NCBI GenBank assembly: GCA_905182335.1
Contig: CAJJBE010000005.1
Location: forward strand, 1 to 64,000
Length of the DNA stretch: 64,000 bases
Reading direction: 5' to 3'
Origin: Flavobacteriales bacterium UBA4466
GTDB taxonomy: Bacteria; Bacteroidota; Bacteroidia; Flavobacteriales_D; Crocinitomicaceae
This document shows, piece after piece, positions 1 through 64,000 of this stretch. Position numbers and translations under genes: made by a program. The notes below the pieces were generated by a model. That model did not search any database and was not told where the DNA came from. It was given only the letters and a program-made list of their open reading frames with translations. Numbering within the stretch: the stretch's first letter is position 1; every line of letters begins with the position of its first letter.

Positions 1-70
1 ACGTCAGCGAAAGGTGAACTAGTTAGAGCTTAAAATGTAGGAACGTACAGGTAAACGTACAGATTAAAAT

Positions 71-102
71 GAAAAAGCCCTTAACTACTTGGTAGCTAAG
101 GG
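71..102 (-). terminator. Rho-independent terminator of the tRNA-Gln transcript
   Basis: An 11-base-pair hairpin with one mismatch (arms 78-88 and 92-102, loop 89-91) is followed on the minus strand by a run of five T (complement of 72-76). It lies 18 bases after the tRNA 3' end and would end that short transcript. Bases 1-70 show nothing else I can name. Confidence 0.75.
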
Positions 103-119
103 TTTTAGTAAAAATTCTG

Positions 120-192
120 TTGTCCCACCAGGGCTCGAACCTGGACTCTTCTGTACCAAAAACAGACGTGTTGCCAATTACACCATGGGACA
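120..192 (-). tRNA. tRNA-Gln (anticodon TTG)
   Basis: Read on the minus strand, the 7-bp acceptor stem TGTCCCA/TGGGACA closes a standard cloverleaf of 73 bases including the discriminator A at 120. The anticodon stem TCTGT/ACAGA holds the loop TTTTGGT, giving anticodon TTG, which reads CAA/CAG glutamine codons. The T-arm has the canonical GGTTCGAGCCC core. The CCA tail is not encoded (the bases after the discriminator are CAG), so it must be added after transcription. A terminator follows directly. Confidence 0.95.
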
Positions 193-416
193 ATTTCGGT
201 TGCAAAGCTACGAACAAAATTCATTTCTTCACAACCTTTTTGAATAAAATCCCAAAAAAAAAGAGTCCTTTTTTCATACGATCATAGAAAAGAACAATTA
301 AAAAGTGACAAGTTTTCACTTTTAGACCGTTTCACGCATCTTATATATTGTTATTTTAGCGGTGCCTGAAAACAGCATTCCGGCTATAACCGAATTATAA
401 CGATTAACAACTGCAT

Positions 417-3400
417 ATGAATTTTAAAAAATTAAACCTTTATTTAGGTTGGTTCGTCTTTCTAATAGCAACAATTGTATTTTTTATCACGATTGAAGAT
501 ACCGTAAGTTTATGGGATTGTGGAGAGTATATCACAGCAGCATACAAACTAGAAGTTGGTCATCCTCCAGGTGCTCCTTTATTTATGGTTATTGGACGAT
601 TGTTCTCTTTCTTCGCTGATCCTGAGCATGTCGCTATATGGATAAATAGAGTTTCGGCACTTTCGAGTTCCGCAACGATTCTGTTTATGTTTTGGTCAAT
701 ATCAATGTTGGTTAAGAAAATCACACTACGTGATAAATCTGAGTTAACAAGTGGCGATAAAATTTCAATACTTGGGTCTGCATTTATTGGCTCGTTAGCA
801 TATGCATTCTCTGATTCTTTCTGGTTCTCTGCTGTTGAAGGAGAGGTGTACGCAATGTCTTCATTGTTTACTGCAATTATCTTCTGGGCTATCCTGAAGT
901 GGGATGAAGAAATGACTGAAATTCAGGGAGGTAAACTCTTTGATGGGTATTCTCCAGATAGGTGGTTGTTATTAATAATGTTTATGCTAGGCTTGGCCAT
1001 TGGGGTTCACCTCTTAGGAATTCTTGTTGTTCCAGCAATTGCATATGTAATCTACTTTAGATATCAAAAAACAATCAATCTAAAGGGCATTTTATTAACT
1101 GGAATTCTTGGTGTTTTTATATTAGGATTTATCCAAGTTGGTGTTATTCAAGGAGCAATTTCAATGGCTTCATCCTTTGAGGTTGGTTTTGTTAATTCAC
1201 TAGGTTTACCTTTCTACAGCGGAACAATATTTTTCTTTTTAATGGTTGTTGCGATGTGTGTTATTTTAATACGCTATGCACGTAAAAAAGGAAATCGGAT
1301 CTTGTATTCAGCAACAATGGGCTTAATATTGCTCTTAATAGGGTATGGTTCTTTTGCGGTGATTGTTATTCGTTCAAATGCTAACACACCCTTGGATGAG
1401 AATGATCCGGAGAATTTGGTTACCCTTACTGCTTATCTAAAACGTGAACAATATGGCTCAGCACCTCTAGTGAAAGGGCAACAATGGAATTCAACTGAAA
1501 ACACACGTGAATTATGGAATGATTTGTCAGCATTCTACTTAAGAAGATTTATTGTTCAGAAGGGAGACAAAGTGCTTAAGGCCTTTAAGGACGAAGGACG
1601 TGCGAATGAATTTTCGAAAGAAAATAAAGGTGAGGTTGTAGAGAAATACTTTGAATCAAATGCTTCAACACGCAAAAATGCAACACCTACTTATGCTCAA
1701 GCTGTGTTTTTTCCAAGAATGTATTGGAGTCAAGATGCTCAAAGAATAAGTGGTTATAAAAAATGGTCGGGCTATGATGCTAATGATCTATCAGGAGGTG
1801 AGCTAGGAAAAGATGGTAAACGTCTTCCTACCTTCGGAGAGAATATGAAGTTCTTCACGAGCTACCAGATTAACTGGATGTACTGGAGATATTTTATGTG
1901 GAATTTCTCAGGGCGACAAAATGATATTCAAGGTCATGGTGATCAAATGAGAGGTAACTGGCTGTCTGGCTTCAGTGTAGTAGATAATGCCCGCCTTGGT
2001 AATCAAGATGAATTTGCACCACACTTTACTTCAGAGAATCCTTCAAATAATAGATTCTTCTTCTTGCCAATTATCTTAGGGTTTATAGGATTAATATTCC
2101 ATTTCTATAGAGCGCCAAAAGATGCATTTGTACTTTCATTAGTATTCTTATTTACAGGTTTAGCAATTATTATTTATCTAAACCCAAGGCCTTTTGAGCC
2201 AAGAGAGAGAGATTACGCTTATGCTGGTTCATTCTATTTCTTTGCGATGTGGATAGGTATAGGAGTTCATGCATTATACGATGCGTTTAAAAACTTTGGA
2301 CGTAATGAGCTAAGGGGTGGAGGTATTATCGCAGGAGCAGGATTACTCGTTGCTTTAATCGCCGACATGGGAAGTATTACTTCCATGCCAATTACGCTAT
2401 CATGGTTGATTATATTAGCTATTGGTGGAGGGGCAATGGGCTTTATGTGGTTTATGAGAAAAGGATTGAAAAAAGACACGCATGGTGCAATAATTACGAT
2501 TGTATTGTGTCTTTCAGTTCCATTAATAATGGCATTTCAAGGGTGGGATGATCACGATCGTAGTTTAAAAACATCAGCTCATAATTTAGCATTAAACTAC
2601 CTAAACTCAGTTGAGAAAAACGGTATAATTTTCACAAATGGTGATAATGATACCTTTCCACTATGGTACATGCAAGAGGTAGAAGGTAAGCGTACAGATG
2701 TAAGAGTTTGTAATCTTTCTTTAATGCAAACTGATTGGTATACAGATCAAATGAAACTGAAAGCATACGAATCTGAACCACTTCCAATAAAGTTTACAGA
2801 GGATCAAATTTTAATGTATTCTGGAAATACGGATCAGGTATTGTTCACTGATTTGTTTGAGCTGTTCTATATGAACGCTAAACCAGAAGTGATTCGTCAA
2901 ATAATAAAAATGAGGGCTGACGCTAGCCCTAATGAATTGAGGCAATCGATTAATATTTTTAATAGTCAGGCAATTCGATTGTTAGATGGTGTTCAAGCGA
3001 GTGATGCGAGAGTATCTTCACGATTGGCTCAAATTAAAGCAATTTTAGCTGCTCCTCTTTCTGAAGGTGACCCAACGGCTAGTGTTTACAATAAGTATCA
3101 AGCTTCAATGGAGGTGTTTAGTGCTGCTCAAAGTCGATTGATTCAAGTCTCAGAACAAAACTTGCAAGCCTTCCAAAAATTATTGATGGAGGTCGAGAAA
3201 GGTTGGAATTTTACAAGCCTTGCGGATGCAATGGCCTTTACTAGAGATGATAACAATCTAATTAACTATCAAGGGCAGCGTTTAGTTCGTGTTTTCCCTA
3301 GTACAGGGTTTATTCTTCCAGTAAACATAACTAACGCGGTAGCATCGGGGGTTGTATCTGCACAACAAGCAGAATCTTGCCTTAAAGAAATGAGATTTAA

Positions 3401-4496
3401 TTTTGACGAACGTGGCTTAACGCGTGAGCAAGTAATGATGTTAGATATCTTAGCAAATAACGAGTGGAAACGTGGAATTAGTTTCTCATCTCCAGGTGGA
3501 TCTGAAGTTTCAATTGCATTATATAGAAGAGGTTATATTAAACAAAATGGTATGGCTTTCGAGTTAAACCCAATTGATAATGGGGTAACAAGGTTTAACG
3601 TTGAAAAGATGTATACGAACTTGATGAATACGTATGATTATGGCGCGATGAATAATCCAGATGTATTGACAGATTACTATGCTAGAAGACATACTGCTCA
3701 ATATAGACTTCATTTCTTATCATTAGCTGAAGAGTTTATTTCTCGCGCATTAGCTGCCGAGCAAGAAAATGAACGTATAACGATGATGGTTTCAATGGGG
3801 CAAGATGTTTCTATAGCGGACACAGGTATTTCTGAAAAAGAGATTAACGACTATAAGCAGAAGGCAAAAGCGTTAATTGATAAGTCGATAGAGGTAATGC
3901 CGCCTTCAATGGTACTTGATTATGGCGAGCCAAACCCTTCAAGAGGAGATAATTATACAATTAACGGTACAGACTTAGCGGCTTATTCGGATGGGATTCT
4001 ACACGATTATGTTGGCATTCTCTATATGGCAGGCTACAATAAAAGTGCTGAAGAGCTTGGGGCTGAAGTAGCTAATCAATTAGAATCTATTATTCGTTTC
4101 TACGAAGAAAGTAATATTGAAATCTCGGCGAGAGGTGAAAATACTAAAGATTTTTATGCAGCGCTAGCAGCGTATTTCAAATTGTTTACTGCGGCCAATG
4201 ATTCAGACTTTGGTGATTCTGAAGGGGTGCTAGCTAAAAGAACAACTGCTAAGATTGAGTATTTCTATAAAACAATGTTTCCCTCAATGTTTAATGATTT
4301 AGAAGCGTTAGCTAATGAAAACGGCGAAAGTATTAGAAGGGGTAGCAGAGCTGGATACTACTCAGTAATGCTTCATAACTTACAAGATTACTCTGAAGGA
4401 ATGGCGATCCACTTTGGCTTGAAGGAGGCAGCGAAGTCTGTTCCGCAATCAATGCCTATAAAAGGAGCATCTTTAGATGCGCTAATGAAACGATAG
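417..4496 (+). CDS. DUF2723 family membrane protein, probable protein O-mannosyltransferase-like glycosyltransferase
   Basis: This 1359-residue protein starts with the DUF2723 signature: a first membrane segment near residues 8-25, then IEDTVSLWDCGE and the GHPPGAPLF loop that resembles the acidic catalytic loop of GT-C transferases. About a dozen hydrophobic segments fill residues 1 to 770, followed by a soluble part of roughly 580 residues with no repeats that I recognise. Members of the family are thought to add sugars to exported proteins from a lipid-linked donor, acting in the inner membrane. The exact donor and acceptor cannot be told from sequence. It seems longer than most family members I know (about 1000-1150 residues), mainly through the soluble C-terminal part. 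It stands alone, with a dead gene behind it. The family call is firm and the activity is inferred. Confidence 0.88.
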   Translation: MNFKKLNLYLGWFVFLIATIVFFITIEDTVSLWDCGEYITAAYKLEVGHPPGAPLFMVIGRLFSFFADPEHVAIWINRVSALSSSATILFMFWSISMLVKKITLRDKSELTSGDKISILGSAFIGSLAYAFSDSFWFSAVEGEVYAMSSLFTAIIFWAILKWDEEMTEIQGGKLFDGYSPDRWLLLIMFMLGLAIGVHLLGILVVPAIAYVIYFRYQKTINLKGILLTGILGVFILGFIQVGVIQGAISMASSFEVGFVNSLGLPFYSGTIFFFLMVVAMCVILIRYARKKGNRILYSATMGLILLLIGYGSFAVIVIRSNANTPLDENDPENLVTLTAYLKREQYGSAPLVKGQQWNSTENTRELWNDLSAFYLRRFIVQKGDKVLKAFKDEGRANEFSKENKGEVVEKYFESNASTRKNATPTYAQAVFFPRMYWSQDAQRISGYKKWSGYDANDLSGGELGKDGKRLPTFGENMKFFTSYQINWMYWRYFMWNFSGRQNDIQGHGDQMRGNWLSGFSVVDNARLGNQDEFAPHFTSENPSNNRFFFLPIILGFIGLIFHFYRAPKDAFVLSLVFLFTGLAIIIYLNPRPFEPRERDYAYAGSFYFFAMWIGIGVHALYDAFKNFGRNELRGGGIIAGAGLLVALIADMGSITSMPITLSWLIILAIGGGAMGFMWFMRKGLKKDTHGAIITIVLCLSVPLIMAFQGWDDHDRSLKTSAHNLALNYLNSVEKNGIIFTNGDNDTFPLWYMQEVEGKRTDVRVCNLSLMQTDWYTDQMKLKAYESEPLPIKFTEDQILMYSGNTDQVLFTDLFELFYMNAKPEVIRQIIKMRADASPNELRQSINIFNSQAIRLLDGVQASDARVSSRLAQIKAILAAPLSEGDPTASVYNKYQASMEVFSAAQSRLIQVSEQNLQAFQKLLMEVEKGWNFTSLADAMAFTRDDNNLINYQGQRLVRVFPSTGFILPVNITNAVASGVVSAQQAESCLKEMRFNFDERGLTREQVMMLDILANNEWKRGISFSSPGGSEVSIALYRRGYIKQNGMAFELNPIDNGVTRFNVEKMYTNLMNTYDYGAMNNPDVLTDYYARRHTAQYRLHFLSLAEEFISRALAAEQENERITMMVSMGQDVSIADTGISEKEINDYKQKAKALIDKSIEVMPPSMVLDYGEPNPSRGDNYTINGTDLAAYSDGILHDYVGILYMAGYNKSAEELGAEVANQLESIIRFYEESNIEISARGENTKDFYAALAAYFKLFTAANDSDFGDSEGVLAKRTTAKIEYFYKTMFPSMFNDLEALANENGESIRRGSRAGYYSVMLHNLQDYSEGMAIHFGLKEAAKSVPQSMPIKGASLDALMKR

Positions 4497-4525
4497 ACAT
4501 AAGCAAGACTAGAGTTTCTAAGAAG

Positions 4526-5057
4526 ATGATAAAATTATTTAAAACCCCAAGTTTTATTTGTTGTTTTGCCCCACGAAGAACTTGGAGTTTATCGTCTCCT
4601 AACACCGTCTATTTGACTTTTGATGATGGATCAATGTAAGGATAAAAACATTAACATCCTTAAAGAGAAAGACGTTAAGGATACACTCCTTTGCGTTGGT
4701 ACTAATGCCTCAAATGATTAGCGATGGTCATGCTCTGGAAAATTACATCATGCACCACGAAAACGCGAATAAGACATCTAAGAAAGCTTATTTAGACCAC
4801 CATACGGGCATTTACCGATTACTTATGTTCGATGTATTAAAAAGCAATATGAAATCATAATGTGGTACTGACTGTCCTATAATTTTAATATTACGGTAGA
4901 ATTGATTCTTAAGAAGGCGATAAATAAGATTAAAGTAGAGTATATTCTAGTATTAGATGACAATCTAAAAGTACAGGGTAAGCTTAAACTTCTACTGCCT
5001 AAATTAATTAAGAATCTTAGAGGGCGCGGGCTTAAATTTGCGCTTATTTCCGTTTGA
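4526..5057 (+). pseudogene. Decayed polysaccharide deacetylase (NodB homology) gene
   Basis: No long reading frame exists here, but pieces of one family appear in order in different frames. From ATG 4526 the frame reads FKTPSFICCF, then TWSLSSPNTVYLTFDDG (the NodB metal-site motif), and hits TAA at once. Further on come a GHALENYIMHHENAN-like piece (the family has GHxIGNHTxxH), then QYEIIMW, and finally a LPKLIKNLRGRGLKFALISV tail ending at TGA 5055-5057. Together they span about the length of a small 200-residue deacetylase, so the gene was lost by frameshifts and stops rather than by one deletion. Its old end overlaps the 3' end of the convergent DUF2480 gene by 14 bases. When intact it would have removed N-acetyl groups from a cell-surface polysaccharide. 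Confidence 0.8.
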
Positions 5058-5547
5058 AAACAGGAACAGTAGAGCAAGGCTCACCATACATAATACTCTT
5101 TGCTACAGGTTGTATATAGCGAATTAATTCAGACATTGCATATTCAGGTGAAGAAATATCTGCACAGCCTTTAATGATAACACGACCGTCTTTATAATCG
5201 TCGAGATTGTCTTCAGAAATACGCGATTTTATAAGGGATTTTTCAAGATCAATTTTTGACCCTATCACATAAAATGCGCCTGACTCATGCAGTTTTGAAC
5301 CAATTAACATAAATGCCCAAGTTGGGATAATAGCGTCCACCGAACAAATTACATAAACTGCCTTATTTGAGTATGAAGACCAGTCATGTTCTTTAGCCCA
5401 TGCACGAAAATCTTTTTCTTTAAGGGCTAATCCTTGCCAAAGCACATCGGCAATATCTACAGAAACAATTTTTTTTTTCGACTTATAATCAGCTAGGTCT
5501 ATTGAAGTAAGGCTGCTTTCTTTTACACGATTCACGATTTCTGTCAT
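5044..5547 (-). CDS. DUF2480 family protein
   Basis: This 167-residue protein matches the DUF2480 family found across Bacteroidota: MTEIVNRV at the start, VSVDIADVLWQGL near residue 30, then FRAWAKEHDW and a C-terminal GCADISSPEYAMSELIRYIQP. It has no signal peptide or membrane segment, so it is probably cytoplasmic. The family has no established function that I know of. The gene is monocistronic. Its downstream neighbour is the deacetylase corpse, whose stop lies inside its last codons, and its upstream neighbour is the divergent rhomboid gene. The family call is good and the role is unknown. Confidence 0.85.
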   Translation of the reverse strand: MTEIVNRVKESSLTSIDLADYKSKKKIVSVDIADVLWQGLALKEKDFRAWAKEHDWSSYSNKAVYVICSVDAIIPTWAFMLIGSKLHESGAFYVIGSKIDLEKSLIKSRISEDNLDDYKDGRVIIKGCADISSPEYAMSELIRYIQPVAKSIMYGEPCSTVPVFKRK

Positions 5548-5664
5548 AGCGTAAAAATATGCTTTTTATCAGAGAATGGTTTTTTTTAGGTGTTAAGAAA
5601 TCAGAAAAGTTATGTCACATTGTCATAAAAAAGATTCGGCATAGCTTTTGACCAAGATTATACA

Positions 5665-6453
5665 ATGAAAAAAACTCAATTTGGTTCACCTTTAGAGGCA
5701 ATTCTCTACCCTTTACTAGTATTAGTAATCATGTGGTTAGTGTTTTGGGCGGATCATTTGTTTCCATTAATACCATTCTATAAATATGGCGTCATGCCTG
5801 GGGTACTTGAAAGTTGGAAAGGGGTAATATTTATGCCCTTACTTCATTCTTACGAAGAGGTTAATCATATTTTTAACAACTCAATACCAACAGTAGTTCT
5901 ACTTGGTGCTATTATTTATTATTATCGTCAGATTGCATTTCGTGTCTTCTTCTTCTCCTGGATCTTTACAGGAATAGGGGTATGGCTAGTCGCTACGAAT
6001 AACAACTCTTACCATATTGGAATGAGTGGAGTAATTTATGCCATGGTCGGCTTTCTATTTATTTCAGGTATTATACGAAAGTATAAGCCGCTACAGGCGA
6101 TATCATTATTTGTAGTATTTATGTATGGAGGTATGATTTGGGGGATATTCTCGATTGAGGAAAAAGTTTCTTGGGAAGGACATTTAAGCGGTTTAATAGT
6201 GGGGGTTATATTAGCTTTTATTTATAGAAAACATGGACCTCAATCACCGATGTATTCATATGAAATAGAAAAGGAAATGGGAATTGAGCCTCCTGATTTT
6301 GAGGGAGAGTTGAATGAACGTATTCGATTAGCAAAGCTTCAGCAAGAAGAGATGTTAAAACAACAACTAGAGAATCAAGGGCAAAAGATTATTTATCATT
6401 TTCTACCAAAAGACAGGTCTACTAGACTTGAGGACGATACTGATCAACAATAA
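5665..6453 (+). CDS. Rhomboid-family intramembrane serine protease
   Basis: A 262-residue membrane protein. The catalytic dyad is visible: Ser121 in the GMSG motif (residues 119-122) and His173 in WEGHLSG, plus a conserved HIFNN at 68-72 that supplies the oxyanion-hole His/Asn in this family. Six hydrophobic segments lie between residues 15 and 190, and a charged, Gln- and Glu-rich cytoplasmic tail of about 70 residues follows. Rhomboids cut transmembrane substrates within the lipid bilayer. Which protein this one cuts cannot be read from the sequence. Its last 32 bases overlap the 3' end of the convergent phosphatase gene. Confidence 0.9.
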   Translation: MKKTQFGSPLEAILYPLLVLVIMWLVFWADHLFPLIPFYKYGVMPGVLESWKGVIFMPLLHSYEEVNHIFNNSIPTVVLLGAIIYYYRQIAFRVFFFSWIFTGIGVWLVATNNNSYHIGMSGVIYAMVGFLFISGIIRKYKPLQAISLFVVFMYGGMIWGIFSIEEKVSWEGHLSGLIVGVILAFIYRKHGPQSPMYSYEIEKEMGIEPPDFEGELNERIRLAKLQQEEMLKQQLENQGQKIIYHFLPKDRSTRLEDDTDQQ

Positions 6454-6892
6454 CTCCAGTGCTTTTAGATGTTTCACTTGAAACTAGGTCACCAAAATCG
6501 ATACAATAATATTCTGATGTACTCATTTCAATGGAGTCGTCTACGAAATAGCTTAAGAGATCTGATATTCCAAAGTTATGCCCGATAATAAGTAAGTCGT
6601 CATTAGATTTTCGCTTCCAAATATGATGAAGTAAATCCTGTTTTGAACAGAGGTAAATATCAATGAGATACTTTGGTTGACTAAAAACACAAGCCTTGGA
6701 TATTGATTCTAATGTCTCTCGTGTTCTTACCGAATCACTGCACCATAATTCAACAGTGTCAATCTTAGACTTTAAATAAACGCCAAGATTTAATGTTTGA
6801 GCAATTCCTTTTTTATTCAATGAACGGTCAAAATCATGCCCACTCTTTGATTCGCGTTCAGCTTTACCATGGCGTACTAAATGTATTTTCAT
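6422..6892 (-). CDS. SixA-like histidine phosphatase family protein
   Basis: A 156-residue protein of the phosphoglycerate mutase-like (histidine phosphatase) superfamily. The phospho-accepting histidine is in the N-terminal VRHGKAE (Arg7-His8-Gly9), Arg of SVRTRETL completes the phosphate pocket, and the second catalytic His sits in IIGHNFGISDL near residue 104. The length and the short insert fit the SixA group, which removes phosphate from phosphohistidine in signalling proteins. The real substrate here is unknown. It has no signal peptide. The 3' end overlaps the rhomboid gene tail-to-tail. Confidence 0.85.
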   Translation of the reverse strand: MKIHLVRHGKAERESKSGHDFDRSLNKKGIAQTLNLGVYLKSKIDTVELWCSDSVRTRETLESISKACVFSQPKYLIDIYLCSKQDLLHHIWKRKSNDDLLIIGHNFGISDLLSYFVDDSIEMSTSEYYCIDFGDLVSSETSKSTGVIVDQYRPQV

Positions 6893-7013
6893 AGGATAAA
6901 TTTAATCCGCTTTCCAACCAATTCAAAAAATAATTATGTGAGCTTGAATATAGAAAGATGGTTTACAACTATATTAATGATTTTTTCTTTATTTAAAATG
7001 GTTGTATTTAGAA

Positions 7014-8978
7014 TCATTTTATTTTTTTGTAGAAAAAATTCATTGATAGAATGTGAGGAAAGCTAATGCACGATAAGAATACAAAAAACCAGCTTATAAT
7101 TTCATTATAATTCGATTCGTTTGTAATAAAAAGGAAGTAAAAAATAAAAATAGCTCCTATATTAAATGGGATAGCTTTTGTATACAGTTTTAAATGTGAT
7201 AGTTTAGAACTTTTCTTAATATCAAACCATCCAATAATACTGTGATGAAAAATAAAGTATAAACTAAAAGCATATACCAAGCTTAGTGAAGAGGAAAAGA
7301 AGAGAAATAAACACATTAATAGCCAACTTATTTTTCTTTTGAATAAAGAATAAATAGACACTAAAAATAGGGAGGCATTAGAGGTGTATAATAGACTATT
7401 TGTCTTTATATCTTGATTAATACCTATTATTCTTAAAATATCAATAAATTCTGTTTCGTGACTTGAAAAAAGATATAGAAATATAGTAAGCCCCCAAAAT
7501 AAACTCATCAGTGAAGAATTAATCTTCCAAAATTTCATATCTGTTTGACCAAAGTGCCATGATGAATATAGAATAAAGAGAATTAGTGAAAGTGAAGGAT
7601 AGGATAACCAAAGTAAAAAAATAGGTATCATCAATAATATATAATATATAATAAATGAGAATGATGTTTTTTTTGAAGAACGATAAAACCCAGTGAAATA
7701 GTCTAATGCACCATGAGGTATTCCTACTAATAGTAGCCCTAATGATATAAATAAGAGTTGGGTTTCATTTAGAAAAACTGATTCTTGTGTTGTTGAAGGG
7801 AACAACGTTAAGACTATTAGTACTATTGGTATTATTGATTTTTTTATTTTTCTTGAGATCCAAATAATTAGTGATTTAAAAAAAAGCATAATTTGAAGTC
7901 GAGAAAAAATTTTGAAGTCTTCTTTTATGTTGGTTTGTTCATCTAGGAATTTTAATATTACTTTAGGTTCCGAAGACTTGAATAACCTGGAAAAAACAGA
8001 TTTACCATGTTCTGGCCATTTTTTTAAAATTATTAATAACAATTCATCATATAAAATAAATTTATTTTTTGTTTTAATATAAGTTTGTTTAATTCCACGA
8101 TCACATATGTTTTTTGAATGAGAGTACATTTTTTTAAATCCATAGCCAGTACTTGGCTTTATATTTCCCGCTCTTGTACCTATTTCAATTATTTTCTTTT
8201 TTTTGTTTATTATATTCTCTGAACTCATTGGGATCAAACCAACTTCTTTATCAATAAGTTCATATTTTCCAAAGTTTTTATTTATGTATTTGTCTAGTAA
8301 TACTTCTGAGTTTTTTTTATTAATTATATCATCTCCAAATCTTGTCAATTCAATAAGGCCATAATTTGAATTGTAAGGAAGGATATAAATAAATTGTGTC
8401 CCATGGTTTTGATCAATTCTGAAGTCCATCATTTTGAATGTTTTTGCATCAAATTTTTTAGAATTCAGCTTTACTTTGAAACCAATAAAGGATTGATAGA
8501 TTAATTTTTTATTTTCTGCTAGTTTAGCTATGTTAATTGGCCTACAATCAAATATTTTTTTTGAAAAGTAGGATTTTTCATTAGTTATAACCTCAGAGAG
8601 TCTCTTTTCTTTTATTTCAGTTACTTTATCTTTTATGTAGCTAATGTTTTTTTCTTCTATTATTTTATGAGCAGATTTATATAGATCTATACTGTTAATA
8701 TGAAAATAATTTAGCGGATAAATTGATTCAGGCTTAAAGTCATTAATTTGAATACTATCCCACTGATTTGAAATTATATCTTGATATTCAATATATATAT
8801 CATCTGTTTTTTTTGCCCAGAAGCAAAAAGTTTTATCATTTTCATTTTTTCTGCTCGGGTCTATTATTAATATATTTTTATTTTCAAGGAGGTCTCTCTT
8901 ATTCATTTCTCTTAATAAGACACAAGTACTTGCTCCTAAACCCGTAAAAATAAAATCATATTGATTGATATTATTCAT
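7014..8978 (-). CDS. Fusion of lycopene beta-cyclase (CrtY) and Brp/Blh beta-carotene 15,15'-dioxygenase
   Basis: One uninterrupted 654-residue frame joins two enzymes. Residues 1-375 are a CrtY-type cyclase: the FAD-binding FTGLGAST (11-18), IFDCRP (142-147), YQSFIGFKV (161-169), MDFRIDQNHG (184-193), EVGLIPM (245-251) and IGTRAGNIKPSTGYGF (266-281). Residues 380-654 are a polytopic Brp/Blh domain with the iron-ligand histidines in GIPHGALD (His422), SSWHFGQTD (His475), FIFHHS (His578/579) and SFPHILS (His642). The cyclase turns lycopene into beta-carotene, and Blh cleaves that into two retinals, the opsin chromophore. The gene follows the opsin gene after 69 bases. Both halves keep their motifs, so both should work. 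I usually see the two as separate genes. The sequence is strikingly rich in A/T and in Ile, Asn, Lys and Phe compared with the opsin. Protein call very sure; joint action is inferred. Confidence 0.93.
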   Translation of the reverse strand: MNNINQYDFIFTGLGASTCVLLREMNKRDLLENKNILIIDPSRKNENDKTFCFWAKKTDDIYIEYQDIISNQWDSIQINDFKPESIYPLNYFHINSIDLYKSAHKIIEEKNISYIKDKVTEIKEKRLSEVITNEKSYFSKKIFDCRPINIAKLAENKKLIYQSFIGFKVKLNSKKFDAKTFKMMDFRIDQNHGTQFIYILPYNSNYGLIELTRFGDDIINKKNSEVLLDKYINKNFGKYELIDKEVGLIPMSSENIINKKKKIIEIGTRAGNIKPSTGYGFKKMYSHSKNICDRGIKQTYIKTKNKFILYDELLLIILKKWPEHGKSVFSRLFKSSEPKVILKFLDEQTNIKEDFKIFSRLQIMLFFKSLIIWISRKIKKSIIPIVLIVLTLFPSTTQESVFLNETQLLFISLGLLLVGIPHGALDYFTGFYRSSKKTSFSFIIYYILLMIPIFLLWLSYPSLSLILFILYSSWHFGQTDMKFWKINSSLMSLFWGLTIFLYLFSSHETEFIDILRIIGINQDIKTNSLLYTSNASLFLVSIYSLFKRKISWLLMCLFLFFSSSLSLVYAFSLYFIFHHSIIGWFDIKKSSKLSHLKLYTKAIPFNIGAIFIFYFLFITNESNYNEIISWFFVFLSCISFPHILSMNFFYKKIK

Positions 8979-8996
8979 TATATAAAGTTTTTATAT

Positions 8997-9027
8997 AAAA
9001 AAAAAGCGGCTCATTTGAACCGCTTTT
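8997..9027 (-). terminator. Terminator between the opsin and the crtY-blh gene
   Basis: The hairpin GCGGCTCA/TGAACCGC-like stem (arms within 9006-9023) is followed on the minus strand by nine T (complement of 8997-9005). It starts about 20 bases after the opsin stop codon and ends 18 bases before the crtY-blh start. It should stop most opsin transcripts. The cyclase-cleavage gene would then depend on read-through, because no TAnnTTTG box is visible in the short gap. Confidence 0.85.
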
Positions 9028-9047
9028 CTTTATATAAATAGAGCTTA

Positions 9048-9794
9048 TTAGGCTTCTTTTGTAGAATTAACTGCTAAAGAGTAAACAACAAGGCCAAATC
9101 CTATTTTGTTGATAGCATCACCGATATTATATACAACATTCATGTCGATACCAAGATCTCCCATAAAAGAATACCATTGATCAGGTGCTGTTCCGATCAT
9201 ATATCCTAATGGATAGATTGCCCATCCAATAAGGACGAATTTACACAGCATGTTGTGAGATGCTAAAACTTGACCTCCAGCTTTTTTTGCCAAAGCTTTT
9301 GCCTCTCCAAACATAATTAAGTAAACAATATAGAAGTAAGCAAGACCTGAGAATAATCCCCAGATGGCTGCGCTATCTGAGTAGACAGCTTCACCAAAAT
9401 AACCTGTTACTAACATAACTACAGACGAACCAATCAATGTCCACATTAGTTTTTTAGTTGCTCCTGCTACTTTTAATATTAAGTAAAACTCAACACACAT
9501 TAATGGCACCGTTAAAATCCAATCTACATAACGAAAAAAAGTTGGAGAATCTCCAACACCTGTAGCAGGATCAAATGTACCTGCCCAATAATCTCTCATG
9601 TAGAAATAGTGCACTGCTGCAATGAATGTTATCAGACCTGACACTAAAACTGATGTTCTCCACTTTTTGTCAAATTGATTAAGTGAAAGAAAGAAAAAAG
9701 CTGATGCAGCCATCATTGCCATACATCCAACAAAAAAAGTGAATCCAACATAATCAGTTGTACTCATCTCTGTCATTAATAAAAAGTTGTTCAT
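9048..9794 (-). CDS. Proteorhodopsin, green-absorbing light-driven proton pump
   Basis: A 248-residue, seven-helix microbial rhodopsin. The retinal-binding lysine is Lys230 (DAINKIGFG). Helix C reads RYVDWILTVPLMCVEFYL, giving proton acceptor Asp91, Thr95 and donor Glu102: the DTE pattern of outward proton pumps, as opposed to the NDQ of sodium pumps. His62 in AAVHYFYMRDYW matches the acceptor-partner His75 of the reference protein. The spectral switch (reference position 105) is Met99, the usual flavobacterial residue associated with green light. It has a short N-terminus and no clear cleaved signal peptide. A good promoter lies just upstream and a terminator just downstream, so it is probably a strong single-gene transcript. 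The crtY-blh gene beyond supplies retinal. Very sure. Confidence 0.97.
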   Translation of the reverse strand: MNNFLLMTEMSTTDYVGFTFFVGCMAMMAASAFFFLSLNQFDKKWRTSVLVSGLITFIAAVHYFYMRDYWAGTFDPATGVGDSPTFFRYVDWILTVPLMCVEFYLILKVAGATKKLMWTLIGSSVVMLVTGYFGEAVYSDSAAIWGLFSGLAYFYIVYLIMFGEAKALAKKAGGQVLASHNMLCKFVLIGWAIYPLGYMIGTAPDQWYSFMGDLGIDMNVVYNIGDAINKIGFGLVVYSLAVNSTKEA

Positions 9795-9822
9795 TTTAAT
9801 TTATTTTAAAGTTTATATAAGT

Positions 9823-9858
9823 CAAAAGTAATGAATTTGTTTATCAAAACACAAAAAA
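9823..9858 (-). promoter_or_regulatory. Proteorhodopsin promoter (Bacteroidota type)
   Basis: On the minus strand the -7 box TACTTTTG (9823-9830) fits TAnnTTTG. A TTTTTTG stretch (9852-9858) supplies the -33 TTG at a spacing of 21 bases. Transcription would start about 7 bases after the -7 box, leaving a leader of roughly 20 bases before the opsin ATG. Confidence 0.7.
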
Positions 9859-9886
9859 TGTTAAACAAAATAAATTTAAACAGCAT

Positions 9887-9918
9887 TTTGTCTATTTATA
9901 AAGTAAAAGTTAACTTTG
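9887..9918 (+). promoter_or_regulatory. rnpB promoter (Bacteroidota type)
   Basis: TTTG at 9887-9890, a 20-base spacer and TAACTTTG at 9911-9918 match the TTG-N20-TAnnTTTG consensus. The predicted start, about 7 bases downstream, coincides with the first pairing base of the RNase P RNA (9926), which independently supports the assignment. It is divergent from the opsin promoter, with the two -33 elements about 30 bases apart. Confidence 0.75.
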
Positions 9919-9925
9919 TATCAAA

Positions 9926-10290
9926 GGCAAATCAGTTTATCGCTTTGCATGAGAATTGTAAAGAGGAAAGTCTGGGCAGCAAAGAGCACCGTGCTTCCTA
10001 ACGGGAAGGGTTCGTTTACGAATACAGAAAGTGCCGCAGAAAGGAAAACTACCTGCTTCGTAAGAGGTGGGAAAAGGTGAAAAGGTGAGGTAAGAGCTCA
10101 CCGGGTGTATGGTGACATATATCGCTTGGTAAACCTTACGGGCTGAAAAACCATGTAAACCCAGGATTGAGGATTGCTCGTCCGATCTGGGAGGGTAGGT
10201 TGATGGACGCTAATGGTGACGTTAGTGCTAGAGAAATGATAAACGCTGTGTTCATTCACGGTTACAGGACCCGGCTTATGATTTGCCTTT
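9926..10290 (+). ncRNA. rnpB: RNase P RNA (catalytic subunit)
   Basis: Bacterial type A RNase P RNA, which cuts 5' leaders from pre-tRNA. The terminal P1 helix is exact: GGCAAATCA at 9926-9934 pairs with TGATTTGCC at 10279-10287. Conserved blocks occur in order: GAGGAAAGTCTGGGC (9963-9977), ACAGAAAGTGCCGCAGAAA (10024-10042), GGTAAACC, then the 3' block GGTTACAGGACCCGGCTTA just before P1 closes. The P1 3' strand is followed by a T run that, with P1, acts as terminator. The length of about 365 is normal. Exact ends are set by P1 pairing. Confidence 0.95.
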
Positions 10291-10330
10291 TTTTAATTAT
10301 TTTCAATGCTTTTTGTAGGGAAAGTAGTAT

Positions 10331-11299
10331 TTAATTTGATTCTAGCTTTATTTTAAAATGCTCAATAATACTGTAATAGGGGATTAATTCTTCAGCAGAT
10401 GGGCTATACTTTCTGAAATCACTTTGTCTCGAATAGATAGAATAAGTGTTGAGCGCATCATTTAGTTTTACATTGTTTTTTTCGTCTAGACAAAAACCAA
10501 TAAAGTCAAGTGCAATTGTGTAATTGGACGCTTGATTTACAATGGCAATTGATCGCAAGTTGTAAAAAGTACCTTTACTCCGCTCGTTCGGCAATAAAAA
10601 TGACTTGTTCTTATAGAGATGATTAGAGTCTTTATTCAATTTAAAATCACTTAGTGTTGTTAAAACAGGAAGCCTCAAAAACAAGGAGTCATTTAATAGG
10701 CTATCTCCAGGGATTGGTTTTGAAATTGAGTGATCTAAGCAGTCCTTTATCCATTGATTTCCTCTTGCTTTATTAAGCTTTTTTAAGATTGGTGCTAGCA
10801 TTGGAGGGTAATGATTACTCTCTAATTTATTGATGTGATAAAAGCGTGTTAGGTCATTGTATATTTTAACTTTATTATCGCTATTTAGTTCAAAAGCAAT
10901 AATGTACGGGTCTATTCCAAATCCGACATAGTTATATTTCCATGAGGAGTAATGGATAGCTTCTTGTGATTTCTTAACTGTCAGATCAATATGGTGCAAT
11001 ATTTCTCTTTTGTTAAGTTTAGAGACATCATAAAGAGATTTTAGCATAACTAGATCTATACCAGAGTTTGCCGCTTTGTTCCTTATGGTACTAATGATTT
11101 TATCTGAAGTCAATGTATAAATTAAAATGCGTATAGCATTTTTCTTCGCAAATGCACGAAATAATAAAGTGTCTTTAGCTTCAAGGTAGTCCGAAGCAAT
11201 AATTAATTCTCTGGCTTTATAGGGCTGAGCTGTTTCAGTAGAACAGGAAGCTAACATCAACAATGTGATTATTCCAATAAATAGAGGGTTTTGCTTCAT
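10331..11299 (-). CDS. Putative substrate-binding lipoprotein (iron-type periplasmic binding fold)
   Basis: The start at 11299 gives a lipoprotein signal MKQNPLFIGIITLLMLASCS with Cys at residue 18. An upstream extension to 11470 would have no signal and would run into the divergent gene. The 322-residue protein then reads KARELIIASDYLEAKDTLLFRAFAKKN, GIDLVMLKSL and, later, WKYNYVGFGIDPYIIAFEL, which resembles the layout of extracellular ferric-iron/solute-binding proteins (class 1), where a ligand sits between two lobes. No permease or ATPase gene is beside it, so a transport role is only a guess. It would be anchored by lipid in the periplasm or at the outer membrane. Family call moderate; ligand unknown. 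Confidence 0.6.
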   Translation of the reverse strand: MKQNPLFIGIITLLMLASCSTETAQPYKARELIIASDYLEAKDTLLFRAFAKKNAIRILIYTLTSDKIISTIRNKAANSGIDLVMLKSLYDVSKLNKREILHHIDLTVKKSQEAIHYSSWKYNYVGFGIDPYIIAFELNSDNKVKIYNDLTRFYHINKLESNHYPPMLAPILKKLNKARGNQWIKDCLDHSISKPIPGDSLLNDSLFLRLPVLTTLSDFKLNKDSNHLYKNKSFLLPNERSKGTFYNLRSIAIVNQASNYTIALDFIGFCLDEKNNVKLNDALNTYSIYSRQSDFRKYSPSAEELIPYYSIIEHFKIKLESN

Positions 11300-11375
11300 T
11301 TCAACTTTATTTTTTGTAAAGATATATAGTTTGTCGCTAGAATAAATATTATGATGTATTTTTGTGCCAAATAAA

Positions 11376-11936
11376 ATGAAAATGGTAGCAACAAAACAAC
11401 AATTGAAAGTAAAGCAGATTTTAGAAGATATCAAATCGGATGACCCTAAAAAAGTATCAAAAAGTATCAAATCGCTTGAAATTTATGGTGATTCGTCTGT
11501 TATCCTTCCTCTGGCTAATATTTTACTTTCAGGGATAAATAGAAAAAATGAAGAAGAGGTTGTTGAATTGTTGAGTAGCCTTAAAGATACAAGTACCGTA
11601 GTTGAGGTGATGGAGATCATCGGAGATGATAAATTCCTTGCCATTCGGCCAATTATGTTATCAACAGTGTGGAATACGAAAGTTGATTTCAGTGACTACA
11701 TCGATGAATTTGTTGAGATTGCTATCAAAGGAACTTTAATAGAAACGGTTGAGTGCGCAACGATTATTGAGAACTTAGAAGGTCCATTCATGGAGGAAAA
11801 CATGCTTGAATGCCATTTGCATTTAAAGGATTATATCGAGTTAACTGAGCACAAAGATGAGCACAAGGCTTTCTTATTAAGCGAAATCGCTATCAAAATT
11901 AAGGATATAAACGAAGAGTTAGATGCGGAGGATTAA
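11376..11936 (+). CDS. Conserved Bacteroidota protein of unknown function, helical-repeat-like
   Basis: A soluble acidic protein of 186 residues built of predicted helices (VSKSIKSLEIYGDSSVILPLANILLSG, a HEAT-like pattern), without signal peptide or cysteines. I recognise the type as a conserved flavobacterial protein but know no function for it. I chose ATG 11376. A GTG at 11364 would be in frame, but it is part of a TATTTTTG box (11357-11364) that looks like the -7 promoter element, so transcription probably starts near 11371. ATG 11382 is equally possible. Its last 4 bases overlap the end of sufD, tail to tail. Confidence 0.7.
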   Translation: MKMVATKQQLKVKQILEDIKSDDPKKVSKSIKSLEIYGDSSVILPLANILLSGINRKNEEEVVELLSSLKDTSTVVEVMEIIGDDKFLAIRPIMLSTVWNTKVDFSDYIDEFVEIAIKGTLIETVECATIIENLEGPFMEENMLECHLHLKDYIELTEHKDEHKAFLLSEIAIKIKDINEELDAED

Positions 11937-13189
11937 AACTCCCAACCAAAACGATCATTCAATAAACGACGTGTATACGTTTTGATGTTCGCATTTGTGA
12001 TTTTATCTAGAACATCTCCGATAAAAGCTGAAACCATTAAGTGGCGTGCAGACCTTTCAGATAAGCCACGTGCTCTTAAGTAGAAAATTGCTTCCTCATC
12101 CAATTGACCAGTAGTCGAACCATGCGAACACTTAACGTCGTCGGCATAAATTTCTAATTCTGGTTTTGAATTGATTGTAGCACTATCAGATAATAATAGG
12201 TTTCCATTAGATTGGAAGGCATTGATTTTTTGAGCATTCGGCCGAACGAAAACTTTACCATTAAACACAGCGGTTGAACGATCATCAATTACACCTTTGT
12301 ATAATTCATGAGATTCACAATTGGCTACTTTATGATCAACGACAGAGTGGTTGTCAACATGTTGTTTGTTTTTTAATAAGTATGCGCCATTCAAATGTGT
12401 TTCACAGTTTTGTCCATTTACATCGATGTTTAAGTTGTTTCTAACTAAACCACCATTTAATGTAAACGTATTAATTCTGAAGTTTGAATTTTTATCTTGT
12501 TTTACTTGTTCAGTACTGATGTGAAATGATTTTTCTGATTCGTATTGAATCTTGTCGATTCTTAGAACTGCATTTTCAGCAACATTAATTTCAGAAGTTG
12601 AATTACAAAAATTACTTTCTCCTGATTCAGAAAAGAAGCCTTGAATTAAATCAGCTTGAGATGATTTTCCAGCGTTCACAATTGTTTTAAAATTCGAGAT
12701 CGTAGAATCACCTTTTAAAATATGAATGATTTGAATTGGTATTTCAACCAAAGCGTTTGAAGTAATATCTATTTTAAGCCCACCTGTTAAGTGTGCTGTA
12801 TTCATTGCGTTGAAGACTTCATCTTCTATCGTTAATGAACTTTTCGATAGAGGGGCATTTATTTCTGAAAGAAGAGTTATTGTTACTCCTGCAGGAATTT
12901 CTTGACTTGAATTTCCTTTTGAGAAATGACCATTAATGAAGACAAATGAACATTTGGTGTCATCAATCACATAGTTTGAAATATCGCTAATTGTAGCTTT
13001 TTCATTAACGAAATCAATCTTTCCAAGTTTTGCTACTCTAGTATATTTCCAAGCTTCAACACGTGTTGTAGGAAGAGTAGTGTTTTGTAAAACATCCAAT
13101 GCCTTTTGCTTCTCATTTTCTGATACGTTTACAGATGTAACCTGTAAGTCAGATTTAAAATTGATGTTATTCTTTGCAACCTCAGCCAT
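11933..13189 (-). CDS. sufD: Fe-S cluster assembly protein SufD
   Basis: 418 residues of the SufB/SufD beta-helix family. It shares the family C-terminal signature (NGNLLLSDSATINSKPELEIYADDVKCSHGSTTGQLD near residues 325-360) with the conserved Cys-Ser-His, and ends DRFGWEF. SufD pairs with SufB and the ATPase SufC to form the SufBC2D scaffold that builds Fe-S clusters in the cytoplasm. It is the last gene of a minus-strand run sufA-sufB-sufC-sufD with gaps of 7, 11 and 12 bases. No sufS or sufE follows, since the next gene is convergent, so the sulfur donor must be encoded elsewhere. Confidence 0.95.
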   Translation of the reverse strand: MAEVAKNNINFKSDLQVTSVNVSENEKQKALDVLQNTTLPTTRVEAWKYTRVAKLGKIDFVNEKATISDISNYVIDDTKCSFVFINGHFSKGNSSQEIPAGVTITLLSEINAPLSKSSLTIEDEVFNAMNTAHLTGGLKIDITSNALVEIPIQIIHILKGDSTISNFKTIVNAGKSSQADLIQGFFSESGESNFCNSTSEINVAENAVLRIDKIQYESEKSFHISTEQVKQDKNSNFRINTFTLNGGLVRNNLNIDVNGQNCETHLNGAYLLKNKQHVDNHSVVDHKVANCESHELYKGVIDDRSTAVFNGKVFVRPNAQKINAFQSNGNLLLSDSATINSKPELEIYADDVKCSHGSTTGQLDEEAIFYLRARGLSERSARHLMVSAFIGDVLDKITNANIKTYTRRLLNDRFGWEF

Positions 13190-13201
13190 TCCGATATAAT
13201 C

Positions 13202-13954
13202 TTATTGAGCGATTTCTTCTTTAATCCAATCGTATCCTTTTTCTTCTAATTCAATAGCAAGTTCTTTCCCTCCAGTCTTAACGATTTTACCATCGAATAA
13301 AACGTGAACAAAATCTGGAACGATATAATCTAATAAACGTTGGTAGTGAGTAATTATAATTGTTGCATTATTTTCATTTTTTAACTTATTTACGCCACTC
13401 GCTACAATGCGCAATGCATCAATATCTAATCCTGAATCTGTTTCATCAAGGATAGATAACTTTGGTGCTAACATAGCCATTTGAAAGATTTCATTTCTTT
13501 TCTTTTCTCCACCAGAAAAACCTTCGTTTACTGATCTTGAGGCTAACTTTGCGTCTAACTCTACCAAAGCTGATTTTTCACGCACCATTGCCATAAAATC
13601 TTTTGCAGAAATTGGATCAAGATCTTTTTTCTCTCTAGTTTCGTTAATTGCAGTTCTCAAGAAATTGATATTTGAAACACCAGGAATTTCTACTGGATAC
13701 TGAAATGCCAAAAACAATCCTGCCCAAGCTCTTTCCTCTGTCGATAATTCAAGTAGGTCCTCACCTACAAAACTCACTGAACCTGCTGTAACTTCGTAAT
13801 CTTCTCTTCCAGCTAACACAGAAGCCAATGTGCTTTTCCCAGCGCCATTTGGTCCCATAATCGCATGGACTTCTCCAGCTTTAACTTCAAGACTTAAACC
13901 CTTAAGGATTTCTTTATCTTCAATTTTTGCGTGTAAATCATTTATTGTAATCAT
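13202..13954 (-). CDS. sufC: Fe-S cluster assembly ATPase SufC
   Basis: A 250-residue ABC-type ATPase. The Walker A is GPNGAGKST (near residue 35), the signature is FSGGEKKRNE (about 150) and the Walker B with catalytic region is LSILDETDSGLD (about 167-178), followed by the switch His in IIITHYQRLL. The TDSGLD form is diagnostic of SufC as opposed to transport ATPases. It drives conformational change of the SufB-SufD scaffold. It sits between sufB and sufD with short gaps, in one operon. Confidence 0.97.
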   Translation of the reverse strand: MITINDLHAKIEDKEILKGLSLEVKAGEVHAIMGPNGAGKSTLASVLAGREDYEVTAGSVSFVGEDLLELSTEERAWAGLFLAFQYPVEIPGVSNINFLRTAINETREKKDLDPISAKDFMAMVREKSALVELDAKLASRSVNEGFSGGEKKRNEIFQMAMLAPKLSILDETDSGLDIDALRIVASGVNKLKNENNATIIITHYQRLLDYIVPDFVHVLFDGKIVKTGGKELAIELEEKGYDWIKEEIAQ

Positions 13955-13965
13955 TCTTGATCTTT

Positions 13966-15420
13966 TTAACCTACTGAGCCTTCAAGGCTAATCGTTAGTA
14001 ATTTTTGTGCTTCGACAGCAAACTCCATTGGTAATTGGTTTAATACTTCTTTGCAATATCCATTTACAATTAGTCCAATTGCTTTTTCTTCACTGATCCC
14101 ACGTTGTAGGCAGTAGAAGATTTGATCTTCACCAATTTTTGAAGTCGTTGCTTCGTGCTCAATTTTAGCACTGCTGTTTTTACATTCAATGTATGGGAAG
14201 GTATGCGCACCACATTCATCTGTCATCAACAATGAATCACACTGTGAGAAGTTTCTGGCATTTGCTGCATTTTTGTGAATTTGTACTAATCCTCTGTATG
14301 AGTTATGTGACTTTCCTGCAGAAATGCCTTTAGAGATAATTGTACTCTTTGTATTTTTTCCTAAGTGAATCATTTTTGTTCCAGTATCTGCTTGCTGGTA
14401 ATTGTTTGTTACAGCAACAGAGTAAAATTCTCCGATAGAGTTGTCACCTTTTAATATGCATGATGGATACTTCCAAGTAACGGCAGAGCCTGTTTCAACT
14501 TGTGTCCAAGAAATTTTAGAATTTGTTCCGCAAATTCCTCTTTTTGTTACGAAGTTAAATATTCCTCCTAATCCATTTTTATCACCTGGATACCAGTTTT
14601 GAACTGTAGAGTATTTGATTTCTGCATTGTCCATTGCAACGAGTTCAACTACAGCAGCATGTAGTTGGTTTTCGTCACGCTGTGGAGCGGTGCATCCTTC
14701 AAGGTAAGAAACATAAGATCCTTCATCCGCGACCACTAGAGTACGCTCAAACTGACCTGTTCCTCCTTCGTTGATTCTGAAGTATGTTGATAATTCCATA
14801 GGACACCTAACCCCTTTTGGAATGTAACAGAAAGAGCCGTCAGTAAAAACAGCTGAATTAAGTGCGGCATAAAAATTATCTGATGTAGGAACAACACTTC
14901 CCATATACTTTCTAACTAATTCTGGATAGTCTTGAACCGCTTCAGAAAATGAACAAAAAATAATTCCAAGCTCTTTTAGTGTAGACTTAAATGATGTCGC
15001 AACAGAAACAGAGTCCATAACAAAGTCAACAGCAATATTAGTTCCAGTCAACCTTTTCTGCTCCTCCATTGAAATCCCCAATTTTTTCATGGTTTCTTTC
15101 ATCTCTGGATCTACATCTTCCCAGCTTTCATACTTTTTAGACTGCTTTGGCGCAGAATAATAAGTGATATCTTGAAAGTCTGGTTTCGTATATTTAACGT
15201 GCGCCCAATCTGGTTCAGTCATCATTTTCCATAAAGCAAATGCTTCCAAACGATTCTCTAATAACCATTTTGGTTCTTCTTTTTTGGCAGAAATAAAGCG
15301 AATAATATCTTCGTTTAATCCTTTTGGGGCTTTATCTGATTCAATATCAGTTGTAAATCCAAATTTGTACTCTTGATTCTCGAGGTCTTTTGCTAATTCA
15401 TCTTCTGTATAGTTTGACAT
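13966..15420 (-). CDS. sufB: Fe-S cluster assembly scaffold SufB
   Basis: The 484-residue protein from ATG 15420 starts [19 protein letters not shown], as expected for SufB. An in-frame extension to 15501 would overlap sufA and lacks homology. The middle shows KEGIRCPMEL-like [16 protein letters not shown] and the cluster-assembly region [11 protein letters not shown], and the C-terminal part has FSQCDSLL and [30 protein letters not shown] (kept here as separate family landmarks). SufB carries the nascent Fe-S cluster. It is 7 bases behind sufA. Confidence 0.97.
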
Positions 15421-15427
15421 AACCAAT

Positions 15428-15751
15428 TTATATTGAGAATGATTCACCGCACCCGCAAGTTCTATCGGCATTCGGGTTAACGAAAATAAAACCTTTACCA
15501 TTCAGACCTCCTGAAAAGTCTAAGGTTGTTCCTACCAAATACAAGAAACTCTTTTTTTCAACGACGACTTTGATATCATTGTTTTCGAAAGTTTTATCGT
15601 TTTCTGATTCTGTATTATCGAAATCTAACTGATACATCAATCCTGAACAACCTCCACCCTCTACACCAACACGTATAAATAAGCCTGTGCGATCATCATC
15701 TTCCATAAGCCTTATGGCTTGCTTCTTCGCCGAGTCTGTGACTGTTATCAT
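15428..15751 (-). CDS. sufA: HesB/IscA-type Fe-S carrier, SufA
   Basis: A 107-residue A-type carrier. The three ligand cysteines are present: [11 protein letters not shown] near residue 35 and CGCGESFSI at the C-terminus. It accepts clusters from the SufBCD scaffold and passes them to target enzymes. It is the first gene of the suf operon. The leader before it contains a good promoter and a perfect 11-bp inverted repeat (15777-15807), which suggests regulation of the whole operon. Confidence 0.93.
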
Positions 15752-15776
15752 GTAAACACGTTTTTATTAATTGAGA

Positions 15777-15807
15777 CTCTTTATTTAGAATTAATTTAAA
15801 TAAAGAG
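15777..15807. promoter_or_regulatory. Perfect inverted repeat in the suf operon leader
   Basis: CTCTTTATTTA (15777-15787) and TAAATAAAGAG (15797-15807) are exact complements with a 9-base centre. It lies just after the predicted suf transcription start and 26 bases before the sufA ATG. It could be a repressor operator (an Fe-S or iron sensor is the natural guess) or an mRNA hairpin. There is no T run right after it that would make it a normal terminator. Confidence 0.55.
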
Positions 15808-15819
15808 AGTTTTACTCTG

Positions 15820-15851
15820 CAAAAGTACCTCTTTTGTGGTATTGATGCAAA
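15820..15851 (-). promoter_or_regulatory. suf operon promoter (Bacteroidota type)
   Basis: On the minus strand, TTTG (15848-15851), a 20-base spacer and TACTTTTG (15820-15827) fit the TTG-N20-TAnnTTTG consensus. The expected start near 15813 puts the inverted repeat at the beginning of the leader and gives about 60 untranslated bases. Confidence 0.68.
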
Positions 15852-15873
15852 CAAAAATGTATTTCTATTTATT

Positions 15874-16122
15874 ATGAAATCAAGATTCTTTTTAGTGTTT
15901 TTTATTTTCTTCGTGATAATGGGGTGTGAAAGCAACTCGTTTTCAGATGCCCTTTCCACATATTACCAATGTGGATTCAAAATTAAAATGACCACTATGC
16001 ATGAAGATTCTAGTAATAATAGCGGGGTGGGTTTTATAATCACTTATAATGATATTGCGCATAAAGTGCATTTAGCCTATCTTTTTTTTTTTTCTGATAA
16101 ATTAAACACCTTTAATCGTTAA
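15874..16122 (+). CDS. Possible small lipoprotein (or remnant of a larger one)
   Basis: An 82-codon frame begins MKSRFFLVFFIFFVIMGCES, a convincing lipoprotein signal with Cys at residue 18. The rest (CGFKIKMTTMHEDSSNNSG and a run of hydrophobic residues) resembles nothing I know. The 3' part contains a ten-base T run and ends without any hairpin. It may be a genuine tiny lipoprotein or the surviving front of a gene that lost its downstream frame. No clear promoter is visible. It lies divergent from suf and 34 bases before ribF. Confidence 0.35.
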   Translation: MKSRFFLVFFIFFVIMGCESNSFSDALSTYYQCGFKIKMTTMHEDSSNNSGVGFIITYNDIAHKVHLAYLFFFSDKLNTFNR

Positions 16123-16156
16123 ATTTGTAAGTATATTAAAGACCCTTTTAGATTCA

Positions 16157-17098
16157 ATGAAAATTTTCCAAGGCTTCGAAGCATTAGAAGAGATTAAAAA
16201 CCCTGTACTGACAATTGGTACTTTTGATGGAGTACATCTGGGGCATCAAAAAATCATTCAACAATTAAATGCCGAAGCTGAAAAGATTGGCGGTGAATCT
16301 GTTCTGTTTACCTTTTATCCCCATCCGAGAATGGTATTGTACCCGGAGACTCATGGTTTAAAATTAATTCAAACACAAGTTGAAAAAGTTGATAAGCTTC
16401 GTCGTATTGGTCTAGAAAATGTGATTGTACATCCTTTCACAAAGGAGTTTTCTCGATTGACAGCGATTGAGTTTGTGCGAGATTATCTTGCAAATAAATT
16501 ACATGTCAAGAAATTAGTGATTGGCTATGACCATCAATTCGGAAAGAATCGAGAAGGCAGTTTGAAATTTCTGTTAGAGGTCTGTGACACATACGGTTTT
16601 GAAGTAATTGAAATTGGAGCGCAAGAAATAGATCAGGTGAATGTAAGTTCTACTAAAATTCGAAATGCAATTCAAGGAGGTAACATGGTACTTGCTGAAC
16701 GTTATTTGGGTGAGCCGTTTGAGCTTTATGGCAAAATCATTCAAGGGCAAGCTATGGGACGAGAAATAGGATTCCCTACTGCAAACTTAGACGTGGAAAG
16801 TGATGTTAAATTGATTCCTAAAACTGGAGTCTACGCAGTTAATATGCTTATTGAAAGTGGAAGAATATTGAAAGGAATGATGAACATTGGAAATCGTCCA
16901 ACGATTGCAAATGGTACAAATGTTTCCATAGAAGTGCATTTGTTTAATTTTAATGGCGATTTATACGATCAACAGGTAACGGTACAATTGTTGTCTCGTT
17001 TTAGAGATGAAGTTAAATTTGATTCAGTTTCTGATTTAACGGAACAACTTAAAAAAGATGAAGAATCTATTTGTAATTATTTTATTAATCGGCAGTAG
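16157..17098 (+). CDS. ribF: Bifunctional riboflavin kinase / FAD synthetase RibF
   Basis: A 313-residue enzyme that makes FMN and then FAD from riboflavin. The N-terminal adenylyltransferase half shows TIGTFDGVHLGHQKII (residues 20-35), with the nucleotidyl-transfer HxGH-like site, and YDHQFGKNREG. The C-terminal kinase half (from about 185) shows GREIGFPTANLDV and GMMNIGNRPT. Standard family length. A TAAATTTG box near 16120 may be its -7 element. Its last 41 bases overlap the start of the next gene in another frame, so the two are probably co-transcribed. Confidence 0.96.
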   Translation: MKIFQGFEALEEIKNPVLTIGTFDGVHLGHQKIIQQLNAEAEKIGGESVLFTFYPHPRMVLYPETHGLKLIQTQVEKVDKLRRIGLENVIVHPFTKEFSRLTAIEFVRDYLANKLHVKKLVIGYDHQFGKNREGSLKFLLEVCDTYGFEVIEIGAQEIDQVNVSSTKIRNAIQGGNMVLAERYLGEPFELYGKIIQGQAMGREIGFPTANLDVESDVKLIPKTGVYAVNMLIESGRILKGMMNIGNRPTIANGTNVSIEVHLFNFNGDLYDQQVTVQLLSRFRDEVKFDSVSDLTEQLKKDEESICNYFINRQ

Positions 17099-17639
17099 TT
17101 TTCAACTTTCGGCACAAGTAGGAGAGTTGAGGGTCTATAAATGGAATGAGGTGATAAATGCATCTCCTGATACTATTTACGGGTTATCATTGGCTAAATT
17201 AAAGTTAGATTCATTACCTCAAGAGCTTTCAAAATTCATCTATCTTAAAAGACTAGACCTCAAGAAAAATAAGTTAACCAAACTACCAAATTTTATAGGA
17301 GATTTTCATGCGCTTGAAACGATTGATTTGGATAAAAATGACTTAATTTACTTTCCTATTGTTTTTTGTCGAATGCCAAAATTAAAGAATATTTTGATTG
17401 GGAATAATCCCTTCGAAATACTACCTAATTGCATATCTGGTATTAATAGCCTGGAATATTTAGATCTTTATGATACACCTATCATAAGTTTACCTGCTAG
17501 TCTTGAATTATTAAATAACTTGCAAAAAGTCGATTTATCAGGTATTAAATTTAGCCCAGAGTTTCAAGAGTTATGGCTGCAAAGAATGCCTCAAGTTACG
17601 TGGGATTTCGACCCGCCATGTGCTTGCATGAGTCAATAA
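17058..17639 (+). CDS. Secreted leucine-rich-repeat protein
   Basis: 193 residues. A clean signal peptide (MKNLFVIILLIGSSFQLSAQ) fixes the start at 17058 although this overlaps ribF by 41 bases. The mature part contains about five LRR units of the LxxLPxxIxxLxxLxxLDL type (LKLDSLPQELSKF, LKRLDLKKNKLTKLPNFIG, and so on), and a CACMSQ end. LRR proteins usually bind other proteins. The location would be the periplasm or outer surface. The partner is unknown, and there is no T9SS sorting domain. The gene is probably carried on the ribF mRNA. Confidence 0.85.
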   Translation: MKNLFVIILLIGSSFQLSAQVGELRVYKWNEVINASPDTIYGLSLAKLKLDSLPQELSKFIYLKRLDLKKNKLTKLPNFIGDFHALETIDLDKNDLIYFPIVFCRMPKLKNILIGNNPFEILPNCISGINSLEYLDLYDTPIISLPASLELLNNLQKVDLSGIKFSPEFQELWLQRMPQVTWDFDPPCACMSQ

Positions 17640-17707
17640 ATTTCTATCCTTTAATATCTCATTATCTTTAAGACTATTTATCTCTGATTTGATGCTATTT
17701 TAATTCA

Positions 17708-17738
17708 TTGCTTTTTTAACTTAAAAAATTTATCTTTG
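17708..17738 (+). promoter_or_regulatory. Promoter of the PorP/SprF gene (Bacteroidota type)
   Basis: TTG at 17708-17710, a 20-base spacer and TATCTTTG at 17731-17738 fit the consensus. The leader to the chosen start codon would be about 120 bases. It contains an AT-rich inverted repeat (around 17770-17795) but nothing I can name. Confidence 0.65.
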
Positions 17739-17864
17739 CTAACGCCTGCAACTGTGAAACTAGAAAATATTACTACTATATTTTAATAGTATTTTGAGTA
17801 AAGTTTTCAGCTTGGTTTAATAAGTTTACTGATCATGTTATTCGTGGTCATAATAGTTAGAGTG

Positions 17865-18842
17865 ATGCGAAATATTATAGTCTTAACATTTGGATTTTTA
17901 GCAACAATTGCCTTTGGTCAGCAAGAACCTCAGTTTAGTCAATACAATAGAAATCAGTACTTGGTTAACCCAGGGGCTGCCGGTGCATATGATTTTGTAG
18001 ATATTACTATGGGTGGAAGAATGCAGTGGGCTGGGTTTAAAAATGCTCCAATGACCACTTACTTATATGGTTCAACATCACTTCCTCAAAAAGATAAAGC
18101 AAGATATTACCCAAGAACAAGGACAAGACGTGGTCCAATACATCAGTCAAAAAGAGGTGTGGGGGGATTTAAGCATGCATTCGGCGGTTATGTCTTCGCT
18201 GATCAATACGGCGCGTTTCAACAAATAAAATTTGCGGGAACATATGCTATCCATATACCCTTAAGTCAAAACTTGAATTTATCTTTTGGTATCGATTTAG
18301 GTCTTTCTAATCGTACATTTCTAGAAGACAGAGCTCAAACATTGAACGTAATGACTGGTGTTGGAAATGATGCGACATATGCTGAGTATTCTACATCCGT
18401 GAATGATTATACAATGGATGTTGGAGCGGGATTGTATTTATACTCAGAAGATTTTTACTTTGGAATTGCTGCGGATCAATTGACAGGGGACTTAGTTCGC
18501 TTTGGTCTTGGTACGGTGAATTTTGACCCAAAAATGCATTATCGTGCAACTGTGGGATATAAGTTTAAGACAAATAATGATGTAACCATTACTCCAAACG
18601 CATTGGTTAAATATATAATGTCTTCACCAATTTCTATAGAAGGTGGTGTGCAACTAGAGTTTAAAGAACGTTTTTGGTTAGCAGCATCATACAGAAGTTC
18701 TAAAACTATAATCGGAATGGTTGGTTTTAATGTCAATCGTTTATTCAAAGTAGGTTATTCGTTTGATTTTTCAACCTCAGAAGTGAAAAACTATAATGTT
18801 GGAGGACATGAATTGGTTCTTGGTATAATGCTAGGAAGATAG
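17865..18842 (+). CDS. PorP/SprF family type IX secretion system outer membrane protein
   Basis: From ATG 17865 the protein has a signal peptide (MRNIIVLTFGFLATIAFGQ), which the upstream in-frame ATG at 17835 would spoil. The mature part begins QEPQFSQYNRNQYLVNPGAAGA, the diagnostic PorP/SprF opening, followed by beta-strand-rich sequence ending in ELVLGIMLGR, a typical barrel terminus (325 residues). Members anchor or display type IX secretion cargo and often sit beside a gene for their partner adhesin. No such gene is adjacent here. Outer membrane. Confidence 0.92.
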   Translation: MRNIIVLTFGFLATIAFGQQEPQFSQYNRNQYLVNPGAAGAYDFVDITMGGRMQWAGFKNAPMTTYLYGSTSLPQKDKARYYPRTRTRRGPIHQSKRGVGGFKHAFGGYVFADQYGAFQQIKFAGTYAIHIPLSQNLNLSFGIDLGLSNRTFLEDRAQTLNVMTGVGNDATYAEYSTSVNDYTMDVGAGLYLYSEDFYFGIAADQLTGDLVRFGLGTVNFDPKMHYRATVGYKFKTNNDVTITPNALVKYIMSSPISIEGGVQLEFKERFWLAASYRSSKTIIGMVGFNVNRLFKVGYSFDFSTSEVKNYNVGGHELVLGIMLGR

Positions 18843-18911
18843 ACGAACAAAAAAACTCGGAGTGGTGTTCTACCCATATTAGAGTTACTTCTTTTAAAAG
18901 AAAAAGGTTTT

Positions 18912-20639
18912 CTAATTAAATCTAATCGCCTTTACAGGTTTAATTCGTGTAATGACGATACTCGGAATAATTAATGCAATAACACAAACCAAGAGGGTTG
19001 CAATGTTGAGAATTGCCCAATTCAAAAAGCTTAATTCGATAGGTACTTCGTTTAAGTAGTAAACTTCAGGGTTTAAGGTGAAAACCCCAAAATAGCTTTG
19101 TGTGAAGCAAAGACCAAGTCCAAGGACATTTCCCAAAAGCATACCGCGGGAAATCAGAAATGTAGCTTGAATCAAGAATATTTTACGAATACTCCAATTT
19201 GTAGCTCCCATCGCCTTCATCATTCCTATAAAATTGGAACGAATTAGGATTAAAACCAATAGCGCAGACCCCATGTTAATAACACCAATAAGTATCATTA
19301 ATGTGAGGATAATTACAACGTTAATATCGAGAAATTCTAGCCAAACAAAAATATCATTTTGATTTTCTCGAATACTAGTTGTTTTGAGCATTTCATCATA
19401 CTCTGTTGGAATAAAATCAGTTAATTTTGATGTGCGTTTAATGACAGCATCTAATTGCTCCCAATCGGCTACTGTAATTTCAAATCCTCCCACATAATTG
19501 TGAGAGCTTCCTTTGCCTTCAATAAATTCAAAGACCAATTTTTTTTGACCCGCTTGAATGGAAAATTTAGACCCATGATCATTTAAATAGATGCGTTCTA
19601 ATTCTCCTAAATCATTCAATTGAAAATCACATGGGCTAAACCCGGCTCCTTGAACCGAGACTTTTAAATAGGCTGTATCCGATATCGTATTGATTTCATT
19701 ACGTCCTTCAATGTTGCTCCAGTAATCAGAAGCAATTAATTGAAACAAGGTGTCTTTTTCTGGGCAGTACGCGAATCGGGCGTATGTGTCATAACCTAAA
19801 CCCCAGTCGTATCTATGATGACCGTTACCACCTGTTACGTTAGCTCCAATTATCAGTTGACCGTTTAGCATTGTATCAACCAATTCAATAGACGCTTTTA
19901 TTCCCCAATCGTTCAATTCTTGAACAGTTGACAGTTTACCAATAACAGTTTTTTTATCGAATTCTTCAAGGCCTGTTTCGTAGATCCCAACAATAATGAA
20001 ATTGCGTTTAATGGGAAGATTCTTCACGAAAAAGGCAGAAACGGTGTCACTAAGTTTATAGCTGAGGTCATTGGCTAATTTTCTTGATATCAATATGTGT
20101 TTATCAGAAGAATCACTTGCATAATTAGGCATATTACCTTCTTTCAAGTTTTCTTTGAAAAATTTAAGGTTGTAATTGGAATCAACCCCTTTAATCATAG
20201 CCCCGTTTACTTGCTGATTAATTTCAGAGGTATCCTTACCGCTGGGAAGGATATAATGAATTTCATTTTTCTCAGACTGAAACAAAACAGGTTTATATCC
20301 AATACCATAAATAGACTCAATATTTTTGTCTGATGATAGGCTTTTTAGAAAGGATTGATCAGCCTGAATGGCTTCACTTTCGTACACACTACTTTCACTA
20401 GCACTCATGATAAAAACATGAGATCCAAAGCCACTTATTTTTTGGCGTACTTCTTTTTGGAATCCAGTCACAACTGCGATTGTGATTAGGTTTACAATAA
20501 CAGCTAAAGCAATACTAATAATAGATATGCGTACAATAGGTTTAGAAACTTTCTTACCTTGCACGACACTCTTTAGCGTTTTCTTAGATATGAAATATTC
20601 GAATGACAAATTAAAACCTAGTTTTCGACTAAAGTACAC
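18912..20639 (-). CDS. FtsX-like ABC permease (LolC/LolE-type family) with an enlarged periplasmic domain
   Basis: The 575-residue protein shows the MacB/FtsX layout: one membrane segment near residues 35-58 (ISIALAVIVNLITIAVVTGFQ), a long periplasmic part, then three segments after residue 430 (NVVIILTLMILIGVINM, a second near 480-505 and a third near 540-565) and the ending RIKPVKAIRFN. LolC/E-type permeases work with an ATPase to extract lipoproteins or act mechanically on the envelope. The usual length is near 400-420. Here about 150 extra residues, including GGNGHHRYDWGLGYDTYARF, lie in the periplasmic domain. No ATPase gene is adjacent. The first codons overlap the divergent namZ start region. 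Confidence 0.85.
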   Translation of the reverse strand: MYFSRKLGFNLSFEYFISKKTLKSVVQGKKVSKPIVRISIISIALAVIVNLITIAVVTGFQKEVRQKISGFGSHVFIMSASESSVYESEAIQADQSFLKSLSSDKNIESIYGIGYKPVLFQSEKNEIHYILPSGKDTSEINQQVNGAMIKGVDSNYNLKFFKENLKEGNMPNYASDSSDKHILISRKLANDLSYKLSDTVSAFFVKNLPIKRNFIIVGIYETGLEEFDKKTVIGKLSTVQELNDWGIKASIELVDTMLNGQLIIGANVTGGNGHHRYDWGLGYDTYARFAYCPEKDTLFQLIASDYWSNIEGRNEINTISDTAYLKVSVQGAGFSPCDFQLNDLGELERIYLNDHGSKFSIQAGQKKLVFEFIEGKGSSHNYVGGFEITVADWEQLDAVIKRTSKLTDFIPTEYDEMLKTTSIRENQNDIFVWLEFLDINVVIILTLMILIGVINMGSALLVLILIRSNFIGMMKAMGATNWSIRKIFLIQATFLISRGMLLGNVLGLGLCFTQSYFGVFTLNPEVYYLNEVPIELSFLNWAILNIATLLVCVIALIIPSIVITRIKPVKAIRFN

Positions 20640-21843
20640 AAAGGTTTTGTGCCTTAAAAGTATTTTTTTTCTTTTAGTCGCATCTTGCAGCTTTGGTCAA
20701 CCGATTGATAACGACTATTCTGCAGTTGATCCGATTAAAACGATAGAAAAAGCAATTGTTGTTGGTGCCCAAAAATTAGATGGCATTCTCTCATTATTGG
20801 ATAATAAATCTGTAGGAGTAGTTGGTAATCAATCGTCCTTAGTAGATGGAATCCATTTAGTAGATACATTACTTCATTCTGGAATTAAAGTAAAGCGTAT
20901 TTTTTCTCCTGAACATGGCTTTAGAGGTGACGCAGATGCTGGAGAGCACATTTCAAGCCAAACAGATAAAAAGACCGGATTATCCATCGTTTCACTGTAT
21001 GGAAAGAATAAAAAACCACACCCTTCTCAGCTGATTGGATTGGATGTTCTGATATTCGATATTCAAGATGTTGGCGTGCGCTTTTACACGTACATTTCAA
21101 CCCTTCATTATGTGATGGAGGCATGTGCAGAAAATCATATTACTCTAATTATTTTAGATCGCCCAAACCCCAATGGTCATTATATCGATGGACCTATTTT
21201 AGACCCAACATATAAATCATTTGTCGGAATGCATCCAATTCCAATTGTTCACGGAATGACAATTGCTGAATACGCACGGATGATAAATGGCGAGAAATGG
21301 CTTAAAAATAAAATTCAATGTGATTTAACGGTTGTTTCATGTGACAATTACAGTCACAGTCGTAATTATTCTTTGCCAGTGCCACCATCTCCAAATTTAA
21401 GATCTGATATTTCTATTCAGTTATATCCAAGTCTGTGTTTATTAGAATCAACAACAGTGACATTGGGCAGGGGTACATCTTCCCCGTTTGAATGCTATGG
21501 TCATCCTGACTTTTTAAAAACAGAATTTGCATTTATACCAAGATCTGGGCCTGGTTCAAAAAAACCTAAGCATCAAGATAAATTGTGTAATGGATTTTAT
21601 TTAAATAACTCTAATTATGAGCGAATGTATAAATTGGATTTAAGTTTTATGTTGAATGCGAAAAAACAATTGAACGGGAAATTATTTGTAGATCGATCAA
21701 AGTTCTTCAACTTACTTGCAGGAAATAATATTCTTTTACAGCAAGTAGAATCGGGAATGAGTGAAGATGAAATTCGAGCTACTTGGAAAGAAGGGCTAGA
21801 TGAATTTAGCTTAGTTCGGGCGAAGTATTTGATGTATGACTGA
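20590..21843 (+). CDS. namZ: NamZ-type exo-beta-N-acetylmuramidase (DUF1343)
   Basis: A DUF1343 protein of 418 residues from ATG 20590. Landmarks: VGVVGNQSS, IFSPEHGFRGDADAGE, DIQDVGVRFYTYISTLHYVMEA, LDRPNPNG and LGRGTSSPFECYG. The family founder NamZ removes N-acetylmuramic acid from the non-reducing ends of peptidoglycan fragments, so cell-wall recycling is likely. A signal-like stretch (LKSIFFLLVASCSFGQ) means export. The start is uncertain: ATG 20590 makes the coding region overlap the divergent permease by 50 bases and leaves a long charged n-region, while a TTG near 20647 would give a shorter, cleaner signal. Its stop overlaps the dead J-domain gene by 8 bases. Confidence 0.88.
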   Translation: MKYSNDKLKPSFRLKYTKVLCLKSIFFLLVASCSFGQPIDNDYSAVDPIKTIEKAIVVGAQKLDGILSLLDNKSVGVVGNQSSLVDGIHLVDTLLHSGIKVKRIFSPEHGFRGDADAGEHISSQTDKKTGLSIVSLYGKNKKPHPSQLIGLDVLIFDIQDVGVRFYTYISTLHYVMEACAENHITLIILDRPNPNGHYIDGPILDPTYKSFVGMHPIPIVHGMTIAEYARMINGEKWLKNKIQCDLTVVSCDNYSHSRNYSLPVPPSPNLRSDISIQLYPSLCLLESTTVTLGRGTSSPFECYGHPDFLKTEFAFIPRSGPGSKKPKHQDKLCNGFYLNNSNYERMYKLDLSFMLNAKKQLNGKLFVDRSKFFNLLAGNNILLQQVESGMSEDEIRATWKEGLDEFSLVRAKYLMYD

Positions 21844-22545
21844 TCTTTTAAGAAATGAAGAGTTGGCTTTTCGTCAGTTTGGAATGAAGACAAGAATTGC
21901 TCAGCTTGAAAAAGAACTAGATGAGGTCTTGAGTAAAACCTATGTGTTTGAAGCAATTCTCCGTTCTCATATCGAAGATGATATTATTCAAGAGCGCGAA
22001 TTAAATCTGGCTTATCGTAAACATTCATAATGTAAAAAAGCAAAAATGGTTAGAGTAAAAGCACCGTGGAAAGACTTGCAAAAAGCCAATTAGCTCGTTA
22101 ATTCGACCAAAAAACGAATTACCAGAGGTTCCCTTTACAGACAAACAAGAGTTAAAACGTCTATACAGAGAGGCTATGTTTCTTTAGTGCATCCAGATAA
22201 GTATTTGTTAAATTAAAGATATCGGATAGAAGGCGACAGAAGTCACATCTAACCTTATTGATATTTACCGATCAGGTGATTTAGTAAAATTGAGGTTGTT
22301 TTCATGAACACATTTTGAACGGAAATTCAATTAAAGAAAACAGAGTGGTCGAAGATGAGCAAGAAAAAGATGCCTATTTACTAAGTGAACTCGAACGTTT
22401 AGAAAAAGTATTGATTCAGGCAAAGACTAAAAAAACGTATAAAGTTTTAGTTTCTTATGAAAATACAGAGTTCTATGTAGAAGAACTTAAATTGTTCTAT
22501 GCAGACAGAATTTCTAAGTTAATTAGGCTTACAAGGAAATCTTAA
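21836..22545 (+). pseudogene. Decayed J-domain (DnaJ-like) protein gene
   Basis: Pieces of a single gene appear in at least three frames. From 21836 an intact front codes for about 64 residues with coiled-coil character (LAFRQFGMKTRIAQLEKELDE). Then, in another frame around 22029-22186, comes ELPEVPFTDKQELKRLYREAM, followed after a frameshift by VHPDKYL with the J-domain HPD triad at 22190-22198. Next is a frame reading KATEVTSNLIDIYRSGD, and finally an intact tail of 76 residues ending at 22545. The J-domain piece would have stimulated an Hsp70. The gene died by several small indels and stops. It overlaps namZ by 8 bases at the front and purE by 4 at the back. The 76-residue tail has its own TTG start at 22315 but is probably just a remnant. 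Confidence 0.75.
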
Positions 22546-23036
22546 GAATTAATCTTTTTTACAGCTTTAGCTCCGTCTAACACGTTTTTCTTTAGCTCTT
22601 CCATATATATAGACATTTGAGCCAATACCTTTGGGTTAGAAGAACCAATGATTTTTGCAGCTAAGATTCCAGCATTTTTAGCGCCATTCAATGCAACAGT
22701 TGCAACTGGAATTCCACTAGGCATTTGAAGAATAGACAAGATACTGTCCCATCCATCAATTGAATTACTTGATTTTACAGGAACTCCAATGACTGGAAGC
22801 GGTGTCAATGAAGCAGTCATACCTGGTAGGTGAGCTGCTCCACCTGCTCCAGCAATAATTACTTTTAAGCCTCTTTCATGTGCAGATTTAGCATAGTCAT
22901 ACATTTTTTCAGGAGTTCTATGTGCCGAAACAATATCCAATTCGAATTCAATACCCAACTCAGTTAAAATATCTGCTGCTTCTTGCATTATCGGTAAATC
23001 AGATGTGCTTCCCATTATGATTCCTACTTCTGCCAT
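22542..23036 (-). CDS. purE: N5-carboxyaminoimidazole ribonucleotide mutase PurE
   Basis: A 164-residue class I PurE. The N-terminal GIIMGSTSDLPIM (residues 5-17) binds the phosphate, the SAHRTPE loop (40-46) carries the catalytic His, and GAGGAAHLPGM (62-72) completes the site. It shifts the carboxyl group of N5-CAIR to CAIR in purine synthesis. Its partner PurK is in this window but 28 kb away (50433-51578), so the usual purE-purK pair is split. Single-gene transcript. Confidence 0.97.
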   Translation of the reverse strand: MAEVGIIMGSTSDLPIMQEAADILTELGIEFELDIVSAHRTPEKMYDYAKSAHERGLKVIIAGAGGAAHLPGMTASLTPLPVIGVPVKSSNSIDGWDSILSILQMPSGIPVATVALNGAKNAGILAAKIIGSSNPKVLAQMSIYMEELKKNVLDGAKAVKKINS

Positions 23037-23073
23037 GTCTTATTTTTTATTCAAAGATAATGATTCGTTACAA

Positions 23074-24039
23074 CTATACTCTAACTCTGCTCAGATCAGA
23101 TAAAACTTCTTCCGAAACTATTGCCTCATCGCCCCAGTTTTCTAATTCAGAATCTGACCATAATTCAGGAAAGAAAATACGACGTTGATATTTTGGATGC
23201 ATGTATTTTTGCCATTCACTACCTCCAGTCGCTTCAACACTTGTTTCACCACTGTTCAGATACTTGCGAGCAGCGTTTAAGTGATGCATGACCCAACTAA
23301 CGTTAACGGTATGGTCATAATGACGCATCGCATTAACTAAATTGATGTCATTGCGACCTGTTTCCGGTAATTCTTTGAATTTCGTCCATAAGTTTGTAGT
23401 GTTGTATTCTTTCATGAAACCGATGAACTCAGACTTATACTTCTCTTCGAAGTTCCTCATCAATTTGGATTTTTCACCTGTTTCATGATCAACACCAGCT
23501 GCTTGCCAGTAAAGATTTTCGAATGCATGAGAATAGGGCGTGTCACGATCAATTGTTTTTCTAAATCTAAAATCAATAAGGTTTATTAATTCAGTAGATG
23601 CAAATTCAATCTTTCGGTATTGAGCACTTTGGAATCCACTTGCAGGAGTCAATGTATCTCTAAATTTCATGTACTGATCTACGTCCATTCCATCGCCCAT
23701 AATAGTGAAAGAGTTGGAGAGCATATCAAAGTAACGCGAAATTCTGTACAGGTGCTTAGCGAACTTTCGGGTAGATATTGATTCGTCTTCAGAAATTTGT
23801 TCCATCTCCCAAAGAATCATTTTAAAAAGAAGCTCATTGATTTGGTGATACATAATGAACACCATTTCATCTTTTAATATTGTCTTTTGAGATTGTAATC
23901 CCAATAATGCTTCAACTTGGATGTAGTCCCAGTATTTTGTAGGTTCTGCATGCAGAAGTCCGGATAAATGCACATCAGTATTTTGCCCCATTGCCTCATA
24001 CTTCTCATCAATTGCCTTAAGTAATTCTTCTCTTGTCAT
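23074..24039 (-). CDS. kynA: Tryptophan 2,3-dioxygenase
   Basis: A 321-residue heme dioxygenase that opens the tryptophan ring to N-formylkynurenine, the first step of the kynurenine route. Family landmarks: VHLSGLLHAEPTKYWDYIQVEALLGLQ, FIMYHQINELLFKMILWEM (heme pocket His) and HYDHTVNVSWVMHHLNAARK, plus SGFQSAQYRKIE. I chose ATG 24039. The longer frame begins with TTG at 24063. The product is cytoplasmic. It stands 105 bases after the hppD-hmgA block across a weak terminator, so it may be a separate transcript in the same catabolic region. Confidence 0.94.
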   Translation of the reverse strand: MTREELLKAIDEKYEAMGQNTDVHLSGLLHAEPTKYWDYIQVEALLGLQSQKTILKDEMVFIMYHQINELLFKMILWEMEQISEDESISTRKFAKHLYRISRYFDMLSNSFTIMGDGMDVDQYMKFRDTLTPASGFQSAQYRKIEFASTELINLIDFRFRKTIDRDTPYSHAFENLYWQAAGVDHETGEKSKLMRNFEEKYKSEFIGFMKEYNTTNLWTKFKELPETGRNDINLVNAMRHYDHTVNVSWVMHHLNAARKYLNSGETSVEATGGSEWQKYMHPKYQRRIFFPELWSDSELENWGDEAIVSEEVLSDLSRVRV

Positions 24040-24112
24040 AACCGTTAAATTCTGATGTATCAAAACTAGCTATTTATTTAAAACCACTACATGTTTATCA
24101 TCATCAAAAACT

Positions 24113-24144
24113 AAAGCCGCGTAATACATAGAATACACGGCTTT
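24113..24144 (-). terminator. Probable terminator after hppD
   Basis: AAAGCCG (24113-24119) pairs with CGGCTTT (24138-24144) around an 18-base loop that can pair a little further. On the minus strand it is followed by AGTTTTTG, and on the plus strand by a longer T run, so it could work both ways. It sits between the hppD stop and the kynA start. Confidence 0.55.
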
Positions 24145-24167
24145 TTTTAATTTTATTCAAAACAGAA

Positions 24168-25331
24168 CTATAGAGTTCCTCTACTTTTTTGTTCCCTTTC
24201 AATCGCTTCAAATAAAGCTTTAAAGTTCCCAACACCAAAAGATTGTGCTCCTTTACGTTGAATAACTTCGAAGAAAATTGTAGGCCTGTCTACGACAGGC
24301 TTTGTAAACAATTGTAATAAATACCCTTCATCGTCTCTATCGATTAAGATGCCATGTTGCTTTAATATTTCAACATCTTCATCGATGGCTCCAACTCTTT
24401 CTAATAAATCATCGTAATACTCTTCAGGCACATATAAAAACTCGACACCTCTGTCACGCATCGCTGATACTGTTTTTACAATATCGTCTGTTGCTACAGC
24501 AATATGCTGAACTCCTGCTCCTTTATAAAAGTCTAAGTATTCTTCAATTTGTGATTTCTTTTTTCCTTTAGCTGGCTCGTTGATTGGAAATTTAATTCTA
24601 CCGTTACCATTACTCATTACTTTACTCATGAGCGCTGTAAACTCTGTCGAAATATCATCATCAGTAAATGAAATTATTTGAGCAAACCCCATTACTTCAG
24701 CATAGAAATCACACCAGGTTTTCATTTCTCCCCAGCCTACATTTCCAACCATATGATCCACAAATTTTAAACCTACAGGTTCGGGATTGTAATGAGATTC
24801 CCATTTTTTGTATCCAGGCAAAAATGTTCCTTTGTAATTCTTACGTTCTACAAAAACATGAACCGTTTCTCCATAAGTATAAATTCCAGAGCGGATAACT
24901 TCACCAAATTCATCTTTTTCAACAGTTGGTTCCATGAAAGATTTAGCACCTCTTTTTGTCGTTTCTGCCCAAGCATTCCTAGCATCTTCTACCCATAAAG
25001 CCATTACCTTAACACCATCTCCATGTTTGTTTATGTGTGCATTAATTGGCCCATTTTCATCTAGTGGAGTGGTTAGGACTAAGCGAATTTTTCCTTGTTT
25101 TAAAACGTAAGAAACCCGATCCGTTAATCCAGTTTCTAAACCAGCAAATGCTTCAGATTGAAATCCGAACGCTGTTTTATAAAAATGAGCTGATTGCTTT
25201 GCGTTTCCAACATATAATTCAACATAATCGGTTCCTAATAATGGTAAAAAGTCTTCTGCATCTGAGAATAACTTTTCTAATCCATACTCAGTATTTTGTA
25301 AATCTTTTAATTTTTTTATTTCTGTTCCCAT
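24168..25331 (-). CDS. hppD: 4-hydroxyphenylpyruvate dioxygenase
   Basis: 387 residues from ATG 25331. The in-frame ATG at 25382 would overlap hmgA and adds residues outside the family. The double vicinal-oxygen-chelate fold is recognisable. The iron ligands sit in the C-terminal half: FVDHMVGNVG, GVQHIAVATDDI and FFEVIQRKGAQSFGVGNFKALFEA. It converts 4-hydroxyphenylpyruvate (from tyrosine) to homogentisate. hmgA lies just upstream on the same strand, 38 bases away, so the two consecutive steps are co-expressed. Confidence 0.96.
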   Translation of the reverse strand: MGTEIKKLKDLQNTEYGLEKLFSDAEDFLPLLGTDYVELYVGNAKQSAHFYKTAFGFQSEAFAGLETGLTDRVSYVLKQGKIRLVLTTPLDENGPINAHINKHGDGVKVMALWVEDARNAWAETTKRGAKSFMEPTVEKDEFGEVIRSGIYTYGETVHVFVERKNYKGTFLPGYKKWESHYNPEPVGLKFVDHMVGNVGWGEMKTWCDFYAEVMGFAQIISFTDDDISTEFTALMSKVMSNGNGRIKFPINEPAKGKKKSQIEEYLDFYKGAGVQHIAVATDDIVKTVSAMRDRGVEFLYVPEEYYDDLLERVGAIDEDVEILKQHGILIDRDDEGYLLQLFTKPVVDRPTIFFEVIQRKGAQSFGVGNFKALFEAIEREQKSRGTL

Positions 25332-25369
25332 CTTTAAATAGTCTTTGACAATATAATTGTAAAAGCTTC

Positions 25370-26527
25370 TTAGTGAAGCCATGATTTATAGTAATCTTTA
25401 AATTCAAGTTGAAGTGCTTGTTTTGTAAGTTTTAACGGTTTAAATGTATCAACCATTACTGCAAGCTCTTGCGTTTCTTTTTTACCAATACTTCTTTTGT
25501 ATGCTCCTGGATGTGGCCCGTGAGGAAGTCCTGCAGGATGTAAAGTGATTTGACCTTTTTCAATGTTGTTTCTACTCATGAAGTCACCATCAACATAGTA
25601 GAGGACTTCATCTGAGTCAATGTTACTATGGTTGTACGGAGAAGGAATAGACTCTGGGTGATAATCATACAGTCTAGGGACAAAGGAGCAAATCACAAAT
25701 GCACTTGTTTCAAATGTTTGGTGAATAGGAGGGGGTAAGTGTACTCTTCCAGTAATTGGTTCAAAATCATGAATTGAGAATGCGTAAGGATAATTGTATC
25801 CATCCCAACCTACAACATCAAAAGGATGAGAGGCATAAGTATAAGAGTATAAAATACCTTGTTTCTTAGTTTTAACCAAGAAATCACCCATTTCTGCGTG
25901 AGTCTCTAATTCTGTAGGTGGCCTAAAGTCACGCTCACAAAATGGACTATGCTCTAGCAATTGACCGAACCAGTTTCTATATCTTTTGGGGGTGAATACA
26001 GGGTGCTTCGACTCTACGATAAACAATCTGTTTTCTTCCGTGTCGAAATCAACTTGATAAATTATTCCTCTCGGGATCACAAGGTAATCACCATATTTGA
26101 ATTCAATATTTCCTAGCTGTGTCCTTAACGTTCCTGTACCTTCGTGGACAAAAATTACTTCGTCGCAATCTGCATTTTTATAAAAGTATTTGCGAAGTGA
26201 TTTTTTAGGAGAGGAAAGTACAATCTCACAATCATCATTTACTAAAACGGGTACACGACTTTCTAAGAAGTCATCTTTTGGCTCTACTTTGTAGCCCATC
26301 AAGCTTCTCATTTGAAGCTGACGGTCTTCAGTGATTTCTGGACGGACATCTTTAGTTCCAATAAAATCTTTAACAATTGTTGGTGGTTCTAAATGATATA
26401 GTAATGAGGACATCCCCTCAAATCCAGCAGTTCCAAAAAGCTGCTCATGATGTAAGTCTCCGTTTTCTTTCCTGAAAATTGTATGTCTTTTATGTGGGAT
26501 TCTCCCTAGTTTCTGATAAAATGGCAT
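25370..26527 (-). CDS. hmgA: Homogentisate 1,2-dioxygenase
   Basis: 385 residues from ATG 26527 (MPFYQKLGRIPHKRHT). The longer frame starts with GTG at 26566 and adds only unrelated residues. Homogentisate dioxygenase landmarks: CDEVIFVHEGTGTL, FGDYLVIPRG-like YGDYLVIPRG, HPFDVVGWDGYNYPYAF and the C-terminal metal site LHPAGLPHGPHPGAYK. It opens the homogentisate ring to maleylacetoacetate. It is the first gene of the two-gene tyrosine-degradation unit. No isomerase or fumarylacetoacetase is in the window. Confidence 0.95.
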   Translation of the reverse strand: MPFYQKLGRIPHKRHTIFRKENGDLHHEQLFGTAGFEGMSSLLYHLEPPTIVKDFIGTKDVRPEITEDRQLQMRSLMGYKVEPKDDFLESRVPVLVNDDCEIVLSSPKKSLRKYFYKNADCDEVIFVHEGTGTLRTQLGNIEFKYGDYLVIPRGIIYQVDFDTEENRLFIVESKHPVFTPKRYRNWFGQLLEHSPFCERDFRPPTELETHAEMGDFLVKTKKQGILYSYTYASHPFDVVGWDGYNYPYAFSIHDFEPITGRVHLPPPIHQTFETSAFVICSFVPRLYDYHPESIPSPYNHSNIDSDEVLYYVDGDFMSRNNIEKGQITLHPAGLPHGPHPGAYKRSIGKKETQELAVMVDTFKPLKLTKQALQLEFKDYYKSWLH

Positions 26528-26790
26528 GTGTAATAATTTAATTCTATAATAAATTTCCTTTTCCACTTGAATTAAGCCGACTTCACTCCGGATTTCTCTT
26601 GATGAGATAGTTCAAATGATCTTTTAATCCTTTCCACATAAATGTAAAGGTAACGAATTTGTGAAAAGGAGCATTTGAGGTCTTTAGGAAAAACGATAAC
26701 AGCCAAAAAAAAATCTAATGCGCTAAATTTTTAGTTTAACCTTTAGGATATTGAAAAAAATATATTTCTATTTGCATATAATTCAGAATT

Positions 26791-27747
26791 ATGAAAAAGA
26801 TTTTAATCATTGGGTCTTGTGGACAAATTGGAACTGAGCTTGTGTTGAACTTGAGGTCTAGGCATGGTGACAGTAACGTTTATGCTGCAGATTTACATGT
26901 AGATTGTCCGGTGAAATTATCTGGAGGACCCTATGTCCAAATGGATGTTTTGAAAAAAGAGGCTGTCCGTGATTTTATCATTTCTAAAAAAATTTCCGAA
27001 GTTTATTTACTAGCTGCCCTTTTAAGCGCAAAAGCAGAGAAAAATCCTGCATTTGCATGGGAATTAAATATGGACGGCTTATTTACTATTCTAGATTTAG
27101 CTAAAGAAGGATATATTGATAAAATTTTCTGGCCAAGTTCTATTGCTGTATTTGGACCAACAACTCCTCAAGAAAACACCCCTCAGTTAACAGTTATGGA
27201 GCCGTCAACTGTTTATGGTATTTCTAAACAAGCGGGCGAAAGATGGTGTGAATATTATCATAATCACTACGGTGTTGACGTAAGAAGTATACGTTATCCA
27301 GGCTTGATTTCTTATACAAGTTTACCGGGTGGTGGAACTACAGATTATGCGGTGGATATATTCTATCAAGCGAAATTAGGAAATGAATTCTCATGCTTCT
27401 TAGCGGATGACACAGTATTACCGATGATGTACATGGAAGATGCTATTCGCGCTACGCTAGAGCTTATGGATGTTCCAAAAGAAAGTGTTAAAATAAGATC
27501 GTCGTATAACTTGTCAGGATGCAGTTTTACGCCAAAAGAAATCTCAGAAGAAATCCAAAAACACATCCCTGAATTTAAAATTACGTATGCACCAGATTTT
27601 AGGCAAGCTATTGCGGATACCTGGCCTGGGTCTATTGATGATAGTTTCGCAAGATCAGATTGGGGATGGGGGGAGAAATACAATCTTGAAATGCTAGTGA
27701 ACGTAATGCTTGAAAACATAGATGTTTCAATGATATCAGATGCTTAA
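26791..27747 (+). CDS. L-threonine 3-dehydrogenase of the SDR/epimerase type
   Basis: 318 residues of the extended short-chain dehydrogenase family. The NAD-binding GSCGQIGTEL is at residues 8-17, and the catalytic Tyr-Lys is in STVYGISKQAGE (around 144-155), with FWPSSIAVFGP before it. The overall pattern (NMDGLFTILDLAKE, RYPGLISYTSLPGGGTTDYAVDIFY, MMYMEDAIRATLELM) is that of bacterial SDR-type threonine dehydrogenases, which oxidise threonine to 2-amino-3-ketobutyrate. It is divergent from hmgA and fits the local theme of amino acid breakdown. Confidence 0.88.
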   Translation: MKKILIIGSCGQIGTELVLNLRSRHGDSNVYAADLHVDCPVKLSGGPYVQMDVLKKEAVRDFIISKKISEVYLLAALLSAKAEKNPAFAWELNMDGLFTILDLAKEGYIDKIFWPSSIAVFGPTTPQENTPQLTVMEPSTVYGISKQAGERWCEYYHNHYGVDVRSIRYPGLISYTSLPGGGTTDYAVDIFYQAKLGNEFSCFLADDTVLPMMYMEDAIRATLELMDVPKESVKIRSSYNLSGCSFTPKEISEEIQKHIPEFKITYAPDFRQAIADTWPGSIDDSFARSDWGWGEKYNLEMLVNVMLENIDVSMISDA

Positions 27748-27866
27748 TAGCAGATGTTCATTTTGTTCTAATTACTTGTAGTAGCTTTATCGACGAAAAC
27801 ATTTAGATTAATTTTGTTTAGTCGTCTTCTTTTTCTATTTTCGTTTAGAACAGTTTACTCTCGATA

Positions 27867-27884
27867 TAGATAGATAGATAGATA
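27867..27884. repeat. TAGA tetranucleotide repeat, 4.5 copies
   Basis: TAGA is repeated four and a half times, ending 10 bases before the ATG of the MORN protein gene. Slippage here would change the spacing between any promoter or ribosome site and the start codon without touching the protein. Confidence 0.8.
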
Positions 27885-27894
27885 CTCAATACTG

Positions 27895-28764
27895 ATGGTG
27901 TTTAAAGCAATATTATTTTTCTCGTTTATTGGATTATTGATTACTCCGCTTGCATTTGCGTCAGTCGATCAGGGTGGCGATGTGAATAAAAAAGACAGCC
28001 AGGGTCTAAAACAAGGTTTTTGGGTTTATTACGGTAAAGACAGACCAAGATCAGGTTTCCCATCTGAAGGGAAAATTGAAGAGGGGTTGTACAAAGACGA
28101 TCGCAAAGATGGTGTGTGGACTAAATATTACAATGACGGCGTTACACCTAGGTTGAGAGGTGAGTATCACAATAACCGTCCAGGAGGACAATTCACAAAA
28201 AAATATCCTAACGGTAAAAATAGAGAGATAGGCACATTTTATCGAAACAAATATAAGAATTCTTTAAAAAGGTTTCATGAGAATGGTGTTCTTGAATACG
28301 AGGCTAATTATGATGAGTTAGGAAAAGAACAAGGTCAAGTTAAATATTCATATCCTAACGGTCATTTGGAATTTGTATATGAAGCTCAAAGTGGTGTACC
28401 AACAGGAAAGGCAGAACGATATTATGAAAATGGTGATATTAAAGAGGTCATATACTATGCTGCCGATGGTTCAATCGAAAAAAGTGAAGTGAAAGAAATG
28501 GTTCGCCCTACTGTAAATGTAGTAGAGTCAGTTGTTTCTAAAGATCCTGCTCCTATAGTGGTAAACCCAAGAACAAAAGGAGCAAAGTTCGAATCAAATG
28601 GATACAATAAGGTATACAATCTGAATGATGAGATTTGGCAAGATGGTGATTTTATAAGTGGTAGACTCTGGGATGGAAAAGTTTATGAGTATGATTCAGA
28701 TGGTATTCTTCTCAAAGTGAAGGTATTCAAAAAGGGTCTATATCATTCTGATGGACAACTTTAA
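27895..28764 (+). CDS. Secreted MORN-repeat (YwqK-like) protein
   Basis: 289 residues with a signal peptide (MVFKAILFFSFIGLLITPLAFA). It is followed by at least five MORN-like units of the form GxWxxYYxDG or KYPNGxxRxxG (EGLYKDDRKDGVWTKYYNDG, KKYPNGKNREIGTFY, RYYENGDIKEVIYY). Such repeats form beta hairpin arrays and are common in Bacteroidota exported proteins, often annotated as YwqK-type antitoxins, but no toxin gene is adjacent. The C-terminal part (KVYNLNDEIWQDGDF) is a variant of the same unit. Function unknown; envelope location likely. A strong bidirectional terminator follows. Confidence 0.8.
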   Translation: MVFKAILFFSFIGLLITPLAFASVDQGGDVNKKDSQGLKQGFWVYYGKDRPRSGFPSEGKIEEGLYKDDRKDGVWTKYYNDGVTPRLRGEYHNNRPGGQFTKKYPNGKNREIGTFYRNKYKNSLKRFHENGVLEYEANYDELGKEQGQVKYSYPNGHLEFVYEAQSGVPTGKAERYYENGDIKEVIYYAADGSIEKSEVKEMVRPTVNVVESVVSKDPAPIVVNPRTKGAKFESNGYNKVYNLNDEIWQDGDFISGRLWDGKVYEYDSDGILLKVKVFKKGLYHSDGQL

Positions 28765-28779
28765 TCAAACATAAATTGA

Positions 28780-28811
28780 AAAAAAAAAGCCCCAATCGGG
28801 GCTTTTTTTTG
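28780..28811 (+). terminator. Strong bidirectional terminator
   Basis: GCCCC (28789-28793) pairs with GGGGC (28798-28802) around AATC. The hairpin is flanked by A and T runs of eight or more, which extend the stem. It ends the MORN gene transcript, and the minus strand is equally able to terminate. Confidence 0.9.
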
Positions 28812-28907
28812 ACTGAACTTATGTTACTATATTTTTTAGCTTAAATAAGTGAAAGCCCCTTTTATTGAAGAGAACAGGCTGCGCTAAACAAATAACTATC
28901 AAACAAA

Positions 28908-29828
28908 ATGAAAAATGATACGACAAATATCGTGTTGCCCGATTTTTCAAAATCTCCACGCATTGATAAAGTAGGAGTAGAGGAACAAGTAGCTAAATTT
29001 CAGAAACGAAGTGTAAAGGCAGAAACGAAAAAACAAGGTCTAAGGATGGCTTTAAATATGATTGATTTGACTACGCTGGAAGGAAAAGATACTCCGGGAA
29101 AAGTGAAACAACTGTGCTACAAAGCACAACACGTGCATGATATTCTTCCAGGCCTTCCTAAAGTCGCTGCCGTATGTGTATACCCGTCAATGGTTGGTGT
29201 TTCTGTAAAAGCTCTTGCCGGATCGGGGGTTAAAGTCGCGTCTGTTTCAACCGCATTCCCAAGTGGTCAGTCCCCTCTATCGGTTAAACTAATGGATACG
29301 AAATTTGCTGTTTCTGAAGGAGCTGATGAAATTGATATGGTAATATCTAGAGGTAAATTCTTGTCAGGGGAATATAATTTTGTTTTCGATGAAATTGCAG
29401 TAATTAAAGAAGCTTGTGGTGAAGCTCGATTAAAAGTGATTTTAGAGACGGGAGAATTAGTTACGTTAGATAATGTAAGGCGCGCAAGTGATATTGCTAT
29501 GTATGCAGGAGCTGATTTCATTAAGACTTCTACGGGTAAGATTCAACCTGCTGCTACAATGCAAGTTACTTGTGTAATGTTAGAAGCTATTCGTGATTTC
29601 ATGGATACTACTGGAATAAAGGTTGGAATGAAACCAGCCGGAGGAATTTCAAATTCTAAATTAGCGCTGCATAATTTGGTTATGGTAAATGAAGTTTTAG
29701 GTTCAGAATGGCTTAGTAATGAATGGTTCCGATTTGGAGCAAGTAGTTTAGCGAATGATGTACTTATGCAAATCATTAAAACTGAAACAGGAGTTTATCA
29801 ATCATCTAATTACTTTTCAATAGATTAG
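28908..29828 (+). CDS. deoC: Deoxyribose-phosphate aldolase
   Basis: 306 residues of the long DeoC type. The Schiff-base lysine is Lys206 in GADFIKTSTGK. Other landmarks are MIDLTTLEG near residue 51, VCVYPSMVGV at 90 and GMKPAGGIS near 245. It splits 2-deoxyribose 5-phosphate into glyceraldehyde 3-phosphate and acetaldehyde. The next gene starts 2 bases after its stop and encodes an aldehyde dehydrogenase that would remove the acetaldehyde, so the operon logic is clear. Confidence 0.96.
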   Translation: MKNDTTNIVLPDFSKSPRIDKVGVEEQVAKFQKRSVKAETKKQGLRMALNMIDLTTLEGKDTPGKVKQLCYKAQHVHDILPGLPKVAAVCVYPSMVGVSVKALAGSGVKVASVSTAFPSGQSPLSVKLMDTKFAVSEGADEIDMVISRGKFLSGEYNFVFDEIAVIKEACGEARLKVILETGELVTLDNVRRASDIAMYAGADFIKTSTGKIQPAATMQVTCVMLEAIRDFMDTTGIKVGMKPAGGISNSKLALHNLVMVNEVLGSEWLSNEWFRFGASSLANDVLMQIIKTETGVYQSSNYFSID

Positions 29829-29830
29829 TT

Positions 29831-31300
29831 ATGGCAAAGCAAGGGAATAAAAAAAATAAAGCATTTTCATGGGATTATGCTCCTGCTTTGGAGGGGATAT
29901 CTCATCTCAATATAAAAGAAAAATACGATTTGTTTATCGATGGAAAATTTGTAAAACCTTCATCGTGTAAATATTTTGATACAATTAATCCAGCTACAGA
30001 AGAGCGCATTTCTCAGATAGCACATGGCTCAGAGATTGATGTTGATAAAGCGGTAAAAGCTGCAAGAAGAGCGTATGTAAATGTTTGGTCAAAAACATCT
30101 CCATCAGAGAGAGCAAAGTATATCTATCGTATTGCAAGATTAATGCAAGAACGTGCTCGTGAGTTAGCTGTTATTGAAACACTAGATTCAGGTAAAGTAA
30201 TCACGGAATCAAGAGATATCGATATTCCTCTAGCTTGTAATCATTTCTTCTATTACGCAGGATGGGCTGATAAATTAGAATATGCTTTTCCAAACAGAAA
30301 AGTAGAATCATTAGGTGTGGTTGGACAAATCACACCTTGGAACTTTCCGCTATTAATGGCTGCGTGGAAGATTGCTCCAGCATTGGCGGCAGGAAATACT
30401 GTTGTACTAAAGCCTGCTGAAACGACTTCGTTGACGGCTTTAAAGCTTGCGGAGATTATAAAGGATTCTGGATTACCAAATGGTGTTGTAAATATTATTA
30501 CTGGTTATGGAGACACGGGTGCTGCAATAGTAAATCATAAGGACATCAATAAAATTGCTTTTACTGGTTCAACTCAAGTTGGAAAGATAATTCAAAAATC
30601 AATCGCAGGGACTGATAAAAGAGTCACCTTAGAATTGGGAGGTAAATCAGCGAATATCATTTTAGATGATGCTCCTATTGATCAGGCTGTTGAAGGAATT
30701 GTAAATGGAATATTTTTTAATCAAGGCCATGTATGTTCCGCTGGGTCCAGATTATTTGTTCAGGAAGGCGTTGCAGACATTGTTATTAATAAGCTTAAGC
30801 GTAGAATGGATAAGTTGATTATTGGAGATCCATTAGATAAGAATACAGATGTTGGTGCTATCAATTCTAAAGAGCAGTTGAAGACGATTAATGACTATAT
30901 AAAGATTGGCAAGGATCAGGGGGCTAAAATACATCAGAGTTCAAGTAAAGCACCTAAGAAGGGGTATTACTGTGTTCCGACAATCTTTACAGATGTTGCT
31001 CAGTCAAATCGAATTGTCCAAGAAGAAATATTTGGACCCGTACTTACTGTGCAAACCTTTAGAACGATTGATGAGGTTATTCAAAAGGCGAATAACTCAC
31101 CATATGGTTTAGCCGCTGGGATATGGTCGGACAAAGGATCACGTGTTTTTAACTTGTCATCTAAATTAAAAGCAGGTGTTATTTGGGCAAATACATATAA
31201 TAAATTTGATCCTACATCTCCTTTTGGAGGCTATAAAGAGAGTGGGTTTGGACGTGAAGGCGGGCTTCATGGTTTAAGGGCTTATGTTAATTTAAAATAA
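29831..31300 (+). CDS. NAD-dependent aldehyde dehydrogenase (deoC-linked)
   Basis: 489 residues, a complete ALDH. It has the cofactor-binding GVVGQITPWNFPLLMAAWK and KPAETT, the catalytic Glu in TLELGGKSANI and the catalytic Cys in FNQGHVCSAGSRLF. The C-terminal SPFGGYKESGFGREGG is canonical. It likely oxidises acetaldehyde produced by DeoC. It is 2 bases from deoC and 2 bases from the next gene, in one operon. Substrate is inferred from context. Confidence 0.93.
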   Translation: MAKQGNKKNKAFSWDYAPALEGISHLNIKEKYDLFIDGKFVKPSSCKYFDTINPATEERISQIAHGSEIDVDKAVKAARRAYVNVWSKTSPSERAKYIYRIARLMQERARELAVIETLDSGKVITESRDIDIPLACNHFFYYAGWADKLEYAFPNRKVESLGVVGQITPWNFPLLMAAWKIAPALAAGNTVVLKPAETTSLTALKLAEIIKDSGLPNGVVNIITGYGDTGAAIVNHKDINKIAFTGSTQVGKIIQKSIAGTDKRVTLELGGKSANIILDDAPIDQAVEGIVNGIFFNQGHVCSAGSRLFVQEGVADIVINKLKRRMDKLIIGDPLDKNTDVGAINSKEQLKTINDYIKIGKDQGAKIHQSSSKAPKKGYYCVPTIFTDVAQSNRIVQEEIFGPVLTVQTFRTIDEVIQKANNSPYGLAAGIWSDKGSRVFNLSSKLKAGVIWANTYNKFDPTSPFGGYKESGFGREGGLHGLRAYVNLK

Positions 31301-31302
31301 GG

Positions 31303-32184
31303 ATGAAAAGATTAGAAGTTTTAAAAACATACAAAATATATATAGGAGGAAAGTTTCCTAGAACAGAATCTGGAAGATATTATACTCCTTTGAATAAGAA
31401 AGGCGAACAGCTAGCTAGTGTCTCCCAATCATCAAGAAAGGATGTTAGAAATGCTGTTGTTGCCGCAAGAAAAGCATTTGGAGGATGGTCTGAGCGTGCT
31501 GCATTTAATCGTGGACAAATTTTATATCGAATTGCAGAAATACTTGAAGGCCGAAAATTGCAATTTATTGAAGAATTAATTTTTCAAGGTTCTTCTAAAT
31601 CAAATGCTGAAAAAGAAGTTAACGTTTCTATTGATCGCTTTATTTATTATGCAGGATGGTGTGATAAATATTCTCAAATATTAGGCTCAGTTAACCCTGT
31701 TGCTTCTTCACATTTCAATTTTTCAGTCCCTGAAGCTACAGGAGTAGTGGGTGTTATTACTGACCAAACAAGTTCGCTAATAGGACTGGTGTCATTAGTT
31801 GCTCCAATAATAGCGGGAGGAAATACATGTATCGTTCTAGCGTCAGAAAGTAAGCCATTATGTGCAATTACATTTGCTGAAGTATTAAATTCCTCAGATG
31901 TCCCAGATGGAGTTGTTAATATTTTAACAGGGTCTCAGGAGGAGATGATTGAACCACTAACAACTCATATGGATGTTAATGCGATGTCTTATAGTGGTAT
32001 ATCAAAGAATTTTGAAAAACAATTAAAGGAAAGCTCAGCTTTAAATTTAAAGCGAGTTTCTATCTATTCAAAGGATTGGATAAAATCTGACAATCAAGAT
32101 TTATATATGATTGCAGATTTCCAGGAGATAAAAACAACATGGCATCCAATTGAGAATATTGGGGGTTCCTCTTCTTTCTACTAA
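31303..32184 (+). CDS. Half-length aldehyde dehydrogenase homologue lacking the catalytic domain
   Basis: 293 residues, starting 2 bases after the previous ALDH. It aligns with the N-terminal, cofactor-binding part only: YKIYIGGKFPRTESGRYY, RFIYYAGWCDKYSQ and GVVGVITDQTSSLIGLVSLVAPIIAGG. The LKPAETT stretch is replaced by VLASESKP, and there is no catalytic Cys motif or the GGYKESGFG end. The frame is clean and the tail (WHPIENIGGSSSFY) looks like a natural ending, so this is a shortened protein rather than a frameshift. Its role may be structural or regulatory partner of the neighbour. Enzymatic activity is unlikely. Confidence 0.85.
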   Translation: MKRLEVLKTYKIYIGGKFPRTESGRYYTPLNKKGEQLASVSQSSRKDVRNAVVAARKAFGGWSERAAFNRGQILYRIAEILEGRKLQFIEELIFQGSSKSNAEKEVNVSIDRFIYYAGWCDKYSQILGSVNPVASSHFNFSVPEATGVVGVITDQTSSLIGLVSLVAPIIAGGNTCIVLASESKPLCAITFAEVLNSSDVPDGVVNILTGSQEEMIEPLTTHMDVNAMSYSGISKNFEKQLKESSALNLKRVSIYSKDWIKSDNQDLYMIADFQEIKTTWHPIENIGGSSSFY

Positions 32185-32252
32185 ACATAATTAGGCTTTT
32201 GCCTTGTATTTATAATTGCACTATATTTGATTTAAAATTAAAAACAAAAGTT

Positions 32253-32873
32253 ATGAAGAATTTTACTCTATTAAGTCTTATCATTTTAGTTTCAGTAAAG
32301 TGTTTAGGCCAAACTACGCATACAGTTAACTCCGGAAGTTTTTATTATACACCTGCTTCATTAACTATTGATGTTGGAGATTCAGTTGTTTGGATTAATG
32401 ATGGAGGTTTTCATGATGTTAATGGTGCGAATAATTCTATTACTAATGAGCCTTATAATAATCCTGTAATATTTAATTCTGACGCAACGAATGATATTGA
32501 TGCAGTGATTTTTTCTTTTAAATTTAATGTCCCTGGAGTTTATAATTATGACTGCTCAATCGGAGAACATGCAGCGAGTGGCATGACAGGTCTAGTTATA
32601 GTTGAGGCACCTTTAAATAGTATAAATGAGATAATATCTAAAGATATTTATATTTATCCAGTTCCAGTTAACGATGTGATAAATATCCACGGAATTGAGT
32701 CACTCAAAAATATTAAATCGCTAGATATTTTATCACTTGAAGGAAATAAAGTGTTAACATTTGAAAATAGTTCTTATTCATATGATATTTCCTCACTTAG
32801 TGATGGTGTTTACTTTTTTGTAATAGAGTACGGTAATTCAGAAAAGGAGACTATCAAGTTTTTAGTGAAATAA
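32253..32873 (+). CDS. Secreted cupredoxin with type IX secretion C-terminal sorting domain
   Basis: 206 residues from ATG 32253 with signal peptide MKNFTLLSLIILVSVKCLGQ. Residues 25-117 are a plastocyanin-like copper domain. All four type 1 copper ligands are visible: His54 in GGFHDVNG, Cys101, His106 and Met111 in YDCSIGEHAASGM. Residues 130-206 are a T9SS type A sorting domain (SKDIYIYPVPVNDVINI, LEGNKVL, LSDGVYFFVIE), which sends the protein across the outer membrane. It is probably an extracellular electron carrier or copper protein. The earlier in-frame start at 32199 has no signal peptide. Confidence 0.9.
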   Translation: MKNFTLLSLIILVSVKCLGQTTHTVNSGSFYYTPASLTIDVGDSVVWINDGGFHDVNGANNSITNEPYNNPVIFNSDATNDIDAVIFSFKFNVPGVYNYDCSIGEHAASGMTGLVIVEAPLNSINEIISKDIYIYPVPVNDVINIHGIESLKNIKSLDILSLEGNKVLTFENSSYSYDISSLSDGVYFFVIEYGNSEKETIKFLVK

Positions 32874-32976
32874 AGTTTCAAATATACTCCTAGCAATCAA
32901 CTACTATTATTTTATTGAATCATCAATTTATTAGAAAAAAAGCGATTAAGTTTTTTATTAAAGAATATGTTAACAC

Positions 32977-33011
32977 AAAAAAACCGCACATGAAAATGTG
33001 CGGTTTTTTTT
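32977..33011 (-). terminator. Terminator at the end of the dead tonB paralogue (works both ways)
   Basis: CCGCACAT (32984-32991) pairs with ATGTGCGG (32996-33003) around GAAA, with an A run on one side and a T run on the other. It ends directly at the decayed tonB reading frame on the minus strand and could also end the cupredoxin transcript on the plus strand. Confidence 0.85.
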
Positions 33012-33214
33012 ATGGGTTGCTACTATACAATTCAAGGTTCATTGGTAAGCGAAAGCTTAATCTAGTATTTAGCTTTTTTACTTCTGTGGTTTTCTATTTT
33101 GGCATTTTACGAATTACCATTGCTTCTATATCGATTTCTGTAATTATTCTTCTCTCTATTTTAATAATACATAACTTGTTAATTAATGAAATGATTGAAA
33201 ATATTAATTTTTAG
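33010..33214 (-). pseudogene. Remnant of a second TonB C-terminal domain
   Basis: The minus strand from about 33210 to stop 33010-33012 reads FSIISLINKLCIIKIERRI, then TEIDIEAMVIRKMPK, a TAG, and KKLNTRLSFRLPMNLEL. This is the TonB C-terminal pattern: GxIxxIKIxRG..ld.EA..viRKMPKW...G....tRf.LPinf. The stop replaces the W of MPKW by a single base (TGG to TAG), and the upstream part is gone. It lies downstream of the intact tonB and in the same orientation, so it is a dead tandem duplicate. It occupies the otherwise gene-free stretch between 32874 and 33336. Confidence 0.72.
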
Positions 33215-33283
33215 CTGCTCGCTACTTTACTTTTTTTTGGATTCATAATCGATTATAAAACAAACTAAATGCCAAAGTTTAAA

Positions 33284-33317
33284 GTAAAAAAAAACCGTGA
33301 ACATGTTCACGGTTTTT
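33284..33317 (-). terminator. Terminator of the tonB gene
   Basis: CCGTGAACATGTTCACGG (33295-33312) is a perfect palindrome. On the minus strand it is followed by a run of T (complement of 33286-33294). It begins 20 bases after the tonB stop. Confidence 0.88.
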
Positions 33318-33336
33318 AAATACTTTATAAGGTATT

Positions 33337-33996
33337 CTAATTCAATGTAAAATTAATTGGAAGCCTACATCGAGTCCTTACTTTTCGTCCTCTAGCTTCA
33401 CCAGCTGTCCATTTTGGCATTTTACGCAATAAGCGTTTTGCTTCACGGTCTAAGTCTACGCTTACACCTCTTTCTATTTTAACCCCTCCAATAGATCCGT
33501 TTGATTCTACAACGAAAGAAAGGTAAACACGACCTTGTTCATTCATTTCAATGGCAGTCTGAGGGTATTGTACGTTTTCTCCTATCCACTTTTGCATTGC
33601 TGCAGCTCCTCCAGGGAAACCAGCCTCAACATCAGGGAAATCAATGATTTCTTCTTCTACAACCACTTCTTCTTTTCCAAAATCAACAGGGGGAGGGGTT
33701 TGCACTACTGGAGTTGGTTCCACTTCTGTATTTTCCTCCTCAACAATCTCTTCAGTTACCGGTGGTGGAACATCTACTGCTGGCGGCGGCGGCGGCGGTG
33801 CGTCTTGGTCCTTCACGTCCTGCATAAACTGTATATCAGCCGAATTCGTGCCTATATCAGCTTTTAATTCGCGTTGTATACCTTGTTGATATGAGAAAGA
33901 AGCTAAAACAATACTACCTACAAACAATAACCCCATAAGTGTAATGGGTAAACGTAAATTTTCAATGTTTGCTCGTTCACTTTTCTTTAAGTCCAT
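33337..33996 (-). CDS. tonB: TonB-family energy transducer
   Basis: 219 residues. It has a short cytoplasmic part, one membrane segment at about residues 17-35 (ITLMGLLFVGSIVLASF), then a proline- and glutamate-rich spacer (APPPPPPAVDVPPPVTEE and later PTPVVQTPPPVDFG) and the globular C-terminus from about 125 (FPGGAAAMQKWIGENVQYP, VERGVSVDLDREAKRLLRKMPKW). TonB carries proton-motive energy to outer membrane receptors. The ExbB/ExbD partners are not in this window, and a dead paralogue of its C-terminus lies downstream. Confidence 0.93.
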   Translation of the reverse strand: MDLKKSERANIENLRLPITLMGLLFVGSIVLASFSYQQGIQRELKADIGTNSADIQFMQDVKDQDAPPPPPPAVDVPPPVTEEIVEEENTEVEPTPVVQTPPPVDFGKEEVVVEEEIIDFPDVEAGFPGGAAAMQKWIGENVQYPQTAIEMNEQGRVYLSFVVESNGSIGGVKIERGVSVDLDREAKRLLRKMPKWTAGEARGRKVRTRCRLPINFTLN

Positions 33997-34059
33997 AATT
34001 ATTAGTAGAATTAGTACGTAAATATATTAATTTAAGCTTACAAAATCTATACCAAAAAC

Positions 34060-34437
34060 TCAATAATATGAGCGATACAATATCCGAAATGTCAATATGC
34101 CTAAACATGATCCAATAAGATCAAAAACTAAGTTCCAATAACTAAATGAAGCTGAAACAGCTGTCAAATAGATCATTGTTTCTGACAATAAGGTTAAAAT
34201 CACTGCTGCTAAAAAGGTTAATGCAACTGCTTTTCTTCGCAACAGCTCGCTCTTTGCCTGTTTCTTACATGCAATAATCCATATATTCACAAAACCCAAG
34301 AAAAGAGCAAAGTGAACTATAGACCTAGCGGGAATGCATTCAAAGAATACGTTGTCATTGTCTTTTACCGGGGTAAGAAACAAGAAGAACATGGCGCCAA
34401 TCCAAACAAGCCCTAAGAAAAATATACGGATATTCAA
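34060..34437 (-). CDS. VanZ family membrane protein
   Basis: 125 residues with four predicted membrane segments (6-22, 40-58, 70-88, 100-117). The VanZ-type pattern is visible: LFLTPVKDNDN after the first segment, IVHFALFLGF (conserved His-Phe), ETMIYLTAVSASFSYWNLVFDLIGSCLGI (conserved D). No function is firmly known for the family. It starts 12 bases after the gcvH stop on the same strand and is probably transcribed with it. Confidence 0.82.
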   Translation of the reverse strand: MNIRIFFLGLVWIGAMFFLFLTPVKDNDNVFFECIPARSIVHFALFLGFVNIWIIACKKQAKSELLRRKAVALTFLAAVILTLLSETMIYLTAVSASFSYWNLVFDLIGSCLGILTFRILYRSYY

Positions 34438-34448
34438 CTATTCAGAAT

Positions 34449-34826
34449 TTAACCAATCAATGTATTGTAGGCAGCTGCATCAAGTAGACTTGAAACTTCG
34501 TCTAACTTTGACATCTTGATTTTAATCATCCATCCTTCGTTATAAGCATCAGAGTTTACCGTTTCTGGACTAGAATCCAAGCCTTCATTAAAAGCTATGA
34601 TTTCACCTGATAAGGGCATAAACAAGTCAGAAACTGTTTTTACGGCTTCGACAGATCCGAAAACTTCTTCGATATCTAAAGTTTCTCCTTCAGTTTCGAT
34701 TTCAACATATACGATGTCTCCAAGTTCACCTTGTGCAAAATCAGTAATACCTACTGTTGCTATATTACCATCAATACTAACCCACTCGTGGTCTTTTGTA
34801 TAATTAAGATTTTCTGGAATATTCAT
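34449..34826 (-). CDS. gcvH: Glycine cleavage system H protein
   Basis: 125 residues. The lipoyl-bearing lysine is Lys63 in GSVEAVKTVSDLFMP, preceded by the conserved GELGDIVYVEI. The ending NSDAYNEGWMIKIK is typical. It shuttles the aminomethyl group between the P, T and L proteins when glycine is broken down to CO2, ammonia and a one-carbon unit. The other gcv genes are elsewhere. vanZ follows it closely. Confidence 0.96.
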   Translation of the reverse strand: MNIPENLNYTKDHEWVSIDGNIATVGITDFAQGELGDIVYVEIETEGETLDIEEVFGSVEAVKTVSDLFMPLSGEIIAFNEGLDSSPETVNSDAYNEGWMIKIKMSKLDEVSSLLDAAAYNTLIG

Positions 34827-34935
34827 TTTTATAATTTTTATTCCAACAAATTTAAAATTTTTAGTTACTCTTTATAGCTCTTTTACACTTTTGTTCTAAA
34901 CAATTTTGTAATCTTTTTAACTAAGTTTGTTTTGC

Positions 34936-36021
34936 ATGATAAATCAAGATCAAATAAAAAGTATTCGTATTCGAATCGATACGATAGAAGACTATCTGAA
35001 AATTAGTGAAAAACGGATCCTTTTTAAGGAAGAAGAATTGAAATCACAAGATCCTAATTTCTGGAATGACTCTAAAAAAGCTGAAATTCAAATGAAAGCA
35101 ATTCGCTCAATTAAATATTGGTTGGATGCTTTCGATGATTTAGATGAGCGTTGTGCTGATCTTGAAGTATTGTATGAATTTGCTAAGGAAGGTGAAGCGG
35201 ATGAAAAAGAAGTTGATGAGCATGCTGAAAAACTCTTGACCCTTATTGAAGAGTTAGAGCTAAAGAATATGCTATCCAGTGAAGAAGACAGTTTAAGTGC
35301 AGTTCTTCAAATTACTGCCGGTGCAGGTGGAACGGAAAGCTGTGACTGGGCTTCTATGTTGATGAGGATGTATACAATGTGGGGTCAAAAGAATGGGTAT
35401 AAAATCAAAGAATTAAATTACCAAGATGGAGATGTTGCAGGTATTAAAACAGTAACTATTGAGTTTGCTGGAGAGTTTGCTTTTGGCTATTTAAAAGGAG
35501 AAAATGGAGTTCACAGATTGGTTCGAATTTCTCCCTTCGATTCAAATGCTAAAAGACATACATCTTTTGCTTCTGTATATGTTTATCCTTTGGTTGATGA
35601 TACAATTGAAATTCATGTAAACCCTGCTGAAATCTCTTGGGAGACATTTAGGTCAGGTGGTGCTGGGGGACAGAATGTTAATAAGGTTGAGACTGCCGTT
35701 CGTCTGCGTCATGCCCCTTCAGGCCTTATCATTGAGAATTCTGAATCAAGATCACAATTGGGGAATAAAGAGAAGGCAATGCAACTCTTAAAATCTCAAT
35801 TATATGAGATTGAATATCGATCTAGAATGGAAGCTAGAGATGAAATTGAATCAAATAAGAAGAAAATAGAATGGGGGTCACAAATTCGTAATTATGTGAT
35901 GCATCCTTATAAGTTAGTTAAAGATGTTCGAACAGGGCATGAGACGGGAAATGTAGATGCAGTGATGGATGGTGATTTAGATAAATTCTTGAAAGCCTTC
36001 TTAATGACATCTGGAAATTAA
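34936..36021 (+). CDS. prfB: Peptide chain release factor 2
   Basis: 361 residues from ATG 34936. A TTG nine bases earlier lies in frame, but it overlaps a TAAGTTTG promoter box (34922-34929). The GGQ peptidyl-tRNA hydrolysis motif is in [18 protein letters not shown], and domain 2/4 has [19 protein letters not shown]2 ends translation at UGA and UAA. The frame is continuous, so the programmed +1 frameshift used by many bacteria to autoregulate prfB (an in-frame CUU UGA C) is missing here. An arsC-like gene follows after 4 bases. Confidence 0.96.
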
Positions 36022-36025
36022 AATT

Positions 36026-36376
36026 ATGTCAGATAAATATATAGTTTACCATAATCCACGCTGTTCTAAGAGTAGAATGGCTGTTGATTACTTGATTCAG
36101 GCTGGAAAAGAAATAGATATCATTGAATATTTGAAAGAAGCTCCTTCTAAGGAAGAGTTAATTGCTGTTTTAGATAAATTAAATGTATCAGCGGAATCAA
36201 TAGTTCGAAAAGGAGAAGCAGACTATAAACAAAATTTCAAGGGGGATCATATGTCTGAAAATCAATGGGTTGATGCTATGGTGGAATTCCCAAAACTAAT
36301 TGAACGCCCAATAGTGATAAAAAAAAACAAAGCGGTAGTTGCAAGACCGACCGAATTAATTGAACGTTTGGGGTAA
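36026..36376 (+). CDS. ArsC/Spx-family thioredoxin-fold protein, probable arsenate reductase
   Basis: 116 residues. The N-terminal catalytic Cys is Cys13 in HNPRCSKSR, and the ending RPIVIKKNKAVVARPTELIERLG with its conserved Arg-Pro motifs fits the glutaredoxin-dependent ArsC group. ArsC reduces arsenate to arsenite, and Spx-like homologues of the same fold regulate transcription, so the arsenic role is family-based. There is no ars operon around it. It sits 4 bases behind prfB. Confidence 0.85.
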   Translation: MSDKYIVYHNPRCSKSRMAVDYLIQAGKEIDIIEYLKEAPSKEELIAVLDKLNVSAESIVRKGEADYKQNFKGDHMSENQWVDAMVEFPKLIERPIVIKKNKAVVARPTELIERLG

Positions 36377-36445
36377 TATTTGTTAATAACGTGTCGAAGT
36401 TAATACTATATTTGCGGTCGTCAAATTAACAGCGACAAACAGCGC

Positions 36446-36823
36446 ATGAATATAAAAATCATTTACCTTAGGGCAGGGTCCGAGTTTTCAAAATTTATAA
36501 CAGCTTGGGCTTCTAAACTCGACATTCAAACTGAAGAGTATGATGATAAAGGAGAAGGTCTTGGTGCAGAAGGGCTATTGTTAATTAATGAAAATCAAGA
36601 TATTGAAAAAGATATAGAAGATTTGCACAGTCAATTTTACAAAAAACATTATCCAACGCAGAAAATTGATGTGAACGGTACTTTACAGGTAGCTGTTTCT
36701 AATTTTAATATTTGGTTGAAAAATTTTAATTGCCAAGAAATTTTAATTATAGGTTCTAATAACTTAGTTAAAAATGATAATCTGGAACGATTTTTTGACT
36801 CATTAGATTCAAACGATTCTTAA
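36446..36823 (+). CDS. Conserved hypothetical soluble protein
   Basis: 125 residues that I do not recognise. Acidic and soluble, with MNIKIIYLRAGSEFSKFITAWASKLDIQ at the front, EGLLLINENQDIEKDIEDLHSQFYKKHYPTQKIDVNGTLQVAVSNFN (in two parts) in the middle and no signal peptide. The pattern of alternating strands and helices suggests an alpha/beta fold. A TATATTTG box at 36406-36413 may be its -7 element. It stands alone in a 600-base stretch between arsC and a lipoprotein gene. Confidence 0.65.
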   Translation: MNIKIIYLRAGSEFSKFITAWASKLDIQTEEYDDKGEGLGAEGLLLINENQDIEKDIEDLHSQFYKKHYPTQKIDVNGTLQVAVSNFNIWLKNFNCQEILIIGSNNLVKNDNLERFFDSLDSNDS

Positions 36824-37011
36824 TATTCATTATTTCACTCAACACTATTCTAATTTTTTGGGTGTATAAGACAACATCTGTAGTATATCATTGATTTAAT
36901 TCTAAGAAAATAATACCATAATGTAGGTATTGTGCAAAATTATTTTTGTTAGTACTATTGCTATCAGAATAGGTTTTTCTATTGTGATAGTTTTAAGAAT
37001 AAAAAAATATA

Positions 37012-37794
37012 ATGAATATATTTAGTTTAATACTCCTTCTATTAGTTATGGCATCTAGTGGATGTAAAAAAGTGATCGATGGAGATTCTACCAACATTCC
37101 AATTTGTGAGTCACCTCAAAAGTTCTATGCTATGAATAATGGTAGTTCAAGTTTCCGAATGGTTTATGGAGGTGATGGCAGAGTAGAATCTTTTTGTAGA
37201 GGCTTTGACGAAGATTTTAGTATTCAGAAAGACGTTATAACAGACGATGAAGGGTTTATTAGACAAATATTAGAACCAAATCTTGATGGCTCTGAAGGTA
37301 TTGATACACTGGATGTAATATATAGCGATGATTTAGTAGTTGGTATTAGTTTCTACGATTATTGGGGAGGAACTCACCTGTATGAATATTCGTATGATAA
37401 CAGTAATCGTATTATCTCATTAGATATTAATAATTCGTATACAAATAATACAGATAGATATACATATACTTATACTATTGATAATGTAACCCGCATGGAT
37501 TATTACCAGATTAATGATGGCGTTACATCACATTTATTTAAGTTTCTATACACCTATGATAATCAACCCAACCCATATAGTGAAATCGACGAAAAATATC
37601 ATTCTTTTTTACTAGGTTGGCAATCTATTTTTCCCCTCAGTTCAAATAATATAACTCAAGTGGACGTCTTTAATGCTGATAATTTTTTGTATTCTAAATC
37701 CTATATATATTCATATCGTGCCGATGGTTATCCTGAATCTGGATTTGAAGCTCCTGAGTTTAATGGCTTCGATATTTCTTATTTTTATCAATAG
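37012..37794 (+). CDS. Lipoprotein with YD-repeat-like units
   Basis: 260 residues with lipoprotein signal MNIFSLILLLLVMASSGCKK (Cys18). The mature part is beta-rich with repeated short units: YEYSYDNSNRIISL, YTYTYTIDNVTRM, FKFLYTYDNQPNP and SYIYSYRADGYPES. These look like RHS/YD-type hairpins, as in the DUF4595-like lipoproteins of Bacteroidota. Function unknown; lipid-anchored at an envelope membrane. AT-rich and tyrosine-rich. Standalone. Confidence 0.75.
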   Translation: MNIFSLILLLLVMASSGCKKVIDGDSTNIPICESPQKFYAMNNGSSSFRMVYGGDGRVESFCRGFDEDFSIQKDVITDDEGFIRQILEPNLDGSEGIDTLDVIYSDDLVVGISFYDYWGGTHLYEYSYDNSNRIISLDINNSYTNNTDRYTYTYTIDNVTRMDYYQINDGVTSHLFKFLYTYDNQPNPYSEIDEKYHSFLLGWQSIFPLSSNNITQVDVFNADNFLYSKSYIYSYRADGYPESGFEAPEFNGFDISYFYQ

Positions 37795-37901
37795 CGACTA
37801 AGTTTTTTTTTATAAAAACAGTCATTTTACTTACGTAATTATTGCGGAATACTCTTGTTTTACAATTTTCTTGGTATTTTTGCGTTTTAGTGCTAATAAA
37901 T

Positions 37902-38714
37902 ATGAAAATTTTAATATTGTTCTTGATTATGACGACTGTGGCCTTTGGTCAAAGTCATACAAGTGCATCAAAGTCAGAGCTTGGATTTCTTTTTGGAGGA
38001 ACTTATTATTTGGGGGATTTAAATCAATTTAGCCAGTTTAAAAATACAGATTTAGCTGGAGGATTAATTTATCGATATAACGTTCATGGGCGTTTGAGTC
38101 TTCGTGCAAATTTCATCTATGGAAAGGTTAGTGCTTCTGATGCAGAGTCAAAAGCCGATTTTCAAAAAGAACGTAATTTGAGTTTTTCATCTGACATTTA
38201 CGAATTGGGATTTGGAGTAGAATTTAATTATTTTCCATTTCAATTAGGTCACGATCGTTATAAAGGAACAGCTTACTTAATGGCAGAATTAGGGATATTT
38301 AGGATGAACCCTAAGGCATTCTATGGAGGTTCTGAGGTGGAATTAAGAAGCCTTGGAACTGAAGGACAAGGAACGTCTTTGAATTCAAGATCGTATTATA
38401 GTCTAACACAGGTTTGTATTCCCTTAGGTGTTGGAGTTAAACTTTCGTTAGGAGATAGGGTAGGCATGAATTTCGAATTCGGAATTCGTAAAACTTTTAC
38501 CGATTATTTAGATGATGTTAGAGCAGATACATATGTTGACCCAACAGTTTTAGAATCTGAAAACGGACCATTGTCTGCGGCAATTTCCAACCTTTCGGGA
38601 AATCAATATGGCCAACGAGGAAACTCTTTAACCAAAGACTGGTATGTGTTTTCAGGGATGATGATTACATTCCGATTAGGAAGCCCTTCGAAGTGTTTCT
38701 ATAAAGAGAATTAA
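37902..38714 (+). CDS. Outer membrane beta-barrel protein, DUF6089 type
   Basis: 270 residues from ATG 37902 (MKILILFLIMTTVAFGQ signal). The longer frame from 37842 would begin before the signal. Landmarks: ELGFLFGGTYYLGDLN, YELGFGVEFNYFPFQLG and FGIRKTFTDYLDDV. This fits the DUF6089 barrel often found beside nadK and bamA in Bacteroidota. Here nadK is close by (40031-40909), but on the other strand and with a peptidyl-prolyl isomerase gene between, so the order is rearranged. Probably an outer membrane protein of unknown role. Confidence 0.85.
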   Translation: MKILILFLIMTTVAFGQSHTSASKSELGFLFGGTYYLGDLNQFSQFKNTDLAGGLIYRYNVHGRLSLRANFIYGKVSASDAESKADFQKERNLSFSSDIYELGFGVEFNYFPFQLGHDRYKGTAYLMAELGIFRMNPKAFYGGSEVELRSLGTEGQGTSLNSRSYYSLTQVCIPLGVGVKLSLGDRVGMNFEFGIRKTFTDYLDDVRADTYVDPTVLESENGPLSAAISNLSGNQYGQRGNSLTKDWYVFSGMMITFRLGSPSKCFYKEN

Positions 38715-38753
38715 AACAAAAATATAGATAAGAGATAAATTAAGAAATAAAAA

Positions 38754-38773
38754 AGCCAGCTAATTAGCTGGCT
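38754..38773. terminator. Shared bidirectional terminator
   Basis: AGCCAGCTAATTAGCTGGCT is a perfect 20-base palindrome with A and T runs on either side. It lies between two convergent genes (DUF6089 barrel and the cyclophilin-FKBP gene) and can end both transcripts. Confidence 0.9.
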
Positions 38774-38783
38774 TTTTTATTTC

Positions 38784-39947
38784 TTAATGATTATGTCCAT
38801 CGTGTCCATCGTGTCCATCGTGTCCATCGTGTCCATCGTGATTATTTGGTTGTATAGACTCTTGAGATGGGGGGGTTAAATCAACCGTTTCAATATCAAA
38901 TACTAAATCTGAATATGGAGGAATAGCACCTGGTCTTCCTTTTGCACCATAAGCTGAGTAATAAGGAATAATTATTTTCGCTTTACCCCCTTTAGCCAGT
39001 AATGATATTCCCTCTTCAAATCCAGGAACCATTCGTTGCTCTAAAAATTTAAAATCCATTGGTTGACCTCGGTCTATGGACGAATCAAATTTTTCTCCAG
39101 ACTTCCGAAAAGTGCCAGTGTAATGAATTGACATTTCAGTTCCTTTAGTTGGTTTTGGTCCAATGCCATCGTCCTCTATTATGTAAACTAAACCTGAATT
39201 CGATATTTTAGCACTAGGAAAGTCTTTCGTTACTTCTTGATACATGTACTTACTATACTCATCGTTAGTCATTGCAGCGATCTTTTCATATTCAGTAATT
39301 CTCACTTCTTCTTTCGCTTTATAGACATCCATAATAGATGAGTATTGTTCAGAAGCGTTCCATTTTCTAGCAACTTTTCCTTTACGAATAATTGTTACTT
39401 CTTTCATTATATCATCTTTCTCAATAGCATTAACAACTTCTTGACCATCAATAACATGCCCAAAAACACTGTGCTTGCCATCTAGCCATGGAGTAGCCTT
39501 GTGCGTAATAAAAAACTGACTTCCATTTGTATTTGGTCCAGAATTTGCCATTGATAGAATGCCAGGACCAGTATGTTTTAGATCTGGGTGAATTTCATCT
39601 ATGAACTTATGCGCTGGTCCTCCTGAACCTGTTCCTTCAGGGTCACCAGCTTGAATCATGAAATCCTTCATCACTCGATGAAATTTTAATCCATTGTAAA
39701 ATGGTGTTGTGAATTCATTTGTGTCAGCGGTGAATTTTCCTTCAGCTAAACCTACAAAGTTAGCAACCGTCATTGGAGTTTTCTCAAATTCAAGTTTAAT
39801 GAGAATTGTTCCTTTAGTTGTTGTTATTTTAGCATAAATACCGGGTTCTAATTTCGTTTTTTTCGTTTTTTTTCCTTTTCCGTCAACTGCAGCAAAAGAG
39901 GTTGCAAGCATTACAATAGAAAGGAGTGTTAAAAGTATTTTAGACAT
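38784..39947 (-). CDS. Cyclophilin-FKBP fusion peptidyl-prolyl isomerase with His-Asp-Gly tail
   Basis: 387 residues. Signal peptide (MSKILLTLLSIVMLATSFAA), then a cyclophilin domain at about 35-190 (FYNGLKFHRVMKDFMIQAGDPEGTGSGGP, SMANSGPNTNGSQFFIT) and an FKBP domain at about 245-360 (MSIHYTGTFRKSGEKFDSS, GQPMDFKF, IIPYYSAYG). The tail is five tandem His-Asp-Gly units ending HNH. The two domains isomerise proline bonds during folding of exported proteins, so the periplasm is likely. The His tail probably binds a metal such as Ni or Zn, as in SlyD. The DNA repeat is a 9-base tandem and could change length. Confidence 0.93.
   Translation of the reverse strand: MSKILLTLLSIVMLATSFAAVDGKGKKTKKTKLEPGIYAKITTTKGTILIKLEFEKTPMTVANFVGLAEGKFTADTNEFTTPFYNGLKFHRVMKDFMIQAGDPEGTGSGGPAHKFIDEIHPDLKHTGPGILSMANSGPNTNGSQFFITHKATPWLDGKHSVFGHVIDGQEVVNAIEKDDIMKEVTIIRKGKVARKWNASEQYSSIMDVYKAKEEVRITEYEKIAAMTNDEYSKYMYQEVTKDFPSAKISNSGLVYIIEDDGIGPKPTKGTEMSIHYTGTFRKSGEKFDSSIDRGQPMDFKFLEQRMVPGFEEGISLLAKGGKAKIIIPYYSAYGAKGRPGAIPPYSDLVFDIETVDLTPPSQESIQPNNHDGHDGHDGHDGHDGHNH
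38794..38838. repeat. 9-base tandem repeat, five copies, inside the isomerase gene
   Basis: TGTCCATCG is repeated five times without a mismatch. On the minus strand it encodes the His-Asp-Gly units at the C-terminus of the cyclophilin-FKBP protein. A change in copy number stays in frame and alters tail length by three residues per unit. Confidence 0.95.
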
Positions 39948-40030
39948 ATTTATTTATTTTAGTGGTTCAAAAATATTGAATTATTAGTTAATATGAGAGC
40001 AAAATCCTGCCGAATGTTAAAATAGGTCAA

Positions 40031-40909
40031 CTAATTGCGCTTATCTTTCCCCCAAAGCATTTTATTACGAATGGTATCTAAGAAATTGTTTTCCTCAAAT
40101 TTGATAACGTTTACCATATAATCTGCTTTGTGAATAATAACTTCTTCATTTTGCCTGATGCTATGAGATTTTCCATCTAAACTGATTAAATAGGATCGAT
40201 TTCTTCCTTCGATATTTAATTTGATTGGCATATGATCAGGAACAACAATTGGACTTACGTTTAAGTTGTGTGGTGCAATAGGTGTTAAAATGTGCACTTG
40301 ACAGCCCGGTGTAATAATCGGTCCTCCACAGCTTAAGCTATATGCTGTCGATCCAGAAGGGGTTGCTACTATAAGTCCATCTGCCCAATATGAGTTTAAA
40401 TATTTCCCTTCTAATGATGCATGCACGGTTATCATTGAAGAAGTATCTTTCTTTTGTAGTGTTATCTCATTTAACGCAAAATTGTCTTCTCCAAAAATAT
40501 CGCGTTCAGTTTCTACACGGATCAAGGACCTTTCTTGATGAACATATTTTTTATCTCTAACCAACCCTATGGCTTCAGCAATATGATCCTTTGAAATATT
40601 TGATAAGAACCCCAGCCTTCCTGTGTTAACTCCTAGAATAGGAATGCCAGAATCACGGATGAACTTTACATTTTGAATAAAGGTACCATCACCACCAATA
40701 CTTAAACTCAAGTCTATCCCCGATTTTAAATCGTTATGACTGCTGAATTCATCCGTACTTTCAGGAAGGCCGGCTTTTTTAATTAAAAGCTGTTTTAAGT
40801 CTGAATGAATTATAGGGTTCCATCCAAACTCCTTCAATATTTGAACGAGTTCTAAATAATAATTTACGTTTTGTTTATTGACCTTTCGACCATATACTGA
40901 AACATTCAT
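40031..40909 (-). CDS. nadK: NAD kinase
   Basis: 292 residues. The conserved GGDGTFIQ (near residue 74) binds the phosphate donor, NTGRLGFLSNI (around 97) and WADGLIVATPSGSTAYSLSCGGPI (in two parts) are diagnostic. It phosphorylates NAD to NADP in the cytoplasm. It is preceded by a CBS-domain protein whose stop is 2 bases before its ATG, so the two form a small operon. Confidence 0.96.
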   Translation of the reverse strand: MNVSVYGRKVNKQNVNYYLELVQILKEFGWNPIIHSDLKQLLIKKAGLPESTDEFSSHNDLKSGIDLSLSIGGDGTFIQNVKFIRDSGIPILGVNTGRLGFLSNISKDHIAEAIGLVRDKKYVHQERSLIRVETERDIFGEDNFALNEITLQKKDTSSMITVHASLEGKYLNSYWADGLIVATPSGSTAYSLSCGGPIITPGCQVHILTPIAPHNLNVSPIVVPDHMPIKLNIEGRNRSYLISLDGKSHSIRQNEEVIIHKADYMVNVIKFEENNFLDTIRNKMLWGKDKRN

Positions 40910-40911
40910 AT

Positions 40912-41574
40912 TTATAGTTTCAAATAGTTCATTAACGCATCATACCTGAACTGCATATCATCCTCAAATTTCCCTTTTTGATAGGATGCCTTGATAATGT
41001 AATTATAGCGTTCAAATGTTCTAATGATTCTATCTAGTTCAATATTATTAATCTTGAGTGTAACTTCAATATTTGTCGATTTTTCAGATGACATTATATA
41101 TGAGCTTAGTATTTTCGCATCATTGCTCTCTACAATTTGACCAATTTCAGCCATTGAATAATCAGATGCGGCCATCTCCAAAACTAAGACTCCTCCATTC
41201 TCTTTAATACTTCCGGTATTTGCTATTAGAAGCATTAAGTTTTGAACAGATACACAACCTAAGTATTTTTCATTTTCATTCAATACTGGAATCACACTTA
41301 ATTTCAACTCAGAAATTCTAGAAATTACTTGATAAATATGATCTGACTCGAGTACATAAGGCCTTGGTAAGTGCTGGAATAATTCATCCAACGTTTTTTC
41401 AGGGTCCATCTTGTCTAATATTTCGGTTTCGGATACTAATCCAACAAATTGACCTGATTTTAAAACAGGTAAATGCGAAAGCTTAAACTCTTCCATCCAG
41501 TTTAACGCCTTTTCACCCGTATCAGAATGAGTTAAAGGGGGTATTTCCTCAGTTATTAGATCTATTGCTCTCAT
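40912..41574 (-). CDS. CBS-domain protein upstream of nadK
   Basis: 220 residues. Two CBS motifs fill residues 1-120 (LSHLPVLKSGQFVGLVSETEIL and LSVIPVLNENEKYLGCVSVQNL), then an ACT-like region (VLVLEMAASDYSMAEIGQIVESNDAKILSSYI). CBS pairs bind adenosine nucleotides, so it could sense the energy state and affect NadK, next gene downstream. That link is an inference from their tight spacing. pdxJ lies divergent 66 bases away, an arrangement common in Bacteroidota. Confidence 0.88.
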   Translation of the reverse strand: MRAIDLITEEIPPLTHSDTGEKALNWMEEFKLSHLPVLKSGQFVGLVSETEILDKMDPEKTLDELFQHLPRPYVLESDHIYQVISRISELKLSVIPVLNENEKYLGCVSVQNLMLLIANTGSIKENGGVLVLEMAASDYSMAEIGQIVESNDAKILSSYIMSSEKSTNIEVTLKINNIELDRIIRTFERYNYIIKASYQKGKFEDDMQFRYDALMNYLKL

Positions 41575-41640
41575 TGTATTTGCTAATGTAGTATAATACT
41601 TAGTAAGTTCTTACTTTTGTAAATACAAAAATTGGACCGT

Positions 41641-42357
41641 ATGAAGACGAAATTAAGCGTTAATGTGAACAAGATAGCAACTTTGAGAAATGCTCGAGGA
41701 GAGAACACACCCAATTTAGTTGAGGTTGCGATAGATTGTGAACGGTTTGGTGCCGACGGAATAACCGTTCACCCAAGACCTGATGAGCGCCATATTACGC
41801 TTAAAGATGTATCTGATTTAGCAAAGGTTGTGACTACTGAATTCAACATTGAAGGATACCCAGACGATCGATTTATGTCATTGATTTCTGATGTTATTCC
41901 TGATCAAGCTACATTAGTTCCTGATCTTCCGGGAGTTTTAACTTCAAATACCGGGTGGAATACGAAAGTAAATCAGTCTATGTTAACGGAATTAAATGCT
42001 GAATTAAGGTTGAAAGGTATTCGCTCTTCCATTTTTGTAGGGACAGACTTACAAAATATTGAATATGCCGCAAAGTGTGGCGTTGATCGTATTGAGTTTT
42101 ATACCGGGCCGTTTGCTTCAAGCTTTACTAAAAATAGAGAAGAGTCGATTAAAGAATATCTAGATGCTTCAAAATTAGCCTCAGAATTAGGTTTAGGTAT
42201 TAATGCCGGGCACGATTTAAGTTTAGAGAATCTAGGGTATTTCGATTCTAAAATTGAAGGTTTATTAGAGGTTTCAATTGGGCACGCTTTAATTCGAGAT
42301 GCACTTTATTATGGTTTGGAGAATACGATCCAGATGTATCAAAGATTATTGAAGTAG
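41641..42357 (+). CDS. pdxJ: Pyridoxine 5'-phosphate synthase
   Basis: 238 residues from ATG 41641. A TTG three codons earlier is in frame but less likely. PdxJ landmarks: [54 protein letters not shown] and [14 protein letters not shown]. It joins 1-deoxyxylulose 5-phosphate and 3-amino-2-oxopropyl phosphate into vitamin B6 phosphate. Tail-to-tail with dnaG with no spare bases between the two stops. Confidence 0.96.
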
Positions 42358-44415
42358 CTAGTGAATAATTATTCTTCCTAATTGAACTGAAATAGCTTTT
42401 TTAATTTGTTCAAGGGCAACTTGCTCTGAAAGTAATTCCATTAATTCTTCGCTGGTAATTTCAGGGCCTAACTTGATTAGATTTTTTTGTATTTCCTTGA
42501 TTCGTTTTTCAACTTTGGAAGACTTAAATGAGTATATTGAACCTAGGACAGCTTCTTTTAATTTATCTTGTTCAGAGTTTGTAAATATACTATGTTTTGT
42601 AATCCAGTTGTGGCTTAACTCGTGCTTATTCATTTCAATTTCAGAAACAAATTTAACAATCTTCTGATCTAGTTGACTTTTGAAAAAATCAGGTTTTAAA
42701 AAGGTGTTTTCTTCTAGAGAATCATTGATGAATTGATACATTGAGGCAAAAGCAGGATTATCAAAACTCAATTCATCTTCATCTAAAGAACTACAAATAT
42801 ATTCAGTCACACTAGTTTCTAGCAGTGTTTTCTCTCCTTTTTCACCAATTTGCTCAAGATTAATAGCCATCGGGCCGTATAGAACCAGTATTCGCATTAG
42901 ATCATGTTCGTTATGATCATCAAGAATTTCAATGGGTAAATCTGGAGTATCCTTAAATGGGCTAGGTTCATGCGAATAAGGATCAAATTTGGCGTCAAAT
43001 GATCCGCGGTTATCTATGCTAGCAGAATTATTTTGTGATGAATAACTTTGCGTATTTGAATGTGAATTCTGTCTTCTTCTAGCTTCTTTTTGTTCTTTCG
43101 TTGCTGCTTCATTTCTATATTTGGTTACCTCATTCCAAATAACTTCTTCTTTAATATTGAAACGTTTTGCAAGTTCCGGGATAAATACATTCCGCGTGAT
43201 TTGGTCAGGAATTAGTGAAACACTATGGGCTAAATCTTTAATTAAAGTAGCCTTTTTAATAGGATCATTCTCTTCAGTTTCTAATAAAATACCTGCCTTA
43301 AAAGAAATAAAATCTTGTTGATTTTTATTTATATAGTCTTCTAAATCAGAAGAACTAACTGCTTTAGAATACGAATCAGGATCTTCTCCTTCAGGAAAAA
43401 GAACAACTTTAACATTTAATCCTTCTTCAAGGATTAAATCAATACCACGAAAAGAGGCTTTTATTCCAGCGGCATCACCATCATAAAGAATAGTAATATT
43501 TTTTGTATAACGTTTTACTAAGCGAATTTGTTCACGTGTTAATGACGTTCCTGAAGAGGATACCACATTTTTTATTCCCGCTTGATACATGCTGATTACA
43601 TCCGTGTAACCTTCACAAAGAAAACAATTATCATATTTGATAATATCACTTTTTGAAAAATGAAGTCCATATAATATTTCACTTTTATTATAAATGATAC
43701 TTTCCGGTGAGTTGAAATACTTTGCAATTTTTTTATCAGTGAATAGTGTTCTTCCACCAAAACCAAGTATCCTTCCAGTTACGGAGTGAATAGGAAACAT
43801 AACTCTACCACGGAAAAAATCAAAACTACGATTATCTTTTACTTTGGATACACCAACTTTTTCAAGGTATTCTAATTTGTATCCTTTTTCAAGTGCAGTA
43901 GATGTAAATGTGTCACTTTTATTAATACTATATCCCAATTGAAATTTTTCAATAATATCGGGTCTAAAACCTCGTTCAACAAGATAAGAGAGTGCTATTT
44001 TTTTTCCTTCATCGCTCTTATGTAGGTTGTTTTTGAAATGATCTTTTGCAAATTCATTTATGATGTGTAAACTTTCACGTTCTGAAATCGCAGCAAGTTC
44101 CTCTGCTGTTGCAGGCTTATCTTCAGGGAGCTGGATTCCATATTTTTCAGCGAGCCAACGTAATGCTTCTGGATAAGAGTAATGCTCTTTCTCCATCAGA
44201 AAACTGACCACTGTACCTCCTTTACCAGTTGAGAAGCACTTGAAAATTTGTTTCGCAGGAGAAACAACGAAGGATGGCGTTTTCTCATCTGTAAAAGGGC
44301 TTAACCCCTTTAAGTTAGATCCAGCTCTTTTTAATTGTACAAATTCTCCAATAACCTCTTCAATACGAGAGTTTTGCATGATATCATCAACAATATGTGG
44401 AGGTATAATTGCCAT
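42358..44415 (-). CDS. dnaG: DNA primase
   Basis: 685 residues. The N-terminal zinc-binding domain is present by sequence (SNLKGLSPFTDEKTPSFVVSP), but three of four metal ligands are replaced: Ser39 and Thr42 where CxxH is expected, and Cys60-Phe-Ser-Thr63 where CxxC is expected. The TOPRIM domain is intact (FLCEGYTDVISMYQAGIKN, LYDGDAAGIKAS). The C-terminus is the helicase-binding part. It makes RNA primers for replication. The degenerate zinc site is known to me from other Bacteroidota primases. It is 4 bases behind the MORN lipoprotein gene. Confidence 0.95.
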   Translation of the reverse strand: MAIIPPHIVDDIMQNSRIEEVIGEFVQLKRAGSNLKGLSPFTDEKTPSFVVSPAKQIFKCFSTGKGGTVVSFLMEKEHYSYPEALRWLAEKYGIQLPEDKPATAEELAAISERESLHIINEFAKDHFKNNLHKSDEGKKIALSYLVERGFRPDIIEKFQLGYSINKSDTFTSTALEKGYKLEYLEKVGVSKVKDNRSFDFFRGRVMFPIHSVTGRILGFGGRTLFTDKKIAKYFNSPESIIYNKSEILYGLHFSKSDIIKYDNCFLCEGYTDVISMYQAGIKNVVSSSGTSLTREQIRLVKRYTKNITILYDGDAAGIKASFRGIDLILEEGLNVKVVLFPEGEDPDSYSKAVSSSDLEDYINKNQQDFISFKAGILLETEENDPIKKATLIKDLAHSVSLIPDQITRNVFIPELAKRFNIKEEVIWNEVTKYRNEAATKEQKEARRRQNSHSNTQSYSSQNNSASIDNRGSFDAKFDPYSHEPSPFKDTPDLPIEILDDHNEHDLMRILVLYGPMAINLEQIGEKGEKTLLETSVTEYICSSLDEDELSFDNPAFASMYQFINDSLEENTFLKPDFFKSQLDQKIVKFVSEIEMNKHELSHNWITKHSIFTNSEQDKLKEAVLGSIYSFKSSKVEKRIKEIQKNLIKLGPEITSEELMELLSEQVALEQIKKAISVQLGRIIIH

Positions 44416-44419
44416 TTTA

Positions 44420-44881
44420 TTAAAGCTTGTTATAATCTACTTCATTCATCATGTCACCTTCAATTGAATAGGTCCTCCAAACACCAACTTGTTTGTTATT
44501 TGAATACTCACCGGTATAGTGAAGGTTTCCGTTAGGGTACTTTACAATGGAGTGGCCATGTCTTTCTCCATGTCTGTACATTGTCATTGATAGTTCAACG
44601 CCAGATTCAGAAAAGTATTGCCATTTTCCATTGCGTTTTCCATTCTTATCTTGTGGGCCTTCAAACTTCACGATTTTCTTGTTGGAATAGTATTCTTTGA
44701 ATGTGCCATTTTCAATTACAACTAAATCTTTTTTATCAATAACAGGGGTGTTTTCTTTTTCGCTATTGTCTGTCGACTTAGCGTTGTCAGACTGTTCAAT
44801 ACTAGCACTATCTTCTTTTACATCAGTTTTACATGAGACTAAAGATAAAGCGGTAGCTACTAATAAAATTCGAAGCATCAT
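44420..44881 (-). CDS. Small MORN-repeat lipoprotein
   Basis: 153 residues with lipoprotein signal MMLRILLVATALSLVSCKTD (Cys17). After an acidic linker come three MORN-like units (GTFKEYYSNKKIVKFEG, KRNGKWQYFSESG, GRHGHSIVKYPNGNLHYTGEY-like EYSNNKQVGVWRTYS). These resemble the YwqK group. Its start overlaps the preceding polyprenyl synthase gene's stop by 4 bases, and dnaG follows after 4, so all three are one transcript. Function unknown. Confidence 0.78.
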   Translation of the reverse strand: MMLRILLVATALSLVSCKTDVKEDSASIEQSDNAKSTDNSEKENTPVIDKKDLVVIENGTFKEYYSNKKIVKFEGPQDKNGKRNGKWQYFSESGVELSMTMYRHGERHGHSIVKYPNGNLHYTGEYSNNKQVGVWRTYSIEGDMMNEVDYNKL

Positions 44882-45849
44882 TTTTTTCGATTTGTTGTAT
44901 ATTCTACTAATCCAATAACTGATTCTTTAGAATCAGAATGTGGGATATCTTTAATTAATCGTAATGCTTTTTCTTTGTATTCAAGCATTTTTGTGTGTGC
45001 GTAATCAATCCCACCATATTCAATGACTAAGTTAACTGCATTTTTAACCTTCTTAGGATTTTCATTATGGTTTTTAATAATATTGATAAGCTCTTTTTTG
45101 ATGTTTTTAGGAGCGTTGCTTAAAACATGAATTAAAGGCAAGGTCATTTTTCGTTCGCGAATATCTAATCCGGTTGGTTTACCAATTTGTCCGGGCTCTC
45201 CATAATCGAAAATATCATCTTTTAACTGGAAAGAAATTCCGATTAATTCACCAAATTCACGCATGTTTTCACGTTGATCTAATCGACCTACACTTAAAGC
45301 ACCAAGCTCGCAACATGTAGAAATAAGTGACGCTGTTTTTTTTCGAATTACATCAAAGTAGACTTCTTCAGTAATGTCTAGTTTTCGCGCTTTTTCGATT
45401 TGAAGTAATTCACCTTCAGACATTTCTTTTACAGCTCTAGCAACAACTTCAAGAAGGTGTATATTGTTTTTTTCTATAGAAAGAAGAAGCACTTTTGAAA
45501 GCATATAATCTCCAACCAAAACGGCAATTTTATTTTTCCATAAAGCGTTAATAGAAAAGAACCCTCTGCGTTCATTTGCGTCATCTACAACGTCGTCATG
45601 AACTAAAGATGCTGTATGCAGTAACTCAACTAGCGTTGCACCATCGTAAGTCTTATCGTTTATCTTTCCTAGCATTTTAGCTGTCAGAAAAATAAACATT
45701 GGGCGCATTTGTTTTCCTTTCCGTCGAATAATGTAATGCGTTACCTTATCTAGCATGGGAACTTTTGACTTCATACTCGCGCGAAAACGATTTTCGAATT
45801 CCTCCATTTCTGGATTAATAGGAGCCATTATTTGTTTTACCGATGCCAT
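44878..45849 (-). CDS. Polyprenyl diphosphate synthase (octaprenyl/IspB-type)
   Basis: 323 residues from ATG 45849. The longer frame to 45900 adds a hydrophobic stretch that does not belong to the family. The two Asp-rich motifs are LVHDDVVDDANERRG (Asp85-Asp90 core) and LKDDIFDYGEPGQ. It chains isopentenyl units onto an allylic diphosphate, probably to make the menaquinone side chain. It is not the GGPP synthase (CrtE) I would expect in a carotenoid cluster, and it is 36 kb from the opsin. Confidence 0.9.
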   Translation of the reverse strand: MASVKQIMAPINPEMEEFENRFRASMKSKVPMLDKVTHYIIRRKGKQMRPMFIFLTAKMLGKINDKTYDGATLVELLHTASLVHDDVVDDANERRGFFSINALWKNKIAVLVGDYMLSKVLLLSIEKNNIHLLEVVARAVKEMSEGELLQIEKARKLDITEEVYFDVIRKKTASLISTCCELGALSVGRLDQRENMREFGELIGISFQLKDDIFDYGEPGQIGKPTGLDIRERKMTLPLIHVLSNAPKNIKKELINIIKNHNENPKKVKNAVNLVIEYGGIDYAHTKMLEYKEKALRLIKDIPHSDSKESVIGLVEYTTNRKK

Positions 45850-45965
45850 TACCACAAATATAATAGGAATGAAGCCTAATTGTATTAAAAAGGGAGTCAA
45901 ATCTTATTTGAATATCTTCAGAGAATATGGTTTGTCTTTAATTGGAAAAATGAGAAGATGAAAAA

Positions 45966-45990
45966 AGGTGCTTATCACTGATAAGCACCT
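45966..45990 (-). terminator. Terminator of the T9SS cargo gene
   Basis: Arms AGGTGCTTATC (45966-45976) and GATAAGCACCT (45980-45990) pair perfectly over 11 bases with a 3-base loop. On the minus strand a T run follows. Confidence 0.88.
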
Positions 45991-46006
45991 CCTTTTATTT
46001 TTTTGA

Positions 46007-47977
46007 TTATCTTATTAGCTCTAAGAACCCTTGTCCTTCTAAAGTTAACGCTTCATCTACACCGTTTACAATGTATCGGAAGAAATAAGTGCCATCCTGC
46101 GCATCCGTACCATTTGGAGATCTTCCGTCCCACCAGTCTGGATTACCAGTGCTACCAATATTATAAATAGCATTGTACATTACGTTACCCCACCTATTTA
46201 ATATTGTTAATTCAATTGATGTAGCATTAGTATATGTTAATTCAAAAACATCATTATCTCCATCACCATTTGGAGTAATAACATTAGGAACAAATACAGT
46301 TGGAATTGGAAAAGTACAACTTCCATCATCCTGTGTTGCGCTAGAGTTGTAATTTGTTGCATCAGGATCGGTACACCCACAGGGTGAAACATTTATAGTT
46401 AGATATGCCGTATCTGCACAATTAGGGTCTGTTGAAGCTACAAGCATTACTGTTGAAGCACTTGTGAATATTTGATCTTGGCTGTCCAAATTATCAACGG
46501 TATAATCGTTACCATTGTTAAAATTCCAATAATATGTAGTTGTATTTTCACTGTTATTTGTGAATGTGATATCTACAGGACTACACCCAGAAAAAACTGA
46601 AGCGCTAAAAGCTGCTATAGGGGGGTTGTTTATTTCTACAAATATACTATCACTATCAGTACAAACATCATCCGTTACAGAAAAGTAATACCAACCTGAA
46701 GATAGGATAGGTAATGTTGATGTTCCATCAAAACCACCTGGGGGTAGCCCAGGTCCAGACCAATTAAAAAATGGTTGATTAAGATCATTAGTAATACCAT
46801 TTATAGGATATGCGACTACAGCTCCATTATTTTCACATGCACTTGCAGGGTATGAAAAAACGCTGTCAATAGATAATGTTTGGTTAGTTACCATCACAAC
46901 TGTATCAGGATGTATGTATCCACAATCATCAGAAACAGCTACGAAATAAGTGATTAATCCGTCTTCGCTAGAGCCACTTGAAAGGATTTCCATAGAATTT
47001 GTTCCTCCAGTAGACCAGTCAAAAGAATAAGGCATTGTTCCGTTTTGGATATTTAATACTTCTACAGGAAAAGAATCGTTAGGACATAAAGCGAAAATGG
47101 TATCAATTAAATCATACGTTATGTCATCTGGATAAACAGAGATGAAAATTGGAGTAGACTCACACTGGTAAATTCCTAGTGAATCATAAACATATGCAAT
47201 TAGCGTATCATTAACCATTGGGTTAACAATAATTGTATTTGTATCGGCTATTCCATTGCTCCAATTTACAACCGCTGATCCACATGGCGTACCACTAGAG
47301 TTGATAATGACATTTTCTAGCCCCCAGTTATCGCAGCATGTACCTGAGTTTTGCTCTTGTGTCCATCTGAAAGCAGTGTTTGTTGTCATTGCTCCAATAG
47401 GAATTGGTACTGTAAATGTATTCCAAGTTGTATAAGGAGTTCCTGCTGTTGTAGCAACCTGATTTGTAGTGTTGGGGTTTGTCGGTAATTCATATCCACC
47501 AGGACTATAATATACAATTGAAGTCCAAGGATCACTACCTGTAATGCTATATTGAAGTTCAACCCCTTCATCTGCTAAATCAGGTCCTTCACATGGAATA
47601 TTACTAGATTGAACAGCATACAGCATATCAAAAACAATCGCACCGCCACAGCTTACGTCAAATGCAGCAGTTGTAATACCAGGGTAAGTTCCTACACTTG
47701 CTGTAGACGCCCAATAATATGGGTCTCCTGTTAAACTTGGAGCGCAAGGAATACTAAATGTATTTCCTCCGACGGCACTCCATCCGAGAGGTAAAACACC
47801 TCCGTTAAAGTTGAATGATTGTCCACTAGGGATTAGATTTGCAATAGCAGTAATTTCTACAGCTTCCCCAGGGCATATTAAAGTATCTTCTGGATTAACA
47901 GTTACGTAGCATGTCTGACCAAAAGCCGACTGACCGATGATGAAAAACATTAAGATTTTTAGTAAAGCAGATTTCAT
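46007..47977 (-). CDS. T9SS type B cargo, secreted protein with PKD domain and gliding-motility C-terminal domain
   Basis: 656 residues. Signal peptide MKSALLKILMFFIIGQSAFGQ. Ig/PKD-like beta domains follow (ITFTNNSENTTTYYWNFNNG). A GCTDPDATNYNSSATQDDGSC segment near 535, typical of flavobacterial surface proteins, is followed by the CHU_C-type C-terminal domain (PTVFVPNVITPNGDGDNDVF, LTILNRWGNVMYN, DGTYFFRYIVNG). This domain sends cargo through type IX secretion. The passenger region resembles a reelin/MAM-like lectin fold (GGAIVFDMLYAVQ, WTQEQNSGTCCDNWGLENV). Adhesin or matrix protein is my best guess. It follows a small secreted protein gene after 2 bases. Confidence 0.9.
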   Translation of the reverse strand: MKSALLKILMFFIIGQSAFGQTCYVTVNPEDTLICPGEAVEITAIANLIPSGQSFNFNGGVLPLGWSAVGGNTFSIPCAPSLTGDPYYWASTASVGTYPGITTAAFDVSCGGAIVFDMLYAVQSSNIPCEGPDLADEGVELQYSITGSDPWTSIVYYSPGGYELPTNPNTTNQVATTAGTPYTTWNTFTVPIPIGAMTTNTAFRWTQEQNSGTCCDNWGLENVIINSSGTPCGSAVVNWSNGIADTNTIIVNPMVNDTLIAYVYDSLGIYQCESTPIFISVYPDDITYDLIDTIFALCPNDSFPVEVLNIQNGTMPYSFDWSTGGTNSMEILSSGSSEDGLITYFVAVSDDCGYIHPDTVVMVTNQTLSIDSVFSYPASACENNGAVVAYPINGITNDLNQPFFNWSGPGLPPGGFDGTSTLPILSSGWYYFSVTDDVCTDSDSIFVEINNPPIAAFSASVFSGCSPVDITFTNNSENTTTYYWNFNNGNDYTVDNLDSQDQIFTSASTVMLVASTDPNCADTAYLTINVSPCGCTDPDATNYNSSATQDDGSCTFPIPTVFVPNVITPNGDGDNDVFELTYTNATSIELTILNRWGNVMYNAIYNIGSTGNPDWWDGRSPNGTDAQDGTYFFRYIVNGVDEALTLEGQGFLELIR

Positions 47978-47979
47978 AA

Positions 47980-48432
47980 TTAGTCAATTTTTATATCTAA
48001 GATATGAACAGATTCAAATCTTCTTGTATCTGGATAGTTAGGATTCGTGATGAGTGAGGATAGAATCCCGTTTGTAAAAGTACAGTCGCATTCGATGGAA
48101 CTATTTGCAGGAACATTGATTGCTTTTCTACTTTCTTCTTCACCATTACAACCAATACACTCTTGATAGTATTTTAAGCCACCTACGAAATAAATATTTT
48201 TGGCGATAGAATTTGTGTTTTCAATTTTGTAAAAAATATAAGTTAGCAGTTTCACCTGAGGTCCAACTTTACAAAAGTCTTGGCGTGCATAGATATTAAC
48301 ACCACTTTCGTTATTAACTAAAGACCACTCTTGAGTTAATTCATTTGCAGCCAAATTACTTTGAGAATAAGCTGAAACGCTAGCAAAAATCACGAAAAGC
48401 AGTAATAATCGATTCATTAATTGTTTTTTCAT
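47980..48432 (-). CDS. Small secreted protein, unknown function
   Basis: 150 residues from ATG 48432 with signal peptide ending SAYSQ. The frame extends upstream to 48489, but the extra residues lack signal character. The mature part has eight cysteines or nearly so (CKVG, CIGCNG, CDCTF) and beta-strand character (VKLLTYIFYKIENTNSIAKNIYFVGGL). Not recognised. It is 2 bases before the T9SS cargo gene and is probably co-expressed with it, so a shared surface role is possible. Confidence 0.72.
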   Translation of the reverse strand: MKKQLMNRLLLLFVIFASVSAYSQSNLAANELTQEWSLVNNESGVNIYARQDFCKVGPQVKLLTYIFYKIENTNSIAKNIYFVGGLKYYQECIGCNGEEESRKAINVPANSSIECDCTFTNGILSSLITNPNYPDTRRFESVHILDIKID

Positions 48433-48579
48433 CGTATTTTGATTGAATAGTTTATTTAATAGACGCCTATTATTTAAATATAGTTGCATACATTTTTTGT
48501 CTAGTGTAAAATTACGAAATGTTATTGACTCTGAATTTAAGTAGCTTGTGTTCTCTTTCTGAAAGTTATAAAAAGCGGT

Positions 48580-49650
48580 TTATTTTAATTTGCGATCGCC
48601 TTTCAGAATAGCATTGTTTTTGTTTGCTAACTGCCCACAAGCTGCATCAATGTCTTTTCCACGACTTCTCCTAACATGAACAATTATATTTTTCTTTTCT
48701 AAATAATTTGCAAAGGCATCAACCTTATCAATGTCAGCTTGTTGAAACTCCCCATCATCAATAGGGTTGTATTCAATTATATTGACTTTACAAGGAACGC
48801 ACTTAGCGAATTTTGCTAATTCTTGTGCATCCTCCAATGTATCGTTGAAATCTTTAAATATGATGTATTCAAAAGTTACGCGGGATCCAGTTTTTTGATG
48901 GAAATATTGCAATGCTTCTTTTAGTGATTCTAAGTTGTTAGAATCATTAATATCCATGATATGACTTCTTTTTTTGTCATTTGCTGCATGGAGTGAAAGG
49001 GCTAAGTTGAACTTAACTTCATCATCGCCTAACTTTTTAATCATTTTAGCAATTCCTGCTGTAGATATTGTTATTCTTTTTGGAGACATCCCTAAACCTT
49101 CAGGTGAACAAATTAACTCCGTGGAGCGTAGCATATGGTTATAGTTGAGTAGCGGCTCCCCCATCCCCATATATACAATATTACTTAGAGTTGTTTTGTA
49201 TCTGCTTTTCGCTTCATTTTTTAAGTATACAACTTGATCAACCATTTCTCCAGGTGTAAGGTTTCTCATTAGTTTTAATTTCCCAGTAGCACAAAACTTA
49301 CAGGCCAAACTACATCCTACCTGAGATGAAATACAGGCCGTAGTTCTTGATGATGTTGGAATTAAAACTCCCTCAATTACTTTACCAGCATCAATTTTAA
49401 ATGCACACTTAATGGTTTTGTCTGAGCTAATCTGCTGATCTTCTAACTCTATATGATCAATAAAGAAATGGTCATTTAACTTTTCTCTAAGTATCTTTGA
49501 TAGACTAGTCATGTCTTCGAATGTTACAGCATCTTTTTTCCATAACCATTCAAATACCTGTTTTCCACGGAAAGGTTTTTCTCCCATTTCTTGAAGGGAA
49601 GATTTAATTTCATCTAAGGTTAAAAGTCTTATGTTCTGTTTACGTTCCAT
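48580..49650 (-). CDS. rlmN: Dual-specificity RNA methyltransferase RlmN
   Basis: 356 residues. The radical-SAM cluster is held by CKFCATG with the preceding Cys (SLACKFCATG). Two more catalytic cysteines are expected, one in the C-terminal ACGQL. Other landmarks: YMGMGEPLLNYNHMLRS and HAANDKKRSHIMDIN. It adds a methyl group to C2 of adenosine 2503 in 23S rRNA and to A37 of some tRNAs. Standalone gene after a fragmentary phosphatase. Confidence 0.96.
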   Translation of the reverse strand: MERKQNIRLLTLDEIKSSLQEMGEKPFRGKQVFEWLWKKDAVTFEDMTSLSKILREKLNDHFFIDHIELEDQQISSDKTIKCAFKIDAGKVIEGVLIPTSSRTTACISSQVGCSLACKFCATGKLKLMRNLTPGEMVDQVVYLKNEAKSRYKTTLSNIVYMGMGEPLLNYNHMLRSTELICSPEGLGMSPKRITISTAGIAKMIKKLGDDEVKFNLALSLHAANDKKRSHIMDINDSNNLESLKEALQYFHQKTGSRVTFEYIIFKDFNDTLEDAQELAKFAKCVPCKVNIIEYNPIDDGEFQQADIDKVDAFANYLEKKNIIVHVRRSRGKDIDAACGQLANKNNAILKGDRKLK

Positions 49651-49727
49651 TATTAAAGCAAATGTAGGGTTATTCTTTATTTTAACCTTTAAATAAAGGC
49701 GATGTCTTTTATGCCAACAAATAAGAC

Positions 49728-49931
49728 TTACCCTTTATTATAGAAATTTGTGTACATTACTCCTTGTGATTTTAGAGTTTTTTGAAAGGGTATAAATTGT
49801 TGCATAGGCTGCCTCCAAGTTTCAGAATACCTAGGACGATCAATCACAATAATTATTACATGTTCAGTTTGATATGTATGAGGTAGCTTATAACTCGTAC
49901 AATTAAAAACAACAATATGAAGATATTACAT
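49728..49931 (-). pseudogene. N-terminal fragment of an alkaline-phosphatase-superfamily gene
   Basis: A minus-strand frame of 68 codons runs from ATG 49931 to TAA 49728-49730. Its second codon is already TAA, so it cannot be translated as it stands. After that it reads YLHIVVFNCTSYKLPHTYQ (signal-like), then HVIIIVIDRPRYSETW and PFQKTLKSQGVMYTNFYNKG. This matches the start of sulfatase/phosphoglyceromutase-type enzymes (HVIIVVIDGPRYSETW..). The rest of the gene is missing. A single codon 2 mutation (AAA to TAA) fits the first step of death, followed by deletion. It lies in the gap between rlmN and queD. Confidence 0.68.
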
Positions 49932-49935
49932 CTTA

Positions 49936-50349
49936 TTATTCGTCGTTTCCTGAGTACGAAGACTTATTTTTTTCAGTTTCAGAGATAACTACCTCAAGGT
50001 TGAATTCAGGGTTTATTTTAATTCGCAATAAATTCCAGATGACAACTGAAAGATTTTCAGTTGTTGGTATAATCCCTTTAAATTCCGGGCAGTCTAGGTT
50101 AAGATTTCTATGATCAAAGCGATTTAATATTTCTTTGTGAATAATTTCTTTCAAGATCTTTAAGTCCATAACAAAACCCGTTTCTGGATTAATACTTCCT
50201 TCTATCCACACCTCGACTACATAGTTATGACCATGATAATTCGGATAACTACATTTCCCGAATACCTCTAGATTTTTTGTGTCGGACCATTCAGGCTTGA
50301 ATAATCTATGCGCTGCATTAAAGGTTTCTCTTCGGCAAATTTTCATCAT
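49936..50349 (-). CDS. queD: 6-carboxytetrahydropterin synthase QueD
   Basis: 137 residues of the PTPS/QueD family. The zinc histidines are visible in NAAHRLF (near residue 12) and CSYPNYHGHNY (around 34-44), with Cys at the start of that motif. QueD makes 6-carboxytetrahydropterin for queuosine. The ending ISETEKNKSSYSG is short and typical. Two adjacent start codons exist (ATG ATG). No other queuosine gene is beside it. Confidence 0.92.
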   Translation of the reverse strand: MMKICRRETFNAAHRLFKPEWSDTKNLEVFGKCSYPNYHGHNYVVEVWIEGSINPETGFVMDLKILKEIIHKEILNRFDHRNLNLDCPEFKGIIPTTENLSVVIWNLLRIKINPEFNLEVVISETEKNKSSYSGNDE

Positions 50350-50432
50350 TAGATTATAGTTAGAATTGACAGTTTAAATAATTGATATTAAATATCATCA
50401 GCTTAGGCAAAGTAATAAATTATCGCGGATAA

Positions 50433-51578
50433 TTAAGCAGTAATTACTCGAATTAGGTGTTTAATGTCTTTAGCCAAAGTTATGGTTTCATCCATAGATT
50501 TTCGAGCAATAGTTATGTGGCCCATTTTCCGATTTGGCTTGGTGATTTCCTTTCCATATAAATGAATATGAACTCCCTTAATTGAAATAACATCGAATAA
50601 ACCTTCGTAGATAGCTTGACCATGGTAGCCATCACTTCCTAATAAATTCAGCATGGCACCAAATTGTGTCATGTCCGTTGCTCCAAGGGGCATGTTTAAT
50701 ATTGAACGTAGGTGTTGCTCAAATTGTGATGTGACATTACATTCGATTGTATGATGACCACTATTGTGAGGGCGAGGTGCAACTTCATTTACAAGAATGT
50801 CTCCATTTTCACATAGAAATAATTCAACCGCTAAAAGCCCAACCATCTCCAGTTTATTTATTACATCAATAGCAATGGCAGCTGCTTTATTTTCGACCTC
50901 ACTTGTGATTTGAGCGGGGGAAAAAAGAAATTCTACTAAATTAACATCATTAAATTCACATTCAACGGTTGGATAGACAGCAGTTTCACCATTTTCATTT
51001 CGTGCAACAATAACGGAAAGTTCTTTTGTAAATGGTACTAATTCTTCAGTGATGGAAGCTTCCTGAAACATGTTTTTTAAATCATTCTCTAATTTGATTA
51101 CTTCAACTCCTTTTCCATCATAACCACCCGTTCTCAATTTTTGTACGAAAGGTATTTTTTTTGCTAAGATACTTCTGTCTGGATTTGACGGGAGCAATTC
51201 AAAATCTGAAGTAGGGATGTTATTCTTCTTGTAAAATTGTTTTTGCAAACCTTTATCTTTAATTATTTCCAGAACTCGAGGTTGAGGAAAAACATTAACA
51301 CCATTTTTTTCTAAATGATAAAGAGCTTCTATGTTTATGTTTTCAATTTCAACGGTTAGGGTGTCTAAGTTTTTACCAAATGCGACAACATCATCATAGT
51401 TGTTAATGTCACCTTTTGTAAATGTGTTTGCTGAAGCTGCGCTTGGAGCTTTCTTATTATTATCCATGATGTGTACATGAATATTGTAGCTTATCGCTTC
51501 TTGAATAAACATTCGACCTAATTGACCACCCCCTAGAATTCCTAGACGATATTCCGAACCAATGAGATTTTTTTTCAT
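50433..51578 (-). CDS. purK: N5-carboxyaminoimidazole ribonucleotide synthase PurK
   Basis: 381 residues of the ATP-grasp fold. The N-terminal GILGGGQLGRMF (residues 13-24) and the later GGYDGKGVEV, LVNEVAPRPHNSGHHTIE and FAGPNRKMGHITI-like KPNRKMGHITIA are diagnostic. It uses ATP and bicarbonate to carboxylate AIR. The product goes to PurE, encoded 28 kb away on the same strand. It is divergent from hpt. Confidence 0.96.
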   Translation of the reverse strand: MKKNLIGSEYRLGILGGGQLGRMFIQEAISYNIHVHIMDNNKKAPSAASANTFTKGDINNYDDVVAFGKNLDTLTVEIENINIEALYHLEKNGVNVFPQPRVLEIIKDKGLQKQFYKKNNIPTSDFELLPSNPDRSILAKKIPFVQKLRTGGYDGKGVEVIKLENDLKNMFQEASITEELVPFTKELSVIVARNENGETAVYPTVECEFNDVNLVEFLFSPAQITSEVENKAAAIAIDVINKLEMVGLLAVELFLCENGDILVNEVAPRPHNSGHHTIECNVTSQFEQHLRSILNMPLGATDMTQFGAMLNLLGSDGYHGQAIYEGLFDVISIKGVHIHLYGKEITKPNRKMGHITIARKSMDETITLAKDIKHLIRVITA

Positions 51579-51629
51579 AATACAAAGATAATGTTCATTT
51601 ATGTTTTACAAGCTTTTACCTATATTTTA

Positions 51630-51661
51630 TTGTCTTTTTTATTGATAAAAGTGTACTTTTG
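51630..51661 (+). promoter_or_regulatory. hpt-adk-obg promoter (Bacteroidota type)
   Basis: TTG at 51630-51632, a 21-base spacer and TACTTTTG at 51654-51661 fit the consensus exactly, 11 bases upstream of the hpt ATG. The messenger would have a leader of only a few bases. Confidence 0.72.
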
Positions 51662-51672
51662 AAAATCTAAAG

Positions 51673-52221
51673 ATGATAACTGTGGTACAAGTACTAGATA
51701 AGAGTTTTGAAGAGTTTATTACTCGAGATGAGATCCAAACGGAAGTTGAGTCTTTAGCAGAGCAAATTAACAATGACTTTATTGGGAAGGAAGTTGTTTT
51801 TATAGCAGTACTCAACGGATCATTTATGTTTGCTTCTGATTTAATGAAGTCTATCTCTATTGAGTCAGAAATATCTTTTATTAAAATGAGTTCTTATTCA
51901 GGAACGTCAACTACCGGAACAGTAAATAAGTTAATAGGATTGAATAATGATTTAACTGGGAAGTCAGTAATCATTGTAGAAGACATAATCGATACAGGAA
52001 TTACAATTGACGAAATTATGGCCTTGCTTACGATGGAAGGTGCAAAAGAGGTTAAGGTTTGTTCATTATTATATAAACCAACGGCATTTAAAGGAACATA
52101 TAAACCGGATTATATCGGTTTTTCGATTTCAAACGCTTTTGTAGTAGGTTACGGATTAGATTATAACGAAAAAGGGAGAAATTTAGATTCTATATTTAAA
52201 ATTAAAGAATCGAAAACATAA
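51673..52221 (+). CDS. hpt: Hypoxanthine phosphoribosyltransferase
   Basis: 182 residues. The PRPP-binding VIIVEDIIDTGITIDE loop (near residues 97-112) and FIAVLNGSFMFASDL are diagnostic. It salvages hypoxanthine and guanine to nucleotides in the cytoplasm. It begins a plus-strand run of hpt, adk, obg, PAP2 and crcB, with adk 9 bases downstream. The whole group runs from one clear promoter, which is a common Bacteroidota arrangement for hpt-adk-obg. Confidence 0.95.
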   Translation: MITVVQVLDKSFEEFITRDEIQTEVESLAEQINNDFIGKEVVFIAVLNGSFMFASDLMKSISIESEISFIKMSSYSGTSTTGTVNKLIGLNNDLTGKSVIIVEDIIDTGITIDEIMALLTMEGAKEVKVCSLLYKPTAFKGTYKPDYIGFSISNAFVVGYGLDYNEKGRNLDSIFKIKESKT

Positions 52222-52230
52222 AATATAAGT

Positions 52231-52803
52231 ATGTTAAACATTGTTTTATTTGGGCCTCCAGGCGCTGGAAAAGGAACTCAGTCCGAAAGATTAAGAGAGG
52301 AATATGATTTAGTTCATATTTCTACGGGAGATGTCTTTAGAGCATTAGACCCTACTTCCGAATTAGCTAAATTAGCAAAGAGTTATTCAGTTAAGGGGAA
52401 TTTAGTTCCAGACAATATTACAATTCAAATTTTAGAAGGAGAAGTGTCTAAACATCCTGAAGCACTTGGTGTTATTTATGACGGTTTCCCAAGAACAACG
52501 GGGCAAGCAGAAGCTCTTGATAAATTCTTAGAGTCTAAGGATACTGCAGTAAAAACAATGATTTCTTTAGTTGTTCCAGAGGATGAGTTAAAAACTAGAT
52601 TAATCGCTAGAGCTGAAGTTTCAGGAAGAGCTGATGATGCCGACTCGGAGATTATTCAGAATAGAATTAATACATATAAAAAAAGTACTGCACCAGTAGC
52701 TAATTTTTATAAAGCACAAGATAAATTGATTGAAATTGATGGTGTTGGCAGCATCGATGAAATTACAGGACGTATTTTCAATGCAATCGAGACAATAAAA
52801 TAA
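52231..52803 (+). CDS. adk: Adenylate kinase
   Basis: 190 residues. The P-loop GPPGAGKGTQSERL is at residues 7-20, and DGFPRTTGQAEAL follows near 88. The LID is of the short kind without zinc cysteines. It balances ATP, ADP and AMP. It sits between hpt and obg in an operon with purine salvage. Confidence 0.96.
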   Translation: MLNIVLFGPPGAGKGTQSERLREEYDLVHISTGDVFRALDPTSELAKLAKSYSVKGNLVPDNITIQILEGEVSKHPEALGVIYDGFPRTTGQAEALDKFLESKDTAVKTMISLVVPEDELKTRLIARAEVSGRADDADSEIIQNRINTYKKSTAPVANFYKAQDKLIEIDGVGSIDEITGRIFNAIETIK

Positions 52804-52845
52804 TAGTTACTTATCCAGAAGTTTACTTCTGAAACTCAAGCCAAC

Positions 52846-53841
52846 ATGGCATCAGATAATTTCGTTGATTACGTAAAGATTCATACAACCTCTGGTAAAG
52901 GAGGTGGCGGGTCTCAACACTTCCGTAGGGAGAAATACATACCGAAAGGTGGTCCAGATGGTGGTGATGGTGGTCGTGGTGGACACGTAATTCTTCGAGG
53001 AGAAAAGCAGCTTTGGACGTTGTTACATTTAAAGTTTAAGCGTCATATAAAAGCTGGACATGGTGTACATGGTTCAGGAAACCTAAAGACGGGTGCTGAA
53101 GGGCAGGATGTTTACATCGATGTTCCATTAGGTACTATTGCCAGAAATCCAGACACAGGGGAAGCATTATTTGAAATTACAGACCATGGGGAGGAAAGAA
53201 TTATTGAACGTGGTGGTCGTGGTGGACTAGGAAATACAAATTTCAAATCTTCTACGAATCAAACACCTCGCTTTGCACAGCCAGGTGAAGAGGGAGGTGA
53301 AGGCTGGAAAACACTTGAACTTAAAGTTTTAGCGGATGTTGGTTTAGTTGGTTTTCCAAATGCAGGAAAGAGTACATTATTGTCAGTTGTTTCTGCAGCA
53401 AAACCTGAAATTGCTAATTATCCATTTACAACATTAAGACCTAATCTTGGTATTGTTAACTATCGTGATTTCAGATCATTTGTCATGGCAGATATCCCTG
53501 GTATTATTGAGGACGCCCATAAAGGAAAAGGTTTAGGCCTACGATTTTTACGTCATATTGAACGTAATTCTATGCTATTGTTTATGGTTCCAGCGGATAG
53601 TGATGATATCAAAAAGGAATTTGAGGTTCTAATGAATGAATTGAATTTATATAATCCAGAACTTCTCCATAAAGACAAATTGCTGGCAATTACAAAAAGC
53701 GATATGCTTGATGATGAATTGACTGAAGAGATTCGTTTAGAACTTCCTGAAGGAATCCCGCATATTTTCATTTCATCAATAGCACAAATAGGATTAGTTG
53801 AATTGAAAGATTTGATTTGGAATACGCTGAATGAAAACTGA
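52846..53841 (+). CDS. obg: GTPase ObgE/CgtA
   Basis: 331 residues. The glycine-rich Obg fold ([25 protein letters not shown] and [10 protein letters not shown]) covers residues 1-160. The GTPase domain has the G1 [11 protein letters not shown], the G3 DIPGII and the G4-like TKSDML. There is no C-terminal OCT extension, as in many Bacteroidota. It helps 50S ribosome assembly and growth control. Its last 11 bases overlap the PAP2 gene in another frame, so the pair is probably coupled. Confidence 0.95.
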
Positions 53842-54421
53842 TTATATAGAGTCAATTGATAGGGCAATAGTTCATGCCGTTAATGGGTTGAATACTCCTT
53901 TCCTCGATGAATTTATGTGGACTATATCCGGGAAAATCACATGGGTTCCATTTTACATATTATTGATATTTCTTTATACTCGAAAAACAAATCTGATCAA
54001 AGGAAGTGTTTTCTTTCTTTGTGCAATCCTTTCTGTTGCGTTTTCAGATCAAATTTCTGTGAATTTATTTAAAGAAGTATTTGAACGTTACCGCCCTTCT
54101 CATAATGCATTACTGACAGATAAATTACATTTTTATATGTTCGAAAATGGAGATGTTTATAAAGGAGGAACATATGGTTTTGTCTCTTCCCATGCTGCTA
54201 ACTTTTTTGCTATTGTTGCCTTTGCTTACTTTGCGCTGAAAGAGTATTATCTCAAGCTATTAATACCGTTTTTGTTCTGTGCAATACTAGTTGTGTTTAG
54301 TCGTATTTACTTGGGTGTGCACTACTTAAGTGATGTTTTTGTAGGGGCATTATTAGGTATTCTTATTGCCGCAATCATTTATCGTTTCTTATTTATTGTT
54401 ATTATTAGGAAAGTAAAATAG
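53831..54421 (+). CDS. PAP2 family membrane phosphatase
   Basis: 196 residues with six membrane segments. The three phosphatase motifs are visible: [11 protein letters not shown] (residues 80-90, the KxxxxxxRP form), SSHAANFFA (around 117) and [12 protein letters not shown] (around 157-168). Members remove phosphate from lipid phosphates such as undecaprenyl pyrophosphate or phosphatidic acid. The exact lipid is not known. Overlaps obg by 11 bases and ends 4 bases before crcB. Confidence 0.92.
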
Positions 54422-54425
54422 AGTG

Positions 54426-54788
54426 ATGGTTTATTTGTACATTTTTATTGGAGGTGGTTTAGGGAGCTTGGCGAGATATATCGTAACTAAGTTTTCCCAT
54501 CAGTTCGTTTCAACAGATTTCCCAATAGGAACGTTTATTAGTAATATCATCGCATGCTTATTGCTTTCTGTTTTGGTTGTTGGTTTTAGCTCAAAACAAT
54601 CTGAATATGCTTGGATTCAACCTCTATTGGTTATAGGGTTTTGTGGTGGATTTAGCACATTTAGCACATTCAGCAATGAAACGTTTAGTCTATTCGATAG
54701 TGGGCATATATTCTTGGCAATTATAAATATATTAATTTCAGTTGCCGTTGGAATAGGATTAATCTTTTTTATTCGCTCAAGAGCTTAA
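54426..54788 (+). CDS. crcB: Fluoride ion channel CrcB/Fluc
   Basis: 120 residues from ATG 54426. A GTG one codon earlier is in frame. Four membrane segments fill the protein. The fluoride-channel signature GGLGSLARY is at residues 8-16, and PIGTFISNIIACLLL and GFCGGFSTFSTFSNE (in two parts) carry the conserved Asn and Phe residues. It lets F- leave the cell as a dimer. Its last 4 bases overlap the end of the convergent plsC. Confidence 0.94.
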   Translation: MVYLYIFIGGGLGSLARYIVTKFSHQFVSTDFPIGTFISNIIACLLLSVLVVGFSSKQSEYAWIQPLLVIGFCGGFSTFSTFSNETFSLFDSGHIFLAIINILISVAVGIGLIFFIRSRA

Positions 54789-56125
54789 AAATTGGGAACC
54801 GTTTCCTGAATTACTTTTTCTAAGTTTTCACGATGTTGAATAATTTCAGTTAAGTCAGTCTTATTAACCCTTCCTTTAATAATAAATATTTTGAAGTTTT
54901 TCACTAACAAGTATGCAGCAAGCCCTGTTAGTCCAATCGACATATAGTAAGCTAATGCTAATATCCAGCTTGAAAAAATCAGATAATAAAAAATAAAAAT
55001 TACAGGAATATTAATTACACCCATTACCACTGTTCCGAGAATCATTTTTACGGATGCCCAAAACACCTTTCGTTTGAATGATTTTTCAACAAATCGCTTC
55101 ACAAAAATATATGGGATTGCACAATGAATTACACCTATAATTGCAAATGGAAAGAGTATACTCATGTAAACCATTTCTTTAAGTCTACTTCCATTGGGGT
55201 TTTCTTTTTTCCAAAAAACAAATTGCTCTTCAAGTTTTAAATGTTTCAAAAGGGTAAAATATGATTCAGTTTGTTCTTTAGTTTTATTGAAGGAGTCACT
55301 GGTTTCAATATCATTTTCATTCATCCAGTGAGCAAGTTTTTTAGAATACTCCCAACGCTTTAATAATGATATATTTCTATTAGAGTTAAACGCATTCATT
55401 CCTTTTCTAGTAATCCTCATTATATTTTCATGGAAAGGTGCGAGCTCTTTATTTTCAATATGTGTTATCTGCTCTTGCATTAATTTCTCAATGTGCATCG
55501 TTAATTTATTAATTACTTTATTCGGATTCTCTTCATATTGTTCTCTATAATCATTAAGGCAAATTTCATCAGAATATGAAAGTAACAAGCCACTTCCTAG
55601 CTCATTCGGGTCTTCGTAGTTACAACCTATAGCTGCTAATTTGACATTTTGACTCCAATTAATGTTTTCAAGCGTTTTAAAGCCAATTCTAATAGCTCCT
55701 TTTTTTACAGGCTTTAATCTTCGAATGAATACATCATCTGTAAACCCTTCTCCAAAAATCAATAAGTTTCTACCATTTTTTAAAAGACTTGAGCAACTTT
55801 GAAATACCTCTTGATTTTTCTTTCTAGTGTCTTCCCCATCTTGTTGACGATAAATAGGTAGCATATGGGCTGACACAAGAAATGGTTTTGTTATTTTCGT
55901 AAAAACGTCAGAGCGTGTCATGAAGAAAACAACATGTCCACCAAAACGAGCAATCACTAGAGGATCCATAAATGATGCAGCATGATTACTTACATAGATG
56001 GTACCTTCTTTTAATCTCTTCTTCTTCTTCTTCTTCTTCTTCTTCTTGAATACAAAGTGTTTGGGATAAAATATCCTTAAGGTGTAAGATAGTACCAAGT
56101 AAATTATAGTATAAAAAGAATACAT
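54785..56125 (-). CDS. PlsC-family acyltransferase with a polylysine tract
   Basis: 446 residues. The catalytic HX4D motif is NHAASFMD (around residues 47-54), and later motifs FGEGFTDD and the GCNYEDPNELG region fit 1-acyl-sn-glycerol-3-phosphate acyltransferase relatives. The C-terminal half has three or four membrane segments. A run of ten lysines (residues about 27-36) sits between the first segment and the HX4D box, and its codons are all AAG (CTT repeat 56018-56047). It probably places an acyl chain on a lipid precursor. The exact substrate is unknown, and the size exceeds ordinary PlsC by about 200 residues. The polylysine would bind anionic lipid heads. Confidence 0.82.
   Translation of the reverse strand: MYSFYTIIYLVLSYTLRIFYPKHFVFKKKKKKKKKKRLKEGTIYVSNHAASFMDPLVIARFGGHVVFFMTRSDVFTKITKPFLVSAHMLPIYRQQDGEDTRKKNQEVFQSCSSLLKNGRNLLIFGEGFTDDVFIRRLKPVKKGAIRIGFKTLENINWSQNVKLAAIGCNYEDPNELGSGLLLSYSDEICLNDYREQYEENPNKVINKLTMHIEKLMQEQITHIENKELAPFHENIMRITRKGMNAFNSNRNISLLKRWEYSKKLAHWMNENDIETSDSFNKTKEQTESYFTLLKHLKLEEQFVFWKKENPNGSRLKEMVYMSILFPFAIIGVIHCAIPYIFVKRFVEKSFKRKVFWASVKMILGTVVMGVINIPVIFIFYYLIFSSWILALAYYMSIGLTGLAAYLLVKNFKIFIIKGRVNKTDLTEIIQHRENLEKVIQETVPNF
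56018..56047. repeat. CTT trinucleotide repeat, ten copies
   Basis: Ten perfect CTT triplets (AAG on the coding minus strand) give ten consecutive lysines in the acyltransferase. Loss or gain of triplets keeps the frame and changes the length of the lysine tract. Confidence 0.97.
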
Positions 56126-56213
56126 TTTTATTGTAGTTATTTTACTTTATTATTTGATTTATTGCTCTTAGTGAGTAAATATACCGTAAAGATTTGGCAT
56201 CCGAAAAAGTAGA

Positions 56214-56315
56214 ATGTCATTAGAAGAAGTTAACACACAAAATGCTGAAAACTTTTATTCAGATTTGAAGGATTACATCCTGACGAGAGTATCTTTAACT
56301 AAAATCTGTATTTAA
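56214..56315 (+). CDS. Short open frame coupled to ddl
   Basis: A 33-codon frame (MSLEEVNTQNAENFYSDLKD, then YILTRVSLTKICI) ends TAATG, so its stop shares a base with the ddl start at 56315. The opening resembles small phage-holin-like or competence-associated proteins of Bacteroidota that begin this way and then go on into membrane segments, so it may be the truncated front of such a gene rather than a real peptide. It may also act by translational coupling to ddl. Low confidence. Confidence 0.3.
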   Translation: MSLEEVNTQNAENFYSDLKDYILTRVSLTKICI

Positions 56316-57283
56316 TGAAAAATGTAGGGATAATATGTGGAGGCTTCTCATCTGAATTTGATGTTTCAGTAAAAAGTGCGACGAATATATTTAATAATTT
56401 CCCAACGGGATATCGTCCTTTTTTAATTCTTTTAAAGAAAGAAGGATGGTTTATTCAAAATCAAAACAGAGAACTTGGTGAAGTTAACTCTAGAGATTTT
56501 ACATTTAAATCAGGTCAAGAGTCTATTAAGATAGATTTTGCAATAGTATATATTCATGGTGATCCTGGAGAGAATGGTAAAATTCAATCTTACCTTGAAA
56601 TGATTGACATTCCTTATGTTAACTCTGGCCCTCTAGCTTCTCAATTATCTTTCGATAAATGGTATTGCAATCAGTTTCTTAAAGGGTTTGGACACGAGGT
56701 AGCAGATTCAATTTATATAACAGAACTATCGATTGAACTTGATTCAGATCAAATAGTAGAGCAATTGGGGCTACCGATTTTCGTTAAACCTTGTGATTCA
56801 GGATCGAGTTTTGGAATTGAGAAAGTGAACAAGGTTGAGGATTTGGAGCCTGCAGTTCAGAATGCATTTAATGAGGGAAGTACCATTGTCTTAGAGAGTT
56901 TTTTGGATGGTATAGAGGTTACTTGTGCGGTATACAGAGATAAGGATGGTGTCCATACATTGCCATTGACGGAAATTGTTTCTGAGAATGAATTCTTTGA
57001 TTATGAAGCAAAATATAAGGGTCTTTCTCAAGAGATTACACCAGCAAGAATAAGTGATGAGCTAAGAGCTAAAGTACAGTATATATCATCAAGTATCTAT
57101 AACTTGATGCAATTACGCTCAGTGGCTCGTGTAGACTTTATAATTGTAAATGGAGTGCCAAATATTATCGAAGTGAATAGTATACCAGGCTTTTCAAACG
57201 AAAGTATCGTCCCGAAAATGTTAGAGGCAGCTGATATTTCGATAAAAGAGTTTTGGGCGTCTATTCTTGCAGGAGAATTTTAA
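56315..57283 (+). CDS. D-alanine-D-alanine ligase family protein
   Basis: 322 residues of the ATP-grasp ligase fold. The opening GIICGGFSSEFDVSVKSA and the later YIHGDPGENGKIQSYLEM, FVKPCDSGSSFGIEKV, LTEIVSENEFFDYEAKY and EVNSIPGFSNESIVP match Ddl. It joins two D-alanines for peptidoglycan. Other D-Ala ligases can differ in acceptor, so I keep the family name rather than the symbol. A short frame is coupled at its start, and the 3' end overlaps dacB by 4 bases. Confidence 0.88.
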   Translation: MKNVGIICGGFSSEFDVSVKSATNIFNNFPTGYRPFLILLKKEGWFIQNQNRELGEVNSRDFTFKSGQESIKIDFAIVYIHGDPGENGKIQSYLEMIDIPYVNSGPLASQLSFDKWYCNQFLKGFGHEVADSIYITELSIELDSDQIVEQLGLPIFVKPCDSGSSFGIEKVNKVEDLEPAVQNAFNEGSTIVLESFLDGIEVTCAVYRDKDGVHTLPLTEIVSENEFFDYEAKYKGLSQEITPARISDELRAKVQYISSSIYNLMQLRSVARVDFIIVNGVPNIIEVNSIPGFSNESIVPKMLEAADISIKEFWASILAGEF

Positions 57284-58743
57284 TTAGTTGCTATTACATT
57301 AAATAAAGCTGCCATTTTCTGTTTCAGCACACTTGAGCTGCATTCGTGATTATTCACAATTAATGCAAAAGCATATTTTCCCCCGGTGCTTGAGTCAATA
57401 TATCCCGCGTAACTTTTAATGCGAGACATTGTTCCACTTTTTGCATAGAGTCTATTTTGAGCGGCTTGTCCTTTGCATAGGTTCCGAAGTGTTCCGCTAA
57501 CTCCCGCAATAGGTAATGAATATTTATATTCACGACTATATTTACTCTTACTCATTTGGATTAGCAACGCTGTAAAATGTGTCGCCGATATTGCATTAGA
57601 TCGAGATAATCCGCTGCCATCGTTTAAATGTAATCCTTTAGTATTAAATTTCGATGACCAATATTGAGCCATCACTTTTTTCCCGGCACTGGTGCTGCCA
57701 TCTTTAGTTTTTTGGTAACCAATCAGATTTAACATATGCTCTGCGAAAAGATTTATACTTTTCATATTCGTATAGTTGATGATGTTAATCAGCGCTTCTC
57801 CTTTATGGCTATAAATAAGCTTTCTTGAATCATAATCTGTTAAAGAAGTCGAAATATGGAGAAGTCGAGCAGATTTATAATCGGATAAAACTTTAATATT
57901 GTTGTCTTCCAACAGCTGCTCAAATTCAAAAGCAAATTGTAGTTCAGGATCATACATGCTTACTTTTACTGAAAACCCCCTCTGGTTAACAGGCAATGTC
58001 CCAGAAGCGTACCGTATGTTAGAATAAGGACCTCCGTAGAAATAGACATTATCTCCTTTTCTGTAGGATGATTTTATGTAGTTAAAGAATTCTAAATTAG
58101 GGGAAGCCGGCTCTATAGAATTGAGTTCAACCGGACTTCCATTTATAGAAGATGTATTGAATTTAAAGTTGATCAAATTGTCAAAAATGGAAAGTCCTGA
58201 AGGACCTGCACCATAGTAATTCCCTAAATCTGACCAGTTCCATCCATTTGGAACACCTTCATAACCAAATTCAGAAGCATCCGCAATAATAGATCCTGAC
58301 ACCGTTTTAATTCCTAATACTTGAATTTTATTTTTCCATATTTCAAGAAAGGCTCTTTTGTCCTCTTCACTTACAAAGTATTTTGAGCCCAAACTTGGAT
58401 CACCACCGCCTCTAATCCAGATATTCCCGTTTAGCGTTCCAGTGGAGTCAATTTGACCATCAATATATAGTCGAGTTTCGGGTTTGAAATCAGGACCAAG
58501 AAGCTCTAATGCCGTTGCTGTAGAGAACAGTTTAGCAGTAGATGCACTAGGTAATGAGGTGTTTTTATTATAAGAAGCAATTACTTTTTTTGTCTGAATA
58601 TCAACAACGTTGAAACTTATCGAGGCGTGGTTAAATACTGCATCATCACAAAACTTATTTGTCGCATTTTGAATCAGATTTTGGCCAAACGCAAAATCTA
58701 GAATTATATAAAGAGCTAATAGGGTGATACTTAATATCTTCAT
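57280..58743 (-). CDS. dacB: D-alanyl-D-alanine carboxypeptidase/endopeptidase (PBP4, DacB)
   Basis: 487 residues. Signal peptide MKILSITLLALYIILDFAFG. The serine-protease-like penicillin-binding motifs are Ser68-x-x-Lys71 in SASTAKLF, SRSN in GSGLSRSNAIS and KSGT in YAKSGTMSRIKSYAGY. A large inserted domain lies between the first and second motif, as normal for PBP4. It cuts the terminal D-Ala and cross-links in the periplasm. Convergent with ddl, with a 4-base overlap of their ends. Confidence 0.93.
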   Translation of the reverse strand: MKILSITLLALYIILDFAFGQNLIQNATNKFCDDAVFNHASISFNVVDIQTKKVIASYNKNTSLPSASTAKLFSTATALELLGPDFKPETRLYIDGQIDSTGTLNGNIWIRGGGDPSLGSKYFVSEEDKRAFLEIWKNKIQVLGIKTVSGSIIADASEFGYEGVPNGWNWSDLGNYYGAGPSGLSIFDNLINFKFNTSSINGSPVELNSIEPASPNLEFFNYIKSSYRKGDNVYFYGGPYSNIRYASGTLPVNQRGFSVKVSMYDPELQFAFEFEQLLEDNNIKVLSDYKSARLLHISTSLTDYDSRKLIYSHKGEALINIINYTNMKSINLFAEHMLNLIGYQKTKDGSTSAGKKVMAQYWSSKFNTKGLHLNDGSGLSRSNAISATHFTALLIQMSKSKYSREYKYSLPIAGVSGTLRNLCKGQAAQNRLYAKSGTMSRIKSYAGYIDSSTGGKYAFALIVNNHECSSSVLKQKMAALFNVIATN

Positions 58744-59131
58744 TTAATCATTTTTGGTAAATTTCTATAAGATTGTCCAATGAATGTGCCAAGTACAGCA
58801 AAACTTTTAAACAATATGTTGAGTTTTTTAAAGAAATTAAGATTCTAACGTAAAAAGAACGAGTGGAAAAAATAATACAACACATCATTTGGTTTATTCG
58901 GGATTGACAGACATAAAAGTTTGGTTAGTGTTTATTAGAGTGTTTTCTACTATTACTACCTAATAGTAAGGGGAAATTTAATTATTCTAGATGTATATTC
59001 TCCTGTTATCTTCTTTTAGCTTATACAGTTTTTGTGTTTATTCTTTTTTATCGAAATACAATAAAGTATCAAGCTCCAGTAAAGAAATAGTACTTCTTAT
59101 TTCTTACATTCGTGTTATGACTTTTTCGCGA
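58744..59131. other. 388-base gap between divergent genes, nothing clear seen
   Basis: The stretch between the starts of dacB and the lytic transglycosylase gene holds the presumed promoters of both. I see no RNA structure, no repeat, and no decayed reading frame that I can name. A frame from 58991 continues into the transglycosylase but lacks a signal peptide and is probably leader. Confidence 0.5.
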
Positions 59132-60025
59132 ATGAATACTTACATTTATTTTTTAGTTTTAGGTCTTATATTATTATCATGTAAGTCTAAAGAACAGGGC
59201 GGTAGTCACTTCGGGAAATCATCGAATAATACCGAAATAAATACTGGGTTTTCTTTACCGGAACTTCCTAGCGAAGTTGAGTTTTGTGGACAAAAAATAA
59301 CCTTAGATAATTTTGATGTCAGAGAACGACTAGATAAAGAATTAATAGTGAATACATTTTATCACAGTTCTACAATACAGTCCTTTAAAAGATCCAATCG
59401 CTATTTCCCAAATATTGAAATGATCTTAAATCAACAGGGCGTTCATGAAGACTTTAAATATTTATGTTTGATTGAAAGTGGATTGACTCAAGCGGTTAGT
59501 CCTTCTGGAGCGAAGGGGTTTTGGCAGTTTATACTGACAACGGCTGAAGAATATGCCTTAGTTGTGAACAGTGAGATTGATGAGCGTTTAAACATACAGA
59601 AAAGTACAATTGCAGCTTGTGAATATTTAAAAAGAGCTAATTCAATATTCAATGATTGGGTCTTGAGCGCTGCGGCATATAATAGAGGCGTTGGCGGAAT
59701 TTTAAATGATTTGAAAGACCAGGAAGTGAGTAGTTATTTCGATTTATATCTAAATCATGAAACAAGTCGTTATGTTTTTCGAATCTTAGCATTAAAGTTG
59801 ATTTTTGAGAGCCCTGAAAAATATGGCTTTAATAAAGCTGAAATGGAATTATACGAACCAGTTAAAACGCGTCAGGTTATTCTAAAAGAATCACACTTTA
59901 ATCTAAAGCATTGGGCTAAAGAAAATGGTTCAAATTATCGAATGTTGAGATTGCTGAATCCATGGGTTAAAGGAAGTGAGTTAACTGTAAAATCTGCTCC
60001 GTATATCATTCAATTACCTGCCTAA
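59132..60025 (+). CDS. Lytic transglycosylase lipoprotein (SLT/MltD-like)
   Basis: 297 residues from ATG 59132, which gives a lipoprotein signal (MNTYIYFLVLGLILLSCKSK). An earlier in-frame start at 58991 would put it behind 47 unrelated residues. The catalytic Glu is in YLCLIESGLTQAVSPSGAKGFWQF (motif in two parts), and SAAAYNRGVGGI fits the SLT fold. It cleaves glycan strands in peptidoglycan with anhydro end formation. The C-terminal piece (HWAKENGSNYRMLRLLNPW) resembles a degenerate LysM-like segment. Its stop overlaps the uvrA start (TAATG), so the two are translationally coupled. Confidence 0.9.
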   Translation: MNTYIYFLVLGLILLSCKSKEQGGSHFGKSSNNTEINTGFSLPELPSEVEFCGQKITLDNFDVRERLDKELIVNTFYHSSTIQSFKRSNRYFPNIEMILNQQGVHEDFKYLCLIESGLTQAVSPSGAKGFWQFILTTAEEYALVVNSEIDERLNIQKSTIAACEYLKRANSIFNDWVLSAAAYNRGVGGILNDLKDQEVSSYFDLYLNHETSRYVFRILALKLIFESPEKYGFNKAEMELYEPVKTRQVILKESHFNLKHWAKENGSNYRMLRLLNPWVKGSELTVKSAPYIIQLPA

Positions 60026-62832
60026 TGAAGAGGAATAGTCATATAGAAGTTTATGGTGCTAGAATGCACAATTTAAAAAATGTGGATTTAAAAATCCCCC
60101 GTAATCAGCTAGTTGTGTTTACAGGGTTAAGTGGGTCGGGTAAATCTTCTCTTGCATTCGATACAATCTTCGCTGAAGGTCAACGACGATATATTGAAAC
60201 CTTCTCAGCATATGCCAGGCAATTCTTAGGCGTTTTAGAACGGCCTGATGTTGATAAGATCGAAGGTTTAAGTCCAGTAATCTCAATTGAGCAAAAGACC
60301 GTTTCTAGATCGCCTAGATCAACTGTTGGGACAATCACTGAGATTTATGACTTCATGCGTTTGTTATATGCACGTGCTGGGACTGCATATTCGTACAACA
60401 CGGGTGAGGCAATGGTGAAGTATTCAGATCATCAAATTGTTGAATTAATCATGGATAATTATACTGGCAAGAAAGTCATAGTTTTATCTCCTAAGATTAA
60501 AGGACGTAAAGGTCATTATAGAGAGTTATTCGAGCAGGTATTAAAGCTTGGGTTTACTAAAGTTCGAGTGGATGGTGAGGTGAAAGATATCACCAAAGGA
60601 ATGAAATTAGATCGGTACAAAATTCATGATATTGATATTGTAATTGATCGTCTAAAAGTTGATGAAAAAGATAGGCAGCGCATTTACGATGATGTGGTTA
60701 CTGGGATGAAGCATGGTGGTAAATCACTAATGATAATGGATTTTGATTCTGAAGATGTTCGTCATTTTAGTCGTTCGTTGATGTGCCCAACAACAGGTAT
60801 TAGTTATCCAGAACCAGAGCCTAGTTTATTTTCATTTAATTCGCCTTATGGTGCGTGTAAAACATGTAGTGGTCTTGGAGAGGTTTCCGAAGTGGATATC
60901 AATAAGATTATCCCAGACACTTCAAAATCAATTAAGAAAGGGGGATTGGCTCCATTAGGAGAATACAAAAGAACCTGGGTTTTTGAAAAATTAGATGCAT
61001 ATCTAACTCAAGAAGGGCTATCACTCACAATGCCAATTTCGAGTATTGATGAAGAAGTCATGAACGTAATCTTGAACGGTAATGAAGGGATTGAACCTTC
61101 ACGAAAGAGCAATGATGTCATTTTTGAAGGGATTATTAGTTTTATTTCAAGACATTCTGAAGAAAGTTCGGCTCCAATCCAACGTTGGGCACAGACTTTT
61201 ATGAATAAGAAAGAGTGTTCAATGTGTAGGGGTACACGAATTAACAAAGAAGCACATTACTTTAAAATTGGTGGAAAACATATTGGTGACTTGGCTCAAA
61301 TGGATATTGCCGATTTAGCAGTTTGGTTTGATGGGGTTGAAGATCACTTGGAAGGTGTAAATGCAACTATTTCGGTTGAAATCCTTAAGGAAATCCGAGC
61401 TAGGTTAGGTTTTATTGTTGAAGTTGGATTGACTTATTTGTCTTTGCATCGCTCTGCTAAAACTTTATCTGGTGGGGAAGCACAACGAATTCGTTTGGCA
61501 ACTCAGATTGGGAGTGAATTGATGAATGTTCTTTACATTTTGGATGAGCCTTCAATTGGATTGCATCAAAGAGATAATACACGCTTAATTAATTCATTGA
61601 AGCAATTACGCGATACTGGAAACTCAGTGATTGTTGTTGAGCATGATAAAGAAATGATTGAAGCAGCCGACTTTGTTGTCGATCTAGGGCCTGGCGCTGG
61701 GGTTCAAGGTGGTTACATTGTAAATGCAGCACCTATCGCTGAGCTACATAACAAAGATTCATTGACGAATCAGTACTTAACGGGAGTTAGAAAGATTGAA
61801 TTGCCTGAGAATCGTCGCAAAGGGAATGGTAATAAACTATTACTTAAAGGTGCTTCTGGAAGAAATTTGCACTCAGTTAATCTAACAATACCGCTAGGGA
61901 CAATGACATGCATAACGGGTGTGTCTGGCAGTGGAAAATCTTCTTTAATTAATCAAACATTATATCCAATATTATTGGCTGAAATATATAATGGCGTAAA
62001 GAAACCGTTGCCTTATAAGTCAATCAGTGGAATGGAGCATCTCGATAAAGTTATTGAGATTGATCAAAGTCCAATCGGGAGAACACCTCGCTCTAATCCT
62101 GCCACTTACACTAAGCTTTTTGATGAAATCAGGTCATTATTCGCGAATTTACCAGAAGCTCAAATTAGAGGATATAAACCGGGTAGATTTTCATTTAATG
62201 TTGTTGGAGGTAGGTGTGAAACATGCAAAGGTGGTGGTTTGAAAGTCATTGAGATGAGTCTTTTGCCAGATGTTTTAGTAGAATGTGAAACGTGTAACGG
62301 GAAACGATATAATAGAGAAACAAATGAGGTGCGTTACAAAGGGAAATCGATTAGCGATGTACTTGAAATGACAATTAGTGATGCCTCTGTATTCTTTGAA
62401 AAAATCCCTAAAATGTATCGTATCCTTAAAACACTTGTTTCGGTAGGTTTAGGGTATATTAAATTAGGCCAGCCTTCTACAACATTGTCCGGAGGTGAGG
62501 CACAAAGAATTAAGCTGTCAGCAGAGCTTTCTAAACGAGGAACTGGTAATACAATGTATATTTTAGATGAGCCTTCAACGGGTCTTCATTTTGAAGATGT
62601 TAAAATGCTGCTGATTGTATTACAGAAACTCGTTAATGAGGGGAATACTGTTTTGATCATTGAGCACAATCTCGATATCATTAAGGTAGCGGATCATGTT
62701 GTAGATGTAGGTCCTGAAGGAGGAAAAGAAGGAGGGTATATCGTTTGTAGTGGAACCCCGGAGTCTATCGTAAAGAAATTCAAAAAAGTATCTTATACAG
62801 CAATGTATTTAGAGGCAGAATTAAAGGCTTAA
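60025..62832 (+). CDS. uvrA: Excinuclease ABC subunit A
   Basis: 935 residues, full length. First P-loop GLSGSGKSSLAFDTIFAEGQ, second GVSGSGKSSLINQTL, two LSGGEAQRIRL/LSGGEAQRIKL signatures with Walker B ILDEPSIGLH and ILDEPSTGLH. Zinc modules with CKTCSG and CETCKGGGLK/CETCNGKR are intact. It scans DNA for damage and loads UvrB. The unusual neighbour is a lytic transglycosylase whose stop overlaps this start; the end overlaps the convergent TlpA-like gene by 12 bases. Confidence 0.97.
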   Translation: MKRNSHIEVYGARMHNLKNVDLKIPRNQLVVFTGLSGSGKSSLAFDTIFAEGQRRYIETFSAYARQFLGVLERPDVDKIEGLSPVISIEQKTVSRSPRSTVGTITEIYDFMRLLYARAGTAYSYNTGEAMVKYSDHQIVELIMDNYTGKKVIVLSPKIKGRKGHYRELFEQVLKLGFTKVRVDGEVKDITKGMKLDRYKIHDIDIVIDRLKVDEKDRQRIYDDVVTGMKHGGKSLMIMDFDSEDVRHFSRSLMCPTTGISYPEPEPSLFSFNSPYGACKTCSGLGEVSEVDINKIIPDTSKSIKKGGLAPLGEYKRTWVFEKLDAYLTQEGLSLTMPISSIDEEVMNVILNGNEGIEPSRKSNDVIFEGIISFISRHSEESSAPIQRWAQTFMNKKECSMCRGTRINKEAHYFKIGGKHIGDLAQMDIADLAVWFDGVEDHLEGVNATISVEILKEIRARLGFIVEVGLTYLSLHRSAKTLSGGEAQRIRLATQIGSELMNVLYILDEPSIGLHQRDNTRLINSLKQLRDTGNSVIVVEHDKEMIEAADFVVDLGPGAGVQGGYIVNAAPIAELHNKDSLTNQYLTGVRKIELPENRRKGNGNKLLLKGASGRNLHSVNLTIPLGTMTCITGVSGSGKSSLINQTLYPILLAEIYNGVKKPLPYKSISGMEHLDKVIEIDQSPIGRTPRSNPATYTKLFDEIRSLFANLPEAQIRGYKPGRFSFNVVGGRCETCKGGGLKVIEMSLLPDVLVECETCNGKRYNRETNEVRYKGKSISDVLEMTISDASVFFEKIPKMYRILKTLVSVGLGYIKLGQPSTTLSGGEAQRIKLSAELSKRGTGNTMYILDEPSTGLHFEDVKMLLIVLQKLVNEGNTVLIIEHNLDIIKVADHVVDVGPEGGKEGGYIVCSGTPESIVKKFKKVSYTAMYLEAELKA

Positions 62833-63318
62833 CATTAGGCTGTCTATTTGCTCAAAACTCATTTGACCTAGCATTTTTCCTTCTGGTGAAATGAGGTGTT
62901 TAGTTGGTATTGAGGTTACACCATATTTTCGTGCTGTTTCAGAAAGTAGAACAAGATTTGATTGTTCAACAATTTGATGTTTCCACGTGAACCCATCTTT
63001 TTTCGCTACAATAACTCCTGCAGGTTCATTTTTCTCCAAGGCAAATGTAACAATGTAAAGTTTGTCTGAATGTCGACTGTACAGTCTCACTAGGCTTGGG
63101 TTGTCCGCACGACAAGGTTGACACCATGATCCCCAGAAATCTAATAGCACATATTTTCCACGTAAATGCGAAAGTTTAAAGTGCGTTCCATCAATTAATT
63201 TTGCTTCAAAATCAGGAGCAATTTCTCCCGGACGAGCGAAAGATATTTTTATGTAAGCAAAGAAACCTACGTAAATAATTAAAAAAAATATAGGGATGTA
63301 AAGAAGGGCTTTTTTCAT
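62821..63318 (-). CDS. TlpA-like thioredoxin-fold protein
   Basis: 165 residues from ATG 63318. A membrane anchor (residues 5-27) is followed by a thioredoxin fold with the active site FWGSWCQPCRADNP (Cys66, Cys69). The family (TlpA/ResA/AhpC-TSA redoxins) reduces disulfides in the periplasm, often in cytochrome assembly. The upstream in-frame start at 63336 adds only six residues. It ends inside the last codons of uvrA. Confidence 0.9.
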   Translation of the reverse strand: MKKALLYIPIFFLIIYVGFFAYIKISFARPGEIAPDFEAKLIDGTHFKLSHLRGKYVLLDFWGSWCQPCRADNPSLVRLYSRHSDKLYIVTFALEKNEPAGVIVAKKDGFTWKHQIVEQSNLVLLSETARKYGVTSIPTKHLISPEGKMLGQMSFEQIDSLMLSL

Positions 63319-63461
63319 AAAAAAGAAGATAGGCAATAGCCTGTTTTTAGTATGTATATACTTTTTTATAAAACGTACTACAGATTGATAATTATTCGGT
63401 TTTATATGAACAAAATATAGAACAGCATTAATCTAAATTAATCATTGGCTTTTAACTTTCT

Positions 63462-64000
63462 TTATACATATTTCTTGAAAATGATTGAGGCAATGTGCCC
63501 ACCAAATCCAAAAGTATTACTCATCGCATATGTCATTTCTTTTTTATGTCCTTTTCCTAAAGGGAAATCATAATGATCTTTAAAGTCGGGCTCTACATTC
63601 GTTGTGTTAATTGTTGGAGGTACGATTCCATCTTGCAAAGCCATCAAACTTGCAATTCCTTCAATAGCACCAGCAGCACCAAGTAAGTGTCCTGTCATTG
63701 ATTTGGTTGCAGAGATTGAAAGCGACTGGCGCTTCCCGAATACACGGTCTACCGCAATCAACTCACTTTTGTCTCCTTGCGGAGTTGATGTCGCATGCAT
63801 ATTAATATAATCAATATCATCTGCTTTAATTTCAGCTTCGCGCATTGCTTCTATCATTCCCAAGACAGCTCCTTCTCCTTCAGGATGTGTTCCGGTTAGG
63901 TGATATGCATCTGCAGCTTGTCCACCGCCAACAACTTCTCCAAATATTTTTGCACCACGCTTCTTTGCGTGCTCATACTCTTCAAAAATCAATGCACCTG
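63462..64000 (-). CDS. fabF: 3-oxoacyl-ACP synthase II, C-terminal part (runs off the window)
   Basis: The frame runs to the last base and must begin beyond 64000, so this is a C-terminal fragment of about 179 residues. Near the edge the minus strand reads GALIFEEYEHAKKRGAKIF, then GTHPEGEGAV, NMHATSTPQGDKSE (catalytic His), TKSMTGHLLGAAGAIEG (Lys and His) and SNTFGFGGHIASIIFKKYV. FabF extends acyl chains in fatty acid synthesis. Family call is firm although the front is missing. Confidence 0.95.
   Translation of the reverse strand, partial: GALIFEEYEHAKKRGAKIFGEVVGGGQAADAYHLTGTHPEGEGAVLGMIEAMREAEIKADDIDYINMHATSTPQGDKSELIAVDRVFGKRQSLSISATKSMTGHLLGAAGAIEGIASLMALQDGIVPPTINTTNVEPDFKDHYDFPLGKGHKKEMTYAMSNTFGFGGHIASIIFKKYV

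Follow-up and report, generated by a model that had tools for sequence, protein, structure and literature searches.

We describe a gene that joins a CrtY-type lycopene cyclase and a Brp/Blh domain in one chain beside a rhodopsin gene, and propose, with a probability of roughly 0.72, that it encodes a two-domain lycopene-to-retinal enzyme that arose once, has moved between families, and forms a private branch beside a second lycopene cyclase, CrtYcd. According to this model, lycopene would be cyclized to beta-carotene by the FAD-type lycopene cyclase half, and the Blh half, embedded in the membrane, would then cleave the beta-carotene and so provide the neighboring rhodopsin with retinal. The fusion would have arisen, most simply once, from an overlapping crtY–blh pair, and would later have passed from one bacterial family to another as a single gene that converts lycopene to retinal. 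The fusion itself, its conservation, the purifying selection on both halves in relatives, the existence of unfused relatives, and the second cyclase are observed; we infer the activities of both halves, the private supply, the horizontal movement, and any channelling.

Results

One open reading frame carries CrtY and Blh domains

The window, by which we mean the whole stretch of 64,000 nucleotides analyzed, contains at 7014..8978 on the minus strand a single uninterrupted ATG open reading frame of 654 aa with two Pfam domains. The CrtY half, of the flavoprotein type of lycopene cyclase (7896..8957, minus strand; residues 8-361), matches PF05834 (Lycopene_cycl) with 131.5 bits against a cut-off of 23.4, and the Blh half (7032..7739, minus strand; residues 414-649), which retains the conserved histidines, matches PF15461 (BCD) with 100.5 bits against a cut-off of 28. 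The chain also exceeds the threshold of the NCBIfam model for Brp/Blh, TIGR03753 (124.9 versus 95.25 bits), and stays below those of the NCBIfam lycopene cyclase models TIGR01790 (88.2 of 209.5 bits) and TIGR01789 (53.3 of 215.2 bits); the CrtY half is thus a member of PF05834 that lies outside both NCBIfam families. A whole-genome search found one BCD match, one Lycopene_cycl match, the latter at the site of the fusion, and one rhodopsin match. A frame of 654 codons uniting CrtY and Blh next to a rhodopsin had been proposed in the first-pass annotation of this DNA, and the ORF call and Pfam domains bear it out.

The junction between the two Pfam matches (7740..7895, minus strand; residues 362-413) includes a hydrophobic segment preceded by the basic stretch RKIKK. 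In our hydropathy script this segment, the first of the fusion, peaks at residues 378-396 right behind the basic residues, an arrangement that would be compatible with a CrtY domain on the cytoplasmic face. Structure prediction for the window protein alone returned a mean pLDDT of 36.9, and phmmer at E 0.01 retrieved no relative among solved structures.

Could the long frame be an artefact of assembly or binning? The first-pass annotation had named an assembly error at the join as one finding that would overturn its reading. A total of 71 loci from as many genomes, however, carry both domains in one ORF, which excludes a chance join, and the window copy sits inside a contig of 343,515 bases. 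We accordingly attach next to no likelihood to an artefact.

Gene neighborhood

The rhodopsin gene (9048..9794, minus strand; 248 aa; PF01036, 128.4 bits against a cut-off of 24.6) lies directly upstream of the fusion on the same strand, 69 bases away, and is the only PF01036 match in the genome. We class it as proteorhodopsin-like from motifs read by eye, with a D-T-E pattern resembling that of proton pumps and a Met at the spectral tuning position. Between the two genes a script identified a terminator-like hairpin with a T tail (9000..9029, minus strand), whose 13-pair stem, with G-T pairs allowed, was matched in 0 of 50 shuffles; the list produced by our consensus scan does not contain this hairpin. 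Applied to the 21 loci with an upstream rhodopsin, the same strict test recovered such hairpins in seven, where mononucleotide shuffles predict 0.3; the remaining 14 loci gave none. Should the hairpin terminate part of the transcripts, the cell would produce more rhodopsin than fusion enzyme.

Of the 71 fused loci, 30 have a rhodopsin gene no more than 400 bases from the fusion, in 21 cases upstream on the same strand; in 39 it is absent from the fetched stretch, some of these stretches ending at contig edges. In the window, the next gene upstream of the rhodopsin gene is a class A RNase P RNA gene (9924-10293), which is encoded on the other strand (plus), and a 379-aa frame with a TTG start (10331-11470, minus strand) has no Pfam match at E 0.01.

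The fusion is common in its order

Species genomes were sampled from the window's genus, family, order, and phylum, with sampling kept within that phylum, and a copy was scored as fused where the open frame at blh (PF15461) spans at least 450 aa. Counted without weighting for relatedness, blh occurs in 9 of 34 genomes of the genus, 19 of 100 of the family, 139 of 299 of the order, and 59 of 395 of the phylum. By frame length, the 139 blh-bearing genomes of the order divide into 69 with fusion-length frames, 62 with separate genes, and 8 with partial copies, and the nine of the genus into four fusion-length frames, four separate genes, and one fragment, the copy of G725 being counted without a check for CrtY. 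In the phylum sample five of 59 blh-bearing genomes are fused, and both domains were confirmed in all five. The expectation of the first-pass annotation that crtY and blh are usually separate therefore holds for the phylum sample but fails in the window's own order.

We fetched the stretches around 137 of the blh places together with three separate crtY genes, and searched their ORFs with profiles of the window's proteins. Both domains were found in 71 ORFs, the window's included, each from its own genome: the order sample, to which the window belongs, contributes 65, the family sample three, and f23, which is a family of another class, the remaining three (loci L181, L182, and L183). Complete ORFs (67 of the 71) measure 497-715 aa, with a median of 664. 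Of the order's 69 fusion-length frames, 65 were fetched (all but those of G628, G685, G674, and G712), and every one of the 65 carries CrtY. A 958-aa frame in G329 gave no CrtY match and was left out of the fusions, and a 457-aa frame in G426 is noted by its length alone. The fused form is present in five families and, within its order, is a regular feature and not a rarity. Protein databases likely already hold two-domain CrtY–Blh entries.

Searches of viral contigs with two short patterns and tblastn revealed no relative, nor did phage records at E 1e-5. Matches to 17 plasmid records all fell short of 80% query coverage, and the 15 listed match the CrtY half only. A contig scan returned one relative with a species name, a separate CrtY from Maribacter stanieri.

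Both halves are conserved, with purifying selection in relatives

The first-pass annotation had also reported motifs of both enzymes, and conservation across the fused ORFs agrees. Residues Y198, P201, E210, T212, G267, T277, and G278 of the CrtY half are identical in 67 of 67 complete fused ORFs, E210 being presumably the catalytic Glu of CrtY; in the motif resembling KPSTGY, P275 is kept in 62, S276 in 61, and Y279 in 65 of the 67. The other 66 complete fused proteins have 78 columns with a conservation of 95% or more; the window copy keeps 77 of these, its sole departure being R306K.

In the Blh half, His422, His475, His579, and His642 are retained throughout 71 fused and 67 separate Blh rows, where departures are gaps only (1, 0, 1, and 3 rows, respectively). 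Two further residues distinguish the fused copies: His507 is present in 71 of 71 fused versus 19 of 67 separate Blh rows, and Trp584 in all 70 fused rows with a letter at that position versus 10 of 67. These marks of the fused Blh may reflect shared ancestry or adaptation. For the 66A03 enzyme, passages of PMC10991881 cite an assignment of His-21, His-78, His-188, and His-192 as iron ligands; judged by spacing, the four-residue interval between the last two is no plain fit to the pattern of the window's histidines.

Among 23 pairs of copies more than 75% identical, 22 gave dN/dS values, ranging from 0.05 to 0.17 for the CrtY half and from 0.05 to 0.26 for the Blh half. Both halves are under purifying selection in these close relatives, a set from which the window copy is absent because it is too divergent.

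A second, unrelated lycopene cyclase accompanies the fusion

The window's genome carries a second, non-homologous lycopene cyclase, CrtYcd (PF18916, in two stretches), at a distant place (contig C3) beyond the reach of the first-pass annotation, and its presence ruled out the idea that the fusion is the cell's sole lycopene cyclase. On the same strand as CrtYcd lie genes for a PF04116 hydroxylase (CrtZ-like), a PF04240 protein (CruF-like), isopentenyl-diphosphate isomerase, a member of the phytoene synthase family, and a desaturase satisfying the NCBIfam CrtID model. Judged from its gene content, this cluster seems to lead to a saproxanthin- or myxol-like monocyclic pigment. The resident CrtYcd, together with the crtI, crtB, crtZ-like, and cruF-like genes, probably serves this membrane pigment. 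A single-chain CrtYcd, cited from Algoriphagus, is described as a monocyclase in passages of PMC2889829.

We examined a panel of 80 hand-picked genomes, unweighted for relatedness: 40 with the fusion, four of a genus (g221) considered below, 27 with a separate blh, and nine without blh. In these four groups, CrtYcd is present in 37 of 40, 4 of 4, 22 of 27, and 5 of 9 genomes; PF04240 (CruF) in 37 of 40, 4 of 4, 20 of 27, and 4 of 9; CrtY (E <= 1e-12) in 40 of 40 (exactly one each), 0 of 4, 9 of 27, and 1 of 9; and rhodopsin in 40 of 40, 4 of 4, 27 of 27, and 1 of 9. Fused genomes thus usually hold two unrelated lycopene cyclases. The two panel genomes of f23 (G302 and G318) gave neither a CrtYcd nor a CruF match, which leaves the fusion as their sole identified cyclase. 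In a genome of the window's own genus (G091), rhodopsin and CrtYcd are present and no blh was found at 99% completeness.

Is a private cyclase needed for retinal? All 18 panel genomes with a separate blh and no CrtY possess CrtYcd, 14 of them also CruF, and all have a rhodopsin, which argues that it is not: CrtYcd alone seems able to supply Blh, and these genomes probably use it if they make retinal. In a tree of 41 CrtYcd rows, fused and other genomes are interleaved, with 8 changes versus 13.2 expected from shuffles; the rows are thus partly clustered, but nothing in the tree sets the CrtYcd of fused genomes apart. The argument that CrtYcd is only a monocyclase, so that the fusion is needed, is weakened both by the 18 CrtY-less genomes and by the lack of a clean split in this tree.

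Probable origin and movement of the fusion

Our CrtY and Blh trees are quick ones that contain long branches and carry SH-aLRT support only. In the CrtY tree, the 71 fused rows of 90 occupy one side of a single branch (SH-aLRT 97); closest to them stand three separate crtY genes, each with a 4-base overlap with its blh. Adjacent separate crtY–blh pairs on one strand occur at 15 loci, with gaps from -64 to +10 and a summed length of 644-726 aa, close to that of the fusion; the genes overlap at 14 of these loci and by exactly 4 bases at five, although the overlaps are measured from the first possible start codon and may be overstated. Locus L201 has the window's order of rhodopsin, crtY, and blh as three genes. 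Given that the fused CrtY halves form one group adjoining separate crtY genes that overlap blh, a single fusion event would be the simplest history.

Such pairs also invite a more modest explanation, to which we grant slightly less than even odds: loss of a stop codon in an overlapping, co-translated crtY–blh pair would simply have ensured that two enzymes are made in equal amounts and transferred together, each still working independently through the membrane pool, with no channelling. The 14 overlapping pairs among 15 of similar summed length agree with it, as do the 18 panel genomes in which a separate Blh coexists with CrtYcd and rhodopsin but no CrtY. Retention of the fused form in five families speaks against it, as do His507 and Trp584 to the extent that they reflect adaptation of the fused Blh and not shared ancestry.

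In the Blh tree, a single clade (96) unites the fused rows with a contig-edge fragment and six separate blh genes of genus g221 (L216-L221); L156, scored as separate in this tree, is a fragment at a contig edge. The g221 stretches yielded no clear crtY trace (best tblastn E 0.03), and the four g221 panel genomes have no CrtY (E <= 1e-12). The six genes may reflect a split of the fusion or loss of its CrtY half, or may never have been joined to one. Holding the fused rows together was not rejected, however (p-AU 0.271), in a test on 102 of 138 rows, 36 having been dropped as fragments, long branches, or near copies.

If the CrtY half were dispensable, as the g221 genes may indicate, one half of the fusion could be degenerate, the CrtY half, for example, persisting as a membrane anchor or scaffold while CrtYcd, present in 37 of 40 fused panel genomes, supplies beta-carotene. 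We regard this as very improbable: the CrtY core residues are the same in all 67 complete fused ORFs, the dN/dS of the CrtY half in relatives stays at 0.05-0.17, no cyclase other than the fused CrtY turned up in the two f23 panel genomes, and the position of the g221 genes within the fused clade is insecure given the p-AU value.

Both halves of the window copy group with copies of another family, f57, and of two genomes of the window's own genus (98 in both trees), and the genome's CrtYcd groups with copies from three genomes of the same genus and one of the same family (99). The pigment cyclase CrtYcd thus looks inherited, and the fusion exchanged, in one direction or the other, between f57 and the window's genus. 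The fusion has probably been transferred horizontally as a one-gene module. In both trees, moreover, fused f23 copies sit among copies from the window's order, which suggests transfer.

Discussion

What would be gained by a second cyclase tethered to Blh? We propose that the fusion probably gives retinal a pathway branch of its own, starting at lycopene: a cyclase on the same chain would give retinal synthesis its own access to lycopene, less open to CruF and CrtZ. In passages of PMC11855829, CrtY of Nonlabens spongiae expressed alone in E. coli yields mostly beta-carotene, and CrtY plus CruF mainly a monocyclic product; competition of this kind is what a private branch would avoid. Direct channelling of beta-carotene from one half to the other, which according to the first-pass annotation would leave little of it free, is a reasonable supposition for such a chain. 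A stronger version, in which the fusion is a mobile, self-sufficient converter that makes retinal in any lycopene producer, whatever its cyclase or CruF, by direct handover of beta-carotene, strikes us as unlikely.

Retinal supply decides whether a rhodopsin functions. A widespread one-chain candidate beside an unrelated cyclase raises the question of whether the carotene pools for pigment and rhodopsin are kept apart, and fused retinal modules may have aided the spread of rhodopsin phototrophy across lineages. If active, the fusion could also serve as a ready-made single gene for producing retinal in laboratory strains.

In the open-access literature, as represented by titles, the beginnings of abstracts, and selected passages and with subscription papers set aside, no CrtY–Blh fusion is described. 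The closest known counterparts are the separate crtY and blh genes of rhodopsin bacteria, which belong to the same enzyme families, follow the same order of crtY then blh, often lie beside rhodopsin, and include overlapping pairs, but encode two proteins where the window gene encodes one chain. The pigment cluster of the flavobacterium Nonlabens spongiae, as presented in passages of PMC11855829, resembles that of the window's genome in combining CruF and CrtZ with a lycopene cyclase for myxol synthesis; its cyclase is of the CrtY type, whereas the window's genome has CrtYcd in this place. Natural fusions of carotenoid enzymes have precedents, including, in the parts of the respective papers available, the phytoene synthase–cyclase fusions of fungi (PMC2889829), CrtIBY of thraustochytrids (PMC10016063), and CrtIB in rhodopsin operons of Verrucomicrobiota (PMC10284914), but in none of these is CrtY joined to Blh. 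The CrtI–CrtB–CrtYc/d–Blh protein of Thecamonas trahens, as described in passages of PMC10016063, is likewise a natural cyclase fusion with a C-terminal Blh; unlike the window's protein, it comes from a eukaryote, comprises four domains, and employs a cyclase of the CrtYc/d type and not CrtY.
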